NCBI GenBank assembly: GCA_021108435.1
Contig: JAIOQY010000053.1
Location: 1-32,545 of the forward strand
DNA length: 32,545 nucleotides
Direction: 5' to 3'
From: Candidatus Aegiribacteria sp.
GTDB taxonomy: Bacteria > Fermentibacterota > Fermentibacteria > Fermentibacterales > JCC-6
Shown piece after piece: positions 1-32,545 of the stretch; positions within the stretch are counted from its first letter, which is position 1, and the number at the start of each line of letters is the position of its first letter. The position numbers and the translations under genes are program-made. The notes under the pieces were generated by a model. The model saw only the letters and a program-made list of their open reading frames with translations, did not search any database and had not been told where the DNA came from.

Positions 1-51
1 GAAGAGATTCGGCTGGTTCATTTCAGAGTATTCAGATAGATAAGTACAGGG

Positions 52-792
52 TTAAAGGTTCATTTCGTCCAGAATGTCACCTCTGATGCCGATCTTCAGG
101 AAGGAGAGGGGAATCTGCTTTCCTGACTGAATAAGGGCTTTGTGCACCAGCTGGACAAGACCGCCGCAACAGGGGACTTCCATGTAAACAACCGTGATGG
201 ATTTTATTTCATTTACTTTAAAAATCTCCGTTAGCTTATCAGTGTAATATTCGGAGTCATCAAGCTTGGGACAACCAACGAGAGCGACTCTTCCCTTAAT
301 GAAGTGATTATGGAAGTCTGGAAAGGCAAAGGGAACGCAATCAGCGGCGATAAGAAGATCAGAACCGGACAGGAACGGCGCACCGGGAGGAACAAGCGTG
401 ATCTGTACCGGCCATGTTGATAACTGTGAGACTATGTTATCGGAAGCCACTGTTTCTATCGGTTCATCAGGATGTGTAAGGTCTCTCACTGCTGATCCAG
501 GACATGAACACACTACCGGTTTCCTCGCTGTAGAAGCTGAGTCCCGTTTATCAAGGTGTTTTTGTACAGCCTCCTCATCGTACTCCTCAGCGTATCTTTC
601 CTCAATTGTTATCGCATCCTGAGGACAGGGACCGATGCAATCTCCAAGACCGTCGCAGTATGACTCCTTTACGAGTTTCGCCTTGCCGCCTGATATTTGA
701 ATGGCTCCCTCGTGACATGCATCAGCGCAGATCCCGCAGCCATCACATTTATCCTCATCTATTCTGATTATCTTTCTTGTGATTCTGCTCAT
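52..792 (-). CDS. 2x[4Fe-4S] ferredoxin-domain protein of the hcp locus
   Basis: Predicted 246-residue cytoplasmic iron-sulfur protein. Two ferredoxin-type clusters lie in the first ~60 residues: CDGCGICADAC and then CDGLGDCIGPCP. The remaining ~180 residues are a less defined domain containing single cysteines and a VPCCGG motif near the end. Proteins of this layout commonly sit next to hcp or Rrf2 genes in anaerobes and are thought to carry electrons, but the partner is not shown here. I chose the ATG at 792 because it starts the conserved MSRITRKI… and sits one base after the Rrf2 stop. An upstream extension to 909 would only overlap the Rrf2 gene. Translation is probably coupled to rrf2, and the pair is divergent from hcp. 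Function in electron transfer to Hcp is inference. Confidence 0.85.
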   Translation of the reverse strand: MSRITRKIIRIDEDKCDGCGICADACHEGAIQISGGKAKLVKESYCDGLGDCIGPCPQDAITIEERYAEEYDEEAVQKHLDKRDSASTARKPVVCSCPGSAVRDLTHPDEPIETVASDNIVSQLSTWPVQITLVPPGAPFLSGSDLLIAADCVPFAFPDFHNHFIKGRVALVGCPKLDDSEYYTDKLTEIFKVNEIKSITVVYMEVPCCGGLVQLVHKALIQSGKQIPLSFLKIGIRGDILDEMNL

Positions 793-793
793 T

Positions 794-1210
794 TTACTTT
801 CCTTCGAAGAGTCTGCCGAGGTCGGCAACTGTATGATCTGTGAAATACTTTCTGACAAGGTTTGATGCATCCTCAATAACTGTACCGAACAAACACGAAG
901 GAAGTTCACATCCCAACCATGAGTATGGGCAGATACTGGTTACAAACGGTCCTTCCAGCGCGATCCAAACGTCCATCAATCTGATGTCAGAAGGGTGGAC
1001 TGCAATGCTGAATCCGCCGCCGTGTCCACGTTTTGATGTAACAATACCTGCGTGGGTGAGTTTCTGAAGAACCTTAGACAGATGATGGGCTGAACCCGGT
1101 CTGAGAAGAAGATCTGAGAGAACAACATGTTCACGATTTGAAGATGAAAGCTTCGCAAGCGCATGAATAGCGAGAGATACTGACTCAGGGATTGTAACAG
1201 GTGATGACAT
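794..1210 (-). CDS. Rrf2-family transcriptional regulator (NsrR/IscR-like)
   Basis: 138-residue winged-helix repressor-type protein. The N-terminal helix-turn-helix runs through about residues 10-75 with the family-typical SKVLQKLTHAGIVTSKRG and GGGF segments. Three cysteines, Cys94, Cys101 and Cys106 (C-x6-C-x4-C), lie where IscR and NsrR hold an Fe-S cluster, so it probably senses NO, oxidants or cluster status. The spacing differs from the E. coli proteins, so I do not assign NsrR. It has a good SD (GAAAGGA) before the ATG at 1210. It is followed one base later by the ferredoxin-domain gene and is divergent from hcp. Two matching operator-like palindromes lie in the shared intergenic region, one inside its own promoter, suggesting autoregulation and control of hcp. 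Confidence 0.9.
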   Translation of the reverse strand: MSSPVTIPESVSLAIHALAKLSSSNREHVVLSDLLLRPGSAHHLSKVLQKLTHAGIVTSKRGHGGGFSIAVHPSDIRLMDVWIALEGPFVTSICPYSWLGCELPSCLFGTVIEDASNLVRKYFTDHTVADLGRLFEGK

Positions 1211-1233
1211 ATATTTCCTTTCGGTTGAACTGT

Positions 1234-1262
1234 ATACTAGTAATGAAATACTAATTTGTCAA
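1234..1262 (-). promoter_or_regulatory. rrf2 promoter with embedded operator-like palindrome
   Basis: On the minus strand TTGACA (1262-1257) and TAGTAT (1239-1234) are separated by 17 bp. The 8-6-8 dyad at 1235-1256 (TACTAGTA / TACTAATT, 6 of 8 positions symmetric) fills the spacer. It shares spacing and core (TA(G)TA-N2-GAAA-TAC) with the perfect palindrome at the hcp promoter, so it is a likely autoregulatory site of the Rrf2 protein. Confidence 0.6.
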
Positions 1263-1301
1263 TGTTTGCATAAAAATAAGTATGACAGGGTGTATCGGGT
1301 A

Positions 1302-1348
1302 TTGACAGAGGAGCTGATTATTCTATAATTGGTAAAGAAATACCAATT
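1302..1348 (+). promoter_or_regulatory. hcp promoter with overlapping perfect palindromic operator
   Basis: TTGACA (1302-1307), a 16-bp spacer and TATAAT (1324-1329) form a consensus sigma-70-type promoter. A perfect inverted repeat, AATTGGTA-N6-TACCAATT, covers 1327-1348. It overlaps the end of the -10 box and the expected start point, a placement that would block transcription when occupied. It probably binds the adjacent Rrf2 regulator. The leader to the hcp ATG at 1424 is about 85 nt. Confidence 0.72.
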
Positions 1349-1423
1349 AGTGAATAGTTACTTGCCATGCAAGTTCTGAAATCAGTTGGACATACATGTG
1401 TCCGGAAAAAGAAAGGAAAAGAA

Positions 1424-3064
1424 ATGTTCTGTTATCAGTGTGAACAGACAGCGAAGGGTACAGGATGTGACAGGTTCGGTGTCTGTGGTAAAGACCCGAA
1501 AACTGCGGTTATGCAGGACCTTCTGATCTATGTATCAAAAGGTATCTCCATGTGGGCTCACAGGGCCCGCGAACTCGGAGTGATTGATAATGGCGCTGAT
1601 GTTTTTGTTGTAGAAGCACTATTTACGACGATAACCAATGTGAATTTCGATTCTGATGATCTGATCAACATGATCCGAAAAGGTATGAGAATAAGAGACA
1701 GTATCAGAGAGAAATACCTCAACGCCTGTACCTCGAAGAGTATAACTCCGGAGGAGCTTATTGGCCCTGCGGTATGGCAGATGCCGAATGATGAAGAGAC
1801 TATCGAGATTGAAGCTGTAAAACTATCTATAGCAGATAAGTTGAAAGATCCCGGCAAGGATATCACCGGTCTTGAAGAACTGATTACCTACGGTCTTAAG
1901 GGTTCAGCGGCTTACGCAGACCACGCTAAGATACTTGGTTACGAAGACGATGCGATATACGCTTTCTTTCATGAAGCCATGGATTTCCTTACAAGAAGAA
2001 ATATGATAAATGATTTGTTCGGTATGGCCTTGAAGGTTGGCGAGAAGAATCTTGCTGTAATGGAACTGCTTGATAAAGCCAATACCGAAACTTATGGTCA
2101 TCCCGAACCTACAGAGGTTCGTGTAACTCCTTTGAAAGGAAAGGCTATTGTCGTTTCAGGACACGATCTTAAAGATCTCGAGGAGCTTCTGAAACAGACT
2201 GAGGGTAAAGGTATCAATATCTATACGCATGGAGAGATGCTTCCTACTCTTGCCTACCCCGGACTGAAGAAGTATTCACACCTCGCTGGTAATTATGGAG
2301 GCGCGTGGCAGGATCAACAGAAGGAGTTTGATGCTTTTCCAGGTGCTATCCTAATGACTACGAACTGTATCCAGAAGCCAAAGGATTCCTATATGGACAG
2401 GATCTTCACCACCGGTCTGGTCCAGTGGCCGGGAGTCCTGCACATCGATGATCATGATTACACTCCTGTAATTGAAGCGGCTCTTGCAGCCGATGGATTT
2501 ACAGAGGATGCTCCTCTGAAGAAGATCATAATAGGATTTGCGCACAATGCGGTACTTACAGTTGCTGACAAGGTTATCCAGGCTGTTAAGGACGGAGACA
2601 TCCGTCACTTCTTCCTTGTTGGCGGATGTGACGGCGCTAAGTCAGGACGGAATTACTTCACTGAAATAGCACAGCAGATTCCCGATGATTGTATAATTCT
2701 CACGCTTGCATGCGGTAAGTACCGCTTCAACAAGCTTGAGTTCGGTGATATCGGTGGTATTCCCAGACTTCTTGATATGGGACAGTGTAACGATGCTTAT
2801 TCCGCGATACAGGTCGCGGTTGCTCTCGCCGGTGCATTCGAGTGTGGAGTAAACGACCTTCCTCTTTCGATGATACTGAGCTGGTATGAGCAGAAAGCAG
2901 TTACGATACTTCTTTCACTTCTTTATCTCGGAATAAAGGATATCAGGCTGGGTCCCACGCTGCCTGCTTTCCTTACACCTGCTGCTCTTGAGGTTCTTGT
3001 TGAGAAGTTCGCCATCAAACCGACAACAACCGCTGAAGAGGATCTGAAAGTGATACTCGGTTAA
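1424..3064 (+). CDS. hcp: Hybrid cluster protein (hydroxylamine reductase / NO reductase), class I type
   Basis: 546-residue cytoplasmic metalloprotein. Hcp proteins carry a cubane cluster and a hybrid 4Fe-2S-2O cluster; they reduce hydroxylamine in vitro and NO in vivo. The N-terminal cysteines are C3-x2-C6-x8-C15-x5-C21, the short class I arrangement of Desulfovibrio. Hybrid-cluster ligand motifs are all visible in order: [43 protein letters not shown] and SWYEQKAV. The length matches the family. I start at the ATG at 1424 ([20 protein letters not shown]) rather than 1367, which lies in the leader. A reverse rubrerythrin and a cupin follow on the same strand, so the unit looks like an NO/peroxide defence operon controlled by the divergent Rrf2 gene. 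Confidence 0.96.
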
Positions 3065-3090
3065 TTCAGAAAGGGATGAAAGGATTCAGG

Positions 3091-3636
3091 ATGAAGAAAT
3101 TCGTATGCACTGTCTGTGGCTATGTACATGAAGGAGATACTCCACCGGATAAATGTCCGCAGTGCGGAGCCCCGAGAGAAAAGTTTGTTGAGCAGACAGA
3201 TTTCGATATGGTCTGGGCGGACGAGCACAGTATAGGCGTAGCGAAGGGTGTGGATAAGGAAATTCTCGAAGGGCTCAGAGCAAACTTCACAGGTGAATGT
3301 ACTGAAGTTGGCATGTACCTCGCGATGAGCCGACAGGCAGACAGGGAAGGATACCCGGAAGTGGCTGAAGCCTACAAGAGGATAGCCTTTGAAGAGGCTG
3401 AACATGCTGCGAGGTTTGCAGAATTGCTTGGAGAAGTAGTAGTTGCGGACACCAGAGAAAATCTTCGCATCAGAGTTGAGGCCGAGTATGGAGCCTGCAA
3501 AGGCAAGAAAGATATCGCAACAAAGGCAAAAAAACTCGGGTATGACGCAATTCATGATACGGTTCACGAAATGTGCAGGGACGAAGCTCGTCATGGAAAG
3601 GCGTTCAAAGGTCTTCTTGAGAGATACTTCAGCTAG
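3091..3636 (+). CDS. Reverse rubrerythrin (N-terminal rubredoxin domain)
   Basis: 181-residue non-haem iron protein. The rubredoxin-like FeS4 site comes first ([10 protein letters not shown] … CPQCGAP, about residues 6-30). It is followed by the ferritin-like four-helix diiron domain with [22 protein letters not shown] and DEARHG. Classical rubrerythrins have the reverse order, so this is the 'reverse rubrerythrin' type known from clostridia as NADH-linked H2O2/O2 reductases. The ATG at 3091 (MKKFVCTVC) has AAGGATTCAGG upstream, while the in-frame ATG at 3076 has no proper spacing. It is 26 bp after hcp and probably co-transcribed. Its electron donor is not encoded in the window unless it is the ferredoxin-domain protein across the divergent promoter. 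Confidence 0.93.
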
Positions 3637-3654
3637 TTGAATTAAGAAAACGAA

Positions 3655-3692
3655 TGCTGCGTGGAGGATGGAACCCTCTCCTTCACGTAGCA
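3655..3692 (+). terminator. Stem-loop between rubrerythrin and cupin genes
   Basis: TGCTGCGTG-G-AGG pairs with CCTTCACGTAGCA around a short loop, using G-U wobbles. No T-run follows, so it may be a processing or attenuation hairpin rather than a strong intrinsic terminator. The cupin gene begins 55 bp downstream. Confidence 0.4.
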
Positions 3693-3747
3693 GTCTGATA
3701 GCCTTGTACTCAATCTCAGGAGCAGAGCAGAAAGAGGAGATGAATAA

Positions 3748-4086
3748 GTGAAAATCATTAAGATCAGTGAACAGCCGCTTGCGAAGAATCCGCACGGTGT
3801 TGATGTCAGGCGTGCTTACGATAATAAGCATGCTCTCTCAAGCGTTATTACTTTCCAGCCAGGCGAGAAATTGATCCGACATATCACGCCTGTCGATGTG
3901 TTTTTCTACGTGCTCGAAGGCAAAGGTATTATCGAAATCGGAGATGACAGGAAAACAGTTACAAAGGACACAGTAATCGATAGCCCGAAGGATATCCCTC
4001 ATTGCTGGTACAATGAGAGCGATGATAATCTCAGAGTCCTTGTTGTGAAGGTTCCCCGCCCGACTGGAAAAACAAGACTGGTGTAA
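3748..4086 (+). CDS. Small cupin-fold protein
   Basis: 112-residue single-domain cupin (conserved beta-barrel). Motif 1 is around PGEKLIRHITPVDVFFYVLEGKGIIEIGDD and motif 2 around SPKDIPHCWYN. His residues (RHIT and PHCW) and a Glu supply a partial metal site. It starts with GTG at 3748, with a strong AGAGGAGATGA ribosome site 8 nt upstream. It lies downstream of hcp and rubrerythrin in the same direction, so it may belong to the stress operon despite the intervening hairpin. Enzymatic activity cannot be assigned from sequence; a metal-binding or sensing role is a guess. Confidence 0.85.
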   Translation: MKIIKISEQPLAKNPHGVDVRRAYDNKHALSSVITFQPGEKLIRHITPVDVFFYVLEGKGIIEIGDDRKTVTKDTVIDSPKDIPHCWYNESDDNLRVLVVKVPRPTGKTRLV

Positions 4087-4157
4087 ACAGTACCTGTCAA
4101 CAGCCCGGTATCATTTGTATATACTCAAAAGGATACGGTTTTGATGATGGAGGAGGC

Positions 4158-4706
4158 ATGTTCCGCGCGATTATTCTCTCTGTAGTTTGTACTGTATTCG
4201 GGCACGAGCAGCCGGACTGTTTGCTTACAGGTCTTGATTCGATTGCTGTTTTCCAGCGACCTGATTCCTGTGCAGCTGTCTGGAGCATGCTTGAAGCATT
4301 TGAGAGTGTAGTCCTCTCCGGCAGAACTGTTGACGGATGGCTGGGATTTGATCCAGGAGTGGCGCAGGCGGCTAACATAGGAAGCTTCCGCCTGAGGTGG
4401 ATTCCCGATGGTGAGAAATTTGTAATCGAGGGTGAACTGGACAGTGTACCAATTGTATGGGGACCCGCAGCTGACATCACCTATGCGATGATTTATCAGG
4501 ATTCACCCCTGTTCGCTGAACCTGATTCACTATCCATGGTCATTGATTCCATTCCGTTCGGTTCTGCGGCTGGAATCATCTTGAGAACTGAAGACTGGTA
4601 TCTGCTGGATCTGAATGAAAGTCCTCTGGAGAACAGTGCCCAGGGATGGATATCCTCCCTGTCCGTATCAGTCAGCGGTAATCTTGATACAATTCCTTTG
4701 CAATAA
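4158..4706 (+). CDS. Secreted SH3-like domain protein, function unknown
   Basis: 182 residues beginning with a short hydrophobic signal-like segment (MFRAIILSVVCTVFG). Two stretches resemble bacterial SH3 folds: residues ~60-85 (VDGWLGFDPGVAQAANIGSFRLRWI) and ~135-178 (DSIPFGSAAGIILRTEDWYLLDL…GWISSLSVSVSG). Both have the 'W-L/I…GW-I' pattern seen in SH3b modules that bind cell-wall or protein ligands. An excellent SD (GGAGGAGG) precedes the ATG at 4158. The 3' end overlaps the convergent gene at 4672-5208 by 35 bp. No specific function can be claimed. Confidence 0.7.
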   Translation: MFRAIILSVVCTVFGHEQPDCLLTGLDSIAVFQRPDSCAAVWSMLEAFESVVLSGRTVDGWLGFDPGVAQAANIGSFRLRWIPDGEKFVIEGELDSVPIVWGPAADITYAMIYQDSPLFAEPDSLSMVIDSIPFGSAAGIILRTEDWYLLDLNESPLENSAQGWISSLSVSVSGNLDTIPLQ

Positions 4707-5208
4707 CCCTGTACGCCGGTGAATAAGCATTACGGTAGATAGCTGAATGGTGCACTGCAGGATAACCTGACGACACCATATCCTTGAATAGTGTATCGAT
4801 ATTCCTGAATTTGTCCGGGAGCAGATTCGTGTTTTTCATTTGAATGAACCATGAGCAGTAGAGTTCAAGCGTATCTTTTGATCCTGCGAATTCCCTTCCT
4901 GTTCGAATGAATGCCGAAAGAAGAATTTCCGGATTCAGTTTTTCCTTTGCGTATGGACGCAGATTAATTCGTGCAATCCGCCCGCACGGAGAAATGACAT
5001 CTTTCAGTGATTCCACCGGTCCGCTTTCCGGGTTCATCAGTTCGGTTTTGAGTAATGTGCGAGCAGATTCTATATCGGTTGCTGCATGTGAGCTTCCCAT
5101 CGCCGCCTGAAAGAGCAGTTTATAGATATCTGAGCCGGTCATGAGCGGATATCTGTCAAGTTGGTTTCTCATGATTTTTCTGAATTTCAATTCCAGGTTA
5201 CTGCACAC
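4672..5208 (-). CDS. Conserved hypothetical protein (SDIYKLLFQAAMGSSHA family)
   Basis: 178-residue soluble protein without signal peptide or membrane segment. Segments that look conserved are SDIYKLLFQAAMGSSHA, ARINLRPYAKEKLNPEILLSAFIRTGREF and YPAVHHSAIYRNAYSPAYRVI, the last rich in His and Tyr. I recognise this as a recurrent uncharacterised bacterial family but cannot give a function. I chose the GTG at 5208 because a perfect GGAGG lies 7 nt upstream. The internal ATG at 5172 lacks a ribosome site, and the longest frame (TTG at 5268) has none either. It runs convergently into the 4158-4706 gene with a 35-bp tail overlap. Confidence 0.75.
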   Translation of the reverse strand: MCSNLELKFRKIMRNQLDRYPLMTGSDIYKLLFQAAMGSSHAATDIESARTLLKTELMNPESGPVESLKDVISPCGRIARINLRPYAKEKLNPEILLSAFIRTGREFAGSKDTLELYCSWFIQMKNTNLLPDKFRNIDTLFKDMVSSGYPAVHHSAIYRNAYSPAYRVIAKELYQDYR

Positions 5209-5350
5209 TCTTGCACCTCCAGGACAGTTGTTCGGTCTTGAATATATGAACAGTCCTTCAGCCCGCAAATTTCTTAAGGTCTTTACGGAAACCCACTCCA
5301 GGAAGTAGCTTTGTAATGATATCTGCTCTTATTCAGAAAGGATGACGGAC

Positions 5351-5893
5351 ATGAGAAAATCTGGTTTTCATATATCTTTCATATTTTCCATGGGATTCGT
5401 TCTGCTTATTCCTTTCTCTTTCTCAAATCACTGTTTTGCTGATGACGATATCTTCGAATCTCCGAGGATACATGAACAGACGCTTTCGGAATATACGAAT
5501 CTGGGTGACAGCAACTGGGAGATGAAACTCCGCATGCAGGCGTATCTCGACTCGCTGGAAGCTGAACTCGAAGGATTAAGATGCGAGGTTGAGGCTGAGA
5601 TGATTTCAATCCCTGCTCCGATGCTCACTGAATTTCAGATTGCTCACGAAGCCTTTTTAATACATGCTGAAGCCTGGTCCCAGATCCAGGAGGATATACA
5701 ATGGGTCAGTCTCCAGACCGGTGAGTTGTATATGGGATCAGGTTACGGATATACGTATACCTGGGTTATGTGTGATCTTGTATGGGAAAGGATACTTGAC
5801 TACAATGGTTTTCTTGAGGAAGTACGAGATCCTGACTGCGATGGTTTCGCAACGTTTCCAGGGGAGGGAAATCACGAGATCGGGGGGTACTGA
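5351..5893 (+). CDS. Secreted protein with possible LprI-like (DUF1311) domain
   Basis: 180 residues. The N-terminus is basic, followed by a long hydrophobic stretch (FIFSMGFVLLIPFSFS) and a likely signal cleavage near CFA|DDD. The mature part has a helical section (~45-85, LRMQAYLDSLEAELEGLRCEVE). A C-terminal portion (AHEAFLIHAEAWSQIQ … YTWVMCDLVWERILDYNGFLEE) resembles the LprI/DUF1311 pattern of 'aQ-aW…C…t..R…L' helices. That match is weak. I prefer the ATG at 5351 (GAAAGGA 8 nt upstream) to 5342, where the SD would touch the start. The next gene follows after 16 bp with its own strong SD, so the two are probably co-transcribed. Confidence 0.65.
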   Translation: MRKSGFHISFIFSMGFVLLIPFSFSNHCFADDDIFESPRIHEQTLSEYTNLGDSNWEMKLRMQAYLDSLEAELEGLRCEVEAEMISIPAPMLTEFQIAHEAFLIHAEAWSQIQEDIQWVSLQTGELYMGSGYGYTYTWVMCDLVWERILDYNGFLEEVRDPDCDGFATFPGEGNHEIGGY

Positions 5894-5909
5894 TTTTCGG
5901 AGGTGAATC

Positions 5910-6866
5910 ATGAATAAACTCGAGGGTCTCAAGTGGACACCTATGTGGACTACGCATATTGGGTGTATACACGGCTGTTCGGAGTATCTTGGAATTGATG
6001 TATCTCCAGCCTGGATATTCGGAGCAACAGGACACGCTTTCATCATAAATATTCACGATATTCTTTGTCCCAGCGGTCCTACAGCCTGGAAGACAGAAAT
6101 GCTCTTTGATCTGTCTCCGAACTTCGGACTGAAGCAGGAGTGTGTATTCGGCTGGAGGGGAGAAGAAGATATTGAGAAACTGCGGAAGAAAGCATGGAAT
6201 TTTATAAGGAAAGCAATCGATAAGGGAAAACCTTGTTTCGGATGGGAACTGGAAGTACCGGAGTTTTATGTGATTCAGGGCTATGATGAAATGGGCTATC
6301 TGTATTCAGGTCCTCTCTGTGATGAGGGAAAGGGAACAAAATCCTGGAATGAGCTTGGTAATTCAGATATCGGACTCATCGAAGTATACAGCTGTGAGAA
6401 GTGTAATCCTGCTGATACTCGAAAAACCCTCAGGGATGCATTAAAGGCTGCGATAAAGCACGCGGATAATACAGAGAACTGGATAATGGATAAATACCAT
6501 TCAGGTCCCGATGGATTTGATGCATGGATCAGGGCCATTGAGCAGGAGAAAGAGCTTCCCTGGGGTGTTGCATACAATACTGAAGTATGGTCTGAGTGCA
6601 GAAAGTTTGCTGTTCATTTCCTGGAAGAGGTGATCAGAGATTTTAACTGGGATATCAGGAGACCTCTTCATGAAGTAACCAGACTGTATAATTCAGTGCA
6701 TCAGAATCTCGATAGAATCCTTGCGGTTTATCCCTTCAAAGGTCCTGGAATTGATCCGGAGGTCAGCAGCCAGGGAAGGAAAATGGTAATCGAGGCTTTG
6801 CAGAAATCAAAAGAAGCGGAAGTAGAAGTACTTCAACTGTTCAGAAATCTGCTGACAGTGATTTAA
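5910..6866 (+). CDS. BtrH/papain-fold-like protein (putative amidohydrolase or acyltransferase)
   Basis: 318-residue cytoplasmic protein. The N-terminal ~165 residues resemble the butirosin BtrH / C39-like papain-fold group: HIGCIHGCSEYLGI with Cys candidates near residues 19-23, WIFGATGHAFIINI, then a GKPCFGWELEVPEFYVIQGYDE segment like the conserved G-x-P…V-GYD core of that group. The C-terminal half is helical (KTLRDALKAAIKHA… and KFAVHFLEEVIRDF). The SD GGAGGTGA lies before the ATG at 5910. It is tightly linked to the secreted gene upstream. The reaction is unknown; the fold assignment is from motif memory only. Confidence 0.6.
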   Translation: MNKLEGLKWTPMWTTHIGCIHGCSEYLGIDVSPAWIFGATGHAFIINIHDILCPSGPTAWKTEMLFDLSPNFGLKQECVFGWRGEEDIEKLRKKAWNFIRKAIDKGKPCFGWELEVPEFYVIQGYDEMGYLYSGPLCDEGKGTKSWNELGNSDIGLIEVYSCEKCNPADTRKTLRDALKAAIKHADNTENWIMDKYHSGPDGFDAWIRAIEQEKELPWGVAYNTEVWSECRKFAVHFLEEVIRDFNWDIRRPLHEVTRLYNSVHQNLDRILAVYPFKGPGIDPEVSSQGRKMVIEALQKSKEAEVEVLQLFRNLLTVI

Positions 6867-6962
6867 GAATTATTGAAATTAATCAGGTATTTTAATGATT
6901 GTCCTGATATTGACAATAATCGAATATTTAAACAGAATATTTTGTATATAGGGAGGTTCACT

Positions 6963-7472
6963 ATGAGCAATTCCGATTCCTATGAAGACAATTATTTTGA
7001 TGAAGCGGAAAACGCATTAAGTAAGAATAGAGAGCAATCTTCTAATAAGGAAGAAGAGAAAAAGAAGATACGTCCCGCCTATCTTCTTGGAGGAATTACT
7101 TTAATTCTTGTTATAGTACTTGCTGTGCAGTTCCTGTTTTCCGGAGAGGCAGAGATAACTGAACCGATCATCCCTCCTGTAGTTATCCAGCAGTTCAATG
7201 GCCAACTCAGCGCTTTTTCTCAAATGGTAGACGGATATAAAATGATAAATGGAATACTTCCGGAAACAGAACAGGAGTTTCTCGGATATGATGATCCTGT
7301 CATAACCTATACTCGAACAGGAGATGATTCATATACTCTTGAGTACACTTTCGGTGATTCATCTCTTGTGCTGGAATCGACCATTGATACTGAAATAGGC
7401 ATCAGTCCTCCTCAGCTTCCAGGCAATCCACCTGTTAGTCCTCCGGAGGGTATACCTACCCCACCTCAATAG
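6963..7472 (+). CDS. Single-pass membrane protein with proline-rich tail, related to the 25680 gene
   Basis: 169 residues. An acidic/basic cytosolic N-terminus (~40 aa, KEEEKKKIRPA) is followed by one membrane helix (~41-62, YLLGGITLILVIVLAVQFLF). The periplasmic domain contains VDGYKMINGILPETEQEFLGY…ITYTRTGDDSYTLEY, and the tail is rich in Pro (PGNPPVSPPEGIPTPPQ). The middle pattern 'Y..(I/L)NG.LP…ITYT…D' is also found in the one-TM protein at 25680-26099, which precedes a pseudopilin. The periplasmic part therefore resembles the soluble domain of pilin-like proteins. The start is ATG 6963 with SD GGGAGG; the longer frame from 6873 starts with TTG and lacks a site. Function unknown. Confidence 0.7.
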   Translation: MSNSDSYEDNYFDEAENALSKNREQSSNKEEEKKKIRPAYLLGGITLILVIVLAVQFLFSGEAEITEPIIPPVVIQQFNGQLSAFSQMVDGYKMINGILPETEQEFLGYDDPVITYTRTGDDSYTLEYTFGDSSLVLESTIDTEIGISPPQLPGNPPVSPPEGIPTPPQ

Positions 7473-7514
7473 CTTCGTAAGATCCATCCAGATAATAATA
7501 TAGTACTATTCCTC

Positions 7515-7542
7515 TTGACAACTACTTACCGGTAAGTAGATT
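7515..7542 (+). promoter_or_regulatory. Efflux operon promoter with TetR-type operator
   Basis: TTGACA (7515-7520) and TAGATT (7537-7542) are 16 bp apart. Between them lies a perfect 18-bp palindrome at 7522-7539 (CTACTTACC / GGTAAGTAG). A degenerate copy of the left half (TTACCTACC, 7 of 9) follows at 7541-7549. This is the expected position for autorepression by the TetR protein that starts at 7583. Confidence 0.75.
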
Positions 7543-7582
7543 ACCTACCAGTAAAGTAAACATTTGATCATGGAGGAAAAGT

Positions 7583-8176
7583 ATGGGTGACAGCAACAAG
7601 GATAAGCTTCTTCAGGCTGGTATTGAACTGCTTTCAGAGAAAACATTTTCTGAGATTACAATGGATCTTGTGGCGGAGGCGTCGAATATGTCCAAGCCTA
7701 TGATCTACTATTACTTCAAAAACAAGGAAGGATATTACAGATCTCTGGCCAAATATCTACTGCGGATGGCCAGGAAGATGATGAAGGATATGTTCAGTCC
7801 TGATATCAGTCTGAGAGAATCACTGACCCGATATGTGAAGTTCAGAATCGATTTCGCCGAGACGAATCCCGGACTGGCAAAGGCCTACATGTCAATGATT
7901 CATGACCCCAATATCGGTCTTATGATCGAGGATTTGAAGAGTGAGTTTGACCTGATGAGAACGGAACTGTTCGACCCGGTCTTCGACAGAGCAGTCGAAA
8001 CCGGTGCGATCAATCCGGATACTGACAGGATGCTTGTAATGACGATGATAAATTCATCACTGATCGCATTCACGTTGAAGATTCTGAATCGTTTCCCATC
8101 GATTGAATTCCCCGATCCCAAAGGGATGATAGACATAATATTCGATGGAATATCCAGAAATAGAGAGGATAGATAG
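7583..8176 (+). CDS. TetR/AcrR-family repressor of the efflux operon
   Basis: 197 residues. The N-terminal DNA-binding domain (residues ~8-55) has the TetR signature: helix-turn-helix EITMDLVAEASNMSKPMIYYYFKNKEGYYRSL. The C-terminal ligand-binding half is helical and not diagnostic. The ATG at 7583 has a GGAGG site. It is the first gene of an operon with tolC, an adaptor and an RND pump, with only 4 bp before the tolC start. The perfect palindrome upstream suggests that it represses its own operon and is released by a pump substrate, which cannot be identified here. Confidence 0.92.
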   Translation: MGDSNKDKLLQAGIELLSEKTFSEITMDLVAEASNMSKPMIYYYFKNKEGYYRSLAKYLLRMARKMMKDMFSPDISLRESLTRYVKFRIDFAETNPGLAKAYMSMIHDPNIGLMIEDLKSEFDLMRTELFDPVFDRAVETGAINPDTDRMLVMTMINSSLIAFTLKILNRFPSIEFPDPKGMIDIIFDGISRNREDR

Positions 8177-8180
8177 TCTT

Positions 8181-9482
8181 ATGAAACTTACAGCAATATC
8201 AATCCTGTTATTGATCAGTATTCCTGCCGGTGCGATAACTCTGCAGGAGGCAATTGATATAGCCCTTGAAAACAGGGGCGATGTCGAATCCGCTCAAATG
8301 ACATATGAAAGCGCGGTATGGGAAAGCAGAAACGCGGATTTCTGGTTCCTGCCCAGTATAAACGGGCAATTTGCTATCCAGAAGAATTACGACATCCAGG
8401 AGATGAACATTCCCGGAATGGGTAGTATTCCAATGGGAACGGAGTACAGTTCTATTGCAGGAATCTCGATCAGCATGCCTCTCATAGTACCACAGGGTAT
8501 GGCGGGGGCAAGACTTGCGTCCCGCTCAGAGGATCTATCCATGCATCGGTCCAGAGCAACCCGCATGGACGCGATTGTGCAGGTTATGAGCGCTTTTTAC
8601 GGTGTACTCCTCGCTCAGGAAATGTCTGATGTGTCTGAGGAGGCTCTTTCAATATCTGAGGAGGGTTATGAGCTTGCATCTCTCAGATATGAAGCGGGTA
8701 CTATCTCAAGATTTGAGCTGCTTCAGAGTCGAGTCGCCTGGGAAAACAGACTGCCGGATATGATTTCTGCTGAAAGTGCTCTTGAAAACGCGAGAGCAGG
8801 ATTCGCGGTAGCTCTCGGTCAGGATAACGAGAAAGTAGCGTATATTGAGGGACAACTTGATGATGAACCGGATATTCTGCTTCCTGAGACACTGAATGAA
8901 GCACGAGAGCTTATGATGACGCAGAATCCGGATCTGCAGGTTGCCGAGCAGATGAGGCTGCTGGGTGATGCCGGAGTTGATATGGCGAGAGCCGCGTTTT
9001 TTCCGAAACTGGTTTTCCAGACCGATCTGAACTACCAGGCGGCGAGAGATGATATCAGATTTGTGGCAGATGATTACGAAAGGAACCTGACAGCGTCTAT
9101 TGCATTACAGATACCCCTGTTCAACGGGTTATCGGATATCTCAGATTACAATTCAGCTCGAGCCTCCCGGCTTTCGAATGAGGCATCTGCACGGAGCCTT
9201 GAACAGGTTGCCGAGCTTTCGCTTGTCCGGGCCTGGAACAATCTTGAAGCGGCACAAGAACGTGCTGCAGCAACTGCATCAACTGTAGAACAAGCTTTTG
9301 AGGGTTCTGAAATCGCTGGAGTTTCGTTTGAAGCAGGAATGATTACGCGCCTTGAAATGGATCAGGCCTTCCTTGCTCTAACTTCATCCAGAACAAATCA
9401 CGCATCTTCTCTCTATGAATTGAGGATGTCAGAAGCTGAGTTAATGAGAGTAACAGGAATGATGGAAGGATATATCAGATGA
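8181..9482 (+). CDS. TolC-family outer membrane efflux protein
   Basis: 433-residue outer membrane channel component. A signal peptide (MKLTAISILLLISIPAGA) is followed by the family opening ITLQEAIDIALENRGDVESAQ. Two repeats of long helices with beta-barrel strands follow, e.g. ARLASRSEDL, ELASLRYEAGTISRFELLQSRV and, in the second half, FEAGMITRLEMDQAFLALTSSR. The (Y/F)EAG-I(S/T)R-E pattern in both halves marks the internal duplication of TolC proteins. I start at ATG 8181, 4 bp after the tetR stop, because the frame from 8145 lies inside tetR and lacks a signal peptide at its start. It overlaps the adaptor gene by ATGA. Confidence 0.92.
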   Translation: MKLTAISILLLISIPAGAITLQEAIDIALENRGDVESAQMTYESAVWESRNADFWFLPSINGQFAIQKNYDIQEMNIPGMGSIPMGTEYSSIAGISISMPLIVPQGMAGARLASRSEDLSMHRSRATRMDAIVQVMSAFYGVLLAQEMSDVSEEALSISEEGYELASLRYEAGTISRFELLQSRVAWENRLPDMISAESALENARAGFAVALGQDNEKVAYIEGQLDDEPDILLPETLNEARELMMTQNPDLQVAEQMRLLGDAGVDMARAAFFPKLVFQTDLNYQAARDDIRFVADDYERNLTASIALQIPLFNGLSDISDYNSARASRLSNEASARSLEQVAELSLVRAWNNLEAAQERAAATASTVEQAFEGSEIAGVSFEAGMITRLEMDQAFLALTSSRTNHASSLYELRMSEAELMRVTGMMEGYIR

Positions 9483-10558
9483 AGAAGTTATTGTATACCG
9501 GAGCTGCAGCAGTGATCCTTGCAGGTGTATTCCTGTTAGCCAGATCCGAACCGGCAGAGATAGTAGAGGAGGAACGTCCGTCATCAGTTTCCATACAGGT
9601 TGTTCAATTGACGGATATCTCCAGTACCGCATATGCCAACACCCGTGTGGAAGGGCTTGATGAGGCGCTGATCTATGCGCTTTCGCCCGGTAAAGTGGAA
9701 GAAGTTCTGGTTTCTGAAGGTGACAGTGTCATTGCGGGTCAGAGACTTGTCAGATTGAATACTGATCAGCAGGCAAGCGCGGGAACAGCAAGCGCATTTG
9801 CCGGAATAAGTTCGGCCAGCGCAAACGTTGATAATGCGGAAAACAACTATGAGAGACTTCAGTCTCTATTTGAAGCTGGTGCTGTAAGCCTTCAGCAGCT
9901 TGAAGGGGCGGAAGCAGCACTTGAATCGGCCCGAGCTCAACTGAGCCAGGCCAGAGCAGGATATACTCAGGCAAGAACCACAAGAGACAATTCCTGGATC
10001 ACCGCTCCATTCGATGGTCAGGTCGGGAGAATATGGGCAAGACCGGGCAATTCCGCTGTAAGCACTCCTCTGCTCTCCATTTCGAATAATTCCGCCATTG
10101 TAGCCAGGATACTTCTGCCGGAAGAAGACCTTCTTGAGCTTGAACCCGGGCTGCCCGCCTATATCACTGTAAACGCTCTGGACAATGAATCCTTCCCCGG
10201 GGTCGTAGTATCCGCTTCATCGACTGTGGATCAGGTCAGCGGGCTTGTTCCTGTGGAAGTTCGCTTCGATGATACAGGGGGCAGACTCCGTCCTGGAATG
10301 GCAGGAAGGGTGGCTGTTCTGACCGAAACAGTGGCGAACACTATATCGGTTCCCGAAAGCGTTCTCAGAAGAACTCATTCTGGTTACCAGGTTATTGTAA
10401 TCGAGAATGGCCTTGCTGTGATCAGAGATGTAAGCACCGGCATCTACAGTGATGGAATGGTTCAGATTACGGATGGGTTGAATGCCGGTGATTCTCTCAT
10501 TATTCAGGGTCAGACCATGCTTCAAAACGGTTCGAAAGTGGAAGTGGTGAATCGATGA
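9479..10558 (+). CDS. RND efflux membrane fusion (periplasmic adaptor) protein
   Basis: 359 residues. An N-terminal membrane anchor or signal (LLYTGAAAVILAGVFLLA) is followed by a barrel-sandwich (lipoyl) half LSPGKVEEVLVSEGDSVIAGQRLVRLN. Next comes a coiled-coil hairpin (~95-165, with NNYERLQSLFEAGAVSLQQLEGAEAALESA) and the second lipoyl half ITAPFDGQVGRIWARPGNSAV. Beta-barrel and membrane-proximal domains complete it (PVEVRFDDTGGRLRPGMAGRV). It bridges the inner membrane RND pump and the TolC channel. The start overlaps the tolC stop (ATGA), and the end overlaps the RND start in the same way, a sign of translational coupling. Confidence 0.93.
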   Translation: MKKLLYTGAAAVILAGVFLLARSEPAEIVEEERPSSVSIQVVQLTDISSTAYANTRVEGLDEALIYALSPGKVEEVLVSEGDSVIAGQRLVRLNTDQQASAGTASAFAGISSASANVDNAENNYERLQSLFEAGAVSLQQLEGAEAALESARAQLSQARAGYTQARTTRDNSWITAPFDGQVGRIWARPGNSAVSTPLLSISNNSAIVARILLPEEDLLELEPGLPAYITVNALDNESFPGVVVSASSTVDQVSGLVPVEVRFDDTGGRLRPGMAGRVAVLTETVANTISVPESVLRRTHSGYQVIVIENGLAVIRDVSTGIYSDGMVQITDGLNAGDSLIIQGQTMLQNGSKVEVVNR

Positions 10559-13500
10559 GCCTTTCAGCACTGTCTGTCAGGAGGCGTGTCGCATTCCTGA
10601 TGCTCTTCATCGCTCTTCTTGGAACCGGGATATTCGGATTAACACAGCTCGGTGTTGATATGTACCCGGATATGGAATTTCCAATGATCATGGTTATGAC
10701 CAGTATGGATGGCGCAGGACCGGAAGAGATGGAGAACCTGGTAACGGACCTGGTGGAACAGGCTCTTGCAAGAGTCACTAATGTCAAAGAAGTTTCCTCA
10801 CGATCCCTTACAGGACTCAGCATCGTTACTGCTGAATTTACGTGGGGACACAGTCTGGAGCAGGCCGAGACGGATGTTCGGAGACAGCTTGACTGGTTCG
10901 AGGGATATCTTCCCGAGGATGCGTCCGATCCCCTTGTATTCCCGCTCGATCCAAGTATGCAGCCGATAATGTATCTGGGCTTTAGCAGCGAGAATCTCAA
11001 CGATTTTGATCTCAGGACAATCGTTGAAGAAGAAATAGAACCGCTTTTCAGCAGACTGGAGGGTGTCGGTTCCGCTGTTACCCAGGGAGGGCGTGTACGT
11101 CAGATCAGAATAGAAGTTGATCCCGCATCACTTCAGGAAACGGGTCTGAGTATATCACAGGTCGTCGGAGCGTTGGGTATGGTCAGGAACAATACTCCTG
11201 CGGGTTATGTCGATGCCGGCGGAATGAATATGAACATCAGGGTTGAGTCTGCCTTTCACGATATGGAGGAGATCGAGCAGCTCGTCGTTGGCTGGAACGC
11301 AGGTTCACCGGTTCTGTTGAGAGATGTAGCAGATGTGATCGACGGCGAGGCCGAACTGAAACAGTACGTGCGGTTCAATGGCCGTCCTTCAGTGTCCTGC
11401 TTTATCAATAAGAGATCCGACGCGAATACTGTGAATGTGTGCAGAACACTCAGGAATGAACTTGAGGAAATAAGTGGAAATTATGGTGATCTTCTTACAC
11501 CCGCAGTACTCTGGGATCAATCAGAATTTATCGAGCAGTCCATAAACAATCTGGGAACCACCGCTCTGGAGGCATGTATTCTTGCTTTCCTCGTTCTGCT
11601 CTTCTTCCTCCGATCCTGGAAGAGCGCTTCTATTGCCGGGATATCCATACCTCTATCGGTTTTCGTCACTTTCGCGATGATGCATTTCACGAATATCCAG
11701 TTGAACATGATCTCGCTTGCAGGTCTTGCGCTCGCAATCGGAATGCTGGTGGATAACGCGATTGTCGTACTTGAGAATATTTTCAGGCACAGAGAAAGAG
11801 GAGAATCCCCATGGAATGCTGCGGTCAAGGGCGCAATGGAAGTATCCACAGCGATAACCGCTTCGACTCTAACAACTCTCGCCGTGTTCATACCGATTCT
11901 GTTCGTTCCGGGTATAGCGGGAATGCTCTTCAAGGAAATGGTGCTGACCATTACATTCAGCCTGACTATTTCACTGTTCGTCGCATTGAGCCTTGTCCCG
12001 CTGATTACTTCGTGGACGAAGAATCTCGTACAGGATCATAAACCGAAGAGTCTGGCAGGCAGGATTGGCACATTGATCAACAGGCTCGAATTCAAGTATA
12101 AAATATGGGTAACCTGGGCTGTGAATCACAAGAAGACGGTTCTATTCAGCACGGGGGGAATGTTCCTGCTTTCCATCGTTATCATAGGCCAGCTTCCTTC
12201 GGAGTTCTTCCCTGATTCCGATGATGGAATGTTAAGCATTGATCTTGAAGAGCCTGTCGGTACAAGTCTCGAAACGACCAATGAGATGATGAGGGCACTT
12301 GAGGATTCAGTCACTTCAATAATCGATCCTGATGATGCTATCGCTTTCTACGCTTCGGCGGGGCAGGGTGAAGGCATCATGGCGATGTTCGGCAGCAGTG
12401 GCTCCAATACGGCCTCAATCTTCGTAAGATTGACACCGGCAAGTACACGGAGTACTTCCATGTTCGAGTATCTGGACAGAATCAGGGAGGTTCTTGATCA
12501 GATGCCGGGCATTGAGTATTCAACGGAAGCAGGGATGAGCGTTCTGTCCGGATCCGCAATCGAAATAGATCTGTATGGAGATGATCTGAACAGTCTCTAC
12601 GCGAAAGCCGAGGAGATCAAGGAAGCACTTGGATCCATCGAAGGCGTTGTTGATCCGACGACCACAATGGAGGATCTGATTCCGGAATACACTTTTGTGC
12701 CGGATCCGGGAAGACTGTCGATGCTTGGTTTATCTTCGACCGGTATAGCGACAGATATCAGTTACGGATTCATGGGATCGAACGCGTCGATCTTCAGGGA
12801 AGGAGACCGGGAATACAATATCTTCGTTCGATATCCCGAACAGTTCCGCGATTCGCGAGAGGATATCGAGTACGCTACCGTCCTGGGAAGACCGTTCACA
12901 TCCTTCGGAACGCTGGAGCAGCGGTTAGTATCAAATACTATTACCAGAAAGAATCAGGCCAGGATGGTTACGATATCCTGCGATGTCTCAGGGAGATCGC
13001 TGGGAGCGGTTGCGAATGATGTATCGATTATGATGGATAACCTGGAGCTTTCAGAATTCAGATACGAAACTGGCGGGGAGATGGAGGATCAGAAGGAAAC
13101 CTTCATGTATCTGGGTATCGCTATAATTGTCGCGGCCGCGCTTGTCTACATGGTCATGGCGGGGCAGTTCGAATCCTTCCTCGAACCATTCATTATCTTC
13201 TTCACTATTCCGCTGGGTTTCATCGGGGTAGTGCTGGGGCTTCTGGTAACGGGTACAACGCTTTCAGTGATGGCGCTGATTGGTATGCTCATGCTCGTGG
13301 GCATTGTGGTCAATAACGGCATAGTGATGATCGATTATGCCAATCAGCTTCGCAAAGCGGGCAGGGAAGTTAAGGTGGCAATCGTCGAGGCATCAACCAT
13401 CAGAATGAGACCCATCATCATGACGGCGGCGACCACAATACTTGCCATGTTCCCGCTTGCGCTGGGTATTGGCGAAGGGGCTGAGAGCTGGGCTCCGATG

Positions 13501-13617
13501 GCAGTTACAATAATCGGTGGACTGGTTGTTGCCACCGCGCTGACCCTGATCGTTGAACCCTGTATCTATGTGCTGTTTGGCAGCCGAAAGGTTTTCAGGA
13601 ACAGAAAAGAAAACTGA
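10555..13617 (+). CDS. RND-family (AcrB/HAE1-like) multidrug or solute efflux permease
   Basis: 1020-residue inner membrane proton-driven pump. The first membrane helix is at ~10-30, followed by the porter region beginning LGVDMYPDMEFPMIMVMT. The central block of helices carries GMLVDNAIVVLENIFRHRE. Asp400 is kept, but its neighbour is Asn401 where AcrB has a second Asp, as is common in non-proteobacterial HAE1 pumps. The second block has MVMAGQFESFLEPFIIFFTIPLGFIG and LVGIVVNNGIVMIDYANQLR. Full length for the family. It is the last gene of the tetR-tolC-adaptor-pump operon, with a 4-bp overlap to the adaptor. Substrate unknown. A hairpin terminator follows at 13632-13655. Confidence 0.95.
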   Translation: MSLSALSVRRRVAFLMLFIALLGTGIFGLTQLGVDMYPDMEFPMIMVMTSMDGAGPEEMENLVTDLVEQALARVTNVKEVSSRSLTGLSIVTAEFTWGHSLEQAETDVRRQLDWFEGYLPEDASDPLVFPLDPSMQPIMYLGFSSENLNDFDLRTIVEEEIEPLFSRLEGVGSAVTQGGRVRQIRIEVDPASLQETGLSISQVVGALGMVRNNTPAGYVDAGGMNMNIRVESAFHDMEEIEQLVVGWNAGSPVLLRDVADVIDGEAELKQYVRFNGRPSVSCFINKRSDANTVNVCRTLRNELEEISGNYGDLLTPAVLWDQSEFIEQSINNLGTTALEACILAFLVLLFFLRSWKSASIAGISIPLSVFVTFAMMHFTNIQLNMISLAGLALAIGMLVDNAIVVLENIFRHRERGESPWNAAVKGAMEVSTAITASTLTTLAVFIPILFVPGIAGMLFKEMVLTITFSLTISLFVALSLVPLITSWTKNLVQDHKPKSLAGRIGTLINRLEFKYKIWVTWAVNHKKTVLFSTGGMFLLSIVIIGQLPSEFFPDSDDGMLSIDLEEPVGTSLETTNEMMRALEDSVTSIIDPDDAIAFYASAGQGEGIMAMFGSSGSNTASIFVRLTPASTRSTSMFEYLDRIREVLDQMPGIEYSTEAGMSVLSGSAIEIDLYGDDLNSLYAKAEEIKEALGSIEGVVDPTTTMEDLIPEYTFVPDPGRLSMLGLSSTGIATDISYGFMGSNASIFREGDREYNIFVRYPEQFRDSREDIEYATVLGRPFTSFGTLEQRLVSNTITRKNQARMVTISCDVSGRSLGAVANDVSIMMDNLELSEFRYETGGEMEDQKETFMYLGIAIIVAAALVYMVMAGQFESFLEPFIIFFTIPLGFIGVVLGLLVTGTTLSVMALIGMLMLVGIVVNNGIVMIDYANQLRKAGREVKVAIVEASTIRMRPIIMTAATTILAMFPLALGIGEGAESWAPMAVTIIGGLVVATALTLIVEPCIYVLFGSRKVFRNRKEN

Positions 13618-13631
13618 TCCGGATCTGAAAA

Positions 13632-13655
13632 GGGGAAGGGCAAATGCCCTTCCCC
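13632..13655. terminator. Hairpin terminator between convergent RND and secreted-protein genes
   Basis: GGGGAAGGGC and GCCCTTCCCC form a perfect 10-bp stem with an AAAT loop. On the minus strand it is followed by TTTT, fitting termination of the 13683-14357 gene; on the plus strand the 3' flank is AAAGA. A near-identical hairpin with a compensating base-pair change follows paralogue 4 (17580-17603). Confidence 0.75.
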
Positions 13656-13682
13656 AAAGATCAGCAAATCGAATCAGCCGGG

Positions 13683-14357
13683 CTAGAAGAGTGTTTTGAT
13701 GTTAGCCCATGTGCCGGATTCTAGTGCCCCAGAACCATAGAAATCAAAGAATGCATCGGTATTTTCACCAAATGCAGCATCAGATCTTACCCATACACCG
13801 GAACCATCATTGTACCAGGTGTAACTGAGTATATACCAGTTACCAACAAGCATGAAGCAGTTGTCAACAACATCAGCCTGTGTTTCCATCCAGTAGTGTG
13901 TTCCGATTGTAAGGTCCGGATGTGTATCAGCTGGGTTAATGTCACAGGTGGTTTCGTAGATGTCAAAGCCCCAGTTTGTATCGCCTGTGAACTCGTTTGT
14001 GCAGGGGACTGGCTCGGACCATACATCGGTTGAAGTGTTAGGGTCGGAGTCGCCATTGTCTTCCGAGAAAACGATATTCATGGTCGAGCCCATGCCGCCG
14101 GTCCAGATCATCCAGACAACGATTGATTCCACATAAGCATCAAGGCCGGAAAGTACGAAATCATCGCAGATCCAGCGGTCTCCGGCACCGTAGTTGCTGT
14201 ATCCGTTGACAAGCTCGGCAAAAGTGTAGGTCTGTGAGTATATAAGACCGTCAATAGCGACCGGACCGTTGCGTTCAGCATGACGAGGACCGAGTTCGGC
14301 ATCGACCGCAAAAGCTGAAGTCGCTACAATGATAAGTACAAATACGAACAGTTTCAT
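13683..14357 (-). CDS. Secreted beta-rich protein, paralogue 1 of 4
   Basis: 224 residues with a clear signal peptide (MKLFVFVLIIVATSAFA) followed by VDAELGPRHAE. The mature protein is rich in aromatic and acidic residues with blocks shared by all four paralogues: IDGLIYSQTY, YSNYGAGDRW, DDFVLSG, VVWMIWTGG, MNIVFSEDNGDSDPNT, HYWMETQADVVDNCFMLVG and WYNDGSGVWVRSD, ending DIKTLF. The 'DDF-L … I-V-W' pattern resembles secreted beta-sandwich domains of FCB bacteria, but I cannot name a family. There is no C-terminal sorting domain. I start at the second Met (14357) because AAGGAAAGG lies 6 nt upstream. A promoter at 14399-14427 and the terminator at 13632-13655 make it a single-gene unit. Confidence 0.85.
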   Translation of the reverse strand: MKLFVFVLIIVATSAFAVDAELGPRHAERNGPVAIDGLIYSQTYTFAELVNGYSNYGAGDRWICDDFVLSGLDAYVESIVVWMIWTGGMGSTMNIVFSEDNGDSDPNTSTDVWSEPVPCTNEFTGDTNWGFDIYETTCDINPADTHPDLTIGTHYWMETQADVVDNCFMLVGNWYILSYTWYNDGSGVWVRSDAAFGENTDAFFDFYGSGALESGTWANIKTLF

Positions 14358-14398
14358 GATTAACCTTTCCTTCACCCCTTAACTCCCTACCTGAAACA

Positions 14399-14427
14399 AC
14401 AATACCGGGAAGGCTCTTTCCTGTCAA
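14399..14427 (-). promoter_or_regulatory. Promoter of secreted paralogue 1
   Basis: On the minus strand TTGACA (14427-14422) and TATTGT (14404-14399) are 17 bp apart, about 42 bp before the start codon. A short dyad (GGAA…TTCC) lies in the spacer. The same arrangement is found before paralogue 2. Confidence 0.55.
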
Positions 14428-14870
14428 CGATACTTTCCTGTGGGATACCGTACTTTCAGGAGGAAGAGCATCAACCCTGCGATGGGCTTCCCGTCCAGCA
14501 TGGCCAGAAAGAGCTGGAGCAGGTTCGGTCGAAGTTCGCGAATGTGCTCCAGATCTGAGATAGAGGAATACATGGCTTCGCAGATGGTGAACCCGTTGTA
14601 TAAGAGTGCAAACTACATAGATTCGTCAGGCAGCCTGCGGTAGACCGGCATGGGCTGAGCTATGAAGGCCTCCTTCAAACCATCCGCTCGGCACCAGGAG
14701 ACGAAGGAGGCGACCGAAGCGTCCGCTATTTCCAGTCCTGTATAAGGTGCAAGTATGAATCCGCCTGAACTTGCTCCAGCAGGACTTCTGTAAACACTGT
14801 CGATTATCGAGCCGGGGAGAACGGAGACAAGTCTCCCGTCACGGTAGAACATCAGGTGCCTGAAATCGAA
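14424..14870 (-). pseudogene. Broken GNAT/FemAB-like acyltransferase remnant
   Basis: On the minus strand one frame reads FRHLMFYRDGRLVSVLPG, …YRSPAGASSGGFILAPY, …CRADGLKEAFIAQPMPVYRRLPDESM, then an in-frame TAG at 14615-14613. It continues in the same frame with FALLYNGFTICEAMYSSIS, EHIRELRPNLLQLFLAMLDG and KPIAGLMLFL until a TGA at 14426-14424. This resembles GNAT/FemAB-type acyltransferases ('HL…dG.lvsvLPg…yrSpaGaSfGGf' and 'A.ldG.piAG'). It is much shorter than those proteins, lacks both ends and seems to have lost its middle. The terminal TGA lies inside the -35 box of the flanking paralogue promoter, so the fragment ends exactly at a duplication boundary. Family assignment is from motifs only. 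Confidence 0.6.
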
Positions 14871-14879
14871 TCAGCCGGG

Positions 14880-15554
14880 CTAGAAGAGTGTTTTGATGTC
14901 ACCCCAAGTGCTTGATTCAAGTGCCGTCCAATCCCACCAGAGGTCGAAGAATGCATCGGTATTTTCACCAAATGCAGCGTCAGATCTTACCCATACACCG
15001 GAACCATCGTTGTACCAGACGTAGCTGAGTACGCTCCAGGTTCCGACAAGCATGAAGCAGTTGTCTACAACATCAGCCTGGGTTTCAAGCCAGTAATGTC
15101 TGCCGACTTGAAAGTTTGGATATGGACCTCCATCGATTGCACAGGTGGTCTGGAAGACGTCGAAACCCCAGACTATCTCGCCAGTGGGGTAGTTTGTGCT
15201 GGGAACAGCCTCGGCCCATATTTCGATTGCGGTGTTAGGATCGAAGTCACCATTGTCTTTCGAGAAAACGATGTTCATGGTTGTGCCCTGAGCACCGGTC
15301 CAGATCATCCATACAATGATGGCATCCACCATGGTATCGGGACCTGCAAGTACGAAATCATCGCAGACCCATCGGTCGCCGGCACCGTAGTTACTGTAGG
15401 CGTTCATAAGATTGGCTAAGTCGAAGGTCTGTGAGTAAACAAGGCCGTCAATACTGACCATGCCGGTGCCCTCGGCGTGACGAGGCCCGAGTTCGTCATC
15501 GACCGCAAAAGCAGAAGCTGCCGCAATGATAAGCGTAAACGCGAACAGTTTCAT
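14880..15554 (-). CDS. Secreted beta-rich protein, paralogue 2 of 4
   Basis: 224 residues, signal peptide MKLFAFTLIIAAASAFA. It has the shared blocks (GPRHAEGTG, YSNYGAGDRWVCDDF, MIWTGAQGTTMNIVFSKD, HYWLETQADVVDNCFMLVG). It differs most from copy 1 in the segment around EAVPSTNYPTGEIVWGFDVFQTTCAIDGG and near the end (DLWWDWTALESSTWGDIKTLF). The ATG at 15554 has GAAGGGAAGG upstream. Its 3' end abuts the acyltransferase remnant and it lacks the hairpin terminator that follows copies 1 and 4, so read-through into the remnant is possible. Two conserved Cys may form a disulfide after export. Function unknown. Confidence 0.85.
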   Translation of the reverse strand: MKLFAFTLIIAAASAFAVDDELGPRHAEGTGMVSIDGLVYSQTFDLANLMNAYSNYGAGDRWVCDDFVLAGPDTMVDAIIVWMIWTGAQGTTMNIVFSKDNGDFDPNTAIEIWAEAVPSTNYPTGEIVWGFDVFQTTCAIDGGPYPNFQVGRHYWLETQADVVDNCFMLVGTWSVLSYVWYNDGSGVWVRSDAAFGENTDAFFDLWWDWTALESSTWGDIKTLF

Positions 15555-15595
15555 GATTAACCTTCCCTTCACCCCTTAACTCCCTACCTGAAACA

Positions 15596-15625
15596 ACAAT
15601 ACCGGGGATGGCCCCGTTCTGTCAA
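15596..15625 (-). promoter_or_regulatory. Promoter of secreted paralogue 2
   Basis: TTGACA (15625-15620) and TATTGT (15601-15596) are separated by 18 bp on the minus strand. The spacer contains the dyad CGGGG-CCAT-CCCCG, different in sequence from the dyad in the copy 1 spacer. The leader to the ATG is nearly identical to that of copy 1. Confidence 0.5.
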
Positions 15626-15714
15626 ACCCCCGGTGAATGCTGAAACTCGTTTCTCATTTTACTGCACATCTGTCTTTCAAACCAGGCATAGCGACAGTGA
15701 TAACAGATACACCA

Positions 15715-15743
15715 TTGACCCCTGAGGAATATACATGTAAATT
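15715..15743 (+). promoter_or_regulatory. Possible promoter of the propeller-like gene
   Basis: TTGACC (15715-15720), 17 bp, TAAATT (15738-15743), with the ATG 23 bp further and a GGAAGGAA ribosome site between. The -10 match is only 4/6. Confidence 0.35.
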
Positions 15744-15766
15744 CCGAGTGGAAAGGAAGGAAATAT

Positions 15767-16789
15767 ATGAGAATTGTGTTACTGCTTGTTCTGCCGGTGA
15801 TGGTTGCAGTCTGTCTGTCGGATCCAGTTCTGGACCGTACCATTACCGCTCCTGACGGCGATATTACCGGTCTTGGCTACGGAGAAGGATATCTCTGGGC
15901 AGTCGACAGGACCTCCGAGACTATCTACAAGCTGGACCCACTTACCGGTTCTGTTGAGAATTCCTGGGTCTGCACACAGACAGGTTCAAGGATTCCCACA
16001 GGTCTTGCCTACGTGAATAATTACGTATATGTCTGTGCCGGTACTGCGACCGGAACTGATACGTACGGCTACAGGTACTCTTCAAGTGGAGCATATGTCA
16101 GCAACTTTGACATGGACTGTTGAGGCAGTGATCTGGACCAAAAGGTTTTTGGTCTTGCTTCCGGTTCGAATGTTCTGTACGGTGCAGGGATCGATACCCA
16201 GACAATGAAAGAGACCGTTGAGAGATACAGTGTTTCAGGCACACTTCTTTCAGGACCCTATCTATTCCAGCCTATCGGTCTTCCTGTGTTCCACGATATC
16301 GGCTATCTGGATGGAGACATCTGGTACGCCTGTGATAATTCCGATTCTCCAATAAAGGCTTTCAGCACATCAGGAGCGCTTACGGATTATATCTGGAACA
16401 ATGTTGTTCCCGCTGCCCACGGACTCTGCTTCGAAGACGAGCAGTACCTCTGGGCCAGCAATTTCTATACCGATGAGCTGTACAGGATAAATCTGAATCC
16501 TACCGGGATCGAGGGAGAAGACATACAGCCTGCTCCTGTTCTTTCACTGGTCTCCAGTGTCAATCCGTTCAGCGCTACTGTGACCATACAGGGAACCGGC
16601 TTCTCCGATGCTGCTGTCCTTGAGATATTCGACATAATGGGCAGAAAAGTGTATACAGCCTCATTCAACGGTGCCCACACATGGGCCGGTATCGATATGA
16701 GCGGTAATCAGGTGCCTTCAGGAACCTACACCGCTTTTGTCAGCGACGGGCTTTCGGGAGGAGTATCCCTCAGAATGCTTCGCCTGTAG
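15767..16789 (+). CDS. Secreted propeller-like protein with C-terminal sorting-type domain, interrupted by an in-frame TGA
   Basis: One 340-sense-codon frame with a single TGA at 16121-16123. Part 1 (15767-16120) has a signal peptide (MRIVLLLVLPVMVAVCLS) and propeller-like repeats (ITGLGYGEGYLWAVDRTSETIYKLDPLTG, PTGLAYVNNYVYVCAG), ending SNFDMDC. After the TGA the same frame continues without a break as GSDLDQKVFGLASGSNVLY, with further repeats (IGYLDGDIWYACDNSD, HGLCFEDEQYLWASNFYTDELYRI). A FlgD/type IX-like C-terminal domain follows (SSVNPFSATVTI … FDIMGRKVYTA … VPSGTYTAFV). A separate start at 16205 has no ribosome site. Either a recent nonsense mutation broke the gene or the TGA is read through; see the hairpin at 16136-16154. 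TGA is an ordinary stop elsewhere in the window. Confidence 0.75.
16121..16154 (+). other. In-frame TGA followed by SECIS-like stem-loop
   Basis: After TGA (16121-16123), GACCAAAA (16136-16143) and TTTTGGTC (16147-16154) form a perfect 8-bp stem with a GGU loop (16144-16146). There are 20 nt between the TGA and the loop. Bacterial SECIS elements are described as having a loop 16-37 nt after UGA with a G in its first two positions; both hold here. The reading around it would be Cys-Sec-Gly. No Sec machinery gene is in the window. Confidence 0.35.
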
Positions 16790-16822
16790 GATTTCATCCT
16801 GCTGCCATGATCTTTAAAATAT

Positions 16823-16850
16823 GCCCCGGTCGTCAAAGACCGGGGCTTTA
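16823..16850. terminator. Bidirectional terminator between propeller gene and paralogue 3
   Basis: GCCCCGGTC / GACCGGGGC, a perfect 9-bp stem with GTCAAA loop, followed on plus by TTTAT. It lies between the convergent genes ending at 16789 and 16862. The other flank is also AT-rich. Confidence 0.8.
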
Positions 16851-16861
16851 TACTGTATTGT

Positions 16862-17533
16862 CTAGAAGTGCGTCTTGATGTCAGCCCAGGTGCTGGATTC
16901 CAGTGATAATAGATACCCGTAGAAATTGAAGAACGCATCGCTTTCCTCACCGAATATTACATCAGATCTTTGCCATACACCTGAACCGTCATCGTACCAG
17001 ACGTAATCGAGTATATACCAACTACCGACAAGCATGAAGCAGTTGTCTACAACATCAGCCTGGGTTTCAAACCAGTAATGTGTGTTTGCTGCAAGTTCCG
17101 GATATGTACCTGGATTAATTATACACTTGGTCTCGTAGATGTTAAAGCCCCAGGCGGTATCGCCTGTGAAGTAGTTTTCGCAGGGAACTGCTTCGGCCCA
17201 TATTTCGATTGCGGTGTTGGGATCGGAGTCGCCAACGTCTTCCGAGAAAACGAGGTTCATGGTTGAAGCCATACTGCCTGTCCAGATCTGCATTACAATG
17301 ATTGTATCCAAATAGGCGGGGTCGGTAAGCTCGAAATCATCGCAGACCCACCGGTCAGCTGCACCGTAGTTACTGTAGCCGTTGAGAAGGTTGCCAAAGC
17401 TATAGCCCTGTGAGTAAATAAGGCCGTCAATACTGACTGGTCCGCTACCGTCAACATGACGAGGCCCGAGTTCGGCATCGACCGCAAAGGCAGAAGCTGC
17501 TACAATCACAAGTGTAAATACGAATAGTTTCAT
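16862..17533 (-). CDS. Secreted beta-rich protein, paralogue 3 of 4
   Basis: 223 residues with signal peptide MKLFVFTLVIVAASAFA and the family blocks (GPRHVDGSG, YSNYGAADRWVCDDFELT, WTGSMASTMNLVFSEDVGD, HYWFETQADVVDNCFMLVG, YDDGSGVWQRSD). It is the most divergent of the four, e.g. IVMQIWTG for VVWMIWTG and VIFGEESDAFFNFYG. It ends DIKTHF instead of DIKTLF. The ATG at 17533 has GAAAGGAAAG upstream; the frame upstream of it is leader. It lies 97 bp after paralogue 4 in the same direction, with paralogue 4's hairpin between them, so partial read-through is possible. No own promoter was identified. Confidence 0.85.
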   Translation of the reverse strand: MKLFVFTLVIVAASAFAVDAELGPRHVDGSGPVSIDGLIYSQGYSFGNLLNGYSNYGAADRWVCDDFELTDPAYLDTIIVMQIWTGSMASTMNLVFSEDVGDSDPNTAIEIWAEAVPCENYFTGDTAWGFNIYETKCIINPGTYPELAANTHYWFETQADVVDNCFMLVGSWYILDYVWYDDGSGVWQRSDVIFGEESDAFFNFYGYLLSLESSTWADIKTHF

Positions 17534-17579
17534 GATTATCTTTCCTTTCATTTTAATGAAAAGAACTGAAATGTACAAA

Positions 17580-17603
17580 GGGGAAGAGCAGAAGCTCTTC
17601 CCC
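17580..17603 (-). terminator. Hairpin terminator after paralogue 4
   Basis: GGGGAAGAGC / GCTCTTCCCC, perfect 10-bp stem with AGAA loop, then TTTGT on the minus strand. Compared with 13632-13655, one stem pair changed from G-C to A-T on both sides, so the stem is kept by a compensating change. The flanking AAAGATCAGCAAATC is also shared. Confidence 0.75.
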
Positions 17604-17630
17604 AAAGATCAGCAAATCAAATCGGCTGGA

Positions 17631-18305
17631 CTAGAAAAGTGTCTTGATGTCAGCCCATGTACCGGCTTCGAGTGCTACATAACCGTAGAAATCCATGAAG
17701 GTATCAGTTATCTCACTGAATGCATCGTCACATCTTACCCATACACCGGAACCATCGTTGTACCAGACATAACTGAGTACACCCCATGTGCCGACAAGCT
17801 GGAAGCAGTTGTCTACGACATCAGCCTGGGTTTCCATCCAGTAATGTGTGCCGATTGTAAGTAATGGATGTGTATCAGCTGCATTAATGTCACAGGTTGT
17901 CTCGTAGATGTCAAAGCCCCAGCTTTGATCGCCTGTGAAGTAGTTTGTGCAGGGAACAGCCTCTGACCATACATCGGTTGCGGTGTTGGGATCAGAATCG
18001 CCATTGTCTTCCGAGAAAACGATGTTCATGGTTGAGCCCTGACCACCGGTCCAGATCATCCAAACTACGACTGAATCTACATATACCTCTGGGCCGGCAA
18101 GTTCGAAATCATCGGCGATCCAGCGGTCGCCGGCACCGTAGTTGCTGTATCCGTTCATAAGATTGGCAAAGTCGTAGGTCTGTGAGTACATAAGACCGTC
18201 AATACTGACCATGCCGGTGCCCTCAGCGTGACGTGAGCCAAGTTCAGCATCGGCTGCAAAGGAAGAAGCTGCTACGATGACAAGTGCAAATACGAACAGT
18301 TTCAT
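17631..18305 (-). CDS. Secreted beta-rich protein, paralogue 4 of 4
   Basis: 224 residues with signal peptide MKLFVFALVIVAASSFA. Blocks are closest to paralogue 1: GGQGSTMNIVFSEDNGDSDPNTATDVWSEAVPCTN, WGFDIYETTCDINAADTHP and HYWMETQADVVDNC. It shares GPRHAEGTGMVSIDGL-type sequence with paralogue 2 (here GSRHAEGTGM), so the copies look like mosaics, possibly from gene conversion. The ATG at 18305 has AAAGGAAAGG. It has its own promoter (18344-18372) and a terminator hairpin (17580-17603). The role is unknown; export to the periplasm or beyond is the only safe prediction. Confidence 0.85.
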   Translation of the reverse strand: MKLFVFALVIVAASSFAADAELGSRHAEGTGMVSIDGLMYSQTYDFANLMNGYSNYGAGDRWIADDFELAGPEVYVDSVVVWMIWTGGQGSTMNIVFSEDNGDSDPNTATDVWSEAVPCTNYFTGDQSWGFDIYETTCDINAADTHPLLTIGTHYWMETQADVVDNCFQLVGTWGVLSYVWYNDGSGVWVRCDDAFSEITDTFMDFYGYVALEAGTWADIKTLF

Positions 18306-18343
18306 GGTTACCTTTCCTTTCATAAAGGGTTAAACTTACATGA

Positions 18344-18372
18344 ATACTAAGTCGGTCATTATCCGGTGTCAA
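18344..18372 (-). promoter_or_regulatory. Promoter of secreted paralogue 4
   Basis: TTGACA (18372-18367), 17 bp and TAGTAT (18349-18344) on the minus strand, 39 bp before the start codon. This spacing and offset resemble the promoter of paralogue 1, although the spacer sequence is different. Confidence 0.55.
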
Positions 18373-18426
18373 CCTTAAGGAAATTCTATGAAATCGTCTG
18401 CCGGACCCGCTGTCAGCTGAATTCAA

Positions 18427-21315
18427 TCAGTCCGATACCAGAATAAGTGGGCGAGTAACTCCTGCTCTTATCTGAGTTCTTCCCGATAAACTTGCCGTTC
18501 TTCCATCCGAGATCCTCAGGAAATCAATGGATTCGTCATTCATGGGGATATTCCCGAAACCTTCAGTCAGTATCATTGTGAACGGGATGTTCTCATCTCC
18601 GGTGATAGCAACGCCCAGTTCTTTTCCGTAGAATGAGACCCAGTCATGAGCAGGGAGGGAAGGTGCGATGATCCCGGAAACACCGGATTCAGCGGCTCTT
18701 CTCAGGAAAGGCTCATCAATCGGTTCTGAGGAGAAGATGATGCTTCCTTCCGGCAAAGTACCGCTTGCCAGGTTCAGAATCTCGTTGAGAGGACCGCTGC
18801 TTGTCCCTCCGAAACCGATAACTCCCTGAAGCCTTGTCCCCGTGCCCTGTACTGTTATGGACTGTCCCCGGATTACTCCGGTCACTGTTCCATGGATGTG
18901 GGAGTACATTTCGACAGGATTGATATCATACTGCAGAGTGACTGTTCCTTTTTTTCCATCGATATCTCTTAGGATGCCGCTGGAGGGGGCTTTAACGAAA
19001 ATCGATTTCAGTATATCGGATGCAAGAGTCTGTTCCGCGCCCACGAAGTCGCCCTGCTTGAACTTAAGATACCCTTTGATATGCTTTGGTTTGATCCCGA
19101 GTTGACCGGCTACATCGACTGTGTGTGGTTTTTCGTCATAATCCTGGATTTCTCTCAGAATGATCAGACCATTTTTCTCGATCTTTATTATCAGTCCCCT
19201 GACTGTTGAACGGAAAGTGAAGTCGAATCCGGTCATTCCCTTTCTATGGACCTCGTATAACGGCTGATTCAGGTTTACTTTATCACCCACACCGACCAGA
19301 AGACCACTCCTGACCTCTTCGGGAGTAAGGTGCCTGTCATATCCGGGGATCCGATTGAGGTCGATGATGAAGAGTCTCGGTGGTTCAAAACGGTTTTCTC
19401 CGATCAGAGTACCTGGTTCAATGTGGTCTCCCTCATTGACGAAGATATCACCTTCATAAGGGAGTCGGTATTCTATCTCCCAGTCTCCGGTTTCGATTCT
19501 GCCGTGTTCGGGTGACAGTATCGAGCTGAATGTTACATCAGTGTGTTCGAATTCAGTGATGCCGGACCTGGCCAGTGGAATGTCCAGCATGTCTTCCCCT
19601 CTGCCTCTGCAGTCGATGAGGACAGGAAGATCTGTCGAGAGATGTTCAATTCCATCCAGACCAAGGAAGACGTTATCCGATGTGCGGAACTCCAGATCTC
19701 CTCCTGATCTCAGGAAAAGAAACTCACCTCCGCAGATCTCCAGTTTTTCATCTGAATTCCTGTCGAGTACTTCAAGAATCATATCGCCCTTGCCGATTTT
19801 TCCTGTGGGAGCAACTACCCATCCAATCTCCTCAAGGCACTCTTCTCTGAACAGTTTGAGAGCAACCTCAGAATCGATTGTTGAAAGGACTCCCAGGTGC
19901 GGACTCCTGAAATGTCTGTCTATTGAGATTAGAGTCAGATCCTCCGGCAGGAAGGCTTCTGTGAGTATCCAGAGAGCATCAATTCTGTCAGTATGTGATA
20001 TAATGCCTCCAGCCCCGATAACAGTACCTATATCCGAAATGTTGAAGCTGGATTCACTTTCACGAGAGTAAAACACTTCATCGAATTCCTTCCGGTTTCT
20101 CTGCTTCATACGATCCAGGAAGCCTACTCTGCTTGTTTTGAAGCAGGTTTCCAGATGATCAGCCCACGCGGATCTTGCGCCTTCGATAGCTACAGCCTGC
20201 TCGAGAAGCTCTTCTCCTTCTGTGGAGGGTACAGATGTTGGAGCGAGAGTCTTGTTGAATATGTAATTCCTTATCTCGCTCTCTTTGAAAGAAGGCGGAA
20301 GATGACGCATGATGGCTTCGATGCCGACATCTGCAAGAACATTGGAGATAGAGTAGCTCATTCCGGTATTGGCGGCAACGGTTCTGGAATACTCACCCGA
20401 GATACTTGAGAAGATATCAGTAGTTGCTCCGCCCATGTCCATCAGGACCACGGATTCATTCTGACTTTCTCCGTATAGTTTCAAAATATTCTCAACAGCA
20501 ACGGGAGTCGGCAGGATATCGGAGATCGTGTAGTTTTTCAACTCTGAATAGCCTGGCGCTCTTTCCATAACGTTTTCCATGAAGAGCCTGTGTACTTCAA
20601 GTCTTGCAGGTTCCAGATTCAATTCCGTCATCGATGGCCGAACATTATCAACAACGTGTATTTCGAAAGTATTCTCCAGTACTTCCCGGACAAATGATCT
20701 GGCCTCTCTATTTCCACAGAAGATCAGAGGGATCTTCATGTTCTGCCTGAACTTGGGCTTGGGATCCGCAATGGCCAGCAGTTCCGCGAGTCGTACTACT
20801 CCAGCTATTGCTCCTCCGTCCGTTCCTCCTGCCAGAAGGATCATATCAGGATGGAGTTCCTGTATGTACATCATTTTCTCAACTGCCTGAAGTTCATCAT
20901 CTATGGTGATCGTTCTGAGAATGACACCACCGGCTCCACATGCCGTATTCTCAGCGATCCTGCCGGTCTCCGTTGAGGTAAGCCCGAAGACAAGCATCTG
21001 AAGACCTCCACCCGCAGAGCTTGTCGTAAGATATGGCACGGAAGGCAGACCATTTCCACGGGAAAGCAACTTTCCGGTTTGGGATTCCAGCATTCGAATT
21101 GCCCTGGAAACTCCAATACACACATCTTCATCCGGTTTTTCAACTGTTGTAGGTACATCCGCCATGGAAACGAATTTCAGTCTATTGTCTGACCCGCGAG
21201 TGAGCAAAAGAGCTTTGGTGGTTGTACTGCCGATATCTGTAATCAGAAGCAATCCTGTGTTTCTCTGAGGTATGTCATTTTCGACTGCATCTGGTGGATT
21301 ATCTATTGATTTCAT
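18427..21315 (-). CDS. MutL-type reactivase ATPase with large C-terminal extension
   Basis: 962-residue cytoplasmic protein. The N-terminal ~480 residues match the MutL/GlmL group, actin/Hsp70-fold ATPases that accompany B12-dependent aminomutases such as glutamate mutase. Phosphate-binding segments are DIGSTTTKALLL (27-38) and DMGGATTDIF (293-302), with MILLAGGTDGG (158-167) and SAGGGLQMLVFGL between. Family members I know are about half this size. The extra ~480 residues contain barrel-like stretches (YEGDIFVNEGDHIEPGTLIGEN, VKAPSSGILRDIDGKKGTVTLQY) and a C-terminal domain with FSSEPIDEPFLRRAAESGVSGIIAPSL. I start at ATG 21315 (SD AGAGGG). It is divergent from an ammonia-lyase gene. No mutase subunit lies in the window, so its partner is unknown. 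Confidence 0.82.
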   Translation of the reverse strand: MKSIDNPPDAVENDIPQRNTGLLLITDIGSTTTKALLLTRGSDNRLKFVSMADVPTTVEKPDEDVCIGVSRAIRMLESQTGKLLSRGNGLPSVPYLTTSSAGGGLQMLVFGLTSTETGRIAENTACGAGGVILRTITIDDELQAVEKMMYIQELHPDMILLAGGTDGGAIAGVVRLAELLAIADPKPKFRQNMKIPLIFCGNREARSFVREVLENTFEIHVVDNVRPSMTELNLEPARLEVHRLFMENVMERAPGYSELKNYTISDILPTPVAVENILKLYGESQNESVVLMDMGGATTDIFSSISGEYSRTVAANTGMSYSISNVLADVGIEAIMRHLPPSFKESEIRNYIFNKTLAPTSVPSTEGEELLEQAVAIEGARSAWADHLETCFKTSRVGFLDRMKQRNRKEFDEVFYSRESESSFNISDIGTVIGAGGIISHTDRIDALWILTEAFLPEDLTLISIDRHFRSPHLGVLSTIDSEVALKLFREECLEEIGWVVAPTGKIGKGDMILEVLDRNSDEKLEICGGEFLFLRSGGDLEFRTSDNVFLGLDGIEHLSTDLPVLIDCRGRGEDMLDIPLARSGITEFEHTDVTFSSILSPEHGRIETGDWEIEYRLPYEGDIFVNEGDHIEPGTLIGENRFEPPRLFIIDLNRIPGYDRHLTPEEVRSGLLVGVGDKVNLNQPLYEVHRKGMTGFDFTFRSTVRGLIIKIEKNGLIILREIQDYDEKPHTVDVAGQLGIKPKHIKGYLKFKQGDFVGAEQTLASDILKSIFVKAPSSGILRDIDGKKGTVTLQYDINPVEMYSHIHGTVTGVIRGQSITVQGTGTRLQGVIGFGGTSSGPLNEILNLASGTLPEGSIIFSSEPIDEPFLRRAAESGVSGIIAPSLPAHDWVSFYGKELGVAITGDENIPFTMILTEGFGNIPMNDESIDFLRISDGRTASLSGRTQIRAGVTRPLILVSD

Positions 21316-21428
21316 GATATTCCCTCTCATCAAATGCTTATGAGCAAGTTCATCATACTATCTATATATATGAATAATTTCAATTATCCATAATCCGGAA
21401 TGGTCTTATTGCCCGGATTCACTCTTTG

Positions 21429-21434
21429 TATAAT
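21429..21434 (+). promoter_or_regulatory. Possible -10 box for the ammonia-lyase gene
   Basis: TATAAT lies 84 bp before the start codon at 21518 in the ~200-bp divergent region. No good -35 box is found at normal spacing. Nothing else clear was seen in this intergenic region. Confidence 0.3.
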
Positions 21435-21517
21435 AGTACATATTCTTGAAGATGTTTGCATTCAATGCGCTGATTTCTCAAAATATCATATACATAGATA
21501 TCAGGAAGGAAAACCAG

Positions 21518-23038
21518 ATGGCAATCGTAATCGATGGAACCGGTCTTACCGTAGAAAAGCTGATAAGAGTCGCAAGGCACGGGGAACAGGTTGAACTTTC
21601 AACAGCCGCCGAGGAAAGAATCAGGAAATGCCGCGGCATGATTGACAGAAAACTTGCAGCCAAGGAAATCATGTACGGCGTGAACACCGGCATAGGTGAA
21701 TTCTCGGAGACATTGCTGAACGATGAAGAGGTTAAGCTGTTCCAGAAATATCTTGTTTACAATCACGCGGCTGGAATTGGTGATCCTGCTCCGCTTGAGT
21801 ATGTCAGGGGAGCAATGGTCTCCCGCGTGAATGTTCACGCAAAGGGACATTCAGCAATGAGACTTGAGATTACACAGCAACTTGTTAACATGCTGAACAG
21901 GGGTGTTACTCCCTTTGTATGCCAGAAGGGTTCTGTAGGTGCCTGCGGTGATCTTGCGCCCATGTCTCAGATTGCACTTGTAGTAATTGGTGAAGGAGAA
22001 GCTTATTACAACGGTGAGCTTCTGCCGGGAAAGGAAGCCCTCAGTCGTGCAGGGCTTGAACCCGAAATATTCCATGCACGTGACGGTCTGGCAACAATCA
22101 ACGGATCAAACGTTCTAAACGCTATGAATACCATTCACCTGTATGATATGAACAGGTGGCTCAAACAGGCGGAAATCGCCGCAGCTATGAGCCTGGAAGC
22201 TCTCATCGCCAATTTCAAACCCTATAATGAAAAGCTTCACAGAGCCAGAGGATTTTCAGGTGCCGTACGAACAGCGAACGCTCTTATGGCATGTATCAAT
22301 GGTAGCGAACTTCTCTCAGGCGGAAAGAAAAAAGTTCAGGACGCTTACTCCATGCGAAGCACTCCTCAGGTCATCGGTGCCGCGCATGATGCGCTGGCGT
22401 ACGCAAGAAGTCAGGTTGAGATTGAACTGAACGGTGTTGGCGATAATCCTGTGTTTTTCCCGGATGAGGATATCGTGCTTACCGGAGCGAATTTCCAGGG
22501 AACCCCCGTATCTCTTCCTATGGATATGATGGGTGCTGCCATTACAATGGTTTCAGTCATGTCCGAGCGAAGACTTAACAGGATTCTGAATCCGGCTCTT
22601 TCAGTTGGACTGACACCTTTCCTCGCGGAGAAACCAGGACTCTACAGCGGTCACATGCTCAGCCAGTATACGGCAGGAATGCTCATCGTTGAGCAAAGAG
22701 CGCTTTCAGCACCTTCATCCTGCGCTTCGATTCCTGCTGCTGCGGATCAGGAAGACTTCGTGAGCATGGGAATGAATACAGCCATCCAGAATCATCAGAT
22801 TATGGAAAACGCATACGGTATACTCGGTATTGAATTAATCGCGGCGGCAGACGGCCTTGATCAGAGGAACCATAAACCCGGCAGAGGTGTTTCTGCAGCG
22901 TATAATGTAATAAGGAAACATATAGAGCATCTTGGTGAGGATCGGCCTCTTTATCCTGATCACACCAGAATGGCAGAAGTTGTTAAATCATGCGAAATAC
23001 TTGAAGCAGTTGAAGCTGAAGTAGGATCACTGGAATAG
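21518..23038 (+). CDS. Aromatic amino acid / histidine ammonia-lyase homologue with Ala-Cys-Gly cofactor triad
   Basis: 506-residue MIO-type lyase that would remove ammonia from histidine (to urocanate) or a related amino acid. Numbering matches P. putida HAL well: Tyr53 (YGVNTGIG), His83 (NHAAGIG) and the triad at 142-144. The triad is Ala-Cys-Gly (GSVGACGDLAP) instead of the usual Ala-Ser-Gly. QEDFVSMG (Glu412) aligns with the HAL Glu414 segment, favouring His over Phe/Tyr, though Phe replaces the usual His after QED. I start at ATG 21518 (AGGAAGGA). It is followed after 10 bp by a secreted peptidase and is divergent from the MutL-type gene, a setting that suggests amino-acid fermentation. 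I leave the symbol empty because substrate and triad are uncertain. Confidence 0.88.
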   Translation: MAIVIDGTGLTVEKLIRVARHGEQVELSTAAEERIRKCRGMIDRKLAAKEIMYGVNTGIGEFSETLLNDEEVKLFQKYLVYNHAAGIGDPAPLEYVRGAMVSRVNVHAKGHSAMRLEITQQLVNMLNRGVTPFVCQKGSVGACGDLAPMSQIALVVIGEGEAYYNGELLPGKEALSRAGLEPEIFHARDGLATINGSNVLNAMNTIHLYDMNRWLKQAEIAAAMSLEALIANFKPYNEKLHRARGFSGAVRTANALMACINGSELLSGGKKKVQDAYSMRSTPQVIGAAHDALAYARSQVEIELNGVGDNPVFFPDEDIVLTGANFQGTPVSLPMDMMGAAITMVSVMSERRLNRILNPALSVGLTPFLAEKPGLYSGHMLSQYTAGMLIVEQRALSAPSSCASIPAAADQEDFVSMGMNTAIQNHQIMENAYGILGIELIAAADGLDQRNHKPGRGVSAAYNVIRKHIEHLGEDRPLYPDHTRMAEVVKSCEILEAVEAEVGSLE

Positions 23039-23048
23039 GAGAATACTG

Positions 23049-25565
23049 ATGAATCGGTTTATCCCTGTGCTTGCGTTTATCCTTGTATTTGTTTCTTCCG
23101 GATTGGCAGTTCCCGAGGGAATACCGATTCAGTACATGGATTCAAGGGGTCGAGTGCCGATGTCCACCGCTGACAGGATTGCGATAACAGGAGACCGGGG
23201 ATCATATCTCCGGACCGTAACCGCTCAAACCTGTGGATCGGATGCCGAGAAAGTCGTTCTTCTTGTGGAGGAAGATATCAATGTTGACATCAGTGCTTCT
23301 CTTGGCACTTTCCAGGCCGACCTTGAAGCTGAAGGATACGTTGTGGATATCTGGCTGATTTCAGGCGGTGCAGCAGATGATATCAGGAATGATCTTAAGA
23401 CTGAATACACCTCCGGTGATCTTGTCGGAGCAATCTGTATTGGTGACATTCCCACAGGATGGATGGATACAGAATTCGGAGAGTATCCTGTTGATGTATT
23501 TCTTATGGATATGAATGGAACCTGGAACGATCCTGATTCTGACGGTTTGTATGAATCAGCAAGTAATGACGGTCCTGAAATATGGATTGGAAGGTTAACT
23601 CCGAATTTCTTGACATATGGTGGAGCTGCGGAAATGCTGAACGATTACTTCGCCAAAAATCATGCCTACAGGACAGGTACTCTGACCCTTCCAGATAGAG
23701 GACTGGGATATGAGGAAGCCTTCACCGGACTTACACAGTACCTTGACCTCCTGTATGATGTTGTTGTCACGAAAAACAATCCTTCAGGAACGAATGCGGA
23801 TGATTTCAAAGCTGAACTGATGAACGGATACGAATGGGTTCATCTTATCTCCCACTCAAGCCCATGGGGAAGCAGCTTCCATGATGGAGGCTCCGGAGGG
23901 ACTTTCAACAATTTTGAAGTACTTCCGCTCGATCCTCATGCCTTTTTCTACGTTCTCAACTGCTGCTCCAACGGCCGATGGACTGAAGTGGACAATATCG
24001 CGAACAGTTATATCTGGAGTGATTCTTATGGCCTTGCTGTGCTGGCGCAGACAAGAGTAGACTATACCAATTATTTCCAGGCGTACTATCAGTCCCTTGC
24101 TTCAGGTAACTGCCTCGGAGCGGCTTACAGGACATGGCTTGCGGGAAACATGTATTACGCACGCGCTGCAGTGCTTCTGGGTGATCCTACTCTCAAACCC
24201 AGAATGAGCGGTATATGCCTGGGTTCCACGCATGAAGAAGGATCAACACCCGATCTGGACAGCTGGCTGGCATATGATATCACCGACGGACTTCATACTC
24301 AGGGGCGGGTAGATACGTATTCGGATCCATCCTCAGGCGAGATATTTGCCGTCTGCGGATCATCCTATCCTGTCCGAGCCAATATCCTGGCTACACATTC
24401 GAATGGAATTTCGTGGACAGAACCGGCTATAGTCTGTCAGCACGAGTACTGGGACTGGCATCCAACTGTCGGAGGAGATGGCACCGGCAACGTCTGGACT
24501 GCCTGGCAGAGTATGCAGAACAACCATGAGGGTTACGATATCTACATTTCTCAATGGAACGGTTCATCGTGGGGCAGCGAAACCATCCTTACATCAGGTG
24601 ATCCCTTCGAGGTGGAACCTGCAATGGATGGAGGTAACGGCCATGCTTGGCTTGTCTGGCAGAAGTGGCAGAACGCGTCCACTGACATCGAAGGTATTCT
24701 CTGGACTGGGTCCAGCTGGTCATCGACATTCACATTATCATCCGAAGAAGGTCATGAGCGTTATCCGGATGTCGCTTACGGCGGAGACGGTTTTGGTCTG
24801 GTATATCATGCGAGACGTGACGGGAACTGGGTGATCGGTTTCCGTGATGCACCCGATTCGGGACCATTCAGCAGTGAAACCATCATTTCATCAGTCGATG
24901 AAAACAGCCGATATGCATGCATCACAAGTGACGGCTCGAATTATTGGGTTACCTGGCAGAACGACGCCGGCGCGATTCTGTGTTACAATGTAGGTACATG
25001 GTCTGTTCCTGAAATTGTCTCACCCTCCAGCGGATGCGCCAGACCGTCGATTACATCGAGTGCAACGGGTGAAATAACTGTAATGTGGACTGCCGATGGT
25101 AACACGCTCCAGTGCAATACATACAGTGGTGGTTCATGGAACGGTTATTACAGTGCTGTTAGCGCTGACGCGATTGATGATGCTTCTCTTGCATGGGCAG
25201 GAGAAAAGCTCTGGGCTGTTTACGGCAGAAGAGATACTGACCTTCAATGGGATCTCTGGGCATGCACACCTGATCTAACGGGAATCGGTGAATCCTCGTC
25301 CCCTGGGATCGGACAGTTCGCTATTTCTGTCGCAGGACGAAATCCGTTCAACAGTTCCACAGTTCTGCAGGTTTCTGCTTTGTCGAATTCCAGACTGAGG
25401 ATCTACGATTTAAATGGAAGAACGGTTATGGAGACAGAAATTGAATCAGGTCTCTTCACCTGGAGCGGAATATCAGATAACGGTAATCATGTTCCTTCAG
25501 GTGTATACTTCGCGGTGATATCAGATTCCAACATGACTGCGAGCTGCAAGCTGATAAAGATCTGA
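23049..25565 (+). CDS. Secreted gingipain-like (C25) cysteine peptidase with propeller and C-terminal sorting-type domain
   Basis: 838 residues. After a signal peptide (FIPVLAFILVFVSSGLA), residues ~70-390 match the C25/caspase-like fold: VVLLVEEDI, AICIGDIP, GRLTPN, catalytic His269 in HLISHSSPWG and Cys305/Cys306 in FYVLNCCSNG, then GLAVLAQTR and LLGDPTL. Residues ~400-740 hold repeated propeller-type strands (VWTAWQSMQN, AWLVWQKWQN, YWVTWQNDAG, VMWTADGNTL). The C-terminus is a FlgD/type IX-like domain (NPFNSSTVLQ…YDLNGRTV…VPSGVYFAVI), also seen at the end of the 15767-16789 gene. SD GGAG overlaps the lyase stop, so the two are co-transcribed. It probably digests extracellular protein to feed amino-acid catabolism (inference). 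Confidence 0.88.
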   Translation: MNRFIPVLAFILVFVSSGLAVPEGIPIQYMDSRGRVPMSTADRIAITGDRGSYLRTVTAQTCGSDAEKVVLLVEEDINVDISASLGTFQADLEAEGYVVDIWLISGGAADDIRNDLKTEYTSGDLVGAICIGDIPTGWMDTEFGEYPVDVFLMDMNGTWNDPDSDGLYESASNDGPEIWIGRLTPNFLTYGGAAEMLNDYFAKNHAYRTGTLTLPDRGLGYEEAFTGLTQYLDLLYDVVVTKNNPSGTNADDFKAELMNGYEWVHLISHSSPWGSSFHDGGSGGTFNNFEVLPLDPHAFFYVLNCCSNGRWTEVDNIANSYIWSDSYGLAVLAQTRVDYTNYFQAYYQSLASGNCLGAAYRTWLAGNMYYARAAVLLGDPTLKPRMSGICLGSTHEEGSTPDLDSWLAYDITDGLHTQGRVDTYSDPSSGEIFAVCGSSYPVRANILATHSNGISWTEPAIVCQHEYWDWHPTVGGDGTGNVWTAWQSMQNNHEGYDIYISQWNGSSWGSETILTSGDPFEVEPAMDGGNGHAWLVWQKWQNASTDIEGILWTGSSWSSTFTLSSEEGHERYPDVAYGGDGFGLVYHARRDGNWVIGFRDAPDSGPFSSETIISSVDENSRYACITSDGSNYWVTWQNDAGAILCYNVGTWSVPEIVSPSSGCARPSITSSATGEITVMWTADGNTLQCNTYSGGSWNGYYSAVSADAIDDASLAWAGEKLWAVYGRRDTDLQWDLWACTPDLTGIGESSSPGIGQFAISVAGRNPFNSSTVLQVSALSNSRLRIYDLNGRTVMETEIESGLFTWSGISDNGNHVPSGVYFAVISDSNMTASCKLIKI

Positions 25566-25590
25566 CAGCTCCTCATTATCTTTGTGTGTG

Positions 25591-25618
25591 GCGCCCGGAA
25601 ACATTTCCGGGCGCTTTC
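25591..25618 (+). terminator. Intrinsic terminator after the C25 peptidase
   Basis: GCGCCCGGAA / TTCCGGGCGC, perfect 10-bp stem with ACAT loop, followed by TTTCATTT. It lies 26 bp after the stop codon. Confidence 0.85.
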
Positions 25619-25620
25619 AT

Positions 25621-25648
25621 TTGACTAAAACTCATAATGAGTTAATAT
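25621..25648 (+). promoter_or_regulatory. Promoter with small palindrome upstream of the pseudopilin pair
   Basis: TTGACT (25621-25626), 16 bp, TAATAT (25643-25648). The dyad AACTCAT-A-ATGAGTT (25629-25643) occupies the spacer, a likely binding site for an unidentified regulator. Confidence 0.45.
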
Positions 25649-25679
25649 TTTTATATATATGAAAAGGAGTGTGATACAG

Positions 25680-26099
25680 ATGTCTGAACCGGAACAGATT
25701 GACAGAGATATTGATATACCAGATCAGGTCGATTCCAGGAAGAGCAGCGATGGTTCCAGGAAGAAGAAGGTTTCAGGAATCATCTGGATATTATCGATAT
25801 TTGCTATTGTTCTTATCGTAATACTGATTTTGCCATCAGGCAGTTCCAATTCATTCAATACAGATATCTCATCCGAGGAACAGGAACTTCGAGATATGAT
25901 ATACACCATTGCCTGCGATATACATGAATATCACCGGCTGAATGGAAGGCTCCCGCAAATTCCGGAGGAAATAGAAATATCTTCGCAGGCTATCACCTAC
26001 ACCGAAGAAGACGATTCACACTGGTTTCTCATGTCAGGTGACGATCTTATCTACTATTCCGATATGGACCCAATGGAATTCGCTAAGGGAGAAATCTGA
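25680..26099 (+). CDS. Single-pass membrane protein preceding a pseudopilin
   Basis: 139 residues: charged cytosolic N-terminus with KKK, one membrane helix (VSGIIWILSIFAIVLIVILIL), then an extracytoplasmic domain with DIHEYHRLNGRLPQIPEEIEISSQAITYTEEDDSHWFLMSGDDLIYYS. The 'Y..(I/L)NG.LP' and 'ITYT..D' elements recur in the 6963-7472 protein, and the region looks like the soluble half of a pilin-type protein without the prepilin peptide. I start at ATG 25680 (AAAGGAG 10 nt upstream) rather than 25659. Its stop overlaps the next start by one base (TGATG), so the two are translationally coupled. Perhaps a minor component of the same pilus-like system. Confidence 0.72.
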   Translation: MSEPEQIDRDIDIPDQVDSRKSSDGSRKKKVSGIIWILSIFAIVLIVILILPSGSSNSFNTDISSEEQELRDMIYTIACDIHEYHRLNGRLPQIPEEIEISSQAITYTEEDDSHWFLMSGDDLIYYSDMDPMEFAKGEI

Positions 26100-26503
26100 T
26101 GATCTCCGGGAACCGTAGCGGGTTTACGCTTGTGGAATTGCTTGTAGTCGTTATCGTCATCGGTGTCCTTGCGGCTATTGCCATACCGAAGTTCGGTAAT
26201 CTGTCCGAACAGGCTAAAACACAGAGCTGCAGACATAACATGAGAAATCTGGCAAGTGCCCTTCAGATGTACTATGGCTCAACGGGTCATTACCCCTATG
26301 AGAATGAAGGACACAGGTGGAGAAATTTTTCAGCGATTGAGGAGTACATACAGAATTGGGACAAGCTTGAATGCCCCTCATGCGGTACTCATTACAGATA
26401 TAGAATCACCGGAAGGAATTACGACAACTTCAGAATCAGAGGCTGGAACAGAAATTGCAGAAATAATCATGGCATGTATGTAAACGGAATGCCTAACTGG
26501 TAA
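26099..26503 (+). CDS. Type II secretion / type IV pilus-like pseudopilin
   Basis: 134 residues. A prepilin leader MISGNRSG|FTLVELLVVVIVIGVLAAIAIPKF has the cleavage Gly, +1 Phe and Glu at +5, which is processed by prepilin peptidase and forms the hydrophobic assembly helix. Residues ~40-60 (AKTQSCRHNMRNLASALQMYYGSTGHYP) are like GspG/ComGC-type heads. The C-terminal part is unusual in being short and rich in Cys, Asn and Arg, with a CPSCG knuckle and a second Cys (RNCRNNHG). A metal-binding site is possible. No assembly ATPase or secretin genes are in the window. Confidence 0.85.
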   Translation: MISGNRSGFTLVELLVVVIVIGVLAAIAIPKFGNLSEQAKTQSCRHNMRNLASALQMYYGSTGHYPYENEGHRWRNFSAIEEYIQNWDKLECPSCGTHYRYRITGRNYDNFRIRGWNRNCRNNHGMYVNGMPNW

Positions 26504-26539
26504 AAACCAGGCGCTGAATTGTGCTGAAACGTCCGCTGA

Positions 26540-26587
26540 AAACCTTACAATAAAAGGTTTGCCAATCGAAGACCGCAGTCCGATCGG
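26540..26587 (-). terminator. Stem-loops between pseudopilin and methyltransferase genes
   Basis: Two hairpins between convergent genes. AAACCTT (26540-26546) pairs with AAGGTTT (26554-26560). A nested one, CCAATCG-aa-GAC-CGCA-GTC-CGATCGG, spans 26562-26587, directly after the methyltransferase stop. Neither has a strong T-run. It does not show the R/L box layout of the sites further right. Confidence 0.35.
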
Positions 26588-26588
26588 T

Positions 26589-27260
26589 TTACTTCCCGAT
26601 CTGTCCTGCTCGTCCTACATATGCAGCAACCTTATACTCTATCTCATTCGCCTTGACCGCATTCCCAGCTTCTTCGCCAAAATAAAAGCTCAGCAGTTCT
26701 CTTGCTTCATCGAGTGTATCAAACCGGAACGATGTTTCAAGTATTCTACGCTCAAATCCATGGTTCGTGTACCACTCCCCACCATCTGAAATCGAATTCC
26801 TCGACAGCGAGCAAAACTCATCATCTCCAGCGTTTTCGATGATTGCGATAACGCCGTTCGATGTTACTACTCGACGAACCTCCATCAATCCTTCTAGTTT
26901 ACAGTCTATGCCGGACAGAAAGAATGCCCATGTGGCATAAGCAGCGGTAAACGCGTTATCAATAAACGGTAATTTCTGCGCAACTCCCCGCGACCAGAGA
27001 AGAGGTTTATCTGTATCAATCATCTCTGGTTCTGGCTCTAAAGCCACGACGAGACGGTCGTTGCTCTTTACGTAATCGGCAACAAATCCGTTTCCTGCAC
27101 CGATGTCCAAGACACATCCGTTCGGCAGAATGCTGTCTAAGAATTGGAGGACAATACCGTCACGGTCCATACATCTGCGTTCGATCTCAAAGAGCCGCGG
27201 ATTCTCCGCTGCGTAGAACGGGATCACCTCATTGCTGTTATCCCTCATTCTTCCTTTCAT
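26589..27260 (-). CDS. Class I SAM-dependent methyltransferase
   Basis: 223 residues. Motif I is VLDIGAGNGFVADYV (~residues 50-64). It is followed by ALEPEPEMI (acidic loop after strand 2), AQKLPFIDNAFTAAYATWAFFL (motif like Methyltransf_11) and GVIAIIENAG. The substrate is unknown. The start is uncertain: ATG 27260 has no clear SD, and the ATG at 27248 has AAAGGAAG very close. It is the left-most gene of the all-minus accessory block and may or may not belong to the cassette-like array, since I found no convincing attC-like element on either side. Confidence 0.8.
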   Translation of the reverse strand: MKGRMRDNSNEVIPFYAAENPRLFEIERRCMDRDGIVLQFLDSILPNGCVLDIGAGNGFVADYVKSNDRLVVALEPEPEMIDTDKPLLWSRGVAQKLPFIDNAFTAAYATWAFFLSGIDCKLEGLMEVRRVVTSNGVIAIIENAGDDEFCSLSRNSISDGGEWYTNHGFERRILETSFRFDTLDEARELLSFYFGEEAGNAVKANEIEYKVAAYVGRAGQIGK

Positions 27261-27377
27261 AACTGTCCGAATAAGCCGTCCCGCTTACCACGCTGGTAAT
27301 CCAGGCGAGGTATGTTCAATTTGGCTGATATTAATATAGTGTTCTTCAAATGTGTTTACAGATAAGAATAGCAAGTT

Positions 27378-28496
27378 CTATGACCCGTCTGCAGGCATAT
27401 CGATATCCAGTGTATAAACTCGTTCGAATCGACTGGAATTACTGATAGCTGCAATGATACCAATCTGATCAACACTGAAAAACAGACCGGGATCCTTCTC
27501 ATTTCGATAAAGACGGGCTGTATATATCATGTCTCCTGAACGATTCCAGATATCGAACAGGTAGTCAATATCCGAATCGTGCCTTACAACCCACAAATTA
27601 CCTTCAGCATCTGTTCCTGCAAGCGATATGAGCTGGTAGAAAGGAGACGGTTCATAACCTCCGGTATAAGCCTGATCTTGTACTGCCCATTCCTCAAAAT
27701 CGTCGATCTCCGCCTGGATCTCCTCCGGAGATTTTGGCATTCTGTTTACATCATCTCGCTCAATCTGCAGCAGTTCCGTTCCGTTCGGAGTGTATACAGA
27801 GATGTGGTATTCTGTGTTATCAACCGCAATGAAGACATTACCTTCACAATCAGCAGTAAAATCAATAAGGTTGATCTCGGTGTACATCTCAGGAGCTGGC
27901 CAAATCCATTCGCGCGAATTGAATACAACTGAAGGTATTGAGGATGCGTCGAATCTTCCTATGATTGAACTGAAAATTATTTCCTCGTCACTCATTTCCA
28001 ATTTCATCATCAAACCTGCAATCGAAGATGAATCAAGCGGATACATGCTGAGTGGTACATACCTATCAGTTGTGAAGTAACTTCCAAGATAGTTACCGGC
28101 AATATCGAAGGACATCACTTCCTGCTTCATTTCGTCTGAAACAAGTATCCTGCCGTCATGCAGGGCACATATTGCCTGTGGGAGAAGCAATTCTCCAGGA
28201 CCATCTCCCCGTCGGCTTATCAGGTAAGAATCACCTTCAGTCGTGATGACTCGAATTCTAAGGGATGAGCGATCCAGCAGCAGAATAGAACCATCAGGAT
28301 GATTGCAGAGGCCATTGATGCTGCCAATCATATTCAGGGAATCTCCAAGCTCCACGCCGAATGAATCATCTATCGATATTTCGTATTCAGGTATAGTGAT
28401 CGAATTGGATATTGCAGGTTCTTGATCATCCGATTCGCATGAACCTGATAAAGATATCATGATTACCAGGATAGCTATAGAAAGGGCGGATTTCAT
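27378..28496 (-). CDS. 6-bladed beta-propeller lipoprotein
   Basis: 372 residues. Signal peptide MKSALSIAILVIMISLSGSC has a plausible, slightly atypical lipobox (SGS|C), so it is probably lipid-anchored. The mature domain is like the Bacteroidetes 6-bladed-propeller family, with blades IGSINGLCNHPDGSILLLDRSSLRIRVI, ALHDGRILVSDEMKQEVMSFDIAGNYLGSYF, DFTADCEGNVFIAVDNTEYHISVYTPNG and TDAEGNLWVVRHDSDIDYLFDIWNRSG. I use the ATG at 28496 (AGGAAGG 6 nt upstream). The longer frame to 28559 is made of the attC-like repeat at 28523-28590. Ligand unknown. The ~115 bp after its stop contain an imperfect hairpin (27294-27325 area) but no clear recombination-site boxes. Confidence 0.78.
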   Translation of the reverse strand: MKSALSIAILVIMISLSGSCESDDQEPAISNSITIPEYEISIDDSFGVELGDSLNMIGSINGLCNHPDGSILLLDRSSLRIRVITTEGDSYLISRRGDGPGELLLPQAICALHDGRILVSDEMKQEVMSFDIAGNYLGSYFTTDRYVPLSMYPLDSSSIAGLMMKLEMSDEEIIFSSIIGRFDASSIPSVVFNSREWIWPAPEMYTEINLIDFTADCEGNVFIAVDNTEYHISVYTPNGTELLQIERDDVNRMPKSPEEIQAEIDDFEEWAVQDQAYTGGYEPSPFYQLISLAGTDAEGNLWVVRHDSDIDYLFDIWNRSGDMIYTARLYRNEKDPGLFFSVDQIGIIAAISNSSRFERVYTLDIDMPADGS

Positions 28497-28522
28497 CATA
28501 TACCTTCCTACTTGATAATGCT

Positions 28523-28590
28523 TTAAATCAGCAGACTGCGAAACATTCGCATCGATCATATAACCGCAGTTCCGCTGAATTTTGTTATGT
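28523..28590 (-). other. attC-like site D (after the S9 peptidase gene)
   Basis: Imperfect inverted repeat. On plus, the left arm (TAAATCAGCAGACTGCG) pairs with GCAGTTCCGCTGAATTTTG of the right arm: CAGC-(A/G)-GA-CTGCG with one bulged A. On minus, the entry box is ACATAAC, one mismatch from RYYYAAC; the exit box (GATTTAA) is degenerate. The left arm shares an exact 20-mer with site C. Confidence 0.55.
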
Positions 28591-28639
28591 TCTAATCATC
28601 TTCCAGCACGATGAACTCTGACAAATACTATCCTACTTT

Positions 28640-30439
28640 TTATTTCTTCGCAACATGTTTATCAAGGAAACATAGAATTGTTTTCATGACTTCAATCTGT
28701 GTTGATTTCATACTGAAGTAGTGATTCTCATCCTTATAGATTTCAAGACTACATTCCTTGCCATTGCTTTCCATTTGATTCCTCAGTTGTTCAGCTTGAT
28801 CGAGAGGAACGCGCTCATCCCTGGCTCCCTGAAAGATCAGTAATGGTGCTGTTATCTCAGAGCAATGAGTAATTGGAGATCGAGCTCGATAGAATTCAGG
28901 ATTCTCCTCAGGTCTGCCGATCTGATTCTCTAACCACTCTCTTACCCAACCACTGGTACTGCTGTGGAATGTCTTCAGATCAACGAAACCGAAAAGGTCA
29001 ATTCCAGCTACCCATAATTCAGGAGTCCTGGCCATAGCCATCAGCATCAGGTAACCTCCGTAGCTTCCTCCCAGGAGAGCTATTCTGTCTGGATCAGCCT
29101 GCCTAGCGGACATCAGCCACTCAGCTGCAGCAACTACATCCTTCAGGTCTCCACCTCCCCAGTCGCCGATGCTTTTTTTCTCAAATTCCTTTCCGTATCC
29201 AGTACTCCCCCGAAAGTCAGGGGCAAGAACCAAATATCCGTGATTAACCAGGAGCTGAATCCTTGGGTGCCACCAATTAAAAGTTTGGTAGTTGGGACCT
29301 CCATGAAGTCTGATAACCGCTGGAGGGAGCTCATCATCTGGTTTATATGCTGGTCTGAAAAGAAGTGCAGGTATCTCCAAACCATCGAGAGAGGAATAAG
29401 TAATTTCTTCCGGTGTCACCAGCACTTCCTTGTCGACGGAATCAGGCAGCCCGGCAGTCAGTTGCAGCAACTCATCTGTATTAAGATCTATGTGCCATAG
29501 GCTTAATGGATTGAGTGGTCCCTCATGAGTAAATACAATTGACCTGGAATCAGATGTGAATTCCATATCTGAGCACAAACCAGCAGTTGGTCCAGGGAGC
29601 CTTATCTCACCGCTTTTCAAGTCTGCTATCGTGATTAATCGACTCCCTCGCATATCAACTTGATAAGCCAATTTGGATCCATCCGGTGACCATGTCGGAA
29701 TCCAGCAATTCCTTTCCCCAGTAGTCACCCATCTAACATTATCCTCAGGTAAATAAAGAATTCCGATATGGTAACAACCGCTGACATTTGAAGCAAATGC
29801 AACACTCTTTCCATCCGGTGACCATTTACCCCAACCGTTACGATCTGCTTCAGGCCCGATCTTCCTCAACTTCTTGCTGTCGAGGTTGATCAATATCATC
29901 TCATACTGGCTAAGTGGGCCATAGCCAACTCTTCTGTAGAAAAGCAATCTGCATCCGTCCGGAGACCATTGTGGATACAGATCCATTTCCGAACCTGAAG
30001 TAAGACGAAGCAGGTTTCTACCATTAGCATCTATCGTGAAGATATCTGTTGAGCTTTCGCAGTTTGAGCAGAATACAAGATGCTTACCATCGCCGGACCA
30101 GGAAGTATCCCAAATGCTACCCTCTTCAAGTTCGAGCAGTGTGTTTATAGTTCTGTCAAATAAGCTCATTGTGCAGAGATTGCATCCTTTACCATCTTCT
30201 CCTGAATGTACAAATGCAATCAGATCATTTCTTGACGACCAGGTGAGTGCAGTCTTGGAGCCAACGCATTCAGTCAACTGTTCTGGTTCGAATTCTTTTA
30301 TCTCCGCAAGGTAAATTTGAGAAACACCTTTGGTTTCTCTGGAGAAAGCTACCGACTTGCCATCAGGTGAAAGTGAGAAACTCCTAACGATCTTTAGATT
30401 GTTAATGAGTTCCTCAGGAGTAAGGTGGTTCAAGCTCAT
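28640..30439 (-). CDS. S9-family prolyl oligopeptidase-like peptidase (TolB-like propeller + alpha/beta hydrolase)
   Basis: 599 residues, no signal peptide, so probably cytoplasmic. The N-terminal ~340 residues are propeller repeats of the TolB/WD40-like type (SPDGKSVAFSRE, SWSGDGKHLVFCSN, QWSPDGCRLLFYRR, KWSPDGKSVAFASN, TWSPDGSKLAYQVD). The C-terminal hydrolase has RLHGGPNYQTF (oxyanion region), nucleophile Ser459 in GGSYGGYLML, Asp541 in GARDERVP and His573 in DENHYFS. All catalytic residues are present. It would cleave short peptides, acylaminoacyl peptidase type. ATG 30439 has AAAGGTG 10 nt upstream. Flanked by attC-like sites E and D, it would be an unusually long cassette. Confidence 0.9.
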   Translation of the reverse strand: MSLNHLTPEELINNLKIVRSFSLSPDGKSVAFSRETKGVSQIYLAEIKEFEPEQLTECVGSKTALTWSSRNDLIAFVHSGEDGKGCNLCTMSLFDRTINTLLELEEGSIWDTSWSGDGKHLVFCSNCESSTDIFTIDANGRNLLRLTSGSEMDLYPQWSPDGCRLLFYRRVGYGPLSQYEMILINLDSKKLRKIGPEADRNGWGKWSPDGKSVAFASNVSGCYHIGILYLPEDNVRWVTTGERNCWIPTWSPDGSKLAYQVDMRGSRLITIADLKSGEIRLPGPTAGLCSDMEFTSDSRSIVFTHEGPLNPLSLWHIDLNTDELLQLTAGLPDSVDKEVLVTPEEITYSSLDGLEIPALLFRPAYKPDDELPPAVIRLHGGPNYQTFNWWHPRIQLLVNHGYLVLAPDFRGSTGYGKEFEKKSIGDWGGGDLKDVVAAAEWLMSARQADPDRIALLGGSYGGYLMLMAMARTPELWVAGIDLFGFVDLKTFHSSTSGWVREWLENQIGRPEENPEFYRARSPITHCSEITAPLLIFQGARDERVPLDQAEQLRNQMESNGKECSLEIYKDENHYFSMKSTQIEVMKTILCFLDKHVAKK

Positions 30440-30469
30440 ATACTACATTCACCTTTTCGTTTTTGACTA

Positions 30470-30536
30470 TAACATCAGCCATCACTCGCGGAAGGAGTTG
30501 TATACACAGCCCGTCGAGAGCATGGCTTTGTTCGAT
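30470..30536 (-). other. attC-like site E (after the toxin gene)
   Basis: Left and right arms pair as AAC, AGCCAT, CTCG and CGG in the same order, separated by asymmetric unpaired bases (ATC/AA, CA/GCT, -/A). This gives 16 pairs in four blocks. On minus, the entry box ATCGAAC (one mismatch to RYYYAAC) begins 3 nt after the toxin stop codon; the exit is GTTATAG. This R-L-spacer-L-R layout with extrahelical bases is the attC hallmark. Confidence 0.6.
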
Positions 30537-30538
30537 TT

Positions 30539-30796
30539 CTACCTGTATACGTTTTTCCTGTGCCTGGCTCTGACTACACAGACAATGAGTTCCTCATCTT
30601 TGATCTCATATATCACCCTGTATACACCACAGCGTAATCTGTACTTTTCCTCACCGGAGAGTTTCCTGGATTGTGGCGGGCGTGGATTATTGGCAAGAGC
30701 CCCAATTGCCTTAACGATGCGCCTCACATCCTTCTTAGGTATGCCATTGAGATCTTTGTGGACAGAATTGCGGACAAGAATTCTATATTCTGCCAT
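30539..30796 (-). CDS. RelE/ParE-type toxin
   Basis: 85 residues, basic. The family pattern is clear: YRILVRNSVHKDLNGIPKKDVRRIVKAI…LANNPRPPQSRKLSGEEKYRLRCGVYRVIYEIKDEELIVCVVRARHRKNVYR. The 'KL-G…YRLR-G-YRVIYEI' core and the 'R-RHRK-VYR' C-terminus are typical of RelE-fold mRNA interferases. It overlaps the antitoxin gene by 14 bp and has no own promoter, so it is translated with it. A stop codon directly before an attC-like site, and a self-sufficient TA operon, are both usual in sedentary integrons. Confidence 0.9.
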   Translation of the reverse strand: MAEYRILVRNSVHKDLNGIPKKDVRRIVKAIGALANNPRPPQSRKLSGEEKYRLRCGVYRVIYEIKDEELIVCVVRARHRKNVYR

Positions 30797-31016
30797 TGCG
30801 CTTCAGCTCATTAACGAACTCTTCGAAGGCGATAGCAGGCTCATCTTGTCGAATTCGGAATACAGCCAAATCATCTGCATCCGCAGAAAGTTCATCGCGG
30901 ATGGCATCGTTTACCAGGTCTGACATCGAGCGTGATGTCTCGATCGATTTGAGTCGCAGAGCCTTGTGCAGATCAGGTTCAAGATATACTGTAGATCGCT
31001 TTGTCAGCTCAGTCAT
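30783..31016 (-). CDS. CopG/ribbon-helix-helix antitoxin
   Basis: 77 residues. The N-terminal ribbon-helix-helix is KRSTVYLEPDLHKALRLKSIETSRSMSDLVNDAIRDEL (about residues 6-43). The acidic C-terminal tail (FEEFVNELKRNGRI) would wrap the toxin. ATG 31016 has a GGAGGTG site. It precedes and overlaps the RelE-like toxin. It likely represses its own promoter through the CATAACG-N6-CGTTATG palindrome at 31042-31061. Confidence 0.9.
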   Translation of the reverse strand: MTELTKRSTVYLEPDLHKALRLKSIETSRSMSDLVNDAIRDELSADADDLAVFRIRQDEPAIAFEEFVNELKRNGRI

Positions 31017-31041
31017 GATTCACCTCCGATTCTGTACGATG

Positions 31042-31068
31042 CATAACGCTATAACGTTATGATGTCAA
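31042..31068 (-). promoter_or_regulatory. Toxin-antitoxin promoter and operator
   Basis: TTGACA (31068-31063) on minus. The palindrome CATAACG-N6-CGTTATG (31042-31061), with an inner 10-bp palindrome ATAACGTTAT, covers the -35/-10 spacer. The -10 (TATGCA at 17-bp spacing) is weak. It fits autoregulation by the ribbon-helix-helix protein. Confidence 0.6.
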
Positions 31069-31090
31069 GATGTCTTTTTGATACTGAATC

Positions 31091-31168
31091 GAATGTTTGC
31101 ATAACCAGCACAGATATTACTCTGGTTCATAGCTTTGCATTTGTGGCTGGTCCGTGCATTTGTTAGGT
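31091..31168 (-). other. attC-like site B (after the NUDIX gene), with 55-bp repeat shared with site A
   Basis: The core site is 31099-31168. On minus, the entry box ACCTAAC matches RYYYAAC exactly and contains the NUDIX stop codon TAA. Then AAAT, GCACGGA; at the other end TCTGTGC, TG, GTTATGC (one mismatch to GTTRRRY). TAAC pairs GTTA, and GCACGGA pairs TCTGTGC (7 pairs with one G-T), with unequal spacers of 4 and 2 nt. Positions 31091-31145 match 32491-32545 at 52/55 bases. Confidence 0.65.
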
Positions 31169-31699
31169 GAATTCTCTCTCATTCATTGCTTCCATTGCCA
31201 ATATTTCTCTTTCTAGCCAAGATGGTTTTTTATCTTTTGATGATTTAAGTATTTGTTTGTTTAGTCCAATTGCCTTTTCTATGGTAATCCAAATCGGTAT
31301 AAATCCTAATTCTTCTTCATATTTATCAAGTTGCTGTGTTACATATTCATTATTTACTTCACATAGATAATACTCTGAAATCATTTTAAATAATGTTGTT
31401 TCTGATTCCTTTGATTGACTCAATTCTGTAATTCTTATTACTATTTCTTTAATTTCTGATAATACTAGTCCACATTCTTCTCTAATTTCTCTTCTTAATG
31501 CTTCTGAATCATCTTCCTGTTTTTCTACTCCACCACCAGGAAACTTATAATCACCAACATTAGTTGAATGAATTAGTAGGACTTTGTCCTGTCTTCGTAT
31601 TATTGCTCTTACTGCCTTTCTATATACTTCGGCATTAAATATTTGCCCTTCTTTGTAATGAATTATTGAATGCTCAATCAATCTTATTCTCCCATTCAC
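31163..31699 (-). CDS. NUDIX hydrolase, very AT-rich
   Basis: 178 residues. A full NUDIX box is present: G-GVEKQ-E-DDSEALR-REIREECGL (fits GX5EX7REUXEEXGU), preceded by AIIRRQDKVLLIHSTNVGDYKFPG. It would hydrolyse a nucleoside diphosphate linked to another moiety; the substrate is not predictable. Base use stands out: two sampled 60-bp lines are 25 % GC, against about 50 % in the adjacent antitoxin gene, so it was probably acquired from another genome. The start is a GTG at 31699 with only a weak upstream GGTGA, so the true start is uncertain. Its TAA stop is part of the attC-like box of site B. Confidence 0.88.
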   Translation of the reverse strand: MNGRIRLIEHSIIHYKEGQIFNAEVYRKAVRAIIRRQDKVLLIHSTNVGDYKFPGGGVEKQEDDSEALRREIREECGLVLSEIKEIVIRITELSQSKESETTLFKMISEYYLCEVNNEYVTQQLDKYEEELGFIPIWITIEKAIGLNKQILKSSKDKKPSWLEREILAMEAMNEREFT

Positions 31700-31730
31700 T
31701 CACCAATACGCTCGAAGCGCGGCGCGAACA

Positions 31731-31804
31731 CTCTAAATCAGCAGACTGCGAAAACAGGTCAATTAAATCCATGGCTGCGGTTCTGCTGCATTTTGTGGTT
31801 AGCT
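31731..31804 (-). other. attC-like site C (after the flavin reductase gene)
   Basis: The left arm (CTAAATCAGCAGACTGCG on plus) pairs with the right arm GCTGCGGTTCTGCTGCATTTTG…GTTAG: CTAA, then CAGCAGA, plus partial GC pairs, with a bulged G between AAAT and CAGCAGA. On minus the entry is AGCTAAC (one mismatch). It shares the exact 20-mer TAAATCAGCAGACTGCGAAA with site D. Confidence 0.5.
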
Positions 31805-31833
31805 GATCTCTTTTTCAAAATACACAGTAGTCT

Positions 31834-32439
31834 TTAAACAAGCTTCTCACCAAGCTTTCTGGCTTTGTTGAAATACTGCTCGATTTCTCGGTGCCATAGA
31901 TCACCAGCGTAAAGCTCTCCGACTGTCTGTGCATTCAGCGAATCCTTCAGGACTCCTTTAATCTGTGGTGTTGCCCAGTTACATAACTTTTTGTACTTGG
32001 CAGGTATCATTCCTGAAACTGCAATGATTACCGCTTTCCTTTTCTTGTTTGATCTTGGAGCTGGACAGCCTTTCACCAGGATGTAGCTCTTCGCTGGTTT
32101 CGCGAATGTCCAGCAGACCCTCTCAAGGAAAGTCATTACAAGTGCGGTAGCATATCCCATATGGATTGGAGTTCCCATTATTAAAGCATCAGCATTCAAG
32201 ATATCCTGATTGATTTCATCCATATCATCACGGATCACACATCTGGCAATGGGACTCTCAGTATCCCTGCTCCAGCAGGAAAGGCAATCTTTGCAGTGAC
32301 TTATCTTGTGATCAGCGAGGTAAAGTTTCTTCACAGATACATCAGGAAGCTTCTTCTTAACTCCCTCAATTGCTTTGTCTACCAGTGTATCAGTGGCTTG
32401 CTCTTTTCGTGGACTACCTATAATTGCTAGAAGGTTCAT
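31834..32439 (-). CDS. NADPH-dependent FMN reductase / iron-sulfur flavoprotein-like oxidoreductase
   Basis: 201 residues of flavodoxin-like fold. It opens MNLLAIIGSPRKEQATDTLVDKAIEG, the FMN phosphate-binding loop. Then comes HCKDCLSCWSRDTESPIARCVIRDDM, a CxxCxxC cysteine motif as in iron-sulfur flavoproteins, DALIMGTPIHMGYATALVMTFLER, and VIIAVSGMIP. It would move electrons from NAD(P)H through FMN, possibly to a quinone or metal substrate. I start at 32439 because the family usually begins just before the GSPR loop. The ATG at 32460 has its AGGA touching the start codon. It is flanked by attC-like sites A (upstream) and C (downstream). Confidence 0.85.
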   Translation of the reverse strand: MNLLAIIGSPRKEQATDTLVDKAIEGVKKKLPDVSVKKLYLADHKISHCKDCLSCWSRDTESPIARCVIRDDMDEINQDILNADALIMGTPIHMGYATALVMTFLERVCWTFAKPAKSYILVKGCPAPRSNKKRKAVIIAVSGMIPAKYKKLCNWATPQIKGVLKDSLNAQTVGELYAGDLWHREIEQYFNKARKLGEKLV

Positions 32440-32490
32440 TCCAACACTCAAATCAAACATTCCTCTCTACATTCATGCCGCGCGCAGCGC

Positions 32491-32545
32491 GAACGTTTGT
32501 ATAACCAGCACAGATATTACTCTGGGTCATAGCTTTGCATTTGTG
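32491..32545 (-). other. attC-like site A, truncated by window edge
   Basis: 52 of 55 bases match 31091-31145 at an offset of exactly 1400 bp. Only the exit half is visible (TGTGCTG then GTTATAC on minus). If it is a full site, the sequence right of 32545 should continue with the paired entry half (TCCGTGCATTTGTTAGG-like) and then a gene's 3' end. Confidence 0.55.

Follow-up and report, generated by a model that had tools for sequence, protein, structure and literature searches.

The question raised by this locus is whether a TGA codon lying inside the gene for a putatively secreted protein is a stop, or a signal for the insertion of selenocysteine (Sec). The window, by which we mean the whole stretch of DNA analysed, comprises 32,545 nucleotides of a 2.9 Mb Candidatus Aegiribacteria-related MAG (Fermentibacterota; 95.6% complete); within it a single open frame runs from an ATG at 15767 to a TAG at 16787-16789, and is split by an in-frame TGA at 16121-16123 into 118 codons before and 221 sense codons after. 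A first-pass annotation of the sequence had recorded the TGA, the 118 open codons ahead of it, a Cys-Sec-Gly context and a perfect 8-bp stem with a GGU loop 20 nt downstream, all of which we confirm, while its count of 222 sense codons after the TGA is one too high. Its suggestion of a selenoprotein is upheld by the machinery of the host genome, by conservation of the TGA and by covariation in the hairpin, and its preference for a nonsense mutation as the simplest reading is not: we conclude, on comparative sequence evidence, that the UGA at 16121-16123 is very probably read as selenocysteine.

The whole gene (15767-16789, forward strand) would encode 340 residues with Sec at position 119, in one frame across the TGA, and has full-length homology to TGA-containing genes across the order. 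An SD-like GGAAGGAAAT stands ahead of the ATG, where the purine-rich, Shine-Dalgarno-like stretch at 15750-15766 reads GGAAAGGAAGGAAATAT. The first 20 residues (15767-15826) form a predicted signal peptide, with a hydrophobic N-terminus and, in the structural model, a helix at residues 2-15 that lies outside the propeller, suggesting secretion. Residues 21-247 (15827-16507) are modelled by AlphaFold2 (pLDDT 94.8, pTM 0.92) as a five-bladed beta-propeller of twenty strands, closed by the N-terminal strand, an assignment shared by the best fold matches in the PDB. The remainder (16559-16789) resembles the C-terminal sorting domains of type IX secretion (T9SS), of the CHU_C, FlgD_ig or Por_Secre_tail kind, with a Pfam match to PF13585 of 29.3 bits (cut-off 27) and an NCBIfam score for TIGR04183 of 18.1, below the cut-off of 23. 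As the host genome also encodes SprA, the T9SS translocon (432 bits against a cut-off of 200), the protein may plausibly leave the cell by a T9SS-like route. In several shorter family members the alignment is confined to the propeller.

The first-pass annotation had tied the selenocysteine reading to the presence of Sec machinery in the genome, and all of it is there: SelA (437 bits) with SelB adjoining it (340 bits), a tRNA-Sec with anticodon UCA (73 bits), and SelD (311 bits), whose own gene has an in-frame TGA at the classical site (PCAGUAGK). Across the order, SelA was matched in 29 of 33 genomes, the host included; the four genomes lacking a match are all just 61-77% complete, and three of them (G004, G014 and G041) have TGA-containing members of the propeller family. 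Nearly all SelD genes in the order likewise contain an in-frame TGA. SelD genes without one occur in G039 and in the distant G042 (L240 and L238); a copy containing the TGA is also present in G039, so that both types coexist in some genomes.

Among 60 relatives searched, homologues of the window gene came from all parts of the order, and almost every one has a single in-frame TGA. In 120 of the homologues retrieved, drawn from many independent MAGs and reaching down to approximately 30% identity, the TGA occupies a single alignment column. The Cys118-Sec119-Gly120 motif of the window gene (TGT TGA GGC, 16118-16126) is echoed in every one of them, in that Cys stands either one residue before Sec (70 members, e.g. 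DCUGS) or three residues before it (50 members, mostly CGGUGN), and Gly follows Sec directly in 114. Named carriers are Candidatus Aegiribacteria, Sabulitectum, Fermentibacter and other Fermentibacterota, with several paralogues per genome, including three in the host genome and seven in G012. A scan of the GTDB collection, seeded by short peptide patterns and so of limited reach for distant relatives, gave 65 loci, every one from Fermentibacterota; searches of viral contigs and phages for relatives returned none. Judged from these sequences, the family is large, surface-directed and apparently undescribed, and has so far been found only in one uncultivated bacterial phylum. One member (L017; G001:C7:43751-44761) contains a further in-frame TGA, 60 codons downstream of the one for Sec, at a site occupied by sense codons in the other members retrieved; it is likely a decayed copy or an error.

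The hairpin in the window gene (16136-16154) is formed by the arms GACCAAAA (16136-16143) and TTTTGGTC (16147-16154) around the loop GGT (16144-16146), with a ninth, G-U pair at 16135/16155. Bacterial SECIS (bSECIS) elements are described as having a loop of 3-9 nt, a stem of 4-16 bp, a G in the first two loop positions and a distance of 16-37 nt from the UGA (PMC13188914), and the 8-bp stem, GGU loop and +20 position agree with this geometry. A GGY triloop on a stem of at least 8 bp at an allowed distance accompanies only two of the 1531 TGA trinucleotides on both strands of the window, and, among its 13 in-frame stops flanked on either side by long open frames, the TGA at 16121-16123 alone has a GGY hairpin. 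Under synonymous recoding, the complete pairing of the window gene (8/8) has a probability of approximately 0.02; as this is just moderately unlikely, the case must rest on comparison with homologues.

That comparison reveals a GGY triplet 17 or 20 nt after the TGA in 119 of the 120 members, nearly always between complementary arms. Mean pairing among 118 distinct homologous sequences is 7.5 of 8, against 4.3 expected from synonymous recoding. Over 57 distinct sequences, 92.8% of cells are paired, compared with 65.2% in shuffles, and 107 cells have changed on both sides, compared with 33.8; the covariation score is 0.664 against 0.188 when shuffled and at most 0.175 with the arms slid, and none of 500 shuffles scored as high. 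Among the paired arms are TCTCGTC/GACGGGA, CTCTGGTC/GACCGGAG, TACCAGTC/GACTGGTG, TACTACCC/GGGTGGTG and GTCCCTTG/CAAGGGAC. In a subgroup with DREVTGL and similar sequences, the two loop-adjacent pairs are broken, giving a larger loop in which GGT is still central, and the window gene has Phe where its relatives have Ser or Thr, by a codon that keeps the stem paired. Further, the hairpin goes with the TGA, because in 14 TGA-less homologues the equivalent place averages 4.4 of 8 paired and the GGY loop is absent. In the same genomes, SelD genes show this GGY triloop as well, approximately 22 nt beyond their TGA, suggestive of a single recognition rule for SelB in both. A covariance model of the hairpin, which is family-specific and misses SelD's own element, returned only the three family members as significant in the host genome (E 7e-7 for the window hairpin); matches at E 4.5 and 9.9 were rejected as further SECIS elements, since neither lies in a convincing frame.

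A frame that continues past a TGA and is followed by a hairpin might also reflect read-through of the stop, which the first-pass annotation had listed as a further possibility; in a programmed form, a near-cognate tRNA would sometimes misread the UGA to give an extended product, and the hairpin would be a stimulator rather than a SECIS. We consider this very unlikely: the codon at the Sec column is always UGA and never UAG or UAA, Cys invariably stands one or three residues before it, the hairpin has bSECIS geometry (PMC13188914) and shares its triloop with SelD in a genome with full Sec machinery, and the shortened product of termination would have only two of the five blades. Still less credible is the view that an ordinary gene for a secreted propeller has recently acquired a nonsense mutation, or was affected by a sequencing error; an isolated in-frame stop in one gene of a MAG can have such an origin, but the same TGA recurs in 120 homologues from many independent assemblies and the hairpin covaries. 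Among the five closest genes, moreover, dN/dS is 0.04-0.22 upstream and 0.13-0.25 downstream of the TGA, and purifying selection after the codon argues that the downstream part is translated and selected. Genome-wide reassignment of UGA to Trp or Gly, which would give an open frame, can be dismissed almost entirely, as TGA ends 8 of the 29 genes in the window, indicating a code that is not reassigned, and nearly all members have just one TGA within the domain, at one column.

Cys-containing homologues are a usual, though not obligatory, corroboration of a Sec site, and single-sequence and profile searches of the relatives yielded none. The 25 TGA-less homologues lack the Sec loop, their own being shorter, and none has Cys at the Sec column. 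The first-pass annotation had expected Cys homologues to support Sec, and Ser or Gly to support mutation; neither Cys, nor Ser or Gly within any otherwise intact loop, turned up at the Sec column. Nor did we encounter the close homologues with a sense codon and no hairpin that it held would count against Sec, as all 120 loop-bearing members have TGA and 119 retain the GGY register. On a quick tree built without the Sec loop, and with some long branches, the Sec state changes twice. According to a 2026 review, Cys homologues are abundant for almost every selenoenzyme (PMC13188914), so that a family with none is unusual, within the reach of our searches. Many selenoprotein searches rely on Sec/Cys pairs and would overlook families without Cys versions, and such families may be under-counted as a result.

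In the mechanism that we propose, SelB, tRNA-Sec and the downstream GGY-triloop hairpin, as a bacterial SECIS, would decode the UGA at 16121-16123 as Sec, and the product, with its predicted five-bladed propeller and T9SS-type C-terminal domain, would be exported. Cys118-Sec119 is predicted, from the strand order of the structural model, to fall in the loop that connects blades 2 and 3, and further blade-connecting loops (APD, GLAY, YDIAY and PAARG) are conserved. In propellers in general, loops of this kind occupy one face close to the central channel, a common location for binding sites. The Cys-Sec or Cys-x-x-Sec pair may form a reversible selenenylsulfide, or a soft-metal site. If the former, then the protein would have a redox function at the surface of these anaerobic cells; resemblance to known motifs suggests such a role outside the cytoplasm, on which we place about an even chance. 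The main alternative, binding of soft metals or metalloids, seems unlikely; known vicinal-CU families include organometal-handling proteins (PMC13188914 Table 1). A function other than redox or metal and metalloid binding is somewhat less improbable, if still doubtful. More broadly, the proposal of a phylum-specific, multi-copy, surface-exported five-bladed propeller family, which depends on Sec without a Cys version, whose embedded SECIS constrains the protein sequence, and whose extracellular redox reaction is important to Fermentibacterota, stands in our judgement evenly poised.

The surroundings of the gene offer several observations. Four paralogues of a secreted protein of approximately 230 residues flank it on the minus strand (13683-18323), and the paralogue scanned has no Pfam match. 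In four close orthologous loci (L147-L150), the gene following the Sec gene is homologous to window gene 27378-28559, which lies 10 kb from the Sec gene in the window and whose homologues, in the members scanned, have weak matches to the DUF5128 six-bladed propeller. Beside another orthologue is a gene for a gingipain-like C25 peptidase with a FlgD_ig tail (L151:4160-6637).

Most characterised selenoproteins have thioredoxin-like folds. The present family places Sec on a beta-propeller, in proteins that look surface-bound via a T9SS-like route, and may help to explain why an uncultivated phylum keeps the costly Sec trait. Its genes are presumably annotated in databases as truncated pairs. The proposed decoding follows the established bacterial route for Sec; what is apparently new is the protein family. 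Neither a propeller nor this family is among the 119 families of a 2026 catalogue (PMC13188914 Table 1), three members tested had no match to the curated selenoprotein models of NCBIfam 20.0, and a search of the open-licence literature found no paper on selenium or selenoproteins in Fermentibacter, Fermentibacterota, Fermentibacteria or Aegiribacteria. The set of covarying hairpins, in turn, defines a GGY-triloop SECIS that is testable directly against the SelB of this phylum.

Set beside known systems, the closest solved fold is that of the five-bladed plant and bacterial glutaminyl cyclases (2iwa, 3mbr and 3nol; TM 0.74-0.77, approximately 15% identity), from which the window protein differs in having no match to the cyclase family in a Pfam scan, and in its Sec, as none is known in cyclases. 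With T9SS cargo bearing CHU_C or Por_Secre_tail domains it shares a sorting-type C-terminal domain and a genome encoding SprA, whereas a propeller selenoprotein with such a tail is absent from the 119-family catalogue (PMC13188914). The position of Cys one or three residues before Sec recalls the vicinal CU or CxxU selenoproteins SaoL, HgcA, MbdU and KCU-star, and GrdA and SELENOW-like proteins (PMC13188914 Table 1); these, however, are unrelated families, and here both spacings occur within one propeller family. Finally, the family resembles other bacterial bSECIS selenoproteins (PMC13188914) in the probable decoding of UGA by SelB and tRNA-Sec, in the presence of SelA and SelD alongside them, and in a loop 17-20 nt after the UGA with G in its first two positions. 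It differs from them as a new protein family for which no Cys homologue was found, and in the form of its element, a GGY triloop on a mostly uninterrupted stem of 7-10 bp.

What the first reader, a model, noticed from the sequence alone, without database searches (positions are those of the whole stretch)
28523..32545. Integron-like gene cassette array with attC-like sites after four consecutive units
Seen: every gene from 26589 to 32460 is on the minus strand. From 28.5 kb rightwards, each unit (S9 peptidase, CopG-RelE pair, NUDIX, flavin reductase) ends just before a 67-74-bp imperfect inverted repeat. Sites B, C, D and E share one layout: RYYYAAC-like entry box (ACCTAAC, AGCTAAC, ACATAAC, ATCGAAC), short unequal spacer, L-box pairing, centre, L' and R'. 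Bulged bases are asymmetric. In B the gene's stop codon sits in the entry box. Known: integron cassettes are same-oriented, end in attC hairpins, often carry TA modules, and differ in base composition. Inferred: this is the distal end of an array or a CALIN in a lineage poorly covered by integron surveys; intI/attI would lie right of the window. The exit boxes are degenerate, so this may be a divergent attC class.
Basis: partly seen in the sequence, partly recalled or inferred. Interest (0 to 1): 0.85.

Follow-up and report, generated by a model that had tools for sequence, protein, structure and literature searches.

The report
Integron cassette array in uncultured bacterium
The right end of this DNA stretch is a genuine integron, a row of swappable genes each ending in a folded recombination site, at a place where related bacteria carry other genes; it is a known kind of system in a little-studied bacterial lineage.

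Summary
The window's right end is the distal part of an integron gene cassette array. The same genome encodes two full integron integrases and attC sites on ten other contigs. In relatives, single window units recur elsewhere; for two units, in two genomes each, shared sequence begins within a base of the integrase crossover (G|TT). In two related genomes the same place, between a pilin and an antiporter gene, holds other cassettes and an integrase relic. So the local integrase seems decayed, and movement now would need integrase in trans (inferred). Two exit boxes read A|TT; local decay explains this, and no separate attC class is needed. By-product: these integrases carry a second core-binding-like domain. 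A new member of a known kind.

The parts
28513..28590 (-). attC site closing the S9 peptidase cassette (entry box ACATAAC; exit reads A|TT at 28519/28518)
   Evidence: R2 hit 29.8 bits, E 2.4e-5; similarity of the next unit starts at 28518 in G012 and 28517 in G006
30467..30536 (-). attC site closing the toxin-antitoxin cassette (entry box ATCGAAC; exit G|TT)
   Evidence: R2 hit 27.4 bits, E 1e-4; carried along with the TA cassette in G011 and G006
31088..31168 (-). attC site closing the NUDIX cassette (entry box ACCTAAC with the gene's stop codon; exit A|TT at 31094/31093)
   Evidence: R2 hit 50.4 bits, E 1.2e-10; copies on C133, C215 and at 32495-32545
31723..31804 (-). attC site closing the flavin-reductase cassette (entry box AGCTAAC; exit G|TT)
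   Evidence: R2 hit 49.1 bits, E 2.5e-10
32488..32545 (-). 3' part of a further attC (upstream cassette), cut by the contig end
   Evidence: R1 hit 32.6 bits, cut off 5'; 96% identical to the attC at 31094-31170 over 51 bases; R2 without filters gives only 14.9 bits, E 0.16
31729..32493 (-). cassette: FMN-reductase/flavodoxin-like gene (ORF 31834-32460)
   Evidence: borders read from the G|TT positions in the sequence; PF03358, PF02525
31094..31728 (-). cassette: NUDIX hydrolase gene (ORF 31163-31699)
   Evidence: PF00293; gene part shared with G018:C212 and G011:C72
30473..31093 (-). cassette: CopG-like antitoxin (30783-31016) and ParE-like toxin (30539-30796)
   Evidence: PF05016; 607/638 identical in G011 and 594/634 in G006, both starting at 31093
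28519..30472 (-). cassette: S9 prolyl-oligopeptidase-like peptidase (ORF 28640-30439)
   Evidence: PF00326; 1527/1856 identical in G018:C104, similarity 30470-28615, its attC not shared
27329..28518 (-). cassette (not in the finding): beta-propeller-like protein; its own attC is not detectable here
   Evidence: same left border and right border within a base in G006:C15 and G012:C124, 86% identity; attC follows directly in both (L231:2867-2935, L232:3072-3146)
26589..27260 (-). methyltransferase gene in the variable segment; cassette status not shown
   Evidence: PF08241; absent after the pilin gene in G004, G015, G006
26099..26503 (+). pilin-like gene: conserved chromosomal flank on the distal side
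   Evidence: orthologues 83-91% identical in G006, G004, G015; similarity fades within about 40 bases after its stop codon

Best explanation
The segment from about 26.5 kb to the right contig end is the distal part of a chromosomal integron cassette array. Each unit is a gene or gene pair followed by an attC site; all genes read away from the integrase side, which lies beyond the contig end. A tyrosine recombinase of the IntI family recombines folded single-stranded attC with attI or another attC at G|TT, so single cassettes are gained, lost or shuffled (mechanism established for integrons; not shown here). By synteny with two relatives the locus lies between the pilin gene and an antiporter gene; its own intI survives only as an N-terminal relic on another contig (C62), so present-day movement would need one of the two intact IntI proteins encoded elsewhere in the genome acting in trans (inferred).
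For: attC: 4 of 4 sites are the top hits to a model without window sequences; that model's 40 sites show 88% paired cells and double changes in 15 of 21 pairs. Integrase: two frames over the TIGR02249 cut-off (402.7 and 347.4 bits); nearest solved structure is the integron integrase 2A3V, aligned across the insert before the HxxR motif. Mobility: the TA unit starts at 31093, the first T after the crossover, in G011 and G006; the propeller unit starts at 28518 in G012 and 28517 in G006; the preceding sequence differs each time. A cassette of own contig C215 follows an attC there but follows attI directly in G004, matching from GTT on. Locus: pilin - other cassettes - intI relic - antiporter in G004 and G015; own antiporter orthologue (92%) lies near the end of C62, followed by a methyltransferase gene, intI relic, attI core and an attC. 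Architecture: G012:C169 has a full intI with 9 minus-strand attC sites on its left.
Against: No full intI in the window. No attC found behind the propeller and methyltransferase genes. Two of four exit boxes lack the G before TT. Folding energy is weak at three of four sites. The relics are short: on C62 27 aa at E 0.30 by tblastn, and none listed at E < 1 for G004 and G015; they rest on DNA similarity to the C215 fragment, strong upstream (141-166 identical of 179-186) and in the coding part 103/139 (G004), 71/92 (C62) and, barely above shuffled, 68/97 (G015). The join C53-C62 rests on two relatives. Shared S9 and NUDIX genes in relatives do not carry the window's attC. Rfam gave no match, and the published attC model was not available.
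Confidence: 0.95

Rival explanations
1. The array is a fossil: it arose as an integron but no longer moves, because its own intI is a relic and its sites are decaying.
For: intI relics at the corresponding locus in own genome, G004 and G015; A|TT instead of G|TT at two of four exit boxes; no attC left behind the propeller gene although two relatives have one.
Against: Two intact IntI genes remain in the genome; two of four sites score about 50 bits, and close copies occur on other contigs; the TA cassette is 94-95% identical in two other genomes in other contexts.
Confidence: 0.35
2. The hairpins are ordinary intergenic palindromes (terminators or REP-like repeats) behind unrelated genes, with no link to recombination.
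For: Folding energy is unremarkable for three of four sites; genes are all codirectional, as in operons.
Against: Shared attC consensus with two one-sided unpaired bases and covariation; breakpoints at the crossover; IntI in the genome; 11 of 11 relative stretches lack the units at this place.
Confidence: 0.02
3. A divergent attC class or a different recombinase system only resembling integrons.
For: Exit boxes depart from GTTRRRY at several sites; integrases are longer than usual (414 and 401 aa) with an extra N-terminal domain.
Against: Site layout, conserved AAC/GTT and the unpaired base on L'' (G in 7 of 8 sites) match the description of attC; IntI family scores are over the cut-off; GCGTTAG exits occur in the same genome.
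Confidence: 0.05

Closest known systems
Sedentary chromosomal integrons (Vibrio, Xanthomonas and others; general features recalled)
   Same: IntI-type recombinase, attI, codirectional cassettes with attC, toxin-antitoxin cassettes, contigs breaking at near-identical attC copies
   Different: attC hits are spread over at least 11 contigs, with integrase or relic loci on C30, C178, C215 and C62; the window's locus seems to have lost its integrase; the integrases have an additional N-terminal domain
[quoted passage not shown] PMC9024848, passages; PMC9668308, passages)
   Same: Within the assembled window there are attC sites and no integrase
   Different: Synteny with two relatives points to an integrase relic and attI on the other side, so it looks like an integrase-decayed integron
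Integrons described from MAGs of uncultured lineages (Archaea, PMC9668308, passages)
   Same: Fragmented arrays over many contigs; CALIN and In0 pieces; same insertion point
   Different: Different host lineage; here cassette borders were compared base by base between related genomes and an intI-relic locus is shared by three genomes

Membership tests
Integron | Integron integrase (IntI) of the tyrosine recombinase family with the IntI-specific insert | tested here: met
   Two frames over TIGR02249's cut-off of 265 bits; PF13495 and PF00589; best solved relative 2A3V aligned across the insert and the HxxR...Y region. Not in cis in the window.
Integron | attC sites: R''-L''-L'-R' layout, conserved AAC/GTT, unpaired bases on L'' | tested here: met
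   Consensus fold of 8 non-window sites with unpaired columns 16 and 23 on the 5' arm; window sites found by model; features as described in PMC2727003 (passages). Two window exit boxes read ATT, not GTT.
Integron | attI site next to intI at which cassettes enter | tested here: met
   Six intI or relic loci share AAT(C/A)ATTG|TT; in the five that continue, the following sequence is unrelated; one cassette is joined there in G004 and to an attC in the own genome. Not inside the window.
Integron | Cassettes as separate units exchanged at G|TT | tested here: met
   TA and propeller units with borders within a base of the crossover in two genomes each; C215/G004 cassette from GTT on. S9 is less exact (similarity starts about a dozen bases after GTT in G018) and NUDIX shows gene-only similarity.
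Integron | Cassettes codirectional, integrase divergent from them | tested here: met
   Window genes all minus; C30 intI plus with minus cassette; G012:C169.
Integron | IntI-catalysed recombination of these sites | not testable with these tools
   Needs an assay.
Integron | Hit by the published attC covariance model (IntegronFinder) or HattCI | not tested
   Not available here; the Rfam library gave no match; own models were used.
CALIN | Two or more attC sites without a neighbouring integrase | tested here: inconclusive
   True of the contig, but the contig ends inside an attC, and a relic integrase plus attI probably lies on the other side.

The most novel reading that the evidence does not exclude
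In this lineage integron integrases with a tandem second core-binding-like domain act in trans on several dispersed cassette arrays whose own integrases have decayed, under an SOS (LexA-type) switch; the extra domain, present in integrases of many phyla, changes how attI/attC complexes form.
Probability: 0.3. Interest if true: 0.6.

Novelty: new member of a known kind. Interest (0 to 1): 0.4.

Why it matters
It adds a lineage in which integrons are common: attC-model hits in 33 of 36 genomes of the own family (own genome included) and an integrase over the cut-off in 19 of 36. It gives cassette borders to the base in uncultured bacteria. A locus with a relic integrase in three genomes is a natural test of whether arrays keep moving with integrase supplied in trans. 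The extra N-terminal domain of the integrase, seen in several phyla, is a concrete target for structural work.

Tried and rejected
A home-made attC scanner with strict boxes missed the window sites and gave one unrelated hit in the window; it only served to pick candidates. Rfam at gathering and relaxed threshold gave nothing. Folding energy was weak for three of four sites. Alignment A2 (10 rows) was set aside: row L165 aligned badly; L165 and L168 were left out of A4 (8 rows). The plus-strand reading of site 31723-31804 (12.0 bits) was rejected for the minus strand (49.1 bits). The intI relics of G004 and G015 were not found by tblastn at E < 1 and were tested by DNA alignment. No host name was obtained: the collections give no names, and kinship is not told for named loci. 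That the relatives list has no group between 'same order' and 'same domain' made me think of Fermentibacterota, which is recall and untested; a search for 'integron' with two names of that group listed 3 papers, one of them holding 'integron', none read. Papers on an extended or duplicated domain in IntI: listings only (20 and 15 shown); the domain terms have no occurrence in the listed ones.
Full report
WHAT IS THERE. The window is the whole of contig C53 of a 2.92 Mb draft genome in 218 contigs. From 26589 to 32460 the ORFs taken as genes are on the minus strand: a methyltransferase, a beta-propeller-like protein (Pfam match just below its cut-off), an S9 peptidase, a toxin-antitoxin pair, a NUDIX hydrolase and an FMN-reductase-like protein.

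ARE THEY attC SITES. I aligned eight candidate sites from outside the window: four from own contigs C30, C133 and C215, and four from three relatives' loci. RNAalifold gave one long hairpin of 21 pairs, ten with compensatory changes, with AAC paired to GTT near the base and two unpaired columns, both on the 5' arm. This is the R''-L''-L'-R' layout with extrahelical bases on L'' described for attC in PMC2727003 (passages read). A model from these sites collected 40 sites with E up to 0.01 in 34 loci of the own genome and relatives, again none from the window. On that alignment 88% of cells pair (shuffled 68%, slid 26-38%), and 15 of 21 pairs show double changes; the alignment was fitted to the structure and leans towards it. 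The second model, run without filters over the whole window, has the four sites as its four best hits: 50.4, 49.1, 29.8 and 27.4 bits, all minus strand; the contig-end copy follows with 14.9 bits, E 0.16, and the best hit away from the sites has 13.5 bits, E 0.36. Folding energy alone would not have convinced.

INTEGRASE. The same genome has two frames over the cut-off of the integron-integrase family: C30 (P0001, 414 aa) and C178 (P0002, 401 aa). Their nearest solved structure is the integron integrase 2A3V (E 1.1e-75 and 8.9e-69), aligned through the insert that precedes the HxxR motif. C30 starts with an attC and an AbiV-like gene on the minus strand, then the plus-strand intI. C178 starts exactly at the attI crossover. 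C215 carries two cassettes and an intI fragment of which 68 residues match P0002 (53%, E 4e-20). The genome search with the second model gives 18 sites with E up to 0.0021 on 10 contigs; one more in the window and one on C62 make at least 20 on 11 contigs. The genome search scores only its first-look candidates, so this is a lower bound.

DO THE UNITS MOVE. The array was searched as DNA against 41 genomes including the own; 22 had some match. The toxin-antitoxin unit occurs in G011 (607 of 638 identical) and G006 (594 of 634); in both, similarity starts at 31093, the first T after the crossover, and the sequence before it differs. The propeller unit occurs in G006 and G012 with the same left border (27329) and right borders at 28517 and 28518; an attC lies at both ends in G006 and at the 3' end in G012. 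The S9 gene is shared with G018 (1527 of 1856): similarity starts at 30470 in the window, two bases after its cassette start, but about a dozen bases after GTT in G018, and no attC hit lies behind it there. For NUDIX only the gene is shared, with a different attC behind it in G018 and G011. A cassette of own contig C215 follows an attC there but follows attI directly in G004; the match (1181 of 1379) begins at GTT. In the window two exit boxes read A|TT (28519/28518 and 31094/31093). Of the four relatives' junctions compared there, three have G before TT; at the G006 propeller the border cannot be placed exactly. So the degenerate boxes look like local change, not a separate class.

THE LOCUS. 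Of 11 stretches around orthologues of the neighbouring gene 23049-25565, three carry both pilin genes, and none of the 11 carries any of the window's seven array proteins at E 1e-4; several of these contigs end soon after the orthologue. In G004 the order is pilin, a DUF998 gene, an acetyltransferase gene, an attC, a gene without Pfam match, an intI relic, a sodium/hydrogen-exchanger-type antiporter. In G015 it is pilin, an acetyltransferase-like ORF, relic, methyltransferase-like ORF, antiporter (these names by reading). In G006 the contig ends in other sequence after the pilin. The relics are short. Against the C215 fragment the coding part matches 103/139 in G004, 71/92 on C62 and 68/97 in G015 (scores 61.5, 35.0 and 26.5; best of 100 shuffles 21.0, 21.0 and 19.5), and the region upstream of the start matches 148/186, 166/184 and 141/179. 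The own antiporter orthologue is on C62 (92%), whose end reads antiporter, methyltransferase gene, intI relic, attI core, an attC. Hence C53 and C62 probably flank one integron whose own integrase is gone. The link is by synteny only.

HOW COMMON. With the second model, 37 of 60 genomes have hits (own 1 of 1, same genus 15 of 18, same family 17 of 17, same order 1 of 6, other 3 of 18). An integrase over the cut-off is in 21 of 60 (1, 9 of 18, 9 of 17, 2 of 6, 0 of 18).

THE LONG INTEGRASE. About 90 residues precede the usual core-binding domain. In the named-genome search 63 of the 80 kept loci match from residue 7 or earlier, from several phyla by their titles; the query was the long form and one of its six search peptides lies in this part, so the share is biased upwards. 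38 such N-termini (3 own, 35 of the named loci) share a motif around DWQIxQA. As single sequences 27 of 38 match PF13495 at E up to 1 (best 2e-9), but not P0001's own; the profile meets 2A3V's core-binding domain (E 0.0012) and the profile of the second domain (26 rows; probability 94%). A predicted structure (mean pLDDT 89.5, four helices) aligns best with tyrosine recombinases (2A3V Z 10.3, 80 aligned, 2.6 A), though Foldseek has no match under E 0.001, and Z near 10 for a helical bundle is not proof by itself. So the extension is most likely a second core-binding domain. Its role is unknown.

VERDICT. A genuine integron array of a known kind. What is shown: sites, integrases, borders, and variability between related genomes. 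What is inferred: present activity in trans, and the join of the two contigs.

Noticed in passing
L019:1032-1316, L020:176-445 (own intI genes) and 35 named loci: Integron integrases with about 90 extra N-terminal residues that look like a second core-binding domain.
   Followed up: yes
L236:1465-1485 (own lexA promoter); L187:3649-3665; L020:106-122: The lexA promoter holds TAAACATATGTA; intI or relic promoters hold AAACANATGTAYACTAA, found in 11 of 236 loci, 6 distinct places, 5 of them within about 75 bases upstream of a possible intI start or in a relic's promoter, the sixth (L180) 1.3 kb away. Suggests SOS control of intI, known in other integrons (PMC3108266, passages). The looser search in L236 alone was not above chance.
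   Followed up: partly
L019:155-841: The first cassette at the C30 integrase encodes an AbiV-like HEPN protein, a candidate phage-defence gene.
   Followed up: no
L020:1383-1479: A tRNA-Sec gene lies on the opposite strand right behind the C178 integrase.
   Followed up: no
L022:2586-2867: C215 carries an N-terminal integrase fragment (68 residues match P0002) beside two cassettes, another decayed integrase in the genome.
   Followed up: partly
window 27261-27329: Where two relatives have an attC behind the propeller cassette, the window has only an ATTGAAC-like box and a GTTAT, with no model hit: a probable decayed attC.
   Followed up: partly
L187:3779-3984: The first unit after attI on C62 ends in an attC; no convincing gene was seen in it, so it may be a gene-less cassette.
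   Followed up: no
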